Shown here piece after piece: positions 1-50,196 of a stretch of DNA of 50,196 nt (position 1 is its first letter; every line of letters begins with the position of its first letter). Origin of the DNA: Phytoactinopolyspora halophila (GTDB taxonomy: Bacteria > Actinomycetota > Actinomycetes > Jiangellales > Jiangellaceae); the NCBI RefSeq assembly GCF_003287285.1, contig NZ_QMIG01000030.1, forward strand, positions 1 to 50,196, given 5' to 3'. The translations under genes and the position numbers were made by a program. Under the pieces are notes generated by a model. That model made no database searches and was not told where the DNA came from. It saw only the letters and a program-made list of their open reading frames with translations.

Positions 1-1
1 G

Positions 2-319
2 AAACCACGACGCCGCCTCGACATCCCGTGTGCCGACAGCCACGGCCGCGACACCGGCCTCTACCAGGTCGAACGACGCTACTGGCTCGATGACATCCCC
101 ACCGACAAGAACCAGCAAATCTTCGACACCCTACACACCTACTGGACCGACCAAAACTACGAAATCACCGAAGACGTCCGCGACCGCCACCTCGCCCGCG
201 CTCTCACCGCAGAATTCGAGGGCTTCCATGTACGCGTCTTGGAACGTGACGATGGACGCCTCAGCATCCGAGCCACATCACCCTGCATCGAAACCAGCGA
301 ATCCCCCAATGACACCTGA
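2..319 (+). CDS. Unknown protein, C-terminal part (5' end outside window)
   Basis: An open frame enters from the left edge (frame 2) and ends at TGA 317-319. It encodes about 105 residues rich in acidic and aromatic positions, including LYQVERRYWLDDIP and TLHTYWTDQNYEITEDV. This reads as real protein, whereas the overlapping frame that starts with ATG at 30 is Thr/Ser/Pro-rich shadow. I do not recognise the family. The style (alpha/beta domain with W and D/E clusters, polar tail) resembles small exported or lipoprotein-like proteins of actinobacteria, but no signal can be seen because the N terminus is missing. The stop codon directly abuts the first base of a perfect 75-nt palindrome, and the neighbouring gene converges on it from the right. 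Confidence 0.55.
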   Translation, partial: KPRRRLDIPCADSHGRDTGLYQVERRYWLDDIPTDKNQQIFDTLHTYWTDQNYEITEDVRDRHLARALTAEFEGFHVRVLERDDGRLSIRATSPCIETSESPNDT

Positions 320-394
320 CCCCCTCTCCCGCTGATCATGAACACTAAGCGACCACATAGGTCGCTTAGTGTTCATGATCAGCGGGAGAGGGGG
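320..394. repeat. Perfect palindrome, family copy 1 (35-bp arms, 5-nt loop)
   Basis: Bases 320-354 are the exact reverse complement of 360-394; the loop is ACATA. The inner part of each arm (TGATCATGAACACTAAGCG and the bases around it) recurs at 17767-17855 and, degenerate, at 4898-4955. The outer part (CCCCTCT) is specific to this copy. The left arm starts at the base after the TGA of the forward gene. The right arm contains the last four codons and the stop of the iolE-like gene. It could act as a bidirectional terminator between the convergent genes and could extrude as a cruciform. Confidence 0.9.
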
Positions 395-1302
395 GTGGTG
401 GGGAGCCAGGGGCGCAGGGCCTCCCGGTTGCCCCGCTGATCGTCGAACGCCCGATTCGGCGGGTCGGACGGCGACGGCGCCACATCCTGCTCGACGACGA
501 GCCACCCGTCGAACCCATCTGCCATGACGGTGTCCATGAACGTCGGCACGTCGAGATCACCGGCACCGAGCGGCACGAAGGCACGCCGCTCCCACACGGC
601 CCGCATACCTGCTCGTTCCCGCAATACGCCGGTGACTACCTCGGTACGGACGTCCTTGACGTGCAGGTGGTTGATCCTGTCCCTCCAGCGTTGCCACGCC
701 GCTACCGGGTCTCCCCCGCCGATGATCAGGTGCCCGGTATCCAGCGTCAGATCGACATCGGAGCGCGCGAGAAACTCGTCGATCTCTTCCGGGGTCTCCA
801 CGTACGTGCACGCGTGGTGGTGAAACGTCGGCTCCAGGCCGGCCGCACGCACTCGCTCGGCAGCCCGCCCCACATTCGCGGCGAGCCGCTCCCAGCCGGC
901 GCTGTCGAGCATGACTTCCGGAGCCCCACCGGGGGTGGCACGCCTGGTCTCGGAGCCCTGGTCCGCGAGGGTCGGAAGCGGTGGCCGTTCCGGCGCGACC
1001 GCGGCAGCCGCGGTGAAGATCTCCAGCACGTCGTCCAGTCCGCTCAGTGCCGTTTCGAATTCCGCGTCCGGGGCGGTGAAGGGCATATCGACCCAGCCGC
1101 CCGCCAGCGCCATCCCGTATTCCCGCAGCCTGTCCTGCAGCTGCTCGCCGCGCCCCAGCCAGCCGGCCGGACCCAGGTCGATCCCGTCGTAGCCGGAATC
1201 GCGCAACGGCGCCAGTATCGCCTCCGGCTCGGGAAAATCCTGGTCGGTGGTCAGCTCGAAGATCCCGAAGCTGACCGGAGCGTTCGCGATTCCGTTGATC
1301 AT
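379..1302 (-). CDS. iolE: IolE-like sugar-phosphate isomerase/epimerase family protein (probable inosose dehydratase)
   Basis: A 307-residue protein of the AP-endonuclease-2 TIM-barrel family. It begins MINGIANAPVSFGIFEL, and GYDGIDLGPAG follows strand 2. The metal-site motifs are FHHHACTYVET, LDTGHL, HLHVKDV and, near the end, VVEQD. In the inositol pathway IolE dehydrates 2-keto-myo-inositol to the diketone that IolD hydrolyses, and no other candidate for this step exists in the operon. IolH/IolI-type isomerase activity is the alternative. ATG 1302 is chosen because GGAGG lies about 10 nt upstream; the longer frame to 1518 runs into iolA. It is the last gene of the minus-strand iol operon, 74 bp after iolA. 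Its last codons (PLSR, stop) lie inside the palindrome at 320-394, so the present C terminus may have been set by that element. Confidence 0.8.
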   Translation of the reverse strand: MINGIANAPVSFGIFELTTDQDFPEPEAILAPLRDSGYDGIDLGPAGWLGRGEQLQDRLREYGMALAGGWVDMPFTAPDAEFETALSGLDDVLEIFTAAAAVAPERPPLPTLADQGSETRRATPGGAPEVMLDSAGWERLAANVGRAAERVRAAGLEPTFHHHACTYVETPEEIDEFLARSDVDLTLDTGHLIIGGGDPVAAWQRWRDRINHLHVKDVRTEVVTGVLRERAGMRAVWERRAFVPLGAGDLDVPTFMDTVMADGFDGWLVVEQDVAPSPSDPPNRAFDDQRGNREALRPWLPTTPLSR

Positions 1303-1376
1303 CACCGTGATACCTCCGGCATGGTGAAGCGGTTTGGATGGTCCCGTATGGGCGGGCCGGGTCGCGGACCCGGCGG

Positions 1377-2879
1377 TCAGGACGTCGGGAAGTGGTAGCT
1401 CGCCCCGACGGGTTGCTCGACGTGCGGCCAGCGGGACGTCACCACCTTGGCCCGGGTGTAGAACGAGATCCCTTCGGGGCCGTGGACGTGCTTGTCGCCG
1501 TAGAGCGACTCTTTCCACCCGCCGAACGAGTAGTAGGCCATGGGCACGGGAATGGGCACGTTGATGCCGACCATGCCCACCTGGACACCACGCTGGAACC
1601 GTCGCGCCGCCTCGCCGCTGGACGTGAAGATCGCCGTGCCGTTTCCGTACGGGTTGGCGTTGATCAGCGCGATGGCGTCGTCGACGGAGTCGACCCGCAC
1701 TACCGACAGGACGGGCCCGAAGATCTCTTCCTGGTAGACATCCATCTGCGGCGTCACCCGATCGATGACCGTCGGGCCGACCCAGAACCCGCCGTCGTAG
1801 CCGTCCACCGCATATTCGCGACCGTCAACGGTCAGCCGCGCGCCCTGCTCGGCACCGGACTCGATCAGCCCGACGATCCGGTCGCGTGCCTGCGCGGTGA
1901 TCACCGGTCCCATCTCGCTCGCCGGGTCACGGCCCGGCCCGACACGGACCTTCTCCGCCTTGGCCGTCACCGCGTCTACCAGGCCGTCGCCGGCGTCACC
2001 CACGGTCACCGCCGCCGAGATCGCCATGCACCGCTCGCCTGCCGAGCCGAACGCCGCGGCCACCATGTGGTCCGAGGCGAAATCGACGTCGGCATCGGGC
2101 ATGACGATCGCGTGGTTCTTCGCCCCGCCGAGCGCCTGCACCCGCTTGCCGTTGGCGCTGGCACGCTGGTGAATGTAGCGGGCAATCGGGGTGGACCCCA
2201 CGAAGGACACGGCCGAGATCTCCGGGTGATCGAGAACCGCGTCGACGGCCGACTTGTCGCCGTGCACGACGTTGAACACGCCGTCGGGCAAGCCCGCCTC
2301 GGCCCAGAGTTCGGCCACCAGCATCGACGCCGACGGGTCGCGCTCGCTCGGTTTCAGGACGAACGTGTTGCCACACGCGATCGCGATGGGATGCATCCAC
2401 ATCGGCACCATCACCGGGAAGTTGAACGGCGTGATGCCGGCGACGACGCCGAGCGGCTCGCGGAAGCTGAACATGTCCACGCCCGTCGAGACCTGGTCGG
2501 AGTACTCGCCCTTGAGCAGGTGGGGGATGCCGCAGGCGAACTCGATGACCTCCTGGCCTCGCTGCACCTCCCCGAGCGCGTCGGAGACGACCTTGCCGTG
2601 CTCGTCGGCGATGATCTCGGCGAGTTCACGCGAGCGTGCGTCGACCAGCTCGCGGAACTTGAACAGGATCTTCGCCCGCTTGCTCAGCGATACCTGTGAC
2701 CACGACTCGAACGCTTCGCGAGCCACGCTGACGGCCGTGCCGACGTCGTCGGGTTCGGCCAGCAGCACCTCGGCCTGCTGCTCCCCCGTCGCCGGATTCC
2801 AGACCGGGCCAGTACGGCTCGACGACGCGGCCGACCGGCGCCCTCCGATCCAGTGTTCGATGGTACGCACGCTGCTCAC
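1377..2879 (-). CDS. iolA: Methylmalonate-semialdehyde dehydrogenase (CoA-acylating)
   Basis: A 500-residue aldehyde dehydrogenase. The sequence ITPFNFPVMVPMWMHP, the catalytic SAGERCMA (Cys about 284) and GGAKNHAIVMPDAD are typical of the MMSDH/IolA branch, where Asn replaces the general-base Glu of hydrolytic ALDHs. The family converts malonate semialdehyde (inositol route) or methylmalonate semialdehyde (valine route) to acetyl- or propionyl-CoA with NAD+ and CoA, releasing CO2. Position between iolD and iolE supports the inositol role (last step, to acetyl-CoA); mmsA is the synonym. The start is GTG 2879, preceded by AAGGGA on the coding strand. The gap to iolD is 93 bp with no strong hairpin, consistent with read-through transcription. 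Confidence 0.93.
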   Translation of the reverse strand: MSSVRTIEHWIGGRRSAASSSRTGPVWNPATGEQQAEVLLAEPDDVGTAVSVAREAFESWSQVSLSKRAKILFKFRELVDARSRELAEIIADEHGKVVSDALGEVQRGQEVIEFACGIPHLLKGEYSDQVSTGVDMFSFREPLGVVAGITPFNFPVMVPMWMHPIAIACGNTFVLKPSERDPSASMLVAELWAEAGLPDGVFNVVHGDKSAVDAVLDHPEISAVSFVGSTPIARYIHQRASANGKRVQALGGAKNHAIVMPDADVDFASDHMVAAAFGSAGERCMAISAAVTVGDAGDGLVDAVTAKAEKVRVGPGRDPASEMGPVITAQARDRIVGLIESGAEQGARLTVDGREYAVDGYDGGFWVGPTVIDRVTPQMDVYQEEIFGPVLSVVRVDSVDDAIALINANPYGNGTAIFTSSGEAARRFQRGVQVGMVGINVPIPVPMAYYSFGGWKESLYGDKHVHGPEGISFYTRAKVVTSRWPHVEQPVGASYHFPTS

Positions 2880-2972
2880 ATCCCTTGATCTTCGATCTCG
2901 CTTCGTCGATCTCGCCTTGTCGCCGAGCCTCGCCGCCGGGCACTGCGACCCGCTCGTCGTCGCGTCCTCGGC

Positions 2973-4874
2973 TCACAGGTACGGGCGCTGGAACGCCTTG
3001 TGTGCTTCGTAGACCTTGCGCGCATCACGTGTGGTTTCGAGCTCGGCGGTTTCCGCTACCGGGACGTCCCACCAGGACTCGCTGCCCGGCGCCGGCACCA
3101 TGGGATCGGTGTCGACGTGGATCAGGACCGGACCGTTCGCCTGCGTCGCGTCCTTGGCCGCGCGCAACGCCGACCGCAGCTCGTCTACCCCGTCCGCGCG
3201 CAGCACGTGCGCGCCGAGGCTGGCGGCGTTCGCCGCGAGATCGACCGGCAGTGTCTCGCCGTCGAGCGCGCCCGTCTCCGGGTCTCGGTAACGGTAGCTG
3301 GTGCCGAACCGCTGGGCACCTACCTGCTCGGAGAGCCCACCGATGGACTGGAAGCCGTGATTCTGCACCAGCACCACGATGATCTTCACGCCTTCTTGCA
3401 CCGCGGTCACTAGCTCCTGGGCCATCATCAGGTACGACCCGTCACCCACCATGACGACGACGTCACGCTCGGGCTCCTGTCCCGACACCGCCAGCTTGAC
3501 GCCCAGACCACCGGCGATCTCGTAGCCCATGCACGAGTACCCGTACTCCACGTGGTATCCCTTCGGGTCCCGGGACCGCCACAGCTTGTGCAGATCACCA
3601 GGCATGGAGCCGGCGGCACAGAGGACGACGTCGTGCGGCTGGCAGGTCTCGTTCACCGCCCCGATGACTTCCGACTGTGCGGGCAACGGGACGTGGCCGC
3701 GGTGGTAGGCCGCCTCGACGAGGTCATCCCATTCTGCCGCCAGCGCCCGGGCTTCCTCGCGATACTCGGCACCGGTGTCGTATCCCGCCAACGCCTCGGT
3801 GAGGGCAGCGAGCGCCGCACGCGCATCCGCGACGACGGGAATCCCCGCGTGCTTGGCGCCGTCGAACCCGGCGACGTTGATGTTGACGAACCGCACGTCG
3901 GGGTGCTGGAACGCCGTCCGCGACGCGGTGGTGAAGTCGCTGTAGCGAGTGCCGATACCGACGACGACGTCGGCGTCGCGGGCGATCCGGTTAGCTGCCG
4001 TCGTCCCGGTTGCGCCGACGGCTCCCAGCGCCAGCGGGTGATCGTAGGGCAGCGATCCCTTGCCGGCCTGTGTCTCCCCCACCGGGATGCCCCTCGCCTC
4101 GCAGAACTCGCGCAGCGCTGCCGTCGCCTCGCTGTAGATGACACCGCCACCGGCGACGATCATGGGCCGCTCGGCCCCACGAATCGCCTCGACGGCCCGG
4201 TCCAGCGCGGCCGGCTCGGGTACCGGCCGCGGTACGTGCCACACCCGCCGGCGGAACAGCTCCACGGGCCAGTCGTAGGCTTCGGCCTGCACGTCCTGCG
4301 GCAAGGCGATGGTGGCGGCACCGGTCTGCGCCGGATCGGTGAGCACCCGCATCGCGCCCATCAACGCCGAGGGCAGCTGTTCGGCGCGCCACACCCGGTC
4401 GAAGAACGCCGAGACGGGGCGGAGCGCGTCGTTGACCGAGATGTCGTATCCGGCGGAATCCTCCAGCTCCTGCAACACAGGATTGGCGACGCGGGTGGCG
4501 AACACGTCTCCGGGAAGCAGCAGGACGGGCAGCCGGTTGATGGTGGCCAGCGCGGCCCCGGTGACCATGTTGGTGGATCCGGGACCGATCGACGCGGTGC
4601 AGGCCATGGTGGCCAGCCGGTTGCGCATCCGGGCGAACGCGACCGAGGCGTGCACCATGCCCTGCTCGTTGCGGGCCTGCCAGTACGTGAGCGCGCCGGG
4701 ATCGTCGACCTCGGCCTCAAGCAGCGCCTGCCCGATCCCGGCGACATTGCCGTGGCCGAAGATGCCGAAACAGCCGTCGAAGAACTTGTGCTCGGTCCCG
4801 TCGCGCTCGGCGTACTGCTGGGCGAGGAACCGCACGGTCGCCTGCCCGACGGTCAGCCGTTCCGTTTCACTCAC
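2973..4874 (-). CDS. iolD: 3D-(3,5/4)-trihydroxycyclohexane-1,2-dione hydrolase
   Basis: A 633-residue thiamine-diphosphate enzyme of the acetolactate-synthase fold. It has the N-terminal PYR domain (KFFDGCFGIFGHGNVAGIGQ), a central domain (MIVAGGGVIYSEA) and a C-terminal PP domain (VVVMVGDGSYLMMAQEL). The length and the FFDGCFGIFGHG signature are those of IolD, which opens the ring of the diketo-inositol to 5-deoxy-D-glucuronate. GTG 4874 is chosen because AGGAGAG ends a few bases upstream; the frame opens six codons earlier at 4892 without a better site. It lies downstream of iolB after a 73-bp gap that holds palindrome copy 2, so iolD may be expressed at a different level from the upstream genes. 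Confidence 0.94.
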   Translation of the reverse strand: MSETERLTVGQATVRFLAQQYAERDGTEHKFFDGCFGIFGHGNVAGIGQALLEAEVDDPGALTYWQARNEQGMVHASVAFARMRNRLATMACTASIGPGSTNMVTGAALATINRLPVLLLPGDVFATRVANPVLQELEDSAGYDISVNDALRPVSAFFDRVWRAEQLPSALMGAMRVLTDPAQTGAATIALPQDVQAEAYDWPVELFRRRVWHVPRPVPEPAALDRAVEAIRGAERPMIVAGGGVIYSEATAALREFCEARGIPVGETQAGKGSLPYDHPLALGAVGATGTTAANRIARDADVVVGIGTRYSDFTTASRTAFQHPDVRFVNINVAGFDGAKHAGIPVVADARAALAALTEALAGYDTGAEYREEARALAAEWDDLVEAAYHRGHVPLPAQSEVIGAVNETCQPHDVVLCAAGSMPGDLHKLWRSRDPKGYHVEYGYSCMGYEIAGGLGVKLAVSGQEPERDVVVMVGDGSYLMMAQELVTAVQEGVKIIVVLVQNHGFQSIGGLSEQVGAQRFGTSYRYRDPETGALDGETLPVDLAANAASLGAHVLRADGVDELRSALRAAKDATQANGPVLIHVDTDPMVPAPGSESWWDVPVAETAELETTRDARKVYEAHKAFQRPYL

Positions 4875-4897
4875 GACTCTCTCCTCTCGCACCCGAT

Positions 4898-4955
4898 CCC
4901 CTGATCATGTGCACTAACTCGCCTCATAGGACGGCTAGTGTTCATGATCATGTGA
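4898..4955. repeat. Degenerate palindrome, family copy 2
   Basis: This has the same core as the perfect palindromes at 320-394 and 17767-17855. The right side reads CTAGTGTTCATGATCA, and the left side CTGATCATGTGCACTA carries several mismatches. It sits in the 73-bp gap between iolB and iolD, and the iolB stop codon (4948-4950) lies in it. The outer arms no longer pair well. It looks like an older, decayed member; transcribed RNA could still fold into an imperfect hairpin inside the operon. Confidence 0.75.
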
Positions 4956-5874
4956 AGGGGAGGCGGGGGTCGGGATCCTGCGCCTCCCACTCCCCGCGCA
5001 CCCACGCGTGCTCGGGGTCGTCGCAAATCAGCCACTCCCGCTTCGCGCCGGGACCGGCCATCACGTTCAGGTAGTACATGTGGTATCCGGGCGCGGCCAC
5101 CGACGGCCCGTGCCACCCGTGCGGAATCAACACGACGTCACCGGTGCGCACCTCTTCCAGCACCTCGATCGGGCGTTCCGGCGTCCCGTACACGCGGTGG
5201 AAACCGAAGCCGCGCCGCCGCGTCGTCCCCCGGCTCGGCACGCCGCCCTCGCCGGGACCGTCGGAGATCTCGAAGTAGTAGATCTCCTCCAGCACCGCCT
5301 CCTCGCCGGGGCGATCCTCGTCGTGCTTGTGCGCCGGATACGACGACCAGTTGCCCGCCGGGGTGAGGACCTCCACGGCGATGAGCCGGTCCGCCTCGAA
5401 CGCGTGTGCCGCGCCGAAGTTGTTCACCTGCCGGGTCGAGTTGCCGGCCCCGCGCACCTCGACGGGCACGTCGTCGGCCGGGCGATAACGCGCCGGCCAC
5501 CGATTGCGGCACGCCGCACCGGGCAACGCGAAGCGCCCGCGCCCGCCAGAAACCGTGGAGATGATCTGCACGTCCGCATCGCGCGGGACGTAGACCGAGT
5601 CGGAAACCTGGTTGAAGACGTTCTCCCGGCCCCGCACCGTGAACTCCTCGCCATCGCAGACGACACGGCACGAACCGGACAGCGGGAGGACGAACATTTC
5701 CTCGTCGCCGGTCGCGAACCGGTGCTCCTCATCCGGTCCGAGTTCAACGACCCGCAATGACGACCAGCTCAGCGGCGCATCCGTCGCCGGGGTCGTCTCC
5801 AGCACATACGGTTCGCCGGCTGCCCTGCCCGCCGGGAGATAGTACTCGTCGCGCTTCGCCTCGCCGCTCATCAC
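4948..5874 (-). CDS. iolB: 5-deoxy-glucuronate isomerase
   Basis: A 308-residue bicupin protein. The second cupin carries YPAHKHDED, then LEEIYYFEI, and VVLIPHGWHGPSVAAPGYHMYYLNVMAGP near the end, the metal-binding His/Glu pattern of IolB/KduI-type isomerases. IolB converts 5-deoxy-glucuronate to 2-deoxy-5-keto-gluconate, the substrate of IolC. The frame opens with GTG 5874 followed by ATG 5871. AGGA lies 8 nt before the GTG and 11 nt before the ATG, so both are possible. Within the operon it follows the aldolase gene after 64 bp. The C-terminal codons and stop come from the edge of palindrome copy 2. Confidence 0.93.
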   Translation of the reverse strand: MMSGEAKRDEYYLPAGRAAGEPYVLETTPATDAPLSWSSLRVVELGPDEEHRFATGDEEMFVLPLSGSCRVVCDGEEFTVRGRENVFNQVSDSVYVPRDADVQIISTVSGGRGRFALPGAACRNRWPARYRPADDVPVEVRGAGNSTRQVNNFGAAHAFEADRLIAVEVLTPAGNWSSYPAHKHDEDRPGEEAVLEEIYYFEISDGPGEGGVPSRGTTRRRGFGFHRVYGTPERPIEVLEEVRTGDVVLIPHGWHGPSVAAPGYHMYYLNVMAGPGAKREWLICDDPEHAWVRGEWEAQDPDPRLPFT

Positions 5875-5888
5875 GTCGCCGTTCCTCG

Positions 5889-5924
5889 CTCGACTGCCTC
5901 TACCGTCTCGACTGCCTCTACCGT
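5889..5924. repeat. 18-bp tandem duplication
   Basis: CTCGACTGCCTCTACCGT occurs twice head to tail (5889-5906 and 5907-5924) in the gap between the aldolase gene and iolB. It overlaps no convincing gene. It may be a recent slippage duplication; no function is evident. Confidence 0.8.
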
Positions 5925-5938
5925 TCCTGATCTCACGC

Positions 5939-6847
5939 TCACAGCAGATTCACCGCCGTATCGACCGCCCCGGCCACGTCCCCGTCCGGCGGATACAGCA
6001 GCGTCCGCCCGACCACCAGGCCCATCGCCGTCGGCAGCCGCAGCACCTTCTCCCACTGCCGGAACGCCGCGTCCGGATCCTCCGGAACCTCGCCACCGAG
6101 GAGGACCGCGGGCAAGGTGGAAGCCGCGAGCACGCGCTCCATTCCGTCGGGATCGTCGTCGACGACGGGAAGCTTGAGCCACGTATACGCGGAGGTGGTG
6201 CCGAGTCCGGCGGCCACCGCCACCGACCGCAGCACCGCCTCGGTCGACAGATCGTTGCGGACCCGGCCATCTGTCCGGTACGAGATGAACGGCTCCACCA
6301 TCGCGATGCGCCGCCGCGCCGCGAGCTCCGACACGGCCCGGGCACAGGCTTGCAGCGTGGCTGGCGTCGCCGGATCCTCGGGATCGATACGCAGGAGCAT
6401 CTTGCCCATCTCGAAACCCATGTCCTCGATCGCCGCCGCGTCGTACCCGGTGAAACGGTCGTCGATCTCGAACACGCTACCGGCGAGGCCCGCGCGATTC
6501 ATAGAGCCGACGACGACCTTCCCGTCGAGCGCCCCGAGCAGGAGCAGGTCTTCCAGGACGTCGGCAGTCCCGAGCACGCCGTTGACGCCCGGGCGCTCCA
6601 GCGCGATCATCAACCGTTCGAGCAGATCCGCGCGATCGGCCATGGCCAGCGGGTCGGAACCCGCCCGGAGCGAGCCACGCGCCGGATGATCGGCGGCGAT
6701 CACCATCATCTTGCCAGTCGAGCCGAGCATGCCGTCCGGCTGCACGCGCCGGGCGGCGGCCTCGGCCACCGCCTCCGGCCGCGTCGTCCTGGCCCGCACG
6801 ATGCCGTCGATCCGCGTTTCCCCCAGTCGCGCGCGTTCAGCCGACAT
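5939..6847 (-). CDS. Cgl0159-family (beta/alpha)8 protein, probable 5-dehydro-2-deoxyphosphogluconate aldolase
   Basis: A 302-residue protein matching the Cgl0159-like family found in the Corynebacterium glutamicum iol cluster, related to DeoC/LacD-type class I aldolases. Recognisable stretches are GKMMVIAADHPARGSL, the barrel strand MVEPFISYRTDGRV and AYTWLKLPVVDDDP, whose Lys is a candidate Schiff-base residue. The inositol route needs an aldolase that splits the IolC product into dihydroxyacetone phosphate and malonate semialdehyde. No class II IolJ is present here, so this protein probably does that; this is inferred from position, not shown. ATG 6847 overlaps the end of iolC by 11 bp, indicating coupled translation. 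The longer frame to 6931 lies wholly inside iolC. Confidence 0.8.
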   Translation of the reverse strand: MSAERARLGETRIDGIVRARTTRPEAVAEAAARRVQPDGMLGSTGKMMVIAADHPARGSLRAGSDPLAMADRADLLERLMIALERPGVNGVLGTADVLEDLLLLGALDGKVVVGSMNRAGLAGSVFEIDDRFTGYDAAAIEDMGFEMGKMLLRIDPEDPATPATLQACARAVSELAARRRIAMVEPFISYRTDGRVRNDLSTEAVLRSVAVAAGLGTTSAYTWLKLPVVDDDPDGMERVLAASTLPAVLLGGEVPEDPDAAFRQWEKVLRLPTAMGLVVGRTLLYPPDGDVAGAVDTAVNLL

Positions 6848-7793
6848 CGGCGCTCCCCTCCAGCACGGCCTCGACCTCGGCGGTGGTCGGCATGGCGCTC
6901 GAGCACGCCAGCCGCGACGCGACAATCGCACCGGCGACGTTCGCGAACCGTACGGTGCGTTCCAAGTTCCACCCGCTCAACAGGCCGTGACACAGGCCAC
7001 CACCGAACGCGTCACCGGCACCGAGCCCGTTCACGACGTCTACCGGCGTCGGCGGGACCTCGTAGACTCCGGTCTCGTCCGAGGCGAGCACGCCCTTCGG
7101 CCCCTGTTTGACGACCGCCGTGCGCAGGCCCGCGTCGTGCAGGGCGCGTGCTGCGGCGCCAGGCTCGTCGGCACCCACGGCGGTGCGGCACTCGTCGAGA
7201 TTGCCGACGGCTACGGTCGCGTACGGCAAGGCCCGCTGGATCTGCTCCCGCGCCGCTTCCGGCGAATCCCAGAACATCGGCCGGTAGTCGAGATCCACCA
7301 CGGTGATGCCGCGACCACCCCGCGCCTCCAACGCGGCGAGCGTCGCGCTGCGGCTGGGCTCCTCCGACAGGCCGGTGACGGTCACCCAGAACACGTCGGC
7401 GGCGCGAATCGCGTCGAAGTCGAGCTCGTCCCGTTCGATCTGCATGTCCGGCGCGGGCGTGCGGCCGTAGAAGTAAAGGGGGAAATCATCCGGCGGGAAG
7501 ATCTCGCAGAATGTCACCGGTGTCTGAAGTCCCGGCACGGAAGTGACCATCCGGTCGTCAACGCCGAAACCTTGCAGCTCGGCGTGGAGGAACCGGCCGA
7601 ACGGATCGTCACCGGTGCGGCTGATCGTCGCGGCCCGCCGGCCATGCCGTGCCGCGGCCACGGCCACGTTCGTCGAGCTTCCCCCGAGGTACTTGCCGAA
7701 GCTCTCCACCTGTTCCAACCCGACGCCCACCTGCAACGGGTAGACGTCGACGCTGATCCGACCCATCGTCACGATCTCGAAAGACGGGGTCAC
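6837..7793 (-). CDS. iolC: 5-dehydro-2-deoxygluconokinase
   Basis: A 318-residue PfkB/ribokinase-family sugar kinase. The N-terminal GRISVDVYP and GGSSTNVAVAAARHG form the substrate lid region; the C-terminal NGLGAGDAFGGGLCHGLL holds the anion hole and catalytic Asp of the family. The sequence VDLDYRPMFW is typical of IolC. It phosphorylates 2-deoxy-5-keto-gluconate. The start is GTG 7793, overlapping the iolG stop as GTGA, which indicates translational coupling. The next gene starts 11 bp before its end. Confidence 0.93.
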   Translation of the reverse strand: MTPSFEIVTMGRISVDVYPLQVGVGLEQVESFGKYLGGSSTNVAVAAARHGRRAATISRTGDDPFGRFLHAELQGFGVDDRMVTSVPGLQTPVTFCEIFPPDDFPLYFYGRTPAPDMQIERDELDFDAIRAADVFWVTVTGLSEEPSRSATLAALEARGGRGITVVDLDYRPMFWDSPEAAREQIQRALPYATVAVGNLDECRTAVGADEPGAAARALHDAGLRTAVVKQGPKGVLASDETGVYEVPPTPVDVVNGLGAGDAFGGGLCHGLLSGWNLERTVRFANVAGAIVASRLACSSAMPTTAEVEAVLEGSADVG

Positions 7794-8791
7794 GCGGCGC
7801 GCACCTCCTCGATCCGTACCGGGCGATGTTCGAGCCGCGACCGCGTGGACGCCTCGGCCACGTAGAAGCTCTCCAGCGCATCGGCGACGGTGCACGGGCT
7901 GGCCAGCTCGCCCTTCGCCACGTTGATGAAAGCGTTGATCTCTGCCCGGTACGCCGGAAGGAATCGCGACCAGAATTCCCGAAATGGAGGATCCGTGGGA
8001 AAGTCGACGCCCGGTTCCGCGGAGATCAGGGCGGACTGCTCGTTCAACCCGACGGCGTAGGTGGCCGCGGTCCCGGCGACCTCCATCCGCACGTCGTAGC
8101 CGCCACCGTTGTACCGGGAGCCCTGGGCGGTGACGATCGTGCCGTCGTCGAGCGTGAGCAACGCGGCCGACTCGTCGACGTCGCCGGCGTCGGAGAAGTA
8201 CGCGGCACCACGATTGGCGCCCGTCGCGTACACCTCGGTGACCTCACGCCCGGTCACCCAGCGCAAGATGTCGAAGTCGTGCACGTGGCAATCGCGGAAG
8301 ATACCTCCAGAGTAGGGCACGTAGCCCGCCGGTGGCGGCTCCGCATCTGCTGTGACCATGTGCACCCTGCGCAGCTCTCCGAGCGAGCCCGCCCGGACGG
8401 CCTCGCGCGCCGCCGTGTACCCGGCATCAAACCGGCGCATGAAGCCGATCTGGTGAGCCACACCGGAACGCTCCACTTCACCGAGGACCTGGACGGTGCC
8501 CGCGACGTCCGGCGCGACCGGCTTCTCGCAGAAGAACGGCAACCCGGCGCGGGCGGCAGCGGTGATGAGATCGGCATGCGCCGAGGTGGCGGCAGCGATC
8601 ACGACGGCGTCGGCACCGTCGTAGGCGTCCTCGGTACGCTCCACTGACCGCACTCCCAGATCGGTCGCGACCTTGGCCGCACGCTGCGGATCAGCATCGG
8701 CGATGACGACGTCGGTGACATCTGGATGCTGCCGGACCACGTCCGCATGAGAAGCTCCGATACGCCCGACCCCGACGAACCCGATCCGCAT
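7790..8791 (-). CDS. iolG: Inositol 2-dehydrogenase (Gfo/Idh/MocA family)
   Basis: A 333-residue oxidoreductase with N-terminal Rossmann motif GFVGVGRIGASHA, the cofactor-site FFCEKPVAPD and the catalytic GGIFRDCHVHDFDILRW, containing the Asp and His typical of inositol dehydrogenases. It oxidises myo-inositol (or a stereoisomer) at C2 with NAD+. It is the first gene of the minus-strand iol operon, and its start at 8791 faces a 267-bp gap that should hold the operon promoter. The iolC start overlaps its stop. Substrate preference (myo-, scyllo- or chiro-inositol) cannot be told from the sequence. Confidence 0.9.
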   Translation of the reverse strand: MRIGFVGVGRIGASHADVVRQHPDVTDVVIADADPQRAAKVATDLGVRSVERTEDAYDGADAVVIAAATSAHADLITAAARAGLPFFCEKPVAPDVAGTVQVLGEVERSGVAHQIGFMRRFDAGYTAAREAVRAGSLGELRRVHMVTADAEPPPAGYVPYSGGIFRDCHVHDFDILRWVTGREVTEVYATGANRGAAYFSDAGDVDESAALLTLDDGTIVTAQGSRYNGGGYDVRMEVAGTAATYAVGLNEQSALISAEPGVDFPTDPPFREFWSRFLPAYRAEINAFINVAKGELASPCTVADALESFYVAEASTRSRLEHRPVRIEEVRAA

Positions 8792-8897
8792 GTTGCCGCT
8801 CCCGTGTGTTGAAACCGTGCCCAGAGGATTCCCGCCCGCGATGCCCGTACCGACGATGGGGTCCCACGATGGCGAGTCTGCTCCGAACCGATGCGAA

Positions 8898-8928
8898 CGT
8901 CAAGATTTGTCCTGACATTCTTACGTCA
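8898..8928 (-). promoter_or_regulatory. Possible iol operon promoter/operator region
   Basis: In the 267-bp gap between iolG and tRNA-Asn the minus strand has a -35-like TTGACG (8903-8898) with AGACTC after 18 nt, a weak -10. Just upstream is a short inverted repeat TGAC-N8-GTCA (8913-8928), a possible repressor site. No iol regulator gene is in the window. The evidence is pattern only. I see nothing else in 8792-9058. Confidence 0.3.
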
Positions 8929-9058
8929 TATCGTCGACCTCACGCTACCGGGTTCAGCGCGCGCCGACCGATCGGGGTCGCGGGCCAACCGATTGGGAAT
9001 GCGCGGGCGGTTCCTGGTAATCTTTAGCTTCGGTTGGCACGTTGTATGTGCTGCCCGG

Positions 9059-9131
9059 TCCCGCATAGCTCAATTGGCAGAGCATCTGACTGTTAATCAG
9101 AGGGTTGCTGGTTCGAGTCCAGCTGCGGGAG
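9059..9131 (+). tRNA. tRNA-Asn (GTT)
   Basis: The cloverleaf is complete: acceptor TCCCGCA pairs with TGCGGGA, the D-arm is AGCTCAATTGGCAGAGCA, the anticodon loop CTGTTAA has GTT at 9092-9094, and the T-arm is GCTGG-TTCGAGT-CCAGC. The discriminator is G and the 3' CCA is not encoded. A weak hairpin (ACCTGC at 9141-9146, GCAGGT at 9157-9162) follows and may end the transcript. Confidence 0.97.
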
Positions 9132-9250
9132 CCCCATCTGACCTGCACTTTTAGTAGCAGGTTCCGGGTTTATAGGTCGATTTTCGCCGTCGACAGCAAC
9201 GTTTACAGCAATGGAGCGTTACGCGCGGCACGCAGCATGACAGGGGCGGG

Positions 9251-9568
9251 CTAGCTCGCGGCCGCAGAACATGCCGCCAGCGAGCTCATCGCCCTCACTC
9301 CGGTTAATCTGAGCCATGCGGCGCACGCCGCGACCTCGGTTCCACTGCCCCCTATGGCGGAGGCACAGGCTGCGGTCCGCGTCGGTGTCACGTCGTAGCC
9401 ATGCAAGCGCAGAGTCTCCTGGCAATCGTAGAGCGAGAGTGGCTCGACGTGATCCCCAACGTGAGTCGCTCCGCCTGGCGGCGCCGCGTGTGGAAGGACT
9501 GACGCTCCCGGTGCGAGGAGTAGTACAGCGCCAAGTGCCAGCGTAAGGACAGACCGAAGTCGGCGCAT
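9251..9568 (-). CDS. Small secreted cysteine-containing protein, unknown function
   Basis: A 105-residue protein. ATG 9568 is preceded by AAGGGGG about 7 nt upstream, which decides the start over the longer frame to 9706. The N terminus MRRLRSVLTLALGAVLLLAP is a classical signal peptide with Ala-rich cleavage region. The mature part of about 75 residues has four Cys (YDCQET, AACAS, AACAAW, AACSA), suggesting two disulfides. I do not recognise the family. It is divergent from the YezG-like gene at 9857 and lies alone after tRNA-Asn. The 288-bp gap to 9857 shows no other gene. Confidence 0.6.
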   Translation of the reverse strand: MRRLRSVLTLALGAVLLLAPGASVLPHAAPPGGATHVGDHVEPLSLYDCQETLRLHGYDVTPTRTAACASAIGGSGTEVAACAAWLRLTGVRAMSSLAACSAAAS

Positions 9569-9856
9569 GATGGATCCCCCTTTTGAGGTGACATGCTCGC
9601 CATCAGGATTGGCGGCGAGACAGGAAAAGCCGCGTACGCTCGTTGAGGCGTCTCCACGAGTGGCTCGTGCCACACCCTTCGGACCGTGCCATTCGCGCAC
9701 TGACATTCACAAGGGGCCAGAATTTTGTCATCACCACTCTGACGGTTATCTGCCTATTCACGAGAAATCTGTTCCGGACATGGCGTTCACATGACTCAAC
9801 GTTGTAGCGATTCGACAGTGACGACGCCACGAGTGGATTCGAGGTATGGTCGATAA

Positions 9857-10456
9857 ATGAGCGACGAGGGCGGCTCAATCGAGTTCCCTGACGGACGGCG
9901 CTTCAGCGAGGCGGACCTGGTCCAGGAGATTCGCAGGTCGCTGCTTGGGCCTGCGCAGGATGCCGAATCGGCCACGACCGACGAGTACGGCAATCCGCTC
10001 CCTCAGTTGAACCTGGATGAGCGGCCTCGTGAGACGGATGATGCCTTGTCGAGAATAGGGTACGCGTTGCTGGCTCAGCTGCCGGAGCGCTGGGAGACCG
10101 CGATTCTCGAGATGGCGGTCGCAGCGGATGATGTCCGGGCGACTGCAATCGTGAAGGTGCAAGACAGCGATGACGCCTCGTACGCCGTGCGGTTCTTCTT
10201 TCCAGACGTTGAGCCAGATCTTGCTGCCGCGTGTGTGGAGCTGCGGCGATCAATGTATGAGCCACACGGACACGGCGCCTGGTACAACATTCAGATCAAG
10301 CTAAATCGCGACGGCACGATCGTCCCAAGCTACGACTTCTCCAACCCACCATTTGTCTTATGGGGCCCCAACGAAGTCGACCTGGTACGCCGCGACCACG
10401 AGCTCTACCCGCGCGACCCCGAACTGCTACCGGCCTGGCATCCAAGCCGGGCATGA
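9857..10456 (+). CDS. YezG/DUF600-like protein (possible immunity protein)
   Basis: A 199-residue acidic soluble protein with no signal or membrane segment. The region RIGYALLAQLPERWETAILEMAV, then YAVRFFFPD and the C-terminal YDFSNPPF with YPRDPELLPAWHP resemble the YezG-like family, which includes immunity proteins for polymorphic toxins. The resemblance is by eye and only moderate. No toxin gene is adjacent, so if it is an immunity protein it is an orphan. ATG 9857 has a weak GAGG about 12 nt upstream. The 185-bp gap to phoD (10457-10641) holds nothing I can identify. Confidence 0.5.
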   Translation: MSDEGGSIEFPDGRRFSEADLVQEIRRSLLGPAQDAESATTDEYGNPLPQLNLDERPRETDDALSRIGYALLAQLPERWETAILEMAVAADDVRATAIVKVQDSDDASYAVRFFFPDVEPDLAAACVELRRSMYEPHGHGAWYNIQIKLNRDGTIVPSYDFSNPPFVLWGPNEVDLVRRDHELYPRDPELLPAWHPSRA

Positions 10457-10641
10457 CTCTTCAGCGAGAGCCGGCGTCGGCACGATTCAACGATTGACTC
10501 GTTGTTCGACACCACGCCACCCGGCCACCGCATCGATCCGCCGTGCTGGTCAGTGATCGAGTGGAGTTTGGGCACGTTGTGTGTGACGAATCGGCCGCTA
10601 TCACGACCGCTGTCCCGCACGGCCCCGGCCAGAACTCCACG

Positions 10642-12174
10642 CTAGGCAGGCGTGAGGCCAGGCTGACCATCCTCCATGACGAACGATGCGGCAGTGCGCA
10701 CACTAGAGGTCGTCTCCTCGACGGTGTCGACCAGGCGGAAGTCACCCTGGCATTCCCGCGCCGAAACCCGGAAGGCGACATAGCCCCGCCCGCTGCCCTT
10801 CAGCCGGATATGCGGATTGTCCGGATCCGGATCCATATCCGCGCTCTGGTCGGTGTCCCCGCCGCTGCTGATGGACGTGCCGGTGAACTCGCCGCCCACG
10901 GTGGCCGACTCGGGATCCTGGAAATCGGCCTTGATGTTGGCCGCGCGGTTAGCGTGGATATCCCCGGAGAGGACCAGCGGGTTGCGTGCCCGCCCGGTGG
11001 CCAGCTCGTCGAGAATGCGCTGGCGCGCCACCCGGTAGCCGTCCCACTTGTCGCTCTCCAGGCCGACGTCGGCGTCCTCGAAGAACGGGACCTGCTGGGC
11101 CAGCACGTTCCACCGGGCGCTGGATGTGGCGAGCTCGTCGAGCAGCCATCGCATCTGCTCGTCACCGAGCATCTTCCGCTCCGGGTCCCATGCCTCGGGC
11201 GAGTCGGCCTCCGGATCGTCCACCTGGTCGCTGCGGTATTGCCGGGTGTCCAGCAGGTTGATGGTGGCGAGATCGCCCCAGTGCAGCCTCCGGTACATCT
11301 GGATGTGCGACCCCGACGGGCGCTGCGCCTCACGCAGGGGCATGTGCTCCCAGTACGCCTTGAACGCGGCGGCCTTGCGCCGGGCAAACTCCTCGGGCGG
11401 CACGTCCGGATCGGCATCGTCGGCTGTCCAGTTGTTCTCCATCTCGTGATCGTCGAACGTCATCGCGAACGGTGCGGCGGCGTGCATCGCCCGAAGATCT
11501 TCGTCCGACTTGTACTGGGCCAGCCGCACCCGGTACCCGGCGAGGTCCCTGACCTCTTCGGACGGCACGTGCCCCCGTCCCAGGCTGCCCTGCGCCCCGC
11601 CCTCGTACATGTAGTCGCCGAGGTGGAAGACGATGTCCAGGTCCTCGTCGAGCATGTTCTGGTAGGAGGTGTAGTAGCCCGCCGGGTAATTCTGGCAGCT
11701 GGCGATGGCAAACCTCCACACGTTGGGCATCTGGCCGTGCCCGGGCGCGGTGCGCATCCGGCCAACCGGGCTGATCTCGCGCTGCACCCGGAACCGGTAG
11801 AAATACCATCGCGCCGGGTCCAAACCGGGCACGTCGATATGCACCGAGTGCGCGTCGTGCGGCGTGGCTCGCGTGACGCCCCGCCGCACGACCCGGGAGA
11901 ACCGCTCGTCGTGGGCGACTTCCCACTGCACCGGCACGTCCCGCGAGGGCATGCCGCCCGAGCCGTCCAGCGCCAGCGGCTCGGGCGCCAGGCGCGTCCA
12001 GATCACCACGCGCTCGGGCAGCGGGTCCCCGGATGCCACCCCGAGGCTGAACAGGCCATCTGGGAGGCGCCCACCGGCCGGCGCGGCCCATGCCCCGGCC
12101 GCCGGGGCGAGCACCGTGGCGGCGGTCGCGCCGCCGAGCTGGAGGAAACGTCGACGTCCGAGTTGCTGGCTCAT
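10642..12174 (-). CDS. phoD: PhoD-family alkaline phosphatase/phosphodiesterase, Tat-exported
   Basis: A 510-residue protein. The N terminus has GRRRFLQLGG (residues 6-15) followed by an Ala-rich hydrophobic stretch ending AWA, a twin-arginine signal peptide. An N-terminal beta domain (FSLGVASGDP, VVIWTRL) precedes the metallophosphatase core with FAIASCQNYPAGYYT, FHLGDYMYEGG (about 184-193), FDDHEMENNW and LSGDIHANRA, the metal ligands of PhoD. The family uses Ca2+/Fe3+ to hydrolyse phosphomonoesters and diesters outside the cell. ATG 12174 has GGGAGGAG a few bases upstream. It stands alone; no Pho box was recognised in 12175-12348. Confidence 0.92.
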   Translation of the reverse strand: MSQQLGRRRFLQLGGATAATVLAPAAGAWAAPAGGRLPDGLFSLGVASGDPLPERVVIWTRLAPEPLALDGSGGMPSRDVPVQWEVAHDERFSRVVRRGVTRATPHDAHSVHIDVPGLDPARWYFYRFRVQREISPVGRMRTAPGHGQMPNVWRFAIASCQNYPAGYYTSYQNMLDEDLDIVFHLGDYMYEGGAQGSLGRGHVPSEEVRDLAGYRVRLAQYKSDEDLRAMHAAAPFAMTFDDHEMENNWTADDADPDVPPEEFARRKAAAFKAYWEHMPLREAQRPSGSHIQMYRRLHWGDLATINLLDTRQYRSDQVDDPEADSPEAWDPERKMLGDEQMRWLLDELATSSARWNVLAQQVPFFEDADVGLESDKWDGYRVARQRILDELATGRARNPLVLSGDIHANRAANIKADFQDPESATVGGEFTGTSISSGGDTDQSADMDPDPDNPHIRLKGSGRGYVAFRVSARECQGDFRLVDTVEETTSSVRTAASFVMEDGQPGLTPA

Positions 12175-12348
12175 GGTGGGCTCCTCCCAACGTCTGCGAG
12201 TTGTCGCACACGCTAGGGAGCCGAGATGTCGGCCCGGTGACGCCGAAACGGCCGCCCGTGGGCCGGCGTTCAACCCGAAGCTGACGAAGAACGGCCAACC
12301 GCTCTGGACCACCCTCGACGCCGGCGACGTCCGTTGACGGTGTTCGCG

Positions 12349-12765
12349 TCACTCGCTCGTCTGTAACCCGAGGATCTCCAGATAGTGCGGGTTGTAGATC
12401 AGACCGAGGACGTTCCCGAACGGGTCGAGCACGGACGCGGTGATCCAGCCCGCCTCGCGGTGGATGATCGGCTGGTATTCCGTCGCACCCATCGACAGCA
12501 GCCGTTCGAACGCGGCAGGCACGTCGTCGACGTGCCAGTACATGACGACCCCGCCCGGACCGCTCGCCGCGTCCTCGGGTGCGTAACGCCGGTCGATGAT
12601 GCCCAGCTCGTCCTGGTAATCGCCGATGCGGAACTCGACATAGGCGGGCGGTCCCTCTTCCGGGCGGACGAAATACGGCTCGGCACCCAGCAGCTCGGCG
12701 TACCAGCGTGCGGCCACCGTCACGTCGTCGGCCCAATAGCTGATCGTGGCGAATCCTCGAAGCAT
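12349..12765 (-). CDS. VOC (glyoxalase/bleomycin-resistance fold) protein
   Basis: A 138-residue single-module VOC protein: MLRGFATISYWADD opens the first beta-alpha-beta unit, YWHVDDVPAAFERLLSMGA the second, and ASVLDPFGNVLGLIYNP is the typical closing strand. Functions in the family range from lactoylglutathione lyase to drug sequestration, so the substrate is unknown. ATG 12765 has GAGGAAG 6-7 nt upstream. It is divergent from the WYL regulator at 12867, and the 101-bp gap contains a perfect operator-like inverted repeat (12825-12847), so it is probably the direct target of that regulator. Confidence 0.85.
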   Translation of the reverse strand: MLRGFATISYWADDVTVAARWYAELLGAEPYFVRPEEGPPAYVEFRIGDYQDELGIIDRRYAPEDAASGPGGVVMYWHVDDVPAAFERLLSMGATEYQPIIHREAGWITASVLDPFGNVLGLIYNPHYLEILGLQTSE

Positions 12766-12824
12766 CGTTCTTCCTCTCGTCGTGGCGGCGGTTCCGCCCG
12801 GGATGACGCCCATCATTCCGCGTG

Positions 12825-12847
12825 AAGTGCTCACCAACTGAGCACTT
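12825..12847. promoter_or_regulatory. Probable operator of the WYL regulator
   Basis: A perfect inverted repeat AAGTGCTCA-N5-TGAGCACTT lies in the gap between the divergent VOC gene and the WYL regulator. The symmetry and the placement 20 bp before the regulator start suggest autoregulation and control of the VOC gene. It argues against the upstream GTG at 12822 as the regulator start, since the repeat would then be coding. Confidence 0.7.
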
Positions 12848-12866
12848 TTCTGGAAGACTTCGATGC

Positions 12867-13814
12867 GTGCGTGCTGACCGGCTCGTCGCGGCCGTCTTGC
12901 TCATGCAGGCGCGTGGGCGGGTGACCGCTGCCGAGCTCGCGGACGAGCTCGAAGTGTCCGTCTCCACCGCGCGCCGCGATCTGGAGGCGCTGTCCACGGC
13001 CGGCATTCCGGTGTACCCGCAGCGCGGGCGCGGCGGCGGATGGTCCCTGATCGGCGGCGCGCGCACCGACCTCAGCGGCCTGTCAGCCACCGAGGCACAG
13101 GCCCTGTTCCTGCTCGTCGGCCCGGCCGCGGCCGTCTCGGACGAGGCCAAGGCGGCCTTGCGCAAACTCGTGCGAGCGCTGCCGCAGACCTTCCGGGCCG
13201 ACGCCGAGGCCGCCGCCAGCGCCACCATGATCGACCCCACCCGCTGGGGCGAGCGCGGCCGCGAGCGACCGCAACTGGTCGACCTGCTGCAGTCAGCCGT
13301 GGTACAGCGGCGAAAGGTCCACCTCACCTACACCAACAGCACCGGAGAACGCAGCGAGCGCCGCATCGATCCGTGGGGTCTGGTCGACAAGGACGACATC
13401 TGGTACCTCATCGCCGGAACCGAACACGGGCGACGCACCTTCCGCGTCGACCGGATCGTCGAGGCCCAGCAGATCGATCAACCCGCCGAGCGTCCCGACG
13501 GCTTCACCCTTGCCGCCGCCTGGCACGAGACCGTCGACGAGGTGGAGCAACGCAGATCTCGCACCTGGGCAACCGTGCTCATCGAACCCAGGTTCGTGCC
13601 GGTACTGCGCGATCACTTCGGGCGACACTGTCACTCCGACGGCGAAATCGACGGGCGCGCCAGGATCCGTCTCGCCGCACCGACCCCATTGGACATTGCC
13701 CGTAAACTCGCCGGCTGGGGCGGCATGATCGACGTCGTCGAACCAGCATCCGTGCAAGCCGAACTGGGCCGTATCGGGGCCGAACTCGCCAGCCGCTATC
13801 GGCACCGCACGTGA
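12867..13814 (+). CDS. WYL-domain transcriptional regulator (YafY type)
   Basis: A 315-residue protein. Residues 1-60 form a DeoR-like winged helix-turn-helix (MQARGRVTAAELADELEVSV, then STARRDLEALSTAGIPVYPQ and the wing GRGGGW). A WYL domain follows (KVHLTYTNSTGERSERRIDP, then WYLIAGTEHGRRTFRVDRI), and a C-terminal WCX region closes the protein. WYL domains bind nucleic acid or small ligands and control the attached HTH. GTG 12867 is chosen because GGAAG lies about 10 nt upstream and the operator ends at 12847. The likely target is the divergent VOC gene. Confidence 0.87.
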   Translation: MRADRLVAAVLLMQARGRVTAAELADELEVSVSTARRDLEALSTAGIPVYPQRGRGGGWSLIGGARTDLSGLSATEAQALFLLVGPAAAVSDEAKAALRKLVRALPQTFRADAEAAASATMIDPTRWGERGRERPQLVDLLQSAVVQRRKVHLTYTNSTGERSERRIDPWGLVDKDDIWYLIAGTEHGRRTFRVDRIVEAQQIDQPAERPDGFTLAAAWHETVDEVEQRRSRTWATVLIEPRFVPVLRDHFGRHCHSDGEIDGRARIRLAAPTPLDIARKLAGWGGMIDVVEPASVQAELGRIGAELASRYRHRT

Positions 13815-13921
13815 CTAACAACGCCGGCAAGCTCAGACGGAGACGGCATCACGAGCACGGCGACGGCTCGCCGGAGGATCCCCGAGGTGAACAGCGAGCG
13901 CAGCCCGGGCAACCCGGCCCG

Positions 13922-14452
13922 TCACGCGCGGCGGATCTGATCGCCCTCCACCACGATGCTGATCTCCTCCAGGGCCTGCTCGGCGGGGCCCTGCTCCACC
14001 GAGCCATCGACCGCCGAGAACTGGCTGCCGTGACACGGGCAGGTGATCAGCCCATCGGCCGCCTCGTCCACCGCACATCCTCGATGGGTGCAGACGTTGC
14101 TGAAGGCCACGAACTCGCCTTCCTCCGGCTGCGTCACGACGATCTCGGGCCCCTCGAGGATGACACCGCCGCCGACCGGCACATCGTCGACGCTCGCCAG
14201 CGCCTCCGCACTGTCCGACGTCTCCGTCTCCCCGGCTCCGTCCTCCGGAGTGGTGTCGCCCTCGTCAGTGGGGCTTGCGTCGCCGGTGGCGTTGTCCGGG
14301 CTCGCCGCGCCACCGGGCTCGTCCGCCGGCTCGTCGTCGCCACACGCGGCCACCAGTCCACCGAATCCCACGGTGCCCATGGCCATCAGCGCGGTCCTGC
14401 GGCCTACCTCAACTCGATGGCCCGACCCTCGATGGCTCGACGCGCTCGCCAT
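13922..14452 (-). CDS. Rieske [2Fe-2S] protein, Tat-exported lipoprotein-like
   Basis: A 176-residue protein from ATG 14452, which has GGAGGG 10 nt upstream; a longer start at ATG 14497 is possible. The N terminus has GRRTALM and a hydrophobic segment ending LVAACG, a twin-arginine signal with a lipobox Cys. About 50 residues of Asp/Glu/Thr/Pro-rich linker lead to a compact Rieske domain with CTHRGC and CPCHGS, giving the two Cys and two His ligands. It is the small actinobacterial exported Rieske type rather than the QcrA subunit, which has transmembrane helices. The redox partner is unknown. It is divergent from the hydrolase at 14656. Confidence 0.88.
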   Translation of the reverse strand: MASASSHRGSGHRVEVGRRTALMAMGTVGFGGLVAACGDDEPADEPGGAASPDNATGDASPTDEGDTTPEDGAGETETSDSAEALASVDDVPVGGGVILEGPEIVVTQPEEGEFVAFSNVCTHRGCAVDEAADGLITCPCHGSQFSAVDGSVEQGPAEQALEEISIVVEGDQIRRA

Positions 14453-14655
14453 CCTGGCCGTTCCCTCCGTGCCGCCGCTGTCTCTGCTGTCATCCATGAT
14501 CTCTGTACGATGCCGCAGCCCTCGTGGATTGCACGGATCCCGATACCCGCCGGCGGCGAGCTACTGGGGCTACCGAGCATCTCGGCATCACGGTCCGGAA
14601 AACAGGAACGGAACGTGCACGATGAGTTCCGCGTTCCCATCAGGTCTACATCCAC

Positions 14656-15558
14656 ATGGCAGAGCAATTGGTGACGGTCACCGGCGTCGAGCTGTGCGTG
14701 GAGACGTTCGGCGACGACACGGACCCTGCGGTCCTGTTGATCTCCGGCCTGGCCGCTTCGATGGACTGGTGGGATTCCAGGTTCTGTGAGCGGCTTGCCG
14801 AACAAGATCGCTTCGTCATCAGGTACGACCATCGAGACACCGGCCGGTCCGAGGCCTCGCCGGTGGGCGAACCGTCGTACTCATCCGGTGACCTCACGAA
14901 CGACGCGATCCGTGTCCTTGAGGCGTTGGACATTGCTCACGCCCACATCGTCGGGGTGTCCGCCGGTGGCGGTATCGTTCAAGAGCTGGCGGTGCAGCAC
15001 CCTGACCGGGTACTCACCCTGACGTTGATAGCGACCTCTCCCGCCGGAACACGCGCAGATCAGAGGCCGTTGCCGCCGGTGGACGCCCGGCTCGCCGCGA
15101 CGTTCGAGAACCCGCCGCCCGAACCCGCCTGGGACGACCCCGACGCCGTCGTGGACTACATCGTCGCCGGGGAGCGCAACTTCGCTGGCTCGCTCGGATT
15201 CGACGAGGAACGGGTGCGCCGCGTGGCGAGTACCCTGGTCGAGCGCACGCGCGACATCAGGGCAAGCATGGCGAATCACTGGTTGCTCATCGAATCCGGC
15301 GCGTCCACGACGTTCCGGCTCGCCGACATCGACGTGCCAACTCTGGTCATGCACGGCACGGATGATCCCCTGTTTCCGTTTGGCCACGGTGAGGCGCTGG
15401 CCGCCGACATTCCGGGCGCCACGCTCGTAGCGCTGGAAGGGATGGGACACGAGGTGCCGCCGCCAGATCTATGGGACGTCGTGGTGCCTGCCATCGCGCG
15501 GCACACGTCGCAAGGGGCGCCTCGGCATGCGCGACATGGCGGCCCACGATCTTCGTGA
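14656..15558 (+). CDS. Alpha/beta hydrolase
   Basis: A 300-residue alpha/beta-hydrolase-fold protein. Oxyanion region LLISGLAAS and YDHRDTGRS precede the nucleophile elbow VGVSAGGG (Ser). The acid is in HGTDDPLFP and the base in GMGHEVP, so the catalytic triad is complete. The pattern fits the large family that includes esterases, haloperoxidase-like and aromatic-ester hydrolases (for example DnrP/RdmC-like methylesterases); the substrate cannot be assigned. It is followed 69 bp later by the receptor-channel fusion, on the same strand. Confidence 0.85.
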   Translation: MAEQLVTVTGVELCVETFGDDTDPAVLLISGLAASMDWWDSRFCERLAEQDRFVIRYDHRDTGRSEASPVGEPSYSSGDLTNDAIRVLEALDIAHAHIVGVSAGGGIVQELAVQHPDRVLTLTLIATSPAGTRADQRPLPPVDARLAATFENPPPEPAWDDPDAVVDYIVAGERNFAGSLGFDEERVRRVASTLVERTRDIRASMANHWLLIESGASTTFRLADIDVPTLVMHGTDDPLFPFGHGEALAADIPGATLVALEGMGHEVPPPDLWDVVVPAIARHTSQGAPRHARHGGPRSS

Positions 15559-15627
15559 TCGGCAGCCGCGACAGCCAGCCGGCCGGCCCAGATTGACGCA
15601 TGCTGCGGCCCGGCCGAGACTCTCCGG

Positions 15628-17766
15628 ATGGGACGGTGTCGCCGCCAGGTACGCCTCGCCCCCGCTCGCGTGGCCTCCGCGGTCACGATCGCGCTCGCGG
15701 TGGCCATGCCCGCTGCTGCCGGCGGCCAGCCCGCTGACCAGGACGAATCCGCCGGTGAGAACTCCACCGGCGACACCGTGCGTCTCGCCCGCGCCACCTG
15801 GGACACCGGCTGGTTCCAGGCCGAGGTGTACCGGCAGCTGATCGAGGAACTCGGCTACACCGTCGAGCCCATCACCACCATGGAGAACGAGGATTTCTAC
15901 CGGGATGCGGCAGCGGGTGAGGTTGACCTGTGGGTGAACGGCTGGTTCCCGCTGCACGAGTCGATCATCGACGAGCTCGGCGTCGGCGATCGGCTCGACG
16001 TCGTGGGAACCCAGGTGGACAGCGGGGCACTCCAGGGATACCTGGTCGATCTGGACAGCGTCGACGAGCACGGCGTGACGTCACTCGCGGATCTCGCCGA
16101 CCCCGAACTGGCGGCCCGGTTCGACACCAGTGGCGACGGCAAGGCCGACCTCGTCGGCTGCTCGGTCGGGTGGGGCTGCGAGGCCGGCATCGAGGAGCAT
16201 CTCAACGAGCTGGACCTGCGGGATACGGTCAACCATGTCCAGGGCGACTACGCACCGCTGATCGAGGACGTCGTCGAGCGTCACGAGAACGGTGAGCCCG
16301 TCCTGTTCTATACCTGGACCCCGAACTGGACGGTGGGACAGCTCGTGCCCGGCGAGGACGTCGCCTGGATTGACGTGAGGTCCTCCGGTTCCACTGGTGC
16401 GCAGGACACCACCATCGACGACGTGCCCGGCTGCGTGAGCGACCCGTGCCGGCTCGGATGGTCACCTAACGACATCCGCGCCGTCGCGAACAGCGATTTC
16501 CTCGACGCGAACCCGCCCATCCGGCGCCTCCTGGAGGCCGTCGAGATACCCCTGGAAGAGATTTCCGATCAGAACGCGCGAATGCGTGACGGCGAGGGCA
16601 CGCCCGACGACATTCGCCGCCACGCGCGCGAGTGGATCAGCGCCAATCACGGTGCGGTGACGGAATGGCTCGACACCGCCGATCCGGAGCGGGAACGCGA
16701 CGACGACGGGGACACCTCCGGCGCGACCCCCTGGAGCCCGGGAGGCACCCCCGACGCGAACACCCTGACCGTCGTCACGCGCAGCCTCTCACCGTTCGTC
16801 GTCTACGACGGCGGGGAGTACACGGGTTTCAGTGTCGAACTGTGGGAGCATGTGGCGCGGCGCCTCGGCGTGGACTACGAGATCGAGCAGGTCAACAGCC
16901 TCGCCAAACAGATCGACGACGTGCAGCGCGGCGCCGCCGATGTGGCGCTGGGCGGCCTGGACATCAACTCCGCCGTGGCCAACGATCTGGCACTGTCGCA
17001 ACCCACCTTGCGTTCCGGATTGCAGATCATGGTCAGGAACGACGAGGACACCGGCATCGTTTCCACCCTGGCCCGGATCGCCACCAGCGACTTGACGATC
17101 TGGATCGGCTGGTTCGTCGTGATCTTCGGGATCATTCTCCTGGCCGTCGGCCACGTCATCTGGCTGCTCGAACGGAATCGGAATCCGGACATCCCGGCCA
17201 GCTATCCACGCGGCATCGCCGAGGCCATCTGGTGGGGCGTGGTGGCGGTCACCCCGTTCGGGGCGGGGAACAACACGCCGAGCCGCAACGCCGGGCGCGT
17301 GTTCGCCGTCGGGTGGATCCTCGCCGGCTATTTCCTGCTGGCCTACTTCACCGCCAGCATCACCAGCACGATGGCTGTCGACGAGATCCACGGAGACATC
17401 ACCGGCCCGGAAGATCTGGCAGGCCATCGGATCGCGACGGTTGCCGAGACGCCGGGCGCGGAGTATCTGGCCACCCTCGGCGTCGGCCCGGTGCTGTTCG
17501 ACGATCTCGACGAAGCCGCCCAGGCGCTCCGGGACGACGAGGTCGACGCGGTGGTCTTCGACGCACCCGCCGTGCGCCATTACGCCGCGCGCGCCGGCGC
17601 GGGTGATGTTCGGGCCGTCGGGCCGGTGTTCCAGGAGTTCAGCTACGGCCTGGGAACCGCCCTCGACGGGGACCTCAACGCATACATCGACGTCGCCCTG
17701 CTCGAACTCGTGGAAAACGGCGTGTACGAGACGCTCTACGAACGCTGGTTCGGCACCTCCCCCTGA
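15628..17766 (+). CDS. Fusion of a glycine-betaine-type binding domain with a GluR0-like glutamate-receptor ion channel
   Basis: A 712-residue membrane protein. Residues 1-35 form a signal peptide. About 50-345 is an OpuAC/ProX-type solute-binding domain (ARATWDTGWFQAEVY, LWVNGWFPLHE, FYTWTPNW; Cys pairs 178/184 and 269/274). A Ser/Asp-rich linker (350-375) leads to a second periplasmic receptor split by a channel: lobe S1 about 378-470, membrane helix 489-514, re-entrant pore loop about 530-550 (WWGVVAVTPFGAGNNTP), second helix 556-582 ending YFTASITSTM (compare SYTANLAAF of animal receptors), and lobe S2 585-708. This is the S1-M1-P-M2-S2 plan of prokaryotic glutamate receptors such as GluR0. 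Ligand-induced closure of S1/S2 gates ion flow in that family. The S1 arginine that binds amino-acid carboxylates is replaced by Val450; Asp645 of S2 is kept. It resembles the animal receptors in having an extra amino-terminal receptor domain, here of a different fold family. A role in osmotic or compatible-solute sensing is inference. Confidence 0.88.
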   Translation: MGRCRRQVRLAPARVASAVTIALAVAMPAAAGGQPADQDESAGENSTGDTVRLARATWDTGWFQAEVYRQLIEELGYTVEPITTMENEDFYRDAAAGEVDLWVNGWFPLHESIIDELGVGDRLDVVGTQVDSGALQGYLVDLDSVDEHGVTSLADLADPELAARFDTSGDGKADLVGCSVGWGCEAGIEEHLNELDLRDTVNHVQGDYAPLIEDVVERHENGEPVLFYTWTPNWTVGQLVPGEDVAWIDVRSSGSTGAQDTTIDDVPGCVSDPCRLGWSPNDIRAVANSDFLDANPPIRRLLEAVEIPLEEISDQNARMRDGEGTPDDIRRHAREWISANHGAVTEWLDTADPERERDDDGDTSGATPWSPGGTPDANTLTVVTRSLSPFVVYDGGEYTGFSVELWEHVARRLGVDYEIEQVNSLAKQIDDVQRGAADVALGGLDINSAVANDLALSQPTLRSGLQIMVRNDEDTGIVSTLARIATSDLTIWIGWFVVIFGIILLAVGHVIWLLERNRNPDIPASYPRGIAEAIWWGVVAVTPFGAGNNTPSRNAGRVFAVGWILAGYFLLAYFTASITSTMAVDEIHGDITGPEDLAGHRIATVAETPGAEYLATLGVGPVLFDDLDEAAQALRDDEVDAVVFDAPAVRHYAARAGAGDVRAVGPVFQEFSYGLGTALDGDLNAYIDVALLELVENGVYETLYERWFGTSP

Positions 17767-17855
17767 CCCCGTCCTCCTTGTCCCGCTGATCATGAACACT
17801 AAGCGACCTATGAGGTCGCTTAGTGTTCATGATCAGCGGGACAAGGAGGACGGGG
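17767..17855. repeat. Perfect palindrome, family copy 3 (43-bp arms, 3-nt loop)
   Basis: Bases 17767-17809 are the exact reverse complement of 17813-17855; the loop is ATG. The core TGATCATGAACACTAAGCG matches copies at 320-394 and 4898-4955, whereas the outer 15 bp are unique to this copy and still perfectly paired. The left arm starts right after the TGA of the receptor-channel gene. The right arm contains AAGGAGG (17843-17849), the ribosome binding site of the next gene. In a read-through transcript the hairpin would bury that site. Confidence 0.93.
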
Positions 17856-17858
17856 AAT

Positions 17859-18716
17859 GTGCGGATTCGTGCCCTGCGTTGTCCAGGTATGCGGGTGGAC
17901 CAGCCACATACCTCCATACGGCGCTGGCCGGGGATGCGATCCGAGTACAACTGGCTGCCACCCGATGACAGCGTGACCGTCACGAAGCCGTTCCAGATCG
18001 GTGTCTCGTTCAGTAGCCATGATCAGCTTGAGTTCGAGCTGGACGGCCGAGCGCGATACCTCTCCGTGCCCTCCGGAGCCGTCTTCGCCACGGGGACGCA
18101 GCAAGCGCTCTGGGCCGACGTCAGCGAGCACACCGAGGCCCTCGAGATCTACCCCGATCTCGACCTCGTGCGCGATGCCGTCGATCCCGGCGCGACGGCC
18201 CTGGTCGATCTCGATCCCGCCATCGCCGTGCGCGATGCCACCGTGCTCGGTCTGGCATCCCTCGTCAGGCGCAGCCACCTGCACGACGACGGCGACCTGG
18301 AACCCATGCACGCCAGCACGCTGACCCAGCGTCTCGTCCATCACCTGGCCGAGCACTACTGCCTGCCCCGCGCACGCCGCACGACCCGCAGCGGCCGGCT
18401 CGATCGCACGCTGGTGGACCGGCTCGCCGCGTTCGTGGACGACCGCCTGGCCGAGCCGCTCACCCTCGACGAGCTCGCGGCGCAGGCAGCTCTGAGCGTG
18501 TACCACTTCGCGCGCGCCTTCAAGAACTCCACGGGGCTGGCTCCCCACGAGTTCGTCACCATGCGACGCATGGAACGCGCGAAAATCCTGCTACTGGCGA
18601 CCCGTCACAGCGTGCTGGACATCGCGCACATGGTGGGCTTTTCCAACATCAACCATTTCCGGCGGCTCTTTCGCCGCTACACCGGATTCGCCCCGTCCGA
18701 CCTGCGCCCGCGCTGA
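17859..18716 (+). CDS. AraC-family transcriptional regulator
   Basis: A 285-residue regulator. An N-terminal sensing domain of about 180 residues is followed by a C-terminal double helix-turn-helix (PLTLDELAAQAALSVYHFAR, then the motif LDIAHMVGFSNINHFRRLFR and RYTGFAPSDLR at the end), typical AraC/XylS. Start GTG 17859 is chosen because a full AAGGAGG lies 9 nt upstream; the open frame continues into the palindrome (to 17823), and internal ATGs at 17889 and 17934 lack a good site. The likely targets are the hydrolase and SnoaL-like genes just downstream on the same strand. Confidence 0.87.
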   Translation: MRIRALRCPGMRVDQPHTSIRRWPGMRSEYNWLPPDDSVTVTKPFQIGVSFSSHDQLEFELDGRARYLSVPSGAVFATGTQQALWADVSEHTEALEIYPDLDLVRDAVDPGATALVDLDPAIAVRDATVLGLASLVRRSHLHDDGDLEPMHASTLTQRLVHHLAEHYCLPRARRTTRSGRLDRTLVDRLAAFVDDRLAEPLTLDELAAQAALSVYHFARAFKNSTGLAPHEFVTMRRMERAKILLLATRHSVLDIAHMVGFSNINHFRRLFRRYTGFAPSDLRPR

Positions 18717-18815
18717 CGAAAACAGCAAGATTCGACCCTCCGCCGGGCAAACTTCCGTGCCAGCCTCGATCTCGTTCGGGCGAACACCAGAGGCGCCAGC
18801 GAAAGGGCGAGACAC

Positions 18816-19721
18816 ATGACAACGGAGATCACCACGTTTCCCGTCGTGTTCACCAGCGGCGGGCACCCGATCGCGGGGCGAGTACATCGGCAAGCCGGGA
18901 ACGTCACCGAGCGCCAACCAGCTGTCCTGGTCACCGGTTCGTGGCTGACCGTGAAGGAGCAGATGGCCGACGGGTACGCCGCCGCCCTGGCCCGTCGTGG
19001 CTACACGTCCATCACGTTCGACTTCACCGGATGGGGCTCCAGCAGTGGCAAGCCGCGGCATGCGGAACTTCCGGACCGAAAGATCGCGGACATCGAGGCC
19101 GCAGCCCGATTCGCCTCCACCCTGTCGTTCGTACAGCCGGGACGGCTCGGCCACGTCGGCGTGTGCGCCAGCGCGCAGTACGCGCTGGCCGCTATCGCAC
19201 AGGGAGCACCGATCGCCGCCTACGCCAGCGTCGCCGGATGGTTCCACGACACCGGATCGGTGGCACCGTTCTATGGCGGTATGGATGGCGTGATCCTGCG
19301 CATGCAACGCGGCCAGGAGGCGACCGATCGGTTTCTCCAGGGCGGGGAGATCGTGACCGTTCCCGCGTATGACCCGGGAAACGACCGGGCCGGCATGCCC
19401 CTGGAGCTGGACTACTACGCCGACCCGAACCGCGGGCGCGTTCCGGAATGGCCGAACGAGATGGCCGAGATGAGCTGGATCCCGTGGCTCACCTTCGACG
19501 GACTGGCAGCGGCCAGCTCGGTGTCGGTGCCGTCGCTGTTCGTCCATTCCGACGGCTGCGTCTTCCCGGAGAACGTGGAGCGGATTCGCCACAGCCTGCG
19601 CGGGCCGGTCGATGTGGCGTGGGGTGACGGCGGCCAGATCGACTTCTACGACCAGCCGGCTCAGATGGACTTCACGGTCGATGCTCTCGACCGGCACTTC
19701 TCGAAGGCATTGCAGGACTGA
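18816..19721 (+). CDS. Alpha/beta hydrolase with a Cys nucleophile elbow
   Basis: A 301-residue protein of the YcjY/dienelactone-hydrolase-like group. VTGSWLTVKEQMADGYAAAL and FDFTGWGSSSGKPRH form the N-terminal strands. The nucleophile elbow is GVCASA with Cys117 where Ser is usual, and the last position is Ser119 instead of Gly. The acid region is VHSDGCVFPENV. The usual C-terminal His is not obvious: the C-terminal region has GGQIDFYDQP, and His only in LDRHFSK. The substrate is unknown. It lies 99 bp after the AraC gene and 25 bp before the SnoaL-like gene, forming a probable regulated pair. Confidence 0.8.
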   Translation: MTTEITTFPVVFTSGGHPIAGRVHRQAGNVTERQPAVLVTGSWLTVKEQMADGYAAALARRGYTSITFDFTGWGSSSGKPRHAELPDRKIADIEAAARFASTLSFVQPGRLGHVGVCASAQYALAAIAQGAPIAAYASVAGWFHDTGSVAPFYGGMDGVILRMQRGQEATDRFLQGGEIVTVPAYDPGNDRAGMPLELDYYADPNRGRVPEWPNEMAEMSWIPWLTFDGLAAASSVSVPSLFVHSDGCVFPENVERIRHSLRGPVDVAWGDGGQIDFYDQPAQMDFTVDALDRHFSKALQD

Positions 19722-19746
19722 CGGCAGGATTGAGGGGACGACCGGG

Positions 19747-20250
19747 ATGACGACATCCAGTGCCGACGTGACCACGACGATCACCGCCATGCTGCACGCG
19801 GTCGACGATCGCGATTGGGACACCGCCCGCGCCTTGCTCGCGCGGGAGGTGACCGTCGACTACAGCTCCCTGTGGGGCGGAGACGCCGCGACGATGCCCT
19901 CCGGCACGCTCGTCGAGAGCTGGCAGGGGTTGCTACCGGGATTCGACGTGACCCAGCATCTCCTCGGTCCGGTCGTGCTGGCCGAGGCCGACGAGCAGCA
20001 TGCGAGGTGCACGGCGAACGTCCGCGCCTACCATCACCTCAGCGACGGCGATACGCCTCGCACGTGGACCGTCGCCGGCCGATACCAGATGAACCTCGTC
20101 CGCGACGCGCACGGGTGGAAGGTCAGCGGCATCACCCTGCGGCTCGCATACGAGGAGGGAGACCGCAGCGTGGTGGAGATCGCTCGCAAGCGCCTGGCCG
20201 ACGGTGCCGCATTTGGGGGATTCCCACGAAAATCGCGCCCCGGGACTTGA
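19747..20250 (+). CDS. SnoaL-like / NTF2-fold protein
   Basis: A 167-residue small cone-barrel protein. The N-terminal helix TAMLHAVDDRDWDTARALLA and the following VTVDYSSLWGG, then CTANVRAYHHLSDG and RYQMNLVRDAHGWKVSGITL, are the standard pattern of SnoaL-like polyketide-cyclase/ketosteroid-isomerase folds. Whether it is an enzyme or a binding protein is unknown. ATG 19747 has GAGGGG upstream. It is probably co-transcribed with the preceding hydrolase under the AraC regulator. Confidence 0.83.
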   Translation: MTTSSADVTTTITAMLHAVDDRDWDTARALLAREVTVDYSSLWGGDAATMPSGTLVESWQGLLPGFDVTQHLLGPVVLAEADEQHARCTANVRAYHHLSDGDTPRTWTVAGRYQMNLVRDAHGWKVSGITLRLAYEEGDRSVVEIARKRLADGAAFGGFPRKSRPGT

Positions 20251-20350
20251 GGACGCCAACGACCCCATTACCGGCGAGTAAGCGAGATGCTATACAGGCG
20301 GGCAAAGGCCGCGTTTCGTGTAGTCGTCGACCTTGTGAGGGCTCGTCTTG

Positions 20351-23300
20351 GTGTTCCGTCGTGTCGCGATCGTCAACCGAGGAGAGGCCGCGATGCGGCT
20401 CATCCACGCCGTCGGTGAGCTCAACGCGGAGGGCGGGCCGTACATCGAGACGGTAGCCCTCTATACCGACGCCGACGCCACGGCCACCTTCGTGCGGGAA
20501 GCGGACCTGACGTATTACCTCGGCCCGGCCTCGGCGCACCCCTATATCGACCTCGCTGTACTGGAAAACGCGCTGATCGGGAGCGGGGCCGATGCCGCGT
20601 GGGTCGGCTGGGGCTTCGTCGCCGAGGATCCGGCGTTCGCCGAGCTGTGCGAGAAGCTGGGCGTGACGTTCATCGGCCCGGACCCCGAGGCGATGCGCAA
20701 ACTCGGAGACAAGATCGGCGCCAAGCTGATCGCCGAGGAGGTCGGCGTGCCGGTCGCGCCGTGGAGCCGCGGCCCGCTCGAGGACGTCGACACCGCGTTG
20801 CACGTCGCCGAGCAGATCGGATATCCGCTGATGCTCAAGGCCACCGCAGGTGGCGGTGGCCGGGGCATCCGCGTCGTCCACGGCCCTGAGGAGCTCACCG
20901 AGGCCTACGAGCGCACCAGCCAAGAGGCCGAGCGCGCGTTCGGCAGCGGCCTGGTCTTCCTGGAGCGCCTGGTCACGGGTGCCCGGCATGTGGAGGTCCA
21001 GGTGATTGCCGACGGCCAGGGCACGGCCTGGGCACTGGGCGTGCGGGACTGCTCGATCCAGCGCCGCAACCAGAAAATCATCGAGGAGTCGTCCTCGCCG
21101 GTGCTCGCTCCAGAGCAGGCCGACGAGCTCAAGGCGGCCGCCGAGCGGCTCGCGCTCGCCGTCGGCTACCGGGGCGCGGGCACCGTGGAGTTCCTCTACC
21201 ACCCGAAGGATGAGTTGTTCGCCTTCCTGGAGGTGAACACCCGGCTGCAGGTGGAGCACCCCATCACCGAGGCCACCACCGGCATGGACCTGGTCAAGGC
21301 CCAGCTGCACGTGGCGGCGGGAGGGACGCTGACCGGCCCGCAGCCCGCTGAGCTGGGCCATGCCATCGAAGCACGGCTCAACGCCGAGGACGCCGACCGC
21401 GACTTCGCGCCCGCCCCGGGGCACATCGCGCTGCTGGAGCTGCCCGCCGGTCCGGGCGTCCGCGTCGACACCGGGGTCAGCGAGGGCGACGAGATCCCGG
21501 CCGAGTTCGACTCGATGATCGCCAAGATCATCGCCTATGGACGCACCCGCGACGAGGCGCTGTCCCGGCTGCGCCGCGCGATGCGGGAGACGGCCGTCGT
21601 CATCGAGGGCGGCACCACCAACAAGAGCTTCGTGCTCGACCTGCTCGGCGAGCCCGAAGTGCTCGACGGGAGCGCCGACACCGCGTGGATCGATCGCGCG
21701 CGAGCCGCGGGCCGGCTGGTGTCCCAGCAGCACTCCGGCGTCGCCCTGGCCACGGCGGCGATCGAGGTCTACCGCGACGAGAAGCAGGCCGAGCTGCAGC
21801 GGCTGCTATCCACCGCACATGGCGGACGCCCTCAGGTGCAGCACGAGAGCGGGAGCCCGATTGACCTCAAGCTGCGTGGTGCGGGCTACCGGCTCACCGT
21901 CGCCGAAACCGGGCCCGGACGCTATCGGGTCGGGTTCATCACCGGCGACGACGTGCGGACGGTAGACGCCGTTCTGGAACGGTTCGATGAGCACACGGGG
22001 CAGATTCAACTCGACGGGCACCGGTTCCGGCTGGTCATCGGCACCCACGGCCCGATCCACCTGGTCGAGGTCAACGGCGTCACGCATCGGATCAGCCGGG
22101 ACGAAGGCGGTGTCGTGCGTTCCCCGGCGCCTGCACTGGTGGTGGCCACGCCCATCGAGCTCGGGGACGAGGTGGAGGCCGGCGCTCCGGTGCTGGTGCT
22201 GGAGAGCATGAAGATGGAGACGGTGCTGCGGGCGCCGTTTCGCGCGGTCCTGCGCGAGCGCCTGGTTTCTGTCGGCAGCCAGGTCGGGACCGGCGCGCCG
22301 CTGGTGCGTCTCGAACCCCTGGGTGATGCCGACGCCGCGGCGTCGTCCGAGGCCGGCTCGGCCGACCTGGATCTGCCGGCCGAGCCGTACGGACTCTCCG
22401 CCGACCTTCAGGTGCAGCGAGGGCTAGCGGACCTGCGCAGCATGCTGCTCGGCTTCGACGTCGACCCGCGGGACGACGACCGGACGTTGGCGGGCTACCT
22501 CGCCGCACGAGCAGAACTGCCGGAGCGGCCGTTGGAGGCCGAGGTCGGGCTGCTGGAGGTCTTCGCCGACCTGTCCGAGCTGACCCGCAACAAGCCGGAA
22601 GGTGAGGGAACGAAGGCCGAGACGCGAGTGCGCAGCCCGCGCGAGCACTTCCACACGTACCTGCAGAGCCTCGACCCCGAACGGGCCGGGCTGTCCGAGA
22701 CCTTTCAGGCGCGGCTCACCCGGGCACTGAGCCATTACGGGGTCGAGAGCCTGGATCGCACGCCCGCCCTGGAAGAGGCCGTGTTCCGCATCTTTCTCGC
22801 TCAACAGCGTGCCAGCACCGACGCCGCGGTCATCACCTCGCTGTTGCAGCAGTGGCTGACCGAGGCGCCGCCGACGGGCAATCTGCGGCAGGTCGTCGGT
22901 CAGGCGCTGGAGCGGCTGATCGTCGCGACGCAGGTGCGCTTCCCGGTGATCGGCGATCTCGCGCGCAGCCTGGTGTTCCGCTGGTTCGCCCAGCCGCTGT
23001 TGCGCCGCAACCGCGCCGAGGTCTACGCCCGGGTCCGCAGTCACCTGCGCTACCTCGACCAGCACCCGGACGCGGCCGACCGGGACGAACGCATCGCCGA
23101 CATGGTCGCCAGCCCGGAGCCGCTGGTGCGGCTGCTGGGCCAGCGCATCACGCGTCCGGGCGCCGACTCGGGCCCGCTGCTCGAAGTCCTGAGCCGCCGC
23201 TATTACCGCGACCACGGGTTGTCCGGCGTGCACTGCGAACCGCTCCAGGATCGGCCGCTCGTCACCGGCAGCTACGAGCTCGACGGTGAGCAGCAACGGC

Positions 23301-25840
23301 TGCTCGCGACCGTCGCCGACTTCTCCGAGGTGGACCACGCGCTGGCGAGCATTGCGCAAGCGGCCGCCGGGGAACCGGAGTCGGCCGCCCTCGTCGCCGA
23401 TGTCTACCTGACCTGGGCCGACCAGCCTGCCGACGCCGACGCCATGGCTGCCGAGCTGCATGCAGCGCTCACCGCTGCCGCGTTGCCGGCCAACCTGCAC
23501 CGGATCACCACGACGGTAGCCGGCACCAGCGGCGCCGTGCTGCATCACCACTTCACGTTCGTGCCGTCACCGGCGGGACTGACCGAGGATCGGCTGATCC
23601 GCGGCCTGCACCCGATGATCGCGCGGCAGTTGCAGCTGCACCGGCTGCGGCATTTCGACCTGACCCGGCTGCCCTCCGCCGACGAGGACGTCTACCTGGT
23701 GCGCTGCGTCGCGCCAGCCAACCCGTCCGACGAGCGGCTGATCGCGATGGCTCAGGTTCGCGACCTGACACCGCTGCGTGACGCCGATGGCCATATCCAC
23801 GCGCTGCCCGCGGTGGAGGGTGCGCTCGGTGCGTGTTTCGACGCTATCCGCAAGGTACAGGCACAGCGCCCGGCGAAGAAGCGGTTGGACATCAACCGGA
23901 TCGTCCTCTATGTGTGGCCTCCCAGCGAGCTCACGCCCGACGACCTGCGAGCCGTCGCCGAGCGCGTCGTGCCGACCACGGCCGGCGCCGGTGTCGAGGA
24001 GGTGCTCTTTCTCGGCCGCCAGCGCGACACGTCGACCGGCCAGCTGCACTCGATCGCCGTGCGCATCTCCTACGACGTCGCGACCGGCGTCCGGCTGGAG
24101 GTCATCGAACCGCCGTCCGAGCCGATCCAACCCCTCGACGACTACGGCCAGAAAGTGCTGCGGGCGCGGCGCCGTGGCACCGTCTACCCGTACGAACTGA
24201 CCGACGTGCTCGCGGGACCGGGCGGCTCGTTCACCGAGTACGACCTCGACGATTCCGGTGCGCTGGTCCCCGTCGAACGGGAGAAGGGGCTCAACACGGC
24301 CGGGATCGTGGTCGGGATCGCGACCACGCCGACCGAACGGTACCCCGAGGGAGTGACCCGGCTCGCGCTGCTCGGTGACCCGACGAAGGCGCTGGGCGCG
24401 CTGTCCGAACCGGAATGTGCCCGGGTGATCGCCGCGCTCGACCTCGCGGAGCGGATGCAGGTACCGGTGGAGTGGTACACGTTGTCGGCGGGCGCGCGCA
24501 TCGCGATGGACTCGGGCACCGAGAACATGGACTGGATCGCCGCCGTGCTGCGCCGCATCGTGCACTTCACCCAGCACGGTGGCGAGATCAACGTCGTGGT
24601 GGCCGGGATCAACGTCGGTGCCCAGCCGTACTGGAACGCCGAGGCCACGATGCTCATGCACACCAAGGGCATCCTCGTGATGACGCCGGACTCGGCGATG
24701 GTGCTGACCGGCAAGCAGTCGCTGGACTTCTCCGGCGGCGTGTCGGCCGAGGACAACTTCGGCATCGGCGGCTACGACCGGGTGATGGGGCCCAACGGCC
24801 AGGCCCAGTACTGGGCGCCGGACCTGCGCGCCGCGCACGGCGTACTGATGTCGCACTACGATCACAGCTACGTACTGCCGGGCGAGAACGAGCCGCGTCA
24901 GGCCGGCACCACCGACCCGGTCGACCGGGACGTCTCCAGCTACCCGCACGCCGTCGTGGACAGCGAGTTCACCACGGTCGGGGAGATCTTCTCCGAGGAG
25001 CTCAATCCGGACCGCAAGAAGCCTTTCGATATCCGCACGGTGATGCGCGCGCTGACCGATCAGGACCACCCGATCCTGGAACGCTGGGCGGGCATGGCCG
25101 ACGCCGAGACCGCCGTGGTCCAGGACGTGCATCTGGGCGGGCGCCCGGTGTGCTTGCTGGGCATCGAGTCGCGGTCGGTGCCCCGGCGCGGGTTCCCGCC
25201 CACGGACGGCCCGGACACCTACACCGCTGGAACGCTGTTCCCGCGCTCGTCGAAGAAGGCCGCCCGTGCCATCAACGCGGCGAGCGGCAACCGGCCACTG
25301 GTGGTGCTGGCCAACCTGTCCGGGTTCGACGGCTCGCCGGAGTCGATGCGCAAGCTGCAACTGGAGTACGGCGCCGAGATCGGCCGGGCCGTCGTCAACT
25401 TCGACGGTCCCATCGTGTTCTGCGTCATCTCCCGCTACCACGGTGGCGCCTTCGTGGTGTTCTCCAAGACACTCAACCCGAACATGACAGTGCTCGCGGT
25501 CGACGGCTCGTACGCCTCGGTCCTGGGTGGTGCGCCGGCCGCAGCCGTGGTGTTCGCCGGAGACGTCAACGCGCGCACCGCGAGCGACCCGCGAGTCGTG
25601 GAGCTCGAGAACCGCATCGCCGAGGCTTCCGGAGCCGAGCGCGCCTCCCTGGTCACCCGGCTGGCGGACGTTCGGGCGTCGGTGCGGGCGGAGAAGCTGG
25701 GTGAGGTCGCCACCGAGTTCGACCAGGTGCACTCCATCGAACGGGCACAGCGAGTCGGTTCGGTGGATGCGATCGTCCGGCCCGAGGAACTGCGTCCGCA
25801 GATCATCGCGGCCGTGGAACGCGGACTGACCCGGACGTGA
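20351..25840 (+). CDS. Single-chain acyl-CoA carboxylase (biotin carboxylase, BCCP and carboxyltransferase fused)
   Basis: About 1829 residues. Residues 1-450 are a biotin carboxylase (VAIVNRGEAAMRLI; ATP-grasp loop KATAGGGGRGIRVV near 167; EVNTRLQVEHPITE near 295). A biotinyl domain follows with ESMKMET, biotin Lys at about 621. A central region of about 600 residues resembles the spacer of eukaryotic acetyl-CoA carboxylases. The two crotonase-fold carboxyltransferase halves fill the C terminus (WYTLSAGARIAMDSGTEN; YHGGAFVVFSKTLNPNM). The enzyme carboxylates an acyl-CoA, most likely acetyl-, propionyl- or a longer acyl-CoA; the choice cannot be read from the sequence. Most actinobacteria split these parts into AccA and AccD chains. 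GTG 20351 is 9 nt after GAGGG; TTG 20348 is the alternative. It stands alone, without accD or accE nearby. Confidence 0.9.
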   Translation: MFRRVAIVNRGEAAMRLIHAVGELNAEGGPYIETVALYTDADATATFVREADLTYYLGPASAHPYIDLAVLENALIGSGADAAWVGWGFVAEDPAFAELCEKLGVTFIGPDPEAMRKLGDKIGAKLIAEEVGVPVAPWSRGPLEDVDTALHVAEQIGYPLMLKATAGGGGRGIRVVHGPEELTEAYERTSQEAERAFGSGLVFLERLVTGARHVEVQVIADGQGTAWALGVRDCSIQRRNQKIIEESSSPVLAPEQADELKAAAERLALAVGYRGAGTVEFLYHPKDELFAFLEVNTRLQVEHPITEATTGMDLVKAQLHVAAGGTLTGPQPAELGHAIEARLNAEDADRDFAPAPGHIALLELPAGPGVRVDTGVSEGDEIPAEFDSMIAKIIAYGRTRDEALSRLRRAMRETAVVIEGGTTNKSFVLDLLGEPEVLDGSADTAWIDRARAAGRLVSQQHSGVALATAAIEVYRDEKQAELQRLLSTAHGGRPQVQHESGSPIDLKLRGAGYRLTVAETGPGRYRVGFITGDDVRTVDAVLERFDEHTGQIQLDGHRFRLVIGTHGPIHLVEVNGVTHRISRDEGGVVRSPAPALVVATPIELGDEVEAGAPVLVLESMKMETVLRAPFRAVLRERLVSVGSQVGTGAPLVRLEPLGDADAAASSEAGSADLDLPAEPYGLSADLQVQRGLADLRSMLLGFDVDPRDDDRTLAGYLAARAELPERPLEAEVGLLEVFADLSELTRNKPEGEGTKAETRVRSPREHFHTYLQSLDPERAGLSETFQARLTRALSHYGVESLDRTPALEEAVFRIFLAQQRASTDAAVITSLLQQWLTEAPPTGNLRQVVGQALERLIVATQVRFPVIGDLARSLVFRWFAQPLLRRNRAEVYARVRSHLRYLDQHPDAADRDERIADMVASPEPLVRLLGQRITRPGADSGPLLEVLSRRYYRDHGLSGVHCEPLQDRPLVTGSYELDGEQQRLLATVADFSEVDHALASIAQAAAGEPESAALVADVYLTWADQPADADAMAAELHAALTAAALPANLHRITTTVAGTSGAVLHHHFTFVPSPAGLTEDRLIRGLHPMIARQLQLHRLRHFDLTRLPSADEDVYLVRCVAPANPSDERLIAMAQVRDLTPLRDADGHIHALPAVEGALGACFDAIRKVQAQRPAKKRLDINRIVLYVWPPSELTPDDLRAVAERVVPTTAGAGVEEVLFLGRQRDTSTGQLHSIAVRISYDVATGVRLEVIEPPSEPIQPLDDYGQKVLRARRRGTVYPYELTDVLAGPGGSFTEYDLDDSGALVPVEREKGLNTAGIVVGIATTPTERYPEGVTRLALLGDPTKALGALSEPECARVIAALDLAERMQVPVEWYTLSAGARIAMDSGTENMDWIAAVLRRIVHFTQHGGEINVVVAGINVGAQPYWNAEATMLMHTKGILVMTPDSAMVLTGKQSLDFSGGVSAEDNFGIGGYDRVMGPNGQAQYWAPDLRAAHGVLMSHYDHSYVLPGENEPRQAGTTDPVDRDVSSYPHAVVDSEFTTVGEIFSEELNPDRKKPFDIRTVMRALTDQDHPILERWAGMADAETAVVQDVHLGGRPVCLLGIESRSVPRRGFPPTDGPDTYTAGTLFPRSSKKAARAINAASGNRPLVVLANLSGFDGSPESMRKLQLEYGAEIGRAVVNFDGPIVFCVISRYHGGAFVVFSKTLNPNMTVLAVDGSYASVLGGAPAAAVVFAGDVNARTASDPRVVELENRIAEASGAERASLVTRLADVRASVRAEKLGEVATEFDQVHSIERAQRVGSVDAIVRPEELRPQIIAAVERGLTRT

Positions 25841-25965
25841 GGGCATCGTTCCTTCCCAGCACTATGTAAACCGCCGGCCAGCCGATCGTCGCCGATGCCG
25901 CGCCGGGTGGCCAACCCGTCAGGAATCGAGAAGCGGAGATTCTGGGCCCCTACTAGCATGGCTTC

Positions 25966-26574
25966 ATGGCAACCATCGAGTTCGTCACGATCGAGGTGGC
26001 CGACACCGCCGCTGCCGACCGCTTCTACTCTGCCGCCTTCGATGTCGGCGCTCGGGTACGGCTGCGCACCTCGGAGGCGCCGACCACGGCCTTTCGCGGG
26101 TTCACCCTGTCGCTCGTCGTCTCCCAACCGGCCACCGTCAGGAGTTTCATCGACAGCGCCCTCGACGCCGGCGCCACGTCGTTGAAACCGGCCAAGAAGT
26201 CGCTCTGGGGCTTCGGCGGCGTCGTCCAGGCCCCGGACGGTACGATCTGGACGGTCGCGTCGTCGACGAAGAAAGACGCCGGTCCGGCCACCCGGCAGAT
26301 CGACGAGATCGTGCTCCAGCTAGGCGTCGCGGACATGGCCGCGAGCAAGCGGTTCTACGTCGACAACGGCTTCACCGTGGCGAAGAGCTACGGCCGCAGG
26401 TATGCCGAGCTCGACACGGGTCCCGTCAAGATGGCGCTCTATCCGAGACGCACCCTCGCGAAGGTCGCCGGCGTCTCGGCCGACGGCACCGGATCGCACC
26501 GGCTAGCGATCGGCAGCGACGCCGGGCCCTTCACCGACCCGGACGGATTCGTGTGGGAGGCCGCATCGGCCTGA
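25966..26574 (+). CDS. Two-module VOC (glyoxalase-fold) protein
   Basis: A 202-residue protein with two VOC modules: the first from IEFVTIEVADTAAADRFY to VVQAPDGTIWTVA, the second from IDEIVLQLGVADMAASKRFY to DPDGFVWEAA. This layout is common in actinobacterial glyoxalase-superfamily proteins of unknown substrate. No strong ribosome binding site precedes ATG 25966. It is followed at once by a hairpin at 26581-26600. The 125-bp gap from the carboxylase gene shows no other gene. Confidence 0.83.
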   Translation: MATIEFVTIEVADTAAADRFYSAAFDVGARVRLRTSEAPTTAFRGFTLSLVVSQPATVRSFIDSALDAGATSLKPAKKSLWGFGGVVQAPDGTIWTVASSTKKDAGPATRQIDEIVLQLGVADMAASKRFYVDNGFTVAKSYGRRYAELDTGPVKMALYPRRTLAKVAGVSADGTGSHRLAIGSDAGPFTDPDGFVWEAASA

Positions 26575-26580
26575 GCCGGT

Positions 26581-26600
26581 GCGGCACGCTCGCGTGCCGC
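26581..26600. terminator. Hairpin after the VOC gene
   Basis: GCGGCACG-CTCG-CGTGCCGC is a perfect 8-bp stem with a 4-nt loop, 6 bp after the VOC stop codon. It has no T-run, as is common in high-GC actinobacteria. It lies between convergent genes and could serve both strands. Confidence 0.6.
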
Positions 26601-26701
26601 CAGCCCAGCTCCGTGATCCGTCCGGTAATCCATTGCGATTCGAACCGAGCGTCCGATCGCTCCCCCGCCGGCATCCACCAGGTCATGGGGCGACACATCC
26701 G

Positions 26702-27856
26702 TCAGTCACCATGCCTGCTCCCCTCGACTGTGTGGAACGATGTACTCGCCCGCGCGATCGCGTCCCAGTCCAGTCCCAGGCCCAACCCGGGCTCGGCCGG
26801 TGGGGCGATCGTGCCGGCGGATATGTCGACGGTCGTTGTCCGGAACCGGTCGGCGGCGTCGAACCTGCCATCGGCCGGGAAGATCTCGACGTATTCGGCG
26901 CCGGCCGCGGAGTGCGCGAGGTGTTGATGGATCTCCGGGTAGATGTGACACCCGACCGGGTAACTGCGGTCGTGAGCCTGCCGGATCACGGCCGCGGCAC
27001 CGGTCAGGCCCCCGATGGTGGTGGCATCGACCCGCACAATGTCCGTGCGGCCGAGGGTGGCCAGGTCGCGCAGCACACAAGGATCGGTGGCCTCGTCGCC
27101 GAAAGCGATCGTCGTGTCGAAGGCCTCGTGGGCGAGGTCGCCGTCCCGTAGCATCTGACCCGGGTACGGATCCTCGATCCACTCGACATTCAAACCGTCG
27201 AGTGAACGGGACACCGCGCGCCCCGCGTCCACCGACCTGAGAGTCCAGATCATGTCCACGACGACGGACAGATCTGCGTCACGTGCCTCGGGCGCGACAT
27301 CGTCGATCATCCGACGCATCGCGTCAGGGTCATCCAGGTAGGCGAACTTCACCGTGCGTATCCCCGCCTCAAGCGTCGACTCGACGCTGCGTCGGATATG
27401 AGCTGTCTCCCCAGTCGCAGGGAGGTAGCCGTCCACGCTCATCAACGTTGGCGATGAGCCGTCGCCTGGCCCGATGAGCTCGCTGACCGGCCTTCCCACG
27501 TGCGATCCGCAGGCGTCCCACATGGCAATGTCCAGCAAGCTCAAGCCACGCCGCACACAACTGTCATCGCTCAGGATTCCGAGCTTGCCGCTCACCCGGT
27601 GGTACGTGTCCGCCGGAGCACCAATGTCTTCGTCGAGGTACTGGGGCGCGACGATGCGCTCGATTGCCGACGCGACCGGCAGCAGCCTGGTGATCCCGTA
27701 AGAGCAGCCATGGGTCCCGGAATCGGTGATGATCCGAACGAACGTGTAGTCCCGGTCAGTGACCGTGCGGCCGCCCATGGTGACTGGCTCGATCAGCGCG
27801 AATCGAGCTTCGGCCACGTCGATCCGCTCGATCGCAGGGAAATCCGAGCTCGTCAT
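26702..27856 (-). CDS. Enolase-superfamily enzyme (mandelate racemase/muconate lactonizing group)
   Basis: A 384-residue protein. The N-terminal capping domain (VTMGGRTVTDRDYTFVRIIT) is followed by the barrel: RTVKFAYLDD carries the Lys region, VVDMIWTLRS, WIEDPYPG and AFGDEATD the three metal ligands, and GCHIYPEIHQHLAHS the His base. Members are racemases, cycloisomerases or acid-sugar dehydratases; this one could not be assigned to a subgroup. It overlaps the preceding E1 gene as ATGA. A dehydratase making a 2-oxoacid for the neighbouring decarboxylating E1 would make sense; this is inference. It is the last gene of the IclR-linked operon. Confidence 0.83.
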   Translation of the reverse strand: MTSSDFPAIERIDVAEARFALIEPVTMGGRTVTDRDYTFVRIITDSGTHGCSYGITRLLPVASAIERIVAPQYLDEDIGAPADTYHRVSGKLGILSDDSCVRRGLSLLDIAMWDACGSHVGRPVSELIGPGDGSSPTLMSVDGYLPATGETAHIRRSVESTLEAGIRTVKFAYLDDPDAMRRMIDDVAPEARDADLSVVVDMIWTLRSVDAGRAVSRSLDGLNVEWIEDPYPGQMLRDGDLAHEAFDTTIAFGDEATDPCVLRDLATLGRTDIVRVDATTIGGLTGAAAVIRQAHDRSYPVGCHIYPEIHQHLAHSAAGAEYVEIFPADGRFDAADRFRTTTVDISAGTIAPPAEPGLGLGLDWDAIARASTSFHTVEGSRHGD

Positions 27857-29844
27857 TTCTTTGTCACCACCCGCGCCTGCTCGACGATGCGCTCGACGCT
27901 CGGCATCAGTGCGTGCTGCAGGTTCGGGGCCGCCGGTATACGCACATCGGGCGCGCCGAGGCGGGTCACCGACGCTCGTCCCATCTCGGGATGCCGCTCG
28001 CGTATCCGCGCCGCGACTTCGGCGCCGAAGCCAGCCGTCACGTTCGCTTCGTGAACGATCAATACCGTGCCCCCCGACGACGTGACGGCCTCGTCGATCG
28101 CGTCGTCGTCGAGCGGCGAGAGCCACCGCAGATCGAGGACCGACGCCTCGACCCCATCGCCGGAAAGCACCTCGGCCGCTTCCAGGCACTGTCCGAGCGT
28201 GGCCCCCCAGGTAAGGATCGCCAGGTCCGTGCCGGTGCGATGCCACCGCGCTCCGCCGATGGCCTCGTCTGGCTGGTCCGGCCAGACAGGTCCCTCGTCC
28301 TGGTACAGAACGCGCGACTCGATGAGGATGCAGGGGTCGGTATCCTGCGCCGCTGCCCGCAGCATGACGTACGCGTCGTGCTGGGTAGCCGGAAGGCCGA
28401 CGTTGATTCCGGGAACGTGCGTGAGCAGTGCCTCGACACTCTGCGAATGCTGAGCGCACGATCCTGGCGTGGCGCCTTGCTGCGTGCGTACCACCATCGG
28501 GGCATGTAGCTCACCCCTGCTCATGTAGCGGACGTTCGCCGCCTGGTTGACGAGCTGGTCGAGCGCGACGAGGAGGAAATCGGCCCACATGATCTCCACG
28601 ATCGGGCGCAGGCCCGCCAGGGAGGCGCCAACAGCGGATCCCAGGATGGCGCTCTCCGAGATCGGTGTGTCGAAGACGCGTTCCGGCCCGAATTCCTTCT
28701 GGAGCTTGCGGCTCACGCCGAAGATCCCGCCAGCCTGGCCGACGTCCTCGCCGTAGACCACGGTCTCCGGGCGATCCTGCAATTCGGAGCTCAACGCGAG
28801 GTTGACCGCACGCTGGTAGGTCAATTGCGTCGCTTCGCCACCCGGGCTTCGGTGACGCGTCACACCCCTCGGGCCCGCGACCACGTGCTCACGGGCGGTG
28901 TCGGGATCCGGAGCCGGCATCGCTTCCACCGCCGCCACCACATTGTCGATCTCTCGCTGTGCGTCAGCTTCCAGGCGATCCAGCGCCTCGTCTGAGGTTT
29001 CGCCGGTCTCTACGAGAGAACGCCGCAAACGTGCCAGCGGCTCGTCGTGTTCGGCCCGTTCCAGGTCGGCTTTCGGCCGGTAGTGTTGGATGTCGCGGTT
29101 GTAGTGCCCCGAGAGCCGGACCGTGCGGCATTCGAGGAACACGGGACCGGAACCGTTCACTGCGGCGGCGCGCGCCTCGCGTACGGCATCCTGCACTGCT
29201 GCCGCATCACATCCGTCGACCACCCGGGCGTCGATCCCGTAACCTGCGACGCGCTCCGTCAGCGGTGCACGGATCATGGAGTCGATCGGGGTCATCTCGG
29301 ACCAACCGTTATTCTCGCAGATGACGACCAACGGGAGTGAGCGCGCTGCGGCGAACACCAGGCCCTCGTGCGTGGCGCCCTGGTTCATGGCGCCATCACC
29401 GATCGACACCACGACCGCGCTGTCGCCTTCCCGCCCCGCTTGCATCGCCAACCCACACGCAACGGGGACACCGGCGCCGACGATCGAGTTCTCGCCGTAG
29501 AAACCGTATCGGGGTGCGGTCAGGTACGCCGATCCGCCGCGGCCACCGTTCACGCCATCCGCGCGATGACAGATCTCACCGAGCAGTCCATCGAGCGGCA
29601 CGCCGGATGCTATCGCCCACCCGTGACCACGGTAGGTCGCCACGACCGGATCCGCCGGAGCGAGGGCTGCGCGGGCACCGACCGGGATGGCTTCCTGCCC
29701 AAGACACAGATGCACCGAGCCTGCGATCTTTTGCTGTACGGACAGATCCAGGCATGTTCGCTCGAATGCCCGGATCACCGACATGCGACGGTACGCTTCG
29801 ACTCCAGTGAGCCGTTCAGAACTCATGGACTTCACTCCACTCAT
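27853..29844 (-). CDS. Fused alpha-beta E1 2-oxoacid (or acetoin) dehydrogenase
   Basis: A 663-residue thiamine-diphosphate enzyme in which E1-alpha (about 1-330; HLCLGQEAIPVGA, YRGHGWAIASG, thiamine motif GDGAMNQ...CENN at 149-179) and E1-beta (about 345-663; VVYGEDVGQAGGIFGV, DTPISESAILGSAVG) are one chain. Such fusions occur in dehydrogenases of branched-chain, acetoin or unknown 2-oxoacids. No lipoyl E2 or E3 gene is near, so a partner must be encoded elsewhere or the enzyme acts as a decarboxylase or carboligase. The start overlaps the permease stop as ATGA at 29844; ATG 29826 with GGAG upstream is an alternative. It is fourth after the importer genes. Confidence 0.86.
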   Translation of the reverse strand: MSGVKSMSSERLTGVEAYRRMSVIRAFERTCLDLSVQQKIAGSVHLCLGQEAIPVGARAALAPADPVVATYRGHGWAIASGVPLDGLLGEICHRADGVNGGRGGSAYLTAPRYGFYGENSIVGAGVPVACGLAMQAGREGDSAVVVSIGDGAMNQGATHEGLVFAAARSLPLVVICENNGWSEMTPIDSMIRAPLTERVAGYGIDARVVDGCDAAAVQDAVREARAAAVNGSGPVFLECRTVRLSGHYNRDIQHYRPKADLERAEHDEPLARLRRSLVETGETSDEALDRLEADAQREIDNVVAAVEAMPAPDPDTAREHVVAGPRGVTRHRSPGGEATQLTYQRAVNLALSSELQDRPETVVYGEDVGQAGGIFGVSRKLQKEFGPERVFDTPISESAILGSAVGASLAGLRPIVEIMWADFLLVALDQLVNQAANVRYMSRGELHAPMVVRTQQGATPGSCAQHSQSVEALLTHVPGINVGLPATQHDAYVMLRAAAQDTDPCILIESRVLYQDEGPVWPDQPDEAIGGARWHRTGTDLAILTWGATLGQCLEAAEVLSGDGVEASVLDLRWLSPLDDDAIDEAVTSSGGTVLIVHEANVTAGFGAEVAARIRERHPEMGRASVTRLGAPDVRIPAAPNLQHALMPSVERIVEQARVVTKK

Positions 29845-30674
29845 CGATCTGCCGTCGCCCGCGGAGCGGAACGACGGGCGGACAAAACTCTCGCCATGCC
29901 GCGTCCGAGCAGCAGACTCAGCAGCGCCAGCAAGAGCAACGTCGAGACAGCCGCTATCACCGGGCTGATCTCGGTCTGCAGGAAAGAGAAGATACGCACT
30001 GGCAGCGTCTCTCCGTGTACACCGGAGACGAAGACGGCGATCACGATCTCATCGAACGACATGATGAACGCGAACAGCGCCGACGCCGCGAGCGCAGGAC
30101 GTAGCGAGGGAATGGTGATCTGCCAGAACGTTCGGAGCTTGGAGGCCCCGAGCGTCCACGCCGCGCGTTCGAGTGTCTCGTCGAAATTCTGCACGGCGCC
30201 GGACATCACCAGCACCACGAACGGCAAGCCCAGCGTGGCGTGTGCCAGGGCCAGAGCCCACACGGAGCCGATCATTCGCAGGTCGGAGTAGACCGCATAC
30301 AGGCCGATCGACAGCACGATCAAGGGAACGGTCAACGGCAACATCAGGGCGCTGCGTATCAGCTGCTTGCCCCGGAAGCGCCCGCGCACCAGGCCGAGCG
30401 CGGCCAGCGTGCCGACCGGCGTCGCGATGGCGGCGGCGAGGAAGCCGACGATGAGACTGCGCCACAACGAAGCCGTCCAGCCACCGCTGTCCAGGAACTC
30501 TCGATACCAGCGCAGTGACCATTCCGGCGGTGGGAACTCGAGAAACCGGGTCGAATTGAACGAGACAGGGACGACGATCGTCACCGGCGCGATCAAGAAC
30601 AGCACCACGCCGATCGCCACGATCCACAGCAGGATCGAACTCCGCCTGCTCGACACACGCTTCGTTGCTCTCAT
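29841..30674 (-). CDS. ABC transporter permease (PotC type)
   Basis: A 277-residue inner-membrane protein with about six helices, beginning after RRSSILLWIVAIGVVLFLIAP. It has the conserved cytoplasmic loop LERAAWTLGASKLRTFWQIT with Ala and Gly at the EAA positions, which docks to the ATPase. The family is the second permease of polyamine/thiamine/iron-type importers. The ATG overlaps the stop of the first permease (ATGA) and its own stop overlaps the E1 gene, so the operon is tightly coupled. Confidence 0.9.
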   Translation of the reverse strand: MRATKRVSSRRSSILLWIVAIGVVLFLIAPVTIVVPVSFNSTRFLEFPPPEWSLRWYREFLDSGGWTASLWRSLIVGFLAAAIATPVGTLAALGLVRGRFRGKQLIRSALMLPLTVPLIVLSIGLYAVYSDLRMIGSVWALALAHATLGLPFVVLVMSGAVQNFDETLERAAWTLGASKLRTFWQITIPSLRPALAASALFAFIMSFDEIVIAVFVSGVHGETLPVRIFSFLQTEISPVIAAVSTLLLLALLSLLLGRGMARVLSARRSAPRATADR

Positions 30675-31531
30675 CGCCGCACCGCCCCGAACAGCTTGTC
30701 CAGTCCGACCAGCCGGTCCATGCTGACGAACAGCACGATGGAAACAGCGGAAAGCAGCACCGCCGACGACGTCGCCGATCCCCAGTTCAGGAAGAACGTC
30801 TGCCGCTCCATGTACACCGAGAGCGTCATCTCTCCTGGGCCGCCGAGCAACGACGGAACCACGAAGAATCCCGTCGCGAGGATGAAGACCAGCATCGAAC
30901 CGGCGAACACGGCTGGCAGGCTCTGCGGCAGGTAAACGCGACGGAACGCCTGCAACGGCGACGCTCCCAGCGTCTGCGCTGCCACCGTCAGGCCACGGTC
31001 TATGCCCACCATGCCGCCGTACAGCGCGAGGATCATATACGGGAGCAGGTAGTGGACCATTCCGATGATCACTGAGACCCGATTGAACAAGAGATCGAGC
31101 GGCTCGTCGACAAGTCCGAGACCCACGAGCGCGTCGTTGACGAGACCGTTGCGGCCCAGGATGACCATCCATGCGTACACGCGCACGATCAGGCTGATCC
31201 AGAACGTCGTGACCACGATCAACAGGAAGCGTCGGGCCACGTTCTCCCGGAAGCTGGTGATCAGGTAGACGAACGGGTATCCGAGCAGCAAGCACACCAC
31301 CGTGGACGCGACCGAGATCTCCACGGTGATGCGCAGCGTGGACCAGAAGACACCACTCTGGAACAGTTCCTGGTAGTTCGCCAACCCGTCGCCGAAGCTG
31401 ATCATCACGATTCGCACGACCGGCACGACGGTGATCGCCCCGACGAGGATGAGAGCGGGGAGCAGGAACCCGAGCCCGCGAGGTAGCCGGAACCGCCGCG
31501 CCGGCGGCGTCATCACTGCGCGAGTCGCCAT
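30671..31531 (-). CDS. ABC transporter permease (PotB type)
   Basis: A 286-residue membrane protein. The first helix is LGFLLPALILVGAITVVPVV, and the EAA-loop equivalent is TLGASPLQAFRRVYLPQSLP. It is the first of the permease pair. ATG 31531 overlaps the binding-protein gene by 19 bp and has GAGGAA about 11 nt upstream. ATG 31513, directly overlapping the stop as TGATG, is also possible and would shorten the protein by six residues. Confidence 0.88.
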   Translation of the reverse strand: MATRAVMTPPARRFRLPRGLGFLLPALILVGAITVVPVVRIVMISFGDGLANYQELFQSGVFWSTLRITVEISVASTVVCLLLGYPFVYLITSFRENVARRFLLIVVTTFWISLIVRVYAWMVILGRNGLVNDALVGLGLVDEPLDLLFNRVSVIIGMVHYLLPYMILALYGGMVGIDRGLTVAAQTLGASPLQAFRRVYLPQSLPAVFAGSMLVFILATGFFVVPSLLGGPGEMTLSVYMERQTFFLNWGSATSSAVLLSAVSIVLFVSMDRLVGLDKLFGAVRR

Positions 31532-32664
31532 TCGCTGAACCGTTCCTCGGCGGACTCGCCATGCTCGTACCACCACTGCTCGTCCTGGACCGTCAGGACC
31601 TCCAAGTTCGGTCCGTAGGTGGCGACGAAGGGGCGGGCGTCCTCGTCGATCAGCTCGTCCGTAGCCGTGTTCGTGTTGCCGTATCCCACCTGATTCGCCG
31701 TCGAAGCGCCGACCTCCGGCAGCTGGTAGGTGGCGAGCAACGCGTACGCGGATTCCGGGTTGGGCGCGCCGCGCGGGATGACCCAGTAGCTGCTGGCCAT
31801 GATGCCCGCTTCCCACGCCACGCCGAGATAGTCGATGTCGTCTTCGTTCTGGGCGCCGAACGGGCGACCATTCCACACCGTGCTCATGACGCATTCGCCG
31901 TCGGCCACCAGCTGGATCGATTCTGCGCCCGCGCTCCAAAACGTCGCGATGTGCGGTACGAGCTCGTCGAGCTTTCCGATGGCCCGCTCGACATCGAGGG
32001 GGTACATGTCGTCGGCGTCAACGCCGTCCGCGGCCAGCGCGATCTCCAGGTTGTACAACGCCTGCTCGTGTATGCACCGTGGTCCCGGGAACTCCTCCAC
32101 GTTCCACAAGTCGGTCACCGAAGACGGCTGCGGTTCACCCTCCGGGAACTCTCGCTCGTCGAACATGAGGATGGTCGCGAATGGCGCGTGCCCGATCCCG
32201 TGCGTCGCCACCGCCTCCGGCATCAGGTCGTCCCCGTCGCCGCCCAGCTGCTCGAAGTACTCTCGGAAGCGCTCCTGATCGAGTTCGGTGAGCAAGTCCT
32301 GCTCGACCGCCTCGAGGTACTGTCCGCCCGTCGATATCTCGGTGACGTCCCACTCGACGTTGCCGGATTCGACCTGGGCACGCAGCCGGGAAAGGTCAGC
32401 CGGAGAGCTCGTCCGAATCTCGACGCCGGTCTCGTCCATGAATCGTGCCCACCACGACTCCTCCCAGATTTCATCCACCACGCCACCCGACGTGTTCAAG
32501 TTCACCGAACCACTGAGGCTTTCGATGTCCGCGGGGCTGTCGGGTTGTTCGTTGGCTCGATCATTGCCAGACGAGCCAGCCGACGTGGGTTCACCGCATG
32601 CGGCGATCAGGCTCGCGACCGCCATGAACACGACCGGCGTTGTTGTCGCTGCTTTTTTGTTCAT
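31513..32664 (-). CDS. Extracellular solute-binding lipoprotein (PotD/F-like)
   Basis: A 383-residue protein with an N-terminal Lys pair, hydrophobic VVFMAVASLIAAC and a lipobox Cys. The mature part has the spermidine/putrescine-type fold (LNTSGGVVDEIWEESWWARF, ISTGGQYLEAVEQDLL, SYWVIPRGAPNPESA). The C-terminal Trp-rich tail is unusual. Ligands in this group include polyamines, but also opines and small carboxylates; the operon context points to an acid rather than a polyamine. ATG 32664 has GGAGAG 6 nt upstream. Confidence 0.88.
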   Translation of the reverse strand: MNKKAATTTPVVFMAVASLIAACGEPTSAGSSGNDRANEQPDSPADIESLSGSVNLNTSGGVVDEIWEESWWARFMDETGVEIRTSSPADLSRLRAQVESGNVEWDVTEISTGGQYLEAVEQDLLTELDQERFREYFEQLGGDGDDLMPEAVATHGIGHAPFATILMFDEREFPEGEPQPSSVTDLWNVEEFPGPRCIHEQALYNLEIALAADGVDADDMYPLDVERAIGKLDELVPHIATFWSAGAESIQLVADGECVMSTVWNGRPFGAQNEDDIDYLGVAWEAGIMASSYWVIPRGAPNPESAYALLATYQLPEVGASTANQVGYGNTNTATDELIDEDARPFVATYGPNLEVLTVQDEQWWYEHGESAEERFSEWRLAQ

Positions 32665-32697
32665 CAGGACTCTCCCATCCAGGTAGGTGGGTCCGCG

Positions 32698-33939
32698 CTA
32701 CTCCGGCTTCCCAGCCCCACGCTGGTCAGCAGGCTCACGCTCGAAGACGAAGGTGTTCTCGACCGGGAAGTGGAACGCTGCTGGTTCCCCGGTCGTGATG
32801 TCGCTGTTCTCCGGCCCCTTGCACGCGACAACTCCCGTCTCCCGGGTGCGGCCCACGCCGTCGACGTAAGTGAAGGCACCGGCATATCTGATGTATTCGA
32901 CGGTGAGGGCCAGCGAGTTGACGGCCGTGCCACGGGGCGGGGACGCGGTCACCGACACCTTTTCCGGGCGCACCGCGACCGTGACCGGAGCGCCGGCCGT
33001 GAGCGATCCCTGCGACAGCCGTGCCGACTCGCGTGATGCTCGAACCACTCCGAGCTCGGTATCCACGTGTACGCAATCGCTGTCCGATCCCGTCACTTCA
33101 CCGGGAATGAAGTTCATCTTGCCGAAGAACCCGGCGACGAACTGGCTGCGCGGATTGCGGTACAGGTCTCTCGGCGATCCCATTTGCTCGATCCGGCCGT
33201 CGCGCATCACCGCGATCCGGTCAGAGAGAGCCATCGCCTCGTCCTGGTCGTGCGTCACGTACACACACGTCACGCCCAGACGCTGCTGTAGCTGGCGTAA
33301 CTCGAGCTGCATATGCTCGCGCAGGTTCTTGTCCAGAGCACCCAACGGCTCATCCATGAGCAATACCTGAGGCTCGTACACGAGTGTGCGTGCGATCGCG
33401 ACGCGCTGCTTCTGTCCACCGCTGAGCTGAGCCGGATACCGATCCCCGTGGTCGCCCAGCTGCACGGTATTCAGCACCGCGTCGACGGTTTGCCGGATCG
33501 TGGCTGCCGGCACGCGCCGCACCTGCAACGGAAACGCGCAGTTCTGGTACACGGTCATGTGGGGGAACAAGGCGTAATCCTGGAACACCACGCCCATCTC
33601 CCGCCGCTGGGGAGGCACGCTGGTGACATCCCGGCCATTCAGTAGCACCTGTCCCCGGTCCGGAAACTCCAACCCAGCCAACAGGCGCAGCACGCTGGTC
33701 TTGCCAGCGCCGGAAGGGCCCAGGAAGGTCACGAACTCCCCGGGGGCCAACCGTGCTGACACGTCGTCCAGGGCGCGAACGTCGCCGCTCTCGTACGTCT
33801 TGGTCAGGGAAATAAGATCGATCTCGGCGCCGCCACTGTCTCTCGTCTCGCCGCCACTGCCCGACGAGCGGCGCCTATCCGATTCCGGCGGCGAGGTGGA
33901 CGTAATTGTCCCAGGGCGTCGTTGCATATTCTCCGTCAC
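32698..33939 (-). CDS. ABC transporter ATPase (PotA type)
   Basis: A 413-residue ATPase. A charged 38-residue extension precedes the nucleotide-binding domain with Walker A GPSGAGKTS, Q-loop VVFQDYALFPHM, signature LSGGQKQRVAIA, Walker B VLLMDEPLGALD and the H-loop VTHDQDEAM. A TOBE domain follows (about 300-395). It powers the importer encoded just downstream. The start is GTG 33939; ATG 33927 is possible. It lies 73 bp after the IclR gene and 33 bp before the binding-protein gene. Confidence 0.92.
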   Translation of the reverse strand: MTENMQRRPGTITSTSPPESDRRRSSGSGGETRDSGGAEIDLISLTKTYESGDVRALDDVSARLAPGEFVTFLGPSGAGKTSVLRLLAGLEFPDRGQVLLNGRDVTSVPPQRREMGVVFQDYALFPHMTVYQNCAFPLQVRRVPAATIRQTVDAVLNTVQLGDHGDRYPAQLSGGQKQRVAIARTLVYEPQVLLMDEPLGALDKNLREHMQLELRQLQQRLGVTCVYVTHDQDEAMALSDRIAVMRDGRIEQMGSPRDLYRNPRSQFVAGFFGKMNFIPGEVTGSDSDCVHVDTELGVVRASRESARLSQGSLTAGAPVTVAVRPEKVSVTASPPRGTAVNSLALTVEYIRYAGAFTYVDGVGRTRETGVVACKGPENSDITTGEPAAFHFPVENTFVFEREPADQRGAGKPE

Positions 33940-34012
33940 CTTTCGGACTCGGAGGTGCGGCCGGGCTCAAGAAGACTTCTGTCATTTGCTTGCTTTCCTG
34001 GCCGTTGGGAAT

Positions 34013-34780
34013 TCAACCTGTCGAGATCACTGCCTCGACCGACTGCGCGACCGACCTGGTAGCCGCAATCAGAGATTCGCGTTTCTCGGTGAACCGCGAA
34101 CTCGGAGCGGAGATGGAGAAGGCCGCGATCGCGAACTCGCCAGTCAGCACCGGTACTGACACGCAGCTCACGCCGGCATGGAATTCCTCTTCGTCTATCG
34201 CGTAGCCACGCTCTCGCGTACGTCCCAGTTCGTCGTCGAAAGCGTCTGGATCTGTGATCGTTGACGAGGTCAGGGGCCGCATTGGGTTGAGTTTCAAGTA
34301 GGAATCCCGCGTTTCCGGGCGGGCAAAAGCCAAGAGGGCCTTTCCTGTGGCCCGAGCGTGGGCGTCGACGTATGGACCCGAGGGCACGTCCACACGAAGT
34401 GGCTGCTGGCCCTCGATCGACGCCAGCATCCGGATCTCGGTGCCGCGCCAGGCCGCCACGTACGAGGTTTCACGCGTCAGATCGGCCAGCTGCCGCAGGG
34501 CGCCGATCATGTACTCGGGCGCGCTGCCGTCGCGGTAGAAGGCATCCGCCAGGACGAGCACCTGCGGACCGAGGACGTAGCGCGCCTGATCGACGCGCGC
34601 CAAGAGTCCCTCGTCCACCAGGGTGCTCAACAAGTGGTGGGTCGTGGGCACAGGTAACCCGAGGGCCTTGGCGAGTCCCTTTCCGGTGCCATCGGTATTC
34701 CCGTTGGCCACCGCCATGAGGAGTCGAGAGGCCCGTTCGACCGCTTGAACTCGCGTCTTGCCGGAGCCGGGATCGATCAT
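34013..34780 (-). CDS. IclR-family transcriptional regulator
   Basis: A 255-residue protein: N-terminal winged HTH (VQAVERASRLLMAVANG, then GLPVPTTHHLLSTLVDEGLL) and a C-terminal effector domain (SYVAAWRGTEIRMLASIEG, YVDAHARATGKALLAF, FHAGVSCVSVPVL). IclR members bind small acids and usually control adjacent catabolic genes. It is first in line of the operon running 34780-26702 and is followed by the ABC ATPase. A perfect AT-rich palindrome 11 bp upstream of its start (34791-34807) is its likely binding site, implying autoregulation. Confidence 0.9.
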   Translation of the reverse strand: MIDPGSGKTRVQAVERASRLLMAVANGNTDGTGKGLAKALGLPVPTTHHLLSTLVDEGLLARVDQARYVLGPQVLVLADAFYRDGSAPEYMIGALRQLADLTRETSYVAAWRGTEIRMLASIEGQQPLRVDVPSGPYVDAHARATGKALLAFARPETRDSYLKLNPMRPLTSSTITDPDAFDDELGRTRERGYAIDEEEFHAGVSCVSVPVLTGEFAIAAFSISAPSSRFTEKRESLIAATRSVAQSVEAVISTG

Positions 34781-34790
34781 CTCTACCTCG

Positions 34791-34807
34791 ATTTCATATT
34801 ATGAAAT
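34791..34807. promoter_or_regulatory. Probable IclR operator
   Basis: ATTTCATA-T-TATGAAAT is a perfect 17-nt palindrome, followed by another half-site AATTTCAT at 34810-34817. It is strikingly AT-rich for this genome and lies just upstream of the IclR start. From here to tRNA-Met (34818-35084) I see nothing else convincing. Confidence 0.72.
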
Positions 34808-35084
34808 CTAATTTCATCTTGTTTGAGCGTAAGCATCACCAACATTGGGTGTCAAGAATTCGATCTCCGATCGCCACGGCACACGAGCAGCCTCAGCTAC
34901 GACACCCGGATCGTTGGCTCCTCGACGACCGTCAATGACCACGAACGGCGGTCATCCATTGGTAACTTGGGCGTCCCAGACTGGTGCCCGATGCAGCTAC
35001 CATCCGAGCCGGCATGCCTCATCCCATGCAGGATCGAGTACCTTCGTAGCTCGACCGAGACGGCAAAGTAGTATTGCCGTCGAC

Positions 35085-35158
35085 GGGGCGGTAGCTCAGC
35101 AGGTTAGAGCAGGGGACTCATAATCCCTTGGCCGCGGGTTCGAGTCCCGCCCGCCCCA
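35085..35158 (+). tRNA. tRNA-Met (CAT), elongator type
   Basis: Acceptor GGGGCGG pairs with CCGCCCC; anticodon loop CTCATAA has CAT at 35119-35121; T-arm GCGGG-TTCGAGT-CCCGC. The anticodon stem ends A-T rather than the GGG/CCC of initiators. CAT could also mean tRNA-Ile2 with modified C34, which the sequence cannot exclude. CCA is not encoded. Confidence 0.93.
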
Positions 35159-35453
35159 CTACCTCACGGTCGCGCTGATCGTTGACGACAGTGCACACGC
35201 CCATGGAGGCGATCGCCGACCTCGACCCCGATGACGATGTCTGACGGGATCAACGTTGCCCGCCGACGGTCGCCAGCCCGCCCGCTCAACCATTTCGCAG
35301 GTCGGCGAGGCGATTCCTCACCCGTTCATGCCGATCAACACGCACCGCACCGAGGGTCGTGACGCCGCAAGCGTGCGGCACGCCGACTTCGATACCGAAA
35401 CGTGCAACTATTCGCCGATCTGGCGCTGTTTCCGCGTGTGTGGGTATCGAAGT

Positions 35454-35537
35454 CGGCCGCGTTCCCTCGGCCGCGTTCCCTCGGCCGCGTTCCCTCGGCC
35501 GCGGTCCCTCGGCCGCGGTCCCTCGGCCGCGGTCCCT
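35454..35537. repeat. Six 14-bp tandem repeats
   Basis: Six head-to-tail units: three of CGGCCGCGTTCCCT, then three of CGGCCGCGGTCCCT, 84 bp in total. They lie 30 bp past the 3' end of the enolase-like gene, in the 409-bp gap after tRNA-Met (35159-35567), which otherwise holds nothing I recognise. The 3+3 block structure suggests one base change followed by block duplication or slippage. Confidence 0.92.
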
Positions 35538-35567
35538 GAAGCCGGAGGCGTTCCAGGAATCAATTGG

Positions 35568-36857
35568 CTAGCCACCGTAGGGGGCGAGGGCCGCCGGTCC
35601 CGCGTAGCGGCCGGCATTCGAACCGGCGAGCTGGTGTTCGAGCTGCAACAGCCGGTTCCACTTCGCCGTACGCTCGGAACGCGTCGTGGATCCGACCTTG
35701 ATCTGGCCAGCGCGAGACCCGACCGCCAGATCGGCGATCCAGGTGTCTTCGGTCTCTCCTGAGCGGGCCGAGATGACGGGCGCGTACGCAGCCGCACGGG
35801 CCCGCGTCACGACATCCAATCCCCCGGTCAGAGTTCCGTTCTGGTTCACCTTGACCAGCACGGCGTTGGCAATACCGTCCTCAACACCACGATCGAGCCG
35901 GTCAAGCTGGGTGACAAAGAGGTCATCGCCGAGAACCTGGATCGTTCGCAACTGTTGCGATGCGTAGCGCCAGCCCTCCCAGTCGTCTTCACCGAGGAGA
36001 TCTTCCACGCTCACGAGAGGGAAGGCCGCGCACCAGGCGGCGATCTCGTCGACGAGCTCGACGGCGTCGAGCGTGCGATCTTCGGTCTCCAGCCGGTACC
36101 GCCCGTCGGCTGTCAGCAGCTGCGTGGCGGCGATGTCGAGGGCGAGGCCGATCTCCTCACCGAGTACGAGCCCACTCGCTTCGACACCCCGCGCCACGAG
36201 TTCCAGAGCGGCCCTGTTGTTCGGAAGGCGACCGGCGATGCCGCCTTCGTCGGCGACCAACGAGGCGACGATCCCCAGCTCCTCCGCAGCACGTGCGGTG
36301 CCGAGCCGGACACGACCCGCCCATTCGATGGCCTCGGCAAAGCTGGTAGCGCCGACCGGCACCGCGAGGATGTCCTGGATGTCGATAAGACCGTCGGCGT
36401 GGGCGCCGCCCGAGACGATGTTCACCATGGGCAACGGCAGCAGCGGGTCGGAGCCGATCACCTGCCACAGCGGCTGGTCGTGGCTCGCAGCCGATGCCCG
36501 GGCGGTCGCCACGGAGACGGCCAGCACCGCGTTCGCGCCGAGGCGCTCCAGGTGACGAGTGCCGTCCGCGCGCCGCAGCGCATCGTCCACGGCACGCTGG
36601 TCTCCCGCCAGGCGGCCGACGACGGCCGCGGCCAGCTCACCCCTGACGTGACCGGCAGCCGCGCGCACACCGAATCCCCCGTATCGTTCGTCGCCGTCGC
36701 GTAGCTCCCGTGCCTCGTGCCGCCCGGTCGACGCTCCCGAGGGGACGGCCGCCACACCTTGCGTGCCCTCGCTCAACGTGACGCAGCACGCCACGGTGGG
36801 CCGGCCGCGACTATCCAGGGCCTCCCAGGCATCCACGTTCGCGATCTCTGGCATCAT
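35568..36857 (-). CDS. Enolase paralogue with altered active site
   Basis: A 429-residue protein clearly of the true enolase family: PSGASTGRHEARELRDGD near 39-56, SGGAHADGLIDIQD at 149-162, DEGG at 203-206, metal ligands Asp241, Glu285 and Asp311, catalytic Lys336 (VLVKVNQNGTLT) and Lys387 (GQIKVGS). Two active-site positions differ from normal enolases: the His of the SHRSGETED motif is Ala364 (SARSGETED), and the Glu of the QEF motif is Asp162. A housekeeping enolase would not be expected at the end of a sugar-catabolic operon. It may still make phosphoenolpyruvate from 2-phosphoglycerate, or act on another phosphorylated hydroxyacid made by the APH-type kinase two genes upstream. The start lies 6 bp after the SMP-30 stop. 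Confidence 0.87.
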   Translation of the reverse strand: MMPEIANVDAWEALDSRGRPTVACCVTLSEGTQGVAAVPSGASTGRHEARELRDGDERYGGFGVRAAAGHVRGELAAAVVGRLAGDQRAVDDALRRADGTRHLERLGANAVLAVSVATARASAASHDQPLWQVIGSDPLLPLPMVNIVSGGAHADGLIDIQDILAVPVGATSFAEAIEWAGRVRLGTARAAEELGIVASLVADEGGIAGRLPNNRAALELVARGVEASGLVLGEEIGLALDIAATQLLTADGRYRLETEDRTLDAVELVDEIAAWCAAFPLVSVEDLLGEDDWEGWRYASQQLRTIQVLGDDLFVTQLDRLDRGVEDGIANAVLVKVNQNGTLTGGLDVVTRARAAAYAPVISARSGETEDTWIADLAVGSRAGQIKVGSTTRSERTAKWNRLLQLEHQLAGSNAGRYAGPAALAPYGG

Positions 36858-36863
36858 CGCGCG

Positions 36864-37733
36864 TCACCCGGTGAACGGGTACGGGTGACGCCCGACCGCG
36901 TGCACCTGGCACGCGAAGATCCCTCCTGCGAGCGGCTCTGCCGACGCATCCTGACCGGGCTGCGGCATGGTGGTGATGTAGAGCGTCGACAGGTCCGGCC
37001 CTCCGAAGGCACACGAGGTCGGCGCCTGGACGGGAACGGTGACGGACGCGACCGCGCGACCGGAGGGGGTCAGGCAGGCCACCTGGCCGGCCGACCACAG
37101 GGCAACCCAGATGTTTCCCTCGGCGTCCACCGTGTGCCCGTCCGGCAAACCCGCAGGCACCGGGATCGAGTCGCTGAGTTCTCCCACTGCGCCGGTCTCC
37201 GGATCGTACGGGTATGAGTCCAGCTTCCTGGTGAGGGAGTCGGTGAAGTAGAGCGTGCGACCGTCGGGTGACCAGTCGATGCCGTTGGGAAGCCCGATCC
37301 CATCCGCCAGCAGGCTCGTACGCTCGGTGGACAGGGAGTACAGTCGGCCATGTCCCTCGCCGTCGGGCGCCGTGCTCATCGTGCCGGCCAGCAGGCGGCC
37401 GGCGGGATCGCAGGCGGCATCGTTGATCCGCCGGCCGTCCGACTCGCCCTCGAGAGTCAACAGCCGCTGCGCCCGTTCCCCGGGGTGCCAGGCCAGGACG
37501 GCTCCGGGAACCGCCACGACGTAACTCCCGGATGCGCGCAGGGCAGCGGCCCCGACGGGTACGCCGAACGACTCGCTCTCGTCCAGGCCGGTCGCGGGGT
37601 CGAACAGGTGAACCGCGCCACCCAGGACGTCGACCCAGACCAGACGTCCCGCCCGGACGTCCCACCGGGGTGACTCCGCCACCTGGGCTCGGGCGTCGAG
37701 CACGAGTTCGGCCGTGTAGCTGCGCATCGTCAT
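36864..37733 (-). CDS. SMP-30/gluconolactonase-family lactonase
   Basis: A 289-residue six-bladed beta-propeller. The metal-site motifs are present: ESPRWDVRAGRLVWVDVLGG (Glu near 20), RINDAACDPAGRLLAGTM (Asn), GLPNGIDWSPDGRTLYFTDS (Asn, Asp) and DGHTVDAEGNIWVALW. The family hydrolyses sugar lactones to acids. In this operon it would open the lactone made by a dehydrogenase (the SDR genes at 46280 and 47105 are candidates) and feed the dehydratase at 38782. The start overlaps the kinase gene as ATGA. Confidence 0.9.
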   Translation of the reverse strand: MTMRSYTAELVLDARAQVAESPRWDVRAGRLVWVDVLGGAVHLFDPATGLDESESFGVPVGAAALRASGSYVVAVPGAVLAWHPGERAQRLLTLEGESDGRRINDAACDPAGRLLAGTMSTAPDGEGHGRLYSLSTERTSLLADGIGLPNGIDWSPDGRTLYFTDSLTRKLDSYPYDPETGAVGELSDSIPVPAGLPDGHTVDAEGNIWVALWSAGQVACLTPSGRAVASVTVPVQAPTSCAFGGPDLSTLYITTMPQPGQDASAEPLAGGIFACQVHAVGRHPYPFTG

Positions 37734-38785
37734 CGGGCCTCCTGCTCTGCTGATCCGGATGCGTGCCCGAATACCACGAGTGGGCTTCCTGGCGGCTGCC
37801 GAAGGAGATCAATGCCCAGCTGACGGGCAGTGGCACGCTGGGGACTCGTCAAGTACTCGATCGGTGACTTGCCATCGATTCTGGCAATCAACAGGGCACC
37901 CATCTGCCGAACGGTGGAGGCGAGCACGCGTTCCTCGTCGTCTGCGGGCAGTCCGTCGCGGTAGCTCGCCAGGAAGTCGCGTGCCAGCGCCAGGTAGCGC
38001 TGTGACCATCCGGGGCGTCGCACGGACTTGAGAACGAGGTGCGTGAGGCAGAAGGCCAGGTCGAACGCCGGATCACCGACGGCAGCGCACTCCGCGTCGA
38101 GCAGCACCACCCGATGCGCTCCCACCAGGATGTTCTTGGGGCTGACGTCGCCGTGGATCACGGCACGCGGTTCGAGAACGTCGACGATCACCTGCTGCAG
38201 CTCGGCTTCGACCTCCGGGTGCATGCGCAACACTGCCCGGTAGAAGGGATCCACGCGCAGCGCGTCGAACGCCCGTTGATCGGCGAATTGCCGCATCACC
38301 TCCGCAGACGCCGCACTCGCACGATGCAGCCCGGCGAGCTGCCGGCCGAGGGCCGCCGCGACGGCCGGATCCGCTTGCCCTTCGAGCAGCTGGGACTTCC
38401 ACGTGGGGAACTCGTGCTGATCGAGGAGCTCCATGGCGAAGGCATTGTGCTCCGGATCATGGCCGAGCACCCGGGGCACGACGTCCTGATGGACCCCGGC
38501 CGCGAATCGCAGCCACTCTTCTTCTCGCCGGCCGCGCTCGATGGGTGCGTGCCACGAGGCGGACACGCGCAGCGTTTCAAGCGGCCGCTTCACGCACATC
38601 CGCCGGGCGCCGACCGCGACCTCGTAGACATCGCTGCTGACGCCCCCGGTCAGCGGCTTCGCCCACACCCGCTCTCCGGGCGCCGCCGCCAGTCCCATCC
38701 GCTGGACGGACTCGACCAGCCACTCGGGAACGCCGTCCTCCCCGACCGGCTCCACGAGGCCCGAGGCCATCTCCGACCCCCTCAT
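37730..38785 (-). CDS. APH-fold small-molecule kinase
   Basis: A 351-residue aminoglycoside-phosphotransferase-superfamily kinase. It has a nucleotide loop region LTGGVSSDVYEV, Lys in RRMCVKRPL, the catalytic loop AVIHGDVSPKNILV and the metal site LLDAECAAVGDPAFDLA. The MtnK/APH group phosphorylates small hydroxylated molecules, and here a sugar-derived acid or aldehyde product is likely rather than a drug. The ATG at 38785 overlaps the dehydratase stop (ATGA); ATG 38770 with GAGGGGG 6 nt upstream is an alternative start. It lies between the dehydratase and the lactonase genes. Confidence 0.85.
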   Translation of the reverse strand: MRGSEMASGLVEPVGEDGVPEWLVESVQRMGLAAAPGERVWAKPLTGGVSSDVYEVAVGARRMCVKRPLETLRVSASWHAPIERGRREEEWLRFAAGVHQDVVPRVLGHDPEHNAFAMELLDQHEFPTWKSQLLEGQADPAVAAALGRQLAGLHRASAASAEVMRQFADQRAFDALRVDPFYRAVLRMHPEVEAELQQVIVDVLEPRAVIHGDVSPKNILVGAHRVVLLDAECAAVGDPAFDLAFCLTHLVLKSVRRPGWSQRYLALARDFLASYRDGLPADDEERVLASTVRQMGALLIARIDGKSPIEYLTSPQRATARQLGIDLLRQPPGSPLVVFGHASGSAEQEAR

Positions 38786-40050
38786 ATCCCCGAGATACGG
38801 CGGTCGACGTGCGGCGCGTGCTCGAGCCCGTCGATGAGGTCCACACCGAGACCGGCTCCCTGCCACGGGCGAAGGGAACCATCCTTGATCAACGGCTCCT
38901 GGGTGACCAGCTCGCGGTACCACCCGTGGTAGAACGCCCGGCACGTCTCCTGGATCAAGCCGTTAGGGCTGGACATCAACAGGTGCACCGCCGCCGCGAG
39001 GCTGATCGGCCCCGTGCAGTCGTGTGGGGCGATCGGAACGCCGTAGCTGTCCGCCATGGTGGCGATCTTGCGCGCTTCGGTCAGGCCGCCCGTCCAAGCT
39101 ACGTCGATAATGGCGATATCGATCGCGCGAGCTTCCAGCAAGCTCCGGAAGTTCCGCTGGCCGCAGACCGTCTCGCCGACGGCGACGGGGATGGACGTCG
39201 AGCGCGTGAGTTCCGCCAGCGCTCCGACGTTGTCCGGGCGGAGCGGATCCTCCAGCCAGTAGATGTCGTACGGCTCCAGGGCCCGGGCCAGGCGCATCGC
39301 CGCGGGCAGGTGCCACAACCCGTGGCATTCGACGAGCAGTCTCATCTCCGGGCCAACGGCCCGCCGGACGGCAGCCACGATCTCGATTCCGGCCTCCAGG
39401 GCGGCGGCATCGATCTCGGCACCACCCGTGGCTTCCGCGGCACGATCGAAGGGCCAGATCTTCATGCCCCGGAATCCGCTGTTCCACAGGTCGAGCGCCA
39501 GCTCTCCGGGGCGGGCGAGGAAGGCCGCCAGATCTTCATACCGCCCGTCGGCACGATCGGAGAGATCCAGGCCCCAGTTCTCCGACGACTGGCGCGGCTG
39601 GTCTTTGATGTATCCGCTCCCCGCACACGTGTTGTACACGGGGATGCTCTCCCGCACCGGACCACCCAACAACTCGTAGACGGGCTTGCCGGTCACCTGG
39701 CCCATCAGATCCCACAGCGCCATGTCGACGGCCGAGTTGCCGCGCATCTCCGCGCCGCTCCCCTGGTATCCGACGTACGGCCGCAGCATCGACGACACGA
39801 ACTCGGGCGACGGGTTGCTCTTCCCGAGAAGCAACGGCGCCACCGACTCGTGCAGGTAGGCCTCGACCGCACGCGCGCCGTAGAACGTCTCGCCCAATCC
39901 GGTGCGGCCGTCCTCCGTATGGAGCTGTACGATGCAGACGTTCGGCTGCACGCTACTGCGCAGGGTCTCCAGCCCGACGATCTGCGCTCCCCGCTCTCCC
40001 CGGCTCGTGGGCTCAGCGTCCACCGACACCTCTGCGGGCTGACTAGGCAT
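38782..40050 (-). CDS. Sugar-acid dehydratase of the mandelate racemase/enolase superfamily
   Basis: About 422 residues. It has FRGMKIWPFD (Lys with Trp in place of the second Lys), metal ligands in LLVECHGLWHL, YWLEDPL and AVGETVCG, and the His-Asp dyad in IAPHDCTGPISLAAAVH, a pattern seen in acid-sugar dehydratases. It would turn an aldonate into a 2-keto-3-deoxy acid. ATG 40050 is chosen for its GGAG 6 nt upstream; GTG 40062 and ATG 40056 are in frame. It overlaps the ATPase gene by 8 bp. The exact sugar acid is not readable from the sequence. Confidence 0.87.
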   Translation of the reverse strand: MPSQPAEVSVDAEPTSRGERGAQIVGLETLRSSVQPNVCIVQLHTEDGRTGLGETFYGARAVEAYLHESVAPLLLGKSNPSPEFVSSMLRPYVGYQGSGAEMRGNSAVDMALWDLMGQVTGKPVYELLGGPVRESIPVYNTCAGSGYIKDQPRQSSENWGLDLSDRADGRYEDLAAFLARPGELALDLWNSGFRGMKIWPFDRAAEATGGAEIDAAALEAGIEIVAAVRRAVGPEMRLLVECHGLWHLPAAMRLARALEPYDIYWLEDPLRPDNVGALAELTRSTSIPVAVGETVCGQRNFRSLLEARAIDIAIIDVAWTGGLTEARKIATMADSYGVPIAPHDCTGPISLAAAVHLLMSSPNGLIQETCRAFYHGWYRELVTQEPLIKDGSLRPWQGAGLGVDLIDGLEHAPHVDRRISGI

Positions 40051-40795
40051 GGGCATCTCCACGTGCGGTCGACTGCATCAACTCGATCAATTCCGTGGCC
40101 GACATCGTCGCTTGATCGGCTTCCATGCCGACCCGTCCCCGGTCGAGAATCACGATCCGGTCGGCTACCTCGTGCGCGTGGAACATGTTGTGCGAGATGA
40201 ACAGCACCGACGTGCCGTCGTCGCGGACTCGCCGGACGAAGTCGAGCACCTCCTGTGCCTGCCGCAACGACAGTGCCGTCGTCGGCTCGTCCAGGACGAT
40301 GAGATCGGCGTTGAAGTGAACCGCACGAGCGATCGCCACTCCCTCGCGCTCTCCACCGGAAAGGTGCTGCACGGGGGAATCCGGACTCAGCACCTTCGAT
40401 GTGAATCGCATGCCGCGCATCAACCGGTCGGCTTCCTGGCGCTGGGCACGATGCTTGACGAAGCCGAACCGATTCGTGATCTCGCGGCCCAGAAAGACGT
40501 TGCTGGTCACGGGTTGTTGAGCCGCCAGTGCCTTGTCCTGGAAGACGGTCTCGATGCGCTGTTCGCGTGCCTTGGCCGGATTCCAGTGACTCACTCGCTC
40601 TCCCCGGACGTACACCTCTCCCTCGTCGGGTTGGTGGACGCCCGCGACGACCTTGACCAGCGTCGATTTGCCGGCTCCGTTGTCCCCGAGCAACGACAGC
40701 ACCTCACCGGGCCGGATGCTCATGTTGACGCCTTCCAGCGCGTACGCATGGCCGAAGTGCTTGGACACGTTCCGGAGTTCGAGTAGCGGTGTCAT
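40043..40795 (-). CDS. Sugar ABC transporter ATPase (single-domain, FrcA-like)
   Basis: A 250-residue ATPase with Walker A LLGDNGAGKSTLV, Q-loop VFQDKAL, signature LSGGEREGVAIARA (Glu in place of the usual Gln), Walker B LIVLDEPTTALS and H-loop FISHNMFHAHEV. The DEPTTAL and HNMFHA motifs mark carbohydrate uptake transporters of the ribose/fructose/xylose type. Most of these have two fused ATPase domains; this one has a single domain, so it should dimerise. It follows the permease gene after 22 bp. Confidence 0.92.
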   Translation of the reverse strand: MTPLLELRNVSKHFGHAYALEGVNMSIRPGEVLSLLGDNGAGKSTLVKVVAGVHQPDEGEVYVRGERVSHWNPAKAREQRIETVFQDKALAAQQPVTSNVFLGREITNRFGFVKHRAQRQEADRLMRGMRFTSKVLSPDSPVQHLSGGEREGVAIARAVHFNADLIVLDEPTTALSLRQAQEVLDFVRRVRDDGTSVLFISHNMFHAHEVADRIVILDRGRVGMEADQATMSATELIELMQSTARGDAHA

Positions 40796-40817
40796 GGTGG
40801 ACTTCCTCCCGACTCGG

Positions 40818-41852
40818 TTACCGAGTCAATGCGCTCTTGTTGGAGATCCGGTGTCCGACGAGGGAGAGCAGGATGACCAGCCCGTAGAAGAGCTGCGTGT
40901 AGTTGCCCGTCAACCCTGCGGAGATGATGCCCGTTTCGATGAAGCCCACGGTGGCTGCGCCCACGATGGCTCCCGCCACGGTCCCGGTCCCGCCCCAGAC
41001 CGGCGTTCCGCCCACGAAGACGGCGGCGAGAACCAGCAAGAGCAGTCCATCGCCCGTCGTCGGGTAGAAGGTGCTGTTGATCGTGACGGCCAGGACACCC
41101 GCCACACCGCCGGCAGCGCCGACGTAGACGAACGCCAGCACCCTCGTACGCCGGACCTTGATGCCCATCTGGTTGGCGGCCGCCGAGTTGTCGCCGATCG
41201 CGCGGACGTGGGCACCGAACTTGTGCGCGCTGAACAGCGCGAGTCCGAGCACGGCGAGGAGCGTCGCCCAGGCCATCGGCGCCGGCAACCACGCCCATTT
41301 GGCCATGAAGATCTGCTCGAACAGCGTGTCGTGGAGCCCGATGAGCGACGTGGCCTCTCCGTCGGACAAGACCTGCACCAACCCGCGAAGCAGGAACAGC
41401 ATGCCCAGCGTCACGACGAGCGACGGCAGCCCGACGTAGGTGACGATGCAACCGTTGATGAACCCCACGAACGCCCCGACCACGATGGCGAACAGGGTCG
41501 CCGCGAAGGGGTCGAGACCCTGTGCGTACGACGCCGCGAATGCGTACGCGGCGATTCCGACCACGGAGGGGAACGAGACGTCGATCTCGCCGCTGACGAA
41601 TACGAACACCAAGGGCACGGCGACGATCAGGACCAGCGGAAGCGACGAGGCGAAGACCGACAGGTAGATACCAGTGCTGAGGAAGACCGCCGGCGACGTG
41701 ATCATGAACGCGAGCAGCATGACCACGAAGAAGACAAGCGAGGACAGGAACGCCCGATGCCGATCCACCTGGACGCGCCATCTCGGCGGCGACGATGCTC
41801 CCTCTTCTGGGACTTCTTGCCGCTCGGTCGGTTGAGAAGCCTGAAGCGCCAT
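40818..41852 (-). CDS. Sugar ABC transporter permease (RbsC/FrcC type)
   Basis: A 344-residue membrane protein with 8-10 hydrophobic segments (for example AFLSSLVFFVVMLLAFMI and LVLIVAVPLVFVFVSGEIDVS). The family motif for the ATPase contact, RAIGDNSAAANQMGIKV, is present, with GGTPVWGGTGTVAGAIVGA after it. ATG 41852 comes one base after the GH31 stop, so the two are coupled. Together with the ATPase and the binding lipoprotein it forms a complete sugar importer. Confidence 0.92.
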   Translation of the reverse strand: MALQASQPTERQEVPEEGASSPPRWRVQVDRHRAFLSSLVFFVVMLLAFMITSPAVFLSTGIYLSVFASSLPLVLIVAVPLVFVFVSGEIDVSFPSVVGIAAYAFAASYAQGLDPFAATLFAIVVGAFVGFINGCIVTYVGLPSLVVTLGMLFLLRGLVQVLSDGEATSLIGLHDTLFEQIFMAKWAWLPAPMAWATLLAVLGLALFSAHKFGAHVRAIGDNSAAANQMGIKVRRTRVLAFVYVGAAGGVAGVLAVTINSTFYPTTGDGLLLLVLAAVFVGGTPVWGGTGTVAGAIVGAATVGFIETGIISAGLTGNYTQLFYGLVILLSLVGHRISNKSALTR

Positions 41853-41853
41853 G

Positions 41854-44142
41854 TCAGTCCTCCTTCTCGATGTGGACGGCGCCGTCCGCAGGCTCATACC
41901 GCACCGTCACCTGGCCGTTCTCCGGCTGGACGTGCCATCCGGCCCGCGATTCCAGGTCCTCGATGCGCTCGACCTGAGCAAGCGGGTTACCTCCGACCGA
42001 AATCTCTTGTGGCCGTCCGTGGTACGGCAGCGTCAGCAGGAGCGGCCGCCGGGCGTCGCCGTCGACGACGATCCGCCGGTTCTCCGGTGGACCATGCCCT
42101 GACACCGTCCACGTGTGGCCGTCGTGGTGTACCTCGAGCTCGTGGCGCTCACCGGGAAAGAACGTCAGCCGGAGTGTTCCTGCCAAGGGTTCGGTATCCG
42201 GCATCCGGCTGGCGACGACCGATCCGTCACGGACGAAGAGCGGCAACACGTCCAGGGGTGCCGCGTAGTCGACTACCTGTCCACCGGCGTGTTCCGAACC
42301 GGTCCAGTAGTCGTACCAGTGATGGCCCCGGGGCAGGTAAACCTCGCGCCCGTTCTCGTCGCTGTAGACGGGCGCGACCAGGAACTCCTCACCGAAGACG
42401 TACTGATCCTCCCACCGAGCGGCATCCGCGTCGTCGGGAAACGCGAAGCCCAGCGCCTGCATCATGGGCACGCCACTCGTCGCCGCGCGGTGCGCGTACG
42501 AGTAGATGTGCGGCATCAACTCCATACGCAACCGGGCGTACTTCCGATAGATGTCCAGGACCTCGGCATCGTCGAAGGACCACGGCTCCGTATGGCTGCC
42601 CTGGTTCCAGATCGAGAACAGCGGGCCGAACACTCCGAACTGCACCCAGCGCAGGAACGGGCCCTTGGCATGGTCGCCCCAGTACCCGCCGAGGCAGTGC
42701 GACACGTAGGGAAAGCCGGACAGGCCGGCCGACTGGAGGGCGGCGAGGACGACGGGGATGAACTCGTAGCTCGTGCCCTGATCACCCGTGATCAGTCCGG
42801 CGTACTGCTGGAGGCCCGTCCATGCCGATCGTGCCGTCAGGTAGTAATCGTCGCCACGCACCTCTTCGCACACCTGCGCCACGGCCTGGTGATAGGCCAG
42901 CGTGTACGCGCGCCCCGCCGACTCACCGTCGCTGCCGTCGGCGAACGTGGCAGTCCGGATGTCTTGCGTCTCGCCGAAGTCCGCGAAGAACCCGTCCGCG
43001 CCAGCTTCCAGCAGCGCCCGCAACCGTCTCTGGTGCCATGCGACCGCGTCCGGGTTGGTGAAGTCGATATACGCTCCCCACCAGCCCGTATACGTGCCAC
43101 CGCCGACTCGGGGCACGTCGGGCTCGGCACCGACACCCGGCATGCGCTGCAGGAAGTAGCTCTGCTCCGCCCCTTGCGGGGCTACCTCGGCTGCCGTCGA
43201 AACGTACGGAGCGGTCCAGAAGACGACGCGGAAACCCCGGGAATGAAGCTCGTCGAGAAGACCCTTCAGATCCGCGTGCTTGCGAGACACGAGGTCGCCG
43301 ACGTAGGTCTCCCAGTAGCCATCGAAGTAGAACGTGCGGTGGGGCAATTCGAGCGTCTCGATGCGCTCCATGTACTCGTCGAGCAGCTCACGGTCCAGCT
43401 GCCGGGGATAGGCCGGCCCCAATAGCGGCTCGTATGCCCACTCCGGCATCAGCCGCGGGTGCCCGGTCGCGCGAATATACGCCTGTAGGACGTCCCGCAA
43501 GGCCGGACCGAAGAACAGCGTGAACTCGACGTCCGGGGAGTCGAACGGGGCGAACTGCCGCACCTCGTAGCGAGCGCGCCGCTCGGCTCGGAAGTCGAAC
43601 AAGGAGGCGCGGTTGCTGTTGTGCAGGAAACCGTACCCATCCGTTGACATGAACCACGGCACGGGCGCGTAGGTGAAGTCGTACTTGCTCGTCAGCAGGT
43701 CCAAGGACTCGTTGAAGACGACCTTGCCCGCCTGGTCGACCTGGTCGAAGCGTTCACCGCACCCGTAGATACGCGCACCGGGGTCGTTCGGCGTCAGGTG
43801 GATCTCGTGCGCGTCGGCGGTCCGCTCACCGAAGTGGCTGCTGGGTGAGGTGTCGACGACGGTGACGTCCACGCACGGCGGGGAACCGGGCGCGCCCACG
43901 CGGATCCGCAACGGTTCCGGGCACAGCTCGACCTGCATCGCCGCCGTGCTGTACGTGGTGAGATTGCCATCGGCCACGTCCGTGACCTCGACCGTCGACG
44001 AGGCCGGGCGCGCGCCGGCAGGAGATCGGCCGACCCGGACACGAACCGACCGCTCGTCGAGAAACGTGAGGGTGCAGTACGAATCCGTGTGCTGCCCGAG
44101 CGCCGTCCCGACGGACACCGCTACATCCGCGAATCGTGTCAT
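41854..44142 (-). CDS. Glycoside hydrolase family 31 (alpha-glycosidase), cytoplasmic
   Basis: A 762-residue enzyme without signal peptide. An N-terminal beta domain (YGCGERFDQVDQAGKVVF) precedes the barrel, with FYFDGYWETY, the nucleophile motif GFFADFGE (Asp388) and the acid/base region LITGDQGTSYE (Asp454). C-terminal beta domains contain the family WYDYWTGSEHAGGQ. GH31 includes alpha-glucosidases, alpha-xylosidases, alpha-galactosidases and sulfoquinovosidases. The barrel loops suggest a small glycoside but do not identify it. It is the second gene of the operon, and its ATG touches the binding-protein stop (TAGATG). Intracellular hydrolysis after import by the adjacent transporter is likely. 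Confidence 0.9.
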   Translation of the reverse strand: MTRFADVAVSVGTALGQHTDSYCTLTFLDERSVRVRVGRSPAGARPASSTVEVTDVADGNLTTYSTAAMQVELCPEPLRIRVGAPGSPPCVDVTVVDTSPSSHFGERTADAHEIHLTPNDPGARIYGCGERFDQVDQAGKVVFNESLDLLTSKYDFTYAPVPWFMSTDGYGFLHNSNRASLFDFRAERRARYEVRQFAPFDSPDVEFTLFFGPALRDVLQAYIRATGHPRLMPEWAYEPLLGPAYPRQLDRELLDEYMERIETLELPHRTFYFDGYWETYVGDLVSRKHADLKGLLDELHSRGFRVVFWTAPYVSTAAEVAPQGAEQSYFLQRMPGVGAEPDVPRVGGGTYTGWWGAYIDFTNPDAVAWHQRRLRALLEAGADGFFADFGETQDIRTATFADGSDGESAGRAYTLAYHQAVAQVCEEVRGDDYYLTARSAWTGLQQYAGLITGDQGTSYEFIPVVLAALQSAGLSGFPYVSHCLGGYWGDHAKGPFLRWVQFGVFGPLFSIWNQGSHTEPWSFDDAEVLDIYRKYARLRMELMPHIYSYAHRAATSGVPMMQALGFAFPDDADAARWEDQYVFGEEFLVAPVYSDENGREVYLPRGHHWYDYWTGSEHAGGQVVDYAAPLDVLPLFVRDGSVVASRMPDTEPLAGTLRLTFFPGERHELEVHHDGHTWTVSGHGPPENRRIVVDGDARRPLLLTLPYHGRPQEISVGGNPLAQVERIEDLESRAGWHVQPENGQVTVRYEPADGAVHIEKED

Positions 44143-45165
44143 CTAGCGAATCCCCTGTTCGACCGGCTCGGCCACCTCGTCGACGTTTCCCTCCGTCACG
44201 AATCCGGAGCCGGTGTCGACCTCGATGGGACCCATCCCGTACGCCTGCCGCTGACAGAGGTTCAGCACCGGCAGGTATCCCTGCATATAGGGCTGCTGAT
44301 CGGCCGTGAGCTGCACATGGCCGGACTCGATCGCCTCGAGCGTGGCCGGGGTGAGATCGAACCCGACGTTCAGGATCTCACCGGCTTCCATGCCCGCCGC
44401 GTCCATGTACTGCGGGGCGCTACCGAGGACGGTACCCGGATAGACAATGAGCTCGGTATCGGGATTCTCCTGCAGGTACCCGGTCACCGTCGGCGTGAGC
44501 AGGTTCGGGTCGGTGAACGCCTCCATCGGTGGCGTGACCCGGTCGACTTCCAGGCCGGCGTCCTCGAGGGTCGTGGCAGCTGCCTCTTCGCGAACGGCTC
44601 GCGCCTGGTCGCCGAACGGCCCCATCACGAGGGCCCGTGCCGCCGAGTCCAGTTCGAGGGTGCTCAACGCTTCCTCGGCCAGCGCGATCCCCTGCTCTTC
44701 GAGGTCCGCTCCGACGAAGCCGCCACCCAACTGCTCGCGCACCTCGGGCACGTCGACGTTCTGGTACGTCATCAAGATGCCCTCCTCCTCGGCATCTTCG
44801 GCGAGCGGCATGATCGCGTCGTCCCCGGGATGACCGGTCAACGCGATGCCGTCCACGTCCCCTGCGATTGCATCGCGCAGGTCGCCCAGCATCTGTTCCG
44901 GCTCCCACTCGGAGTAGACGACTTCCACCTGCGCACCGATGTCCTCGCCCGCTTGTTCGGCTCCGTTGGCAAGGATGGGCGCGAAACCGTCGCCGGGCGA
45001 GCCACCAGCGAAGTACCGGATGGTCATGCCGTCGCACCACGCATCCGAGCTTTCCTCGGCAGTCCGCTGCTCGTCTCCCGTACACGCGGATAGCACGAGC
45101 AACCCCAGCGCCGTTCCCGCCATGGCCATCCGAGCCCGCCTCGCGGGTCCATGCTGTCGAGTCAT
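44143..45165 (-). CDS. Sugar-binding lipoprotein of an ABC importer (RbsB-like)
   Basis: A 340-residue protein. The signal peptide has an Arg-rich start, hydrophobic GTALGLLVLSAC and a lipobox Cys. The mature domain is a periplasmic-binding-protein type I fold (RYFAGGSPGDGFAPILANGA, DGIALTGHPGDDAIMPLAED, LMTYQNVDVPEV, ILNVGFDLTPATLEAIESGH). It is first in the minus-strand sugar operon and probably sets the uptake specificity. Its promoter faces the GntR/FadR gene across a 165-bp gap that holds GGT/ACC inverted repeats. Confidence 0.9.
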   Translation of the reverse strand: MTRQHGPARRARMAMAGTALGLLVLSACTGDEQRTAEESSDAWCDGMTIRYFAGGSPGDGFAPILANGAEQAGEDIGAQVEVVYSEWEPEQMLGDLRDAIAGDVDGIALTGHPGDDAIMPLAEDAEEEGILMTYQNVDVPEVREQLGGGFVGADLEEQGIALAEEALSTLELDSAARALVMGPFGDQARAVREEAAATTLEDAGLEVDRVTPPMEAFTDPNLLTPTVTGYLQENPDTELIVYPGTVLGSAPQYMDAAGMEAGEILNVGFDLTPATLEAIESGHVQLTADQQPYMQGYLPVLNLCQRQAYGMGPIEVDTGSGFVTEGNVDEVAEPVEQGIR

Positions 45166-45203
45166 GAGCTTCCTCGCCTTCTCGCCGGCCGCGTTCGGCG
45201 GTT

Positions 45204-45223
45204 GGTCTGACCGGTTAACCAGT
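45204..45223. promoter_or_regulatory. Probable GntR/FadR-type operators
   Basis: Two overlapping inverted repeats, GGTC-T-GACC (45204-45212) and ACCGGTTAACCAGT (45210-45223, centre GGTTAACC), match the GGT/ACC half-site style of FadR-type GntR regulators. They lie about 40 bp upstream of the binding-lipoprotein start. A similar half-site CTGGTC occurs near 45289. From placement they would control the minus-strand sugar operon and perhaps the regulator itself. Confidence 0.6.
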
Positions 45224-45330
45224 TATACCGATGCCGGATCCGAACCGTCAAGGGTTCAGCGCTGGCGCTAGCATGGGCGAGATACGACTGGTCGGATAGA
45301 TCCCGATACGGAACGGGAGGGAGACCCGCG

Positions 45331-46191
45331 GTGACAGCTTCCTCGGATGAGGACCGGAGCGTCGACGACGGCACCTCCGCAGCTACGAGGGGGCCGCGCC
45401 ACGCCGCCGCAGATCCCCCGATCACCCGGGCCGGCTTGGCGGCCATGCTCACCCGCGAGCTACTAGACGGCACGTTGCTGCCGGGCACGATGCTGCCCTC
45501 GGAGCGTCAGCTCGCAGAGCGCTTCCAGGTTTCCCGTCCCCTGGTACGCGAGGTCCTTCGCGAGATGCAGGAGCGCGGCCTGGTCGAGGTCGTACCCGGC
45601 CGCGGTGCCTTCGTCACGGCGCCGGGGGTCATGGCGGGCATGCGCCCCATGGATGCGATCTATCGACGCCGATCGGCCACGCCCCGGCACCTGGTCTATG
45701 CGCGGACGATGCTCGAAGAGCAGGCTGCGGGCCTGGCCGCCACATCGGCGACCGCCGAGGATCTCGCGGCCCTGGAGCGAGCGCTGACCTCCTTCGACGA
45801 CGCGTCGTCACTGCTCGAACGCGCGCGCAGCGACATCGCCTTCCACTTCCTCATCACCCGCGCCTCGCACAATCCGGTCATCGAGACCATGTTCGCCTCG
45901 ATTGCCGGCATGGTGTTCGAGCTGATGCTGCGAAGCCTGGACGACCCGGAAACGGTGCGGCTCGGCGCCCCGCATCACCATGCCCTGTTCACCGCGATCC
46001 GCGAGCGCGACCCGGAGGCAGCCGCGCAAGCCGCCCACGACCACCTGCAGGTCGCGGAGCGTACGTACGGGCAAGACATGGACGAGCTGCTCGACACGAT
46101 CGCGCGAGATCGTCTCGAACGCTTCTTCGGCCAGACCATCAACCTCGACGAAGTCATCGGCGCGGCGGTCGACGAGTTCATCCGGGCCTGA
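45331..46191 (+). CDS. GntR-family regulator, FadR type
   Basis: A 286-residue protein. After a 30-residue polar extension there is the winged HTH (LLPGTMLPSERQLAERFQVS, then RPLVREVLREMQERGLVEVVP and GRGAFV) and an all-helical FCD effector domain (RTMLEEQAAGLAAT, SDIAFHFLITRASHNPVI, APHHHALFTAIRERD with metal-site His). FCD members sense sugar acids or other carboxylates. GTG 45331 is preceded by GGGAGGGAG. It is divergent from the eight-gene sugar operon and upstream of two dehydrogenases; a sugar-acid intermediate is the probable inducer. Confidence 0.92.
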   Translation: MTASSDEDRSVDDGTSAATRGPRHAAADPPITRAGLAAMLTRELLDGTLLPGTMLPSERQLAERFQVSRPLVREVLREMQERGLVEVVPGRGAFVTAPGVMAGMRPMDAIYRRRSATPRHLVYARTMLEEQAAGLAATSATAEDLAALERALTSFDDASSLLERARSDIAFHFLITRASHNPVIETMFASIAGMVFELMLRSLDDPETVRLGAPHHHALFTAIRERDPEAAAQAAHDHLQVAERTYGQDMDELLDTIARDRLERFFGQTINLDEVIGAAVDEFIRA

Positions 46192-46279
46192 CTCCCCGAA
46201 TCTCCCTGGGTTGACACCTGTTGCGGCGCACCCGTACGTTGCCGGTAAGACCGGTAAGTCCGGGTGAAATGAGGTGGTC

Positions 46280-47041
46280 ATGACGACGCGCGACATGGAA
46301 GGACTCGGTGTCCTGGTCACCGGGGCCGCAGGCGATATCGGCGCGGCAATGGGCCGGGAGTTCGCCCAGCGAGGCGCCCACGTGACGGCCGTCGACATCA
46401 AGGACCCCGACTCCGCTGCGCCGTGGCTGGACTCGATCCGCGCCGTCGGGGAGGCAACGTACGTCGAGGCTGACGTGCGCGACCGGCACGCCGTCGCCGC
46501 GGCGCTCGCCGGGGTGGAGAACCTCTACGCGGTCATCGGCAATGCGGGAATCGGCGGGTCGGCGCCGTTCCTGGAAGTCTCCGAACAGTTCTGGTCAGAT
46601 ACTCTCGCAATCAATCTCACCGGGTGCTTCAACGTCGGCCAGCTCGCGGCGCAAGAGCTGGTATCGCGCGGGCGCGGCGGCCGCATCGTGTTCACCGGCT
46701 CGTGGGTGCAAGACATCCCGTGGCCCGAGATCACGGCGTACTCGGTGGCCAAGGCCGGCGTGCAAATGCTCGCCCGCCAGATGGCACTCGAGCTCGCCGA
46801 TCACGGAATTCTGGTCAATGTCGTGGCACCCGGCATTGTCGACGCCGGGCTCGCCAAACAGCTCAAAGACACGGACCCCGGGTACGCGCAACGGATCAAG
46901 CGTGTCATTCCCCTGGGAGACCTCCAAACGCCCGAACACGTCGCCCGGGCGACCGCGTTCCTGTGTGCGCCGGACAACGACTACATGACGGGGTCCGTCC
47001 TGCTCGCCGACGGCGGCTGCTCGCTCCACAAGGTCGACTAG
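46280..47041 (+). CDS. Short-chain dehydrogenase/reductase (first)
   Basis: A 253-residue SDR: LVTGAAGDIGAAMG binds NAD(P), NAGIGG follows strand 4, and the catalytic set is Ser in FTGSWVQDIP with YSVAK, then VAPGIVDAG. VDIK after strand 2 (an Asp) suggests NAD preference. ATG 46280 is preceded by GAGG. A direct repeat CCGGTAAGACCGGTAAG (46240-46256) lies just upstream and may be a regulator site. Its role in the sugar regulon is probably oxidation of a sugar or of a keto-deoxy acid. It lies 88 bp after the regulator. Confidence 0.9.
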   Translation: MTTRDMEGLGVLVTGAAGDIGAAMGREFAQRGAHVTAVDIKDPDSAAPWLDSIRAVGEATYVEADVRDRHAVAAALAGVENLYAVIGNAGIGGSAPFLEVSEQFWSDTLAINLTGCFNVGQLAAQELVSRGRGGRIVFTGSWVQDIPWPEITAYSVAKAGVQMLARQMALELADHGILVNVVAPGIVDAGLAKQLKDTDPGYAQRIKRVIPLGDLQTPEHVARATAFLCAPDNDYMTGSVLLADGGCSLHKVD

Positions 47042-47104
47042 GTACGGGCGATCGGGAGATCACCCGCGCTGAATCGACAGCCGAGATTTGCTGGGAGGGC
47101 CGTT

Positions 47105-47842
47105 GTGACCGACGAACTCACGGGGCGGACCGTGGTGGTGACCGGTGCCGCGTCAGGTATCGGGTTCGAGGTAGCCCGGAAGATGCGCGACGCGGGGGCG
47201 CTGGTCTATGCCGTCGACCTCGCGGCGCCGCAGGAAGAACTCGACGACGTCCACCACCTGACCGCCGACGTCTCGTCGCCCGCCGACGTCCAGGGCTTCA
47301 TCGAGATGGCCGTCCGGGAGACAGGTGCCCTGGATGTGGTCTGCAACAACGCGGGTGTTGGCTCGTCCACCGACGTCGTCACGTGCCCTCCGGACGAGTG
47401 GGACCACGTCTTTGCGGTCAACGTACGCGGCGTGTTCCTCGGCACGAAGTACGCCATCCCGCACATGCTCCACCGGGGCGGGACGATCGTGAACACCGCC
47501 TCGGCCGCAGCGCTCGTCGGGCTGCCGCAACGCGCGGCCTATTGTGCCAGCAAGGGCGCCGTCGTCGCGCTCACGCGACAAGTGGCCGTGGAGTACGCCG
47601 CCCACGGCATCCGCTGCAACTGCGTCTGCCCCGGTACCGTCGACTCTCCCTGGGTCGAGCGGCTGATGGCCGAGACGGACGATCCCAGCGCCACCCGCGA
47701 CGCGCTAATCGCGCGCCAGCCCATGGGTCGACTCGGCTCACCGGCGGAGATCGCCGAGGCGATCGTCTTCCTCGCGTCCCCGGCATCATCGTTCATGACC
47801 GGCTCGTCGATGGTCGTCGACGGCGGCGTCGTGGCCGGATAG
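47105..47842 (+). CDS. Short-chain dehydrogenase/reductase (second)
   Basis: A 245-residue SDR with VVTGAASGIGFEVA, CNNAGVGSS, catalytic Ser in NTASAAALVG and YCASK, then CPGTVDSPW. AVDLA after strand 2 again favours NAD. GTG 47105 has GGAGGG 5 nt upstream. It follows the first SDR after 63 bp and is likely co-transcribed. Two SDRs in one sugar-acid regulon fit oxidation of the free sugar to a lactone and a later oxidation of the dehydrated acid; which does which is unknown. Confidence 0.9.
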   Translation: MTDELTGRTVVVTGAASGIGFEVARKMRDAGALVYAVDLAAPQEELDDVHHLTADVSSPADVQGFIEMAVRETGALDVVCNNAGVGSSTDVVTCPPDEWDHVFAVNVRGVFLGTKYAIPHMLHRGGTIVNTASAAALVGLPQRAAYCASKGAVVALTRQVAVEYAAHGIRCNCVCPGTVDSPWVERLMAETDDPSATRDALIARQPMGRLGSPAEIAEAIVFLASPASSFMTGSSMVVDGGVVAG

Positions 47843-47906
47843 GGCCGTGATGGCCGCGGAAACGTGACGTGATTTACACGGCCCTTCGCCGGCGGGGTGC
47901 CGACGT

Positions 47907-48338
47907 CTACGAGGCTCTTGCTGGATTGTGCCAGGCGAGTTCGGGGAATCGGGCGAAATCGGAGTCGGTGGAACACACACCAACCCCGTGCTCGAGCGCG
48001 AGAGCGGCGAGGTGGGCGTCGGTGACGAGATTGCCGCGGAGGTCGCCGTCGATGACCAGCCTGCTCAAGATCACTGCGTGGCGGTCGCCCGGGTGCGGTA
48101 TCCACGACTGATCGGCGTCGAGCCAGTCAGAAACGTGTGACCATGCCTGCTGAGGGCTCAGTGGGTTAGCGGATACGCGGGGGTGGGTGGCGATCCGTTG
48201 GAAGGCGGTGAGCGATACCCACGGGAATCCGACCCGGCTAGGGCCGTTGAGCGCGCCTTCGAGCCAGTCCCTGGCTGGCTGGTGGAAGGCACTGCTGGCA
48301 TCCACCGCATACAGGAGAACATTGGCGTCGACGATCAC
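47907..48338 (-). CDS. vapC: VapC-type PIN-domain toxin (RNase)
   Basis: A 143-residue PIN protein: MIVDANVLLYAVD holds the first acidic residue, LVTDAHLAALALEHG and CSTDSDFARFPEL the later ones. PIN toxins cut tRNA or rRNA with Mg2+ until neutralised by the partner antitoxin. TTAFQRIATHP-type helix (LTAFQRIATHPRV) is typical of this VapC subgroup. The start lies 3 bp after the antitoxin stop, so the two are one operon. Confidence 0.92.
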   Translation of the reverse strand: MIVDANVLLYAVDASSAFHQPARDWLEGALNGPSRVGFPWVSLTAFQRIATHPRVSANPLSPQQAWSHVSDWLDADQSWIPHPGDRHAVILSRLVIDGDLRGNLVTDAHLAALALEHGVGVCSTDSDFARFPELAWHNPARAS

Positions 48339-48341
48339 TCG

Positions 48342-48575
48342 TCAGCGCTCCATGTCGTCGAGGAGTTCTAGGGCCTCGGCGACGTTGGAGACGTCCACGC
48401 GCAGGCCAATGTTGTGCGTGCGCTGCGTGAACGGCCGCCGCTGCGGAGTGCGCTCAAGCCCGCTGCGTACCAGCTTGTTGATAGCTTCGCTCAGGCTGAT
48501 GTGCTGTTCGCGCTGAAGCCGTTCCACTGCGGCCTGGACGTCGTCGTCGAGTCTCACCGTCGTCCGCATAAACAT
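48342..48575 (-). CDS. vapB: VapB-type ribbon-helix-helix antitoxin
   Basis: A 77-residue protein. TTVRLDDDVQAAVERLQREQ and ISLSEAINKLVRSGL form the DNA-binding ribbon-helix-helix; the C terminus (NIGLRVDVSNVAEALELLDD) should wrap the toxin. ATG 48575 or ATG 48569 may be used. It probably binds the palindromes at 48583-48619 to repress its own operon. Confidence 0.92.
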   Translation of the reverse strand: MFMRTTVRLDDDVQAAVERLQREQHISLSEAINKLVRSGLERTPQRRPFTQRTHNIGLRVDVSNVAEALELLDDMER

Positions 48576-48582
48576 CAGGCTA

Positions 48583-48619
48583 GCATCACCGATGCATACA
48601 TACGAGCATCAGTGATGCT
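48583..48619. promoter_or_regulatory. VapBC operators
   Basis: Two palindromes with the same half-site lie upstream of vapB: GCATC-ACC-GATGC (48583-48595) and AGCATCA-G-TGATGCT (48605-48619, perfect). The repeated GATGC/GCATC element is the kind of paired site bound by ribbon-helix-helix antitoxins. Confidence 0.72.
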
Positions 48620-48669
48620 GGAGATACCTACACATCCCTCCCGTCGGCGTTGTGGTGCATCTTGACCAT

Positions 48670-49071
48670 TCAGCGCGACCCTCGGGCTTGCCTTTCTTCT
48701 CCCGACGCGAGGATGCGACAGTAATGAGCCAGCGACACGTCGTCACCCGCGGGAGTGCGCCCGATCGCCTCTTCAACGAAGCTGAATCCGGCGCGCTCCA
48801 GGCTGCGCTTGGACGGTAGATTCTCGGTCAGCGTGCGCGCCGTGAGTTCCGTCAACCCGCTGCGGGCAGCGAGCCTGGCTGCCAGGTCGAGCGCGCCCGC
48901 GGCGTGGCTCGCTCCTCGTGCCTCTGGGTGGAGCCAGAATCCCACCTCGGGGGTAGTAGCGGTCACGTCGAACATGACGAGGCTGCCGAGAAAGGAATCG
49001 ACCTCTATTCATCCCTGCACGGTGATGTCGCCGCAGACCCTGAAGACGTCCTCGTCCGGGCGCTGCGATCA
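48670..49071 (-). pseudogene. Decayed GNAT-family acetyltransferase gene
   Basis: The frame ending at 48670 reads as the second half of a RimJ-type GNAT: FLGSLVMFDVTATTPEVGFW, then LHPEARGASHAAGALDLAAR and LPSKRSLERAGF, which include the acetyl-CoA loop. The same frame continues upstream with recognisable VCGDITVQG and IEVDSFLGS, but is cut by TGA at 49009-49011 and again at 49069-49071, and no N-terminal third is found. A truncated product from ATG 48975 (101 residues) could be made but would lack the first strands of the fold. Confidence 0.65.
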
Positions 49072-49133
49072 TTGCTTGGAGAAGACTGAACTCGTGGTTC
49101 TTGTCCAGCCACCAGCCGAGGAAGGGACCTTTC

Positions 49134-49541
49134 ATGTCCGTCGAGCTGATGAACCCGCCGGGATTGCACCAACCCGAGGCGTACCGTCAGATGTCCGTAG
49201 CCCAGGGCTCGAAACTGGTGTTCCTGGCCGGCCAGGTGGCGCGCGACGCCAACGGCCAGCCGGTCGGCACGGGAGACCTGGCCGCCCAGGTGGAGCAGGT
49301 CTATCTCAACGTCGGCACAGCCCTCGCGGAGGTCGGCGCCTCATTTGCCAACATCGCGAAGCTGACCATCTACGTCGTCGACTGGAGCGCCGACAAGAGG
49401 CCCCTTCTCAATGAAGGTGTCGCCCGGGCAGCAGCACAGCTCGGCGTCGACCCCATCAAGCCGTCCACCCTGCTGGGGATCTCCGCGCTGGCCGAACCCG
49501 ACCTCATGGTCGAGGTCGATGCCGTGGCGGTCCTGGACTAG
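49134..49541 (+). CDS. RidA-family (YjgF/YER057c/UK114) protein
   Basis: A 135-residue protein with LVFLAGQVARDANGQPVGTG, VYLNVGTALAEVGASFANIA, KLTIYVVDW and STLLGISALAEPDLMVEVDA. The typical RidA arginine (near GRxA/RPxRT) is replaced by a KPSTLLGIS variant, so the enamine-deaminase activity of RidA proper is uncertain; RidA-like subfamilies often differ here. ATG 49134 has GAGG-AAGGG upstream. It is alone between the decayed GNAT gene and a gene remnant, and its stop region overlaps the end of that remnant. Confidence 0.88.
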   Translation: MSVELMNPPGLHQPEAYRQMSVAQGSKLVFLAGQVARDANGQPVGTGDLAAQVEQVYLNVGTALAEVGASFANIAKLTIYVVDWSADKRPLLNEGVARAAAQLGVDPIKPSTLLGISALAEPDLMVEVDAVAVLD

Positions 49542-49735
49542 CGGCCGAGCATCATACGGAGTTGCTGAGTGGCTCGCCCGTGCCACCACGTGCCCTCTCC
49601 GCCACGTCGGAGCAGCTCCTCGAGCTCATCGCCGAGGCGGACCTCGTCATTGTGGAAAGAACCCCACGCGTCGATCACGCCGCACTCAGCCAACCCTCTC
49701 TCGGTCCACCTTCCCCAGTACGCCGCACGGGTGCC
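49538..49735 (-). pseudogene. 3' remnant of an unknown gene
   Basis: On the minus strand the last about 65 codons before the stop at 49538-49540 have strong codon bias and a protein-like sequence (AAYWGRWTERGLAECGVIDA, then WGSFHNDEVRLGDELEELLR and TWWHGRATQQLRMMLGR). No convincing start or N-terminal part exists upstream, where the Rpn-type gene begins on the other strand. It looks like the surviving C-terminal end of a gene cut by the rearrangement at the right edge. I do not recognise the family. Confidence 0.4.
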
Positions 49736-49771
49736 CCGGGCCCGTCGGTGCTGGCTTGTACGGTTCCGGGC

Positions 49772-50196
49772 ATGTCGAGTCAGTCGGGTGGGGCCCATGA
49801 TGCGGTGTTTCGTCGGATTCTTGGTGAGCCCGCGAATGCGGCCTCGCAGATCCGCGCGGCCGTGCCGGCCGCACTGGTCGACCGACTCGATCTGGACCGG
49901 CTCAGCCGGGCCTGCGGCAGCTTCGTCGATGCCACGCTGCGCTCAGCGAACATCCCCGGGCCACCCGCTTGCCTGCGATCATCCCGCTGGTCGTGCACCA
50001 CAACCGCCGCCCATGGGCCGGGCCCACAAACGTGCTCGACCTGCTCGACCTCGACCGCGACACCACCCACGCGGCCCAGCCCTACCTGCCCCAATTCCAA
50101 TTCCTGCTCGACGACCTCGCCCACCTCGACGAACACGCACTGCGCACCCGGCCGCTGACCCCGCCGGTTCGCCTCACCCTGCTGCTACTCACCATC
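49772..50196 (+). pseudogene. Rpn-family recombination-promoting nuclease/transposase, internally deleted and frameshifted
   Basis: The first about 60 codons from ATG 49772 match the N terminus of Rpn (PD-(D/E)XK) proteins: HDAVFRRILGEPANAASQIR and LVDRLDLDRLSRACGSFVDA. After about 49955 the frame changes; the next frame carries the later part of the same family (PAIIPLVVHHNRRPW, VLDLLDLDRDTT, YLPQFQFLLDDLAHLDEHAL, TRPLTPPVRLTLLLL) up to the window end. The middle section with the nuclease catalytic residues (the TDLLF and EHQS regions of relatives) is missing. The gene is therefore a deleted remnant and cannot make an active nuclease. Confidence 0.75.

Follow-up and report, generated by a model that had tools for sequence, protein, structure and literature searches.

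The window analyzed here, a stretch of 50,196 nucleotides from Phytoactinopolyspora halophila, contains one intact open reading frame for a protein in which a betaine-type binding domain precedes a glutamate-receptor-like channel, in the observed order OpuAC/ProX, S1, M1, pore loop, M2, S2 (Table 1). The fusion is genuine and represents a variant within the family of prokaryotic glutamate-receptor channels for which no prior description was found: in the open-license literature, we detected neither an earlier report of a fusion between OpuAC and a glutamate-receptor channel, although one might exist elsewhere, nor a publication in which Lig_chan and OpuAC appear together, nor one that brings together OpuAC, glutamate receptors, ion channels and betaine. 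The explanation that we favor, and consider probable without regarding it as secure, is that the protein is a ProX-fused subunit of an iGluR-type channel, with two stacked flytraps and a pore that would respond to betaine.

Table 1. Features of the fusion gene in the window (coordinates are positions in the window)
Feature	Residues	Coordinates	Strand	Basis or remark
Whole gene	712 + stop	15628..17766	+	open frame, no internal stops
Probable signal peptide	1-33, end uncertain	15628..15726	+	by eye: basic start, then hydrophobic stretch
OpuAC/ProX binding domain	49-338	15772..16641	+	Pfam OpuAC, NCBIfam ProX, 1r9l match
Sites of ProX W65 and H69	W106 to H110	15943..15957	+	1r9l alignment
Site of ProX W140	W182	16171..16173	+	1r9l alignment
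Site of ProX W188	W230	16315..16317	+	1r9l alignment
Linker joining the two flytraps	352-377	16681..16758	+	pLDDT <50 at 358-376; variable among relatives
S1 half of second flytrap	378-474	16759..17049	+	SBP_bac_3, Lig_chan-Glu_bd (below its cut-off), 2pyy match
S1 arginine position	Val450	16975..16977	+	R in 29/30 readable fusions
M1 helix	488-515	17089..17172	+	AlphaFold2
Pore helix and loop	526-553	17203..17286	+	AlphaFold2; Ion_trans_2, Lig_chan
Filter TPFGAGNN, replacing TVGYGD	542-549	17251..17274	+	common to L004 and L012
M2 helix (= M3 of animal receptors)	554-587	17287..17388	+	AlphaFold2
S2 half of second flytrap	588-709	17389..17754	+	SBP_bac_3; 2pyy match 588-709

Domain architecture and predicted fold

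The two parts of the protein are clearly distinguished by profile searches. The first part matches Pfam OpuAC (E = 5.6e-46; 157.7 bits, cut-off 21.2) and the NCBIfam ProX model (327.4 bits, cut-off 215), and its best match among the sequences of solved chains is E. coli ProX (1r9l; residues 48-351, 1.2e-61). In the second part, SBP_bac_3 (residues 383-709, E = 3.7e-22) is split on either side of a membrane segment, and Lig_chan (residues 495-601, E = 3.1e-11) and Ion_trans_2 (residues 529-582, E = 8.8e-6) are recognized as well, all three above their cut-offs; the best solved chain here is the ligand core of a Nostoc glutamate receptor (2pyy, 1.4e-34). Third-position GC content is between 0.81 and 0.92 in each of six segments of the gene. 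An ABC permease identity of residues 480-585, which would have refuted the initial annotation of this DNA, was considered and rejected: Pfam assigns this region to Lig_chan and Ion_trans_2, and BPD_transp_1 is absent from the 11 Pfam families that match the window protein at E<=1.

The AlphaFold2 model of the full-length protein (19 sequences; pLDDT 75.5, pTM 0.47) comprises two flytraps, with pLDDT below 50 at residues 1-47; because the pTM of the whole chain is only 0.47, the mutual placement of the flytraps is not fixed. The model of residues 367-712 alone (49 sequences) reaches a pLDDT of 89.2 and a pTM of 0.77. In both models, two membrane helices (488-515 and 554-587) are predicted with a re-entrant pore helix (526-541) between them, in agreement within a few residues with the membrane and pore segments that the initial annotation had read from the sequence alone (489-514, 530-550 and 556-582). 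The OpuAC/ProX domain that it had delimited at about 50-345 is equally well supported by the fold, residues 44-355 aligning with ProX 1r9l over 302 residues with Z 35.0 and rmsd 2.7 (VIA-align), and the GluR0-like S1/S2 arrangement that it had claimed is reflected both in the split SBP_bac_3 match and in the similarity of residues 379-710 to 2pyy (Z 27.2, rmsd 2.5, 212 aligned). The 50 Foldseek matches listed for the channel-half model are AMPA and a few NMDA receptor chains, with TM-scores by query of 0.53-0.65, and among these listed matches the similarity spans the membrane and binding parts of the receptor chains. The proximal flytrap, S1S2, would be wrapped round an inverted two-helix pore, M1-P-M2; both flytraps are predicted to be extracytoplasmic, secretion being an inference, and the subunits probably tetramerize, a further inference, in the manner of GluR0 and AMPA receptors.

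The same split S1S2 flytrap around M1-P-M2 is present in GluR0 of Synechocystis (slr1257) and in Groups 1 and 2 of the prokaryotic iGluRs of Ger et al. 2010 (PMC2950845), but unlike the fusions, these proteins have no second binding domain. Another source likewise gives the NTD as absent in GluR0 (PMC6385376), and the 2010 survey, which covers 100 prokaryotic sequences, mentions neither 'OpuAC' nor 'betaine' in its main text (PMC2950845). GluR0 also has its soluble parts outside and a K+ filter that it shares with most of the fusions although not with the window protein. Animal AMPA and NMDA receptors are likewise two-flytrap proteins in which the extra domain is amino-terminal, and their channel half has the same predicted fold, but they possess an LIVBP-type amino-terminal domain and an M4 helix, both of which are missing in the window protein: Pfam identifies OpuAC instead of the LIVBP-type domain, and the chain ends at residue 712, three residues past S2. 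The initial annotation had described the extra domain as unrelated to LIVBP. OpuAC indeed occupies that place and is unrelated to LIVBP, yet it belongs to the large PBP clan of Pfam (PMC3251606), so that two flytraps of this broad class stand in tandem in the window protein. The same source describes fungal class C GPCRs, in which OpuAC is an outer receptor domain in eukaryotes, but these are seven-helix receptors and not channels (PMC3251606). The ProX/OpuAC proteins of ABC transporters resemble the first domain of the fusion in sequence, fold and cage residues; they are normally free or attached to a permease, whereas in the fusions they are joined to an ion channel. Nematode betaine receptors such as ACR-23 and DEG-3/DES-2 are also reported as ion channels opened by betaine, but they are of the nicotinic type, with a fold unrelated to that of glutamate-receptor channels.

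Recurrence of the fusion and its unfused relatives

Altogether, 31 fusion loci, one per genome, were compared; they come from actinobacteria, Desulfobacterota, cyanobacteria and one Kiritimatiellae MAG. The set consists of the window, 20 loci with OpuAC and the channel half in an open frame among the 79 retained in a scan of genome contigs, and ten more (L124, L190-L197 and L200). Several of these loci are incomplete: L012 (Ns), L013 (the same as L198, from a Desulfosarcina MAG), L018/L152 and L019 (the Kiritimatiellae MAG) are truncated at a gap or where the contig stops, and the frame of L020 is broken in the pore region, this locus being omitted from the channel tree. Locus L028 (Chloroflexaceae), which encodes OpuAC and a binding-protein domain without an aligned membrane part, was excluded from the 31.

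The fusion is rare yet present in several phyla. In the window's family, 3 of 22 genomes have it (G000, G008 and G012); it was also found in 10 of 198 genomes of the class of L005, and in 2/292, 1/297 and 1/194 genomes, respectively, of the phyla of L015 (a cyanobacterium), L013 and L019; in the phylum sample, a single frame spans both halves in 5 of 396 genomes. Each of these samples contains its center genome, and the samples overlap the contig scan. Genome G008, which harbors L004, is that of Haloactinopolyspora alba, placed in Jiangellaceae by NCBI. All four Pfam families (OpuAC, SBP_bac_3, Lig_chan and Ion_trans_2) were matched in 19/19 aligned members. The possibility that two genes were joined by a sequencing or assembly error, which would also have been fatal to the initial annotation, can be virtually ruled out: no evidence in its support was found, and the identical domain order recurs across phyla at 30 loci beyond the window, in isolates as well as MAGs.

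The fusions fall into a single group (support 84/66) in a tree of channel halves from 30 fusions and 26 unfused proteins, and the nearest unfused groups (L135-L137 and L140, L143-L145) all come from cyanobacterial genomes; within the fusions, the clade of the window has a long stem (0.61). Unfused GluR0-like channels are commoner than fusions, and in the sample of the phylum of L015, most channel matches cover only the residues from approximately 370 onward, in frames of approximately 360-440 aa. The open frames of the 26 unfused relatives in the tree are 362-519 aa long, so that most could not hold the channel half plus a further domain of some 300 residues, and none of the 26 matched the OpuAC part of the query, in line with the initial claim that prokaryotic receptors usually have the S1/S2 receptor only. 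Apparently, the two-receptor layout was made in bacteria from a different binding-protein family, once. The origin of the second binding domain in glutamate receptors is an open question, and the bacterial fusion provides an instance that involves a different family.

Binding sites, filter and selection

In E. coli ProX, the betaine cage is formed by W65, W140 and W188 with H69. This tryptophan cage is largely conserved across the 31 fusions: W occupies the W65 site in 29 (with two gaps), the W140 site in 30 (with one gap) and the W188 site in 26 (F in five), the H69 site being more variable (H in 25, Q in three, D in one, E in one and one gap) and the G141 site loose, with G in only ten fusions. 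In ordinary ProX, all 40 rows compared keep the three tryptophans, and because the cage is equally conserved there, it is an indication of the ligand and no evidence of a receptor role. The distal flytrap would most likely bind glycine betaine or a close trimethylammonium compound, ligand binding being inferred from these residues.

The S1 arginine, the carboxylate ligand in the glutamate-receptor family, is found in 29 of the 30 fusions that are readable at this position, valine in the window protein being the exception, and in 21 of the 26 unfused channels; the S2 aspartate is kept in the window protein (D645) and in 30 of the 31 fusions. Most members thus retain the amino-acid site, as would be expected of a GluR0-like channel that is gated by amino acids and uses its ProX domain only structurally, for assembly, as AMPA receptors use their amino-terminal domain. 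Given, however, that the cage sites are W in nearly all fusions, that the neighboring genes described below are those of betaine-type transporters, and that the window protein has lost the S1 arginine, we consider such a scenario unlikely, though not to be dismissed.

The K+ signature GYGD is kept in 28 of the 31 fusions, and the three exceptions, the window protein, L004 and L012, all have the identical TPFGAGNN. The signature is present in 21 of the 26 unfused channels and missing in the other five, so that its loss occurred more than once; among the prokaryotic iGluR channels, the signature marks Group 1 only, and Group 2 also lacks it (PMC2950845). Judged by its sequence, the pore of the window protein probably does not select for K+ in the usual manner. 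Purifying selection is observed in this clade: among the window, L004 and L012, which represent three genera, dN/dS (Nei-Gojobori) is 0.09-0.33 over five segments and 0.09-0.27 in the membrane part, and accordingly the window gene is maintained. The loss of the K+ signature, the length of the clade stem and Val450 might be taken as signs that, in the clade of the window, the receptor does not conduct or the gene is decaying, but the low dN/dS of the membrane segment and a filter that is identical in three genera make this very improbable. In view of the filter change in the clade, which is conserved and not of the K+ type, and of the arginine loss in the window protein, a different ion may permeate, and for the window protein the ligand of ProX may be the principal or even the sole one left.

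Gene neighborhood and proposed function

A BCCT gene adjoins the fusion in 18 of the 31 loci (L005, L006, L007, L009, L010, L011, L019, L021, L124, L190-L196, L198 and L200), and in 17 of these 18, there is a separate ProX gene too. The neighbor counts, for fusions and controls alike, were obtained by tblastn with BCCT, ProX, ProW and ProV references of our choice; BCCT identity rests on Pfam for three genes (L005, L013 = L198 and L019) and on tblastn only for the others. The BCCT gene and the fusion are arranged head to head in 11 loci, tail to tail in six, and on the same strand in L019, where the fusion comes directly after BCCT and the called genes overlap by 4 nt; in L005, BCCT is followed by ProX, likewise with a 4-nt overlap. 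At one further locus (L152), ProX, permease and ATPase genes (ProXWV) lie beside the fusion. Neither BCCT nor a second OpuAC was found in 12 of the 31 loci (the window, L004, L012, L008, L199, L015, L016, L017, L020, L022, L055 and L197), and all six or seven cyanobacterial fusions (L015, L016, L017, L020, L022, L055 and L197) are without a betaine-transport neighbor; linkage may be missed in some of the 12 because L008, L004, L016 and L022 are short on one side. Weak matches to ABC ATPases were observed near L015, L016, L020 and L055. None of 20 control stretches around unfused channels, extending up to 5 kb on each side, contained a BCCT or OpuAC match (18/31 vs 0/20, p = 1.0e-5 by Fisher's test, with related loci treated as independent). 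The controls were not lineage-matched, two came from one genome, and L212, L213, L214 and L216 were shorter at contig ends.

All 18 linked BCCTs contain G-x-G-x-G within the stretch taken for TM3, a motif typical of betaine rather than choline carriers. Among solved structures, the L005 BCCT is nearest to a trimethylamine transporter, followed by choline transporters and BetP, and its exact substrate is therefore undetermined. In the absence of current or binding data, the BCCT/ProX linkage supports the view that betaine regulates the channel and that the latter is connected with betaine uptake. The osmolyte sensing proposed in the initial annotation is thus backed by other members of the family but not by its own locus. 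Within the 50 kb of the window, there is no BCCT and no second OpuAC gene, the references matching only the fusion and two distant ABC ATPases, and a betaine operon at this locus is unsupported. The two BCCT genes of the window genome are located on another contig; in the same genome, Lig_chan is matched once at E<=1 and OpuAC three times, the match in the window included.

In a quick OpuAC tree, built without bootstrap and without the partial L152, the fused OpuAC domains adjoin a mostly BCCT-linked ProX group (SH-aLRT 87), apart from ordinary ProX. L028 is placed inside the fused group, and the BCCT-linked ProX group also contains L113 and L114, which have ABC neighbors; the ProX near the L198 fusion is missing from the tree, and there is thus no evidence that it groups with the rest. 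This proximity, together with the L019 fusion, which stands directly after BCCT where L005 has ProX, would be compatible with the ProX domain being a membrane-tethered betaine catcher for a partner transporter, the channel half being gated by an amino acid or otherwise, or serving as an anchor. We regard this as improbable, given that a free ProX is already available at 17 of the 18 BCCT-linked loci, that purifying selection acts on the pore and on S2 in three genera, and that no transporter adjoins the fusion in the window, L004 or L012.

Under the preferred explanation, that of a betaine-responsive channel, ligand-induced closure of the ProX flytrap would alter the opening of the pore, either directly or via the S1S2 gate, by analogy with the modulation of NMDA receptors by their amino-terminal domain; gating and channel activity itself are inferred. 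In most members, the K+-type filter, from which selectivity is inferred, would pass K+ during betaine uptake (betaine in, K+ out) in osmotic adjustment. Upon osmotic upshift, bacteria gather K+ first and then swap it for betaine and other zwitterions (PMC10906006), and a betaine-controlled K+ channel encoded with a betaine-type symporter would fit such an exchange. A more specific proposal, which we offer only tentatively as possible rather than probable, is that the betaine-gated K+ channel of most members, BCCT and ProX constitute an osmolyte-exchange module that would couple betaine import to K+ release, with another ion in the window's clade. Because BCCT carriers are mostly Na+-coupled (PMC13270143), an outward K+ current would also balance the charge of Na+-driven uptake. 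This physiology is inferred. According to the GluR0 study (PMC13099474), the two soluble halves of this K+ channel lie outside and are required for function, and its mutant shrinks faster following KCl shock, a result called the first direct evidence for the role of a K+-conducting homologue in the response to rapid ionic change; growth of the mutant under NaCl or sorbitol stress equals that of the wild type, so that no general osmotic role has been demonstrated for GluR0. The growth result speaks against such a role and, by analogy, would count against the betaine-channel reading. The gene neighbors hint at what prokaryotic glutamate-receptor channels may bind and at their physiology, and make the question of what bacterial glutamate receptors sense a testable one.

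A BCCT-ProX pair also occurs without the fusion in the stretch examined at L059, L115, L116 and L117. In the open-license literature, no report was found of a BCCT to which a binding protein of its own belongs; if the members of the pair work together, they would represent a BCCT carrier with a binding protein. Among the 60 loci L023-L082, a ProW match is present in the stretch examined in 50.

The BCCT-ProX gene pair and other neighbours

In the fusion locus L005, the gene for a BCCT symporter is followed directly by a ProX gene, with an overlap of 4 nt. The same pair is present in the fusion loci L006, L007, L009, L010, L011, L021, L124, L190-L196, L198 and L200, and an identical pairing is found in four loci without a fusion in the stretch examined (L059, L115, L116 and L117). 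No ProV or ProW gene adjoins the pair at the loci where this was checked. The pair would be a secondary transporter of the BCCT family that has its own binding protein. In two cyanobacterial MAGs (L015 and L017), a neighbouring gene codes for a Na+/H+ exchanger that carries a universal-stress-protein domain (see table).

Features in the compared loci and the window
Feature	Coordinates	Remarks
BCCT symporter gene, then ProX gene	L005:2484-5395	
Na+/H+ exchanger with universal-stress-protein domain	L015:4029-5627	cyanobacterial MAG; near fusion
Na+/H+ exchanger with universal-stress-protein domain	L017:3958-5559	cyanobacterial MAG; near fusion
OpuAC domain, then second binding-protein domain	L028:330-2468	Chloroflexaceae; no membrane part
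Match to channel-half end only	L127:2605-3120	G369; query 541-710
Near-perfect palindrome	window 17786-17836	immediately 3' of fusion gene
Second palindrome copy	window 332-382	

Partial and possibly related proteins

At L127, where BCCT and ProX genes precede the match, the fusion is either broken or incompletely assembled. The OpuAC domain of the L028 protein falls within the fused group in a quick tree without bootstrap, and this protein is possibly a related double binding protein. Two genomes that carry the fusion, G452 and G1184, also encode open frames of 757 aa (L154, contig C31) and 834 aa (contig C89), respectively, each with two successive OpuAC matches; these are predicted, from sequence, to be tandem betaine-binding proteins.

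The palindromic element

The palindrome is a dispersed repeat or a terminator-like element. Its 23-base arm occurs in 16 copies in its own genome (10 forward and 6 reverse), and twice in the window as a full inverted pair.
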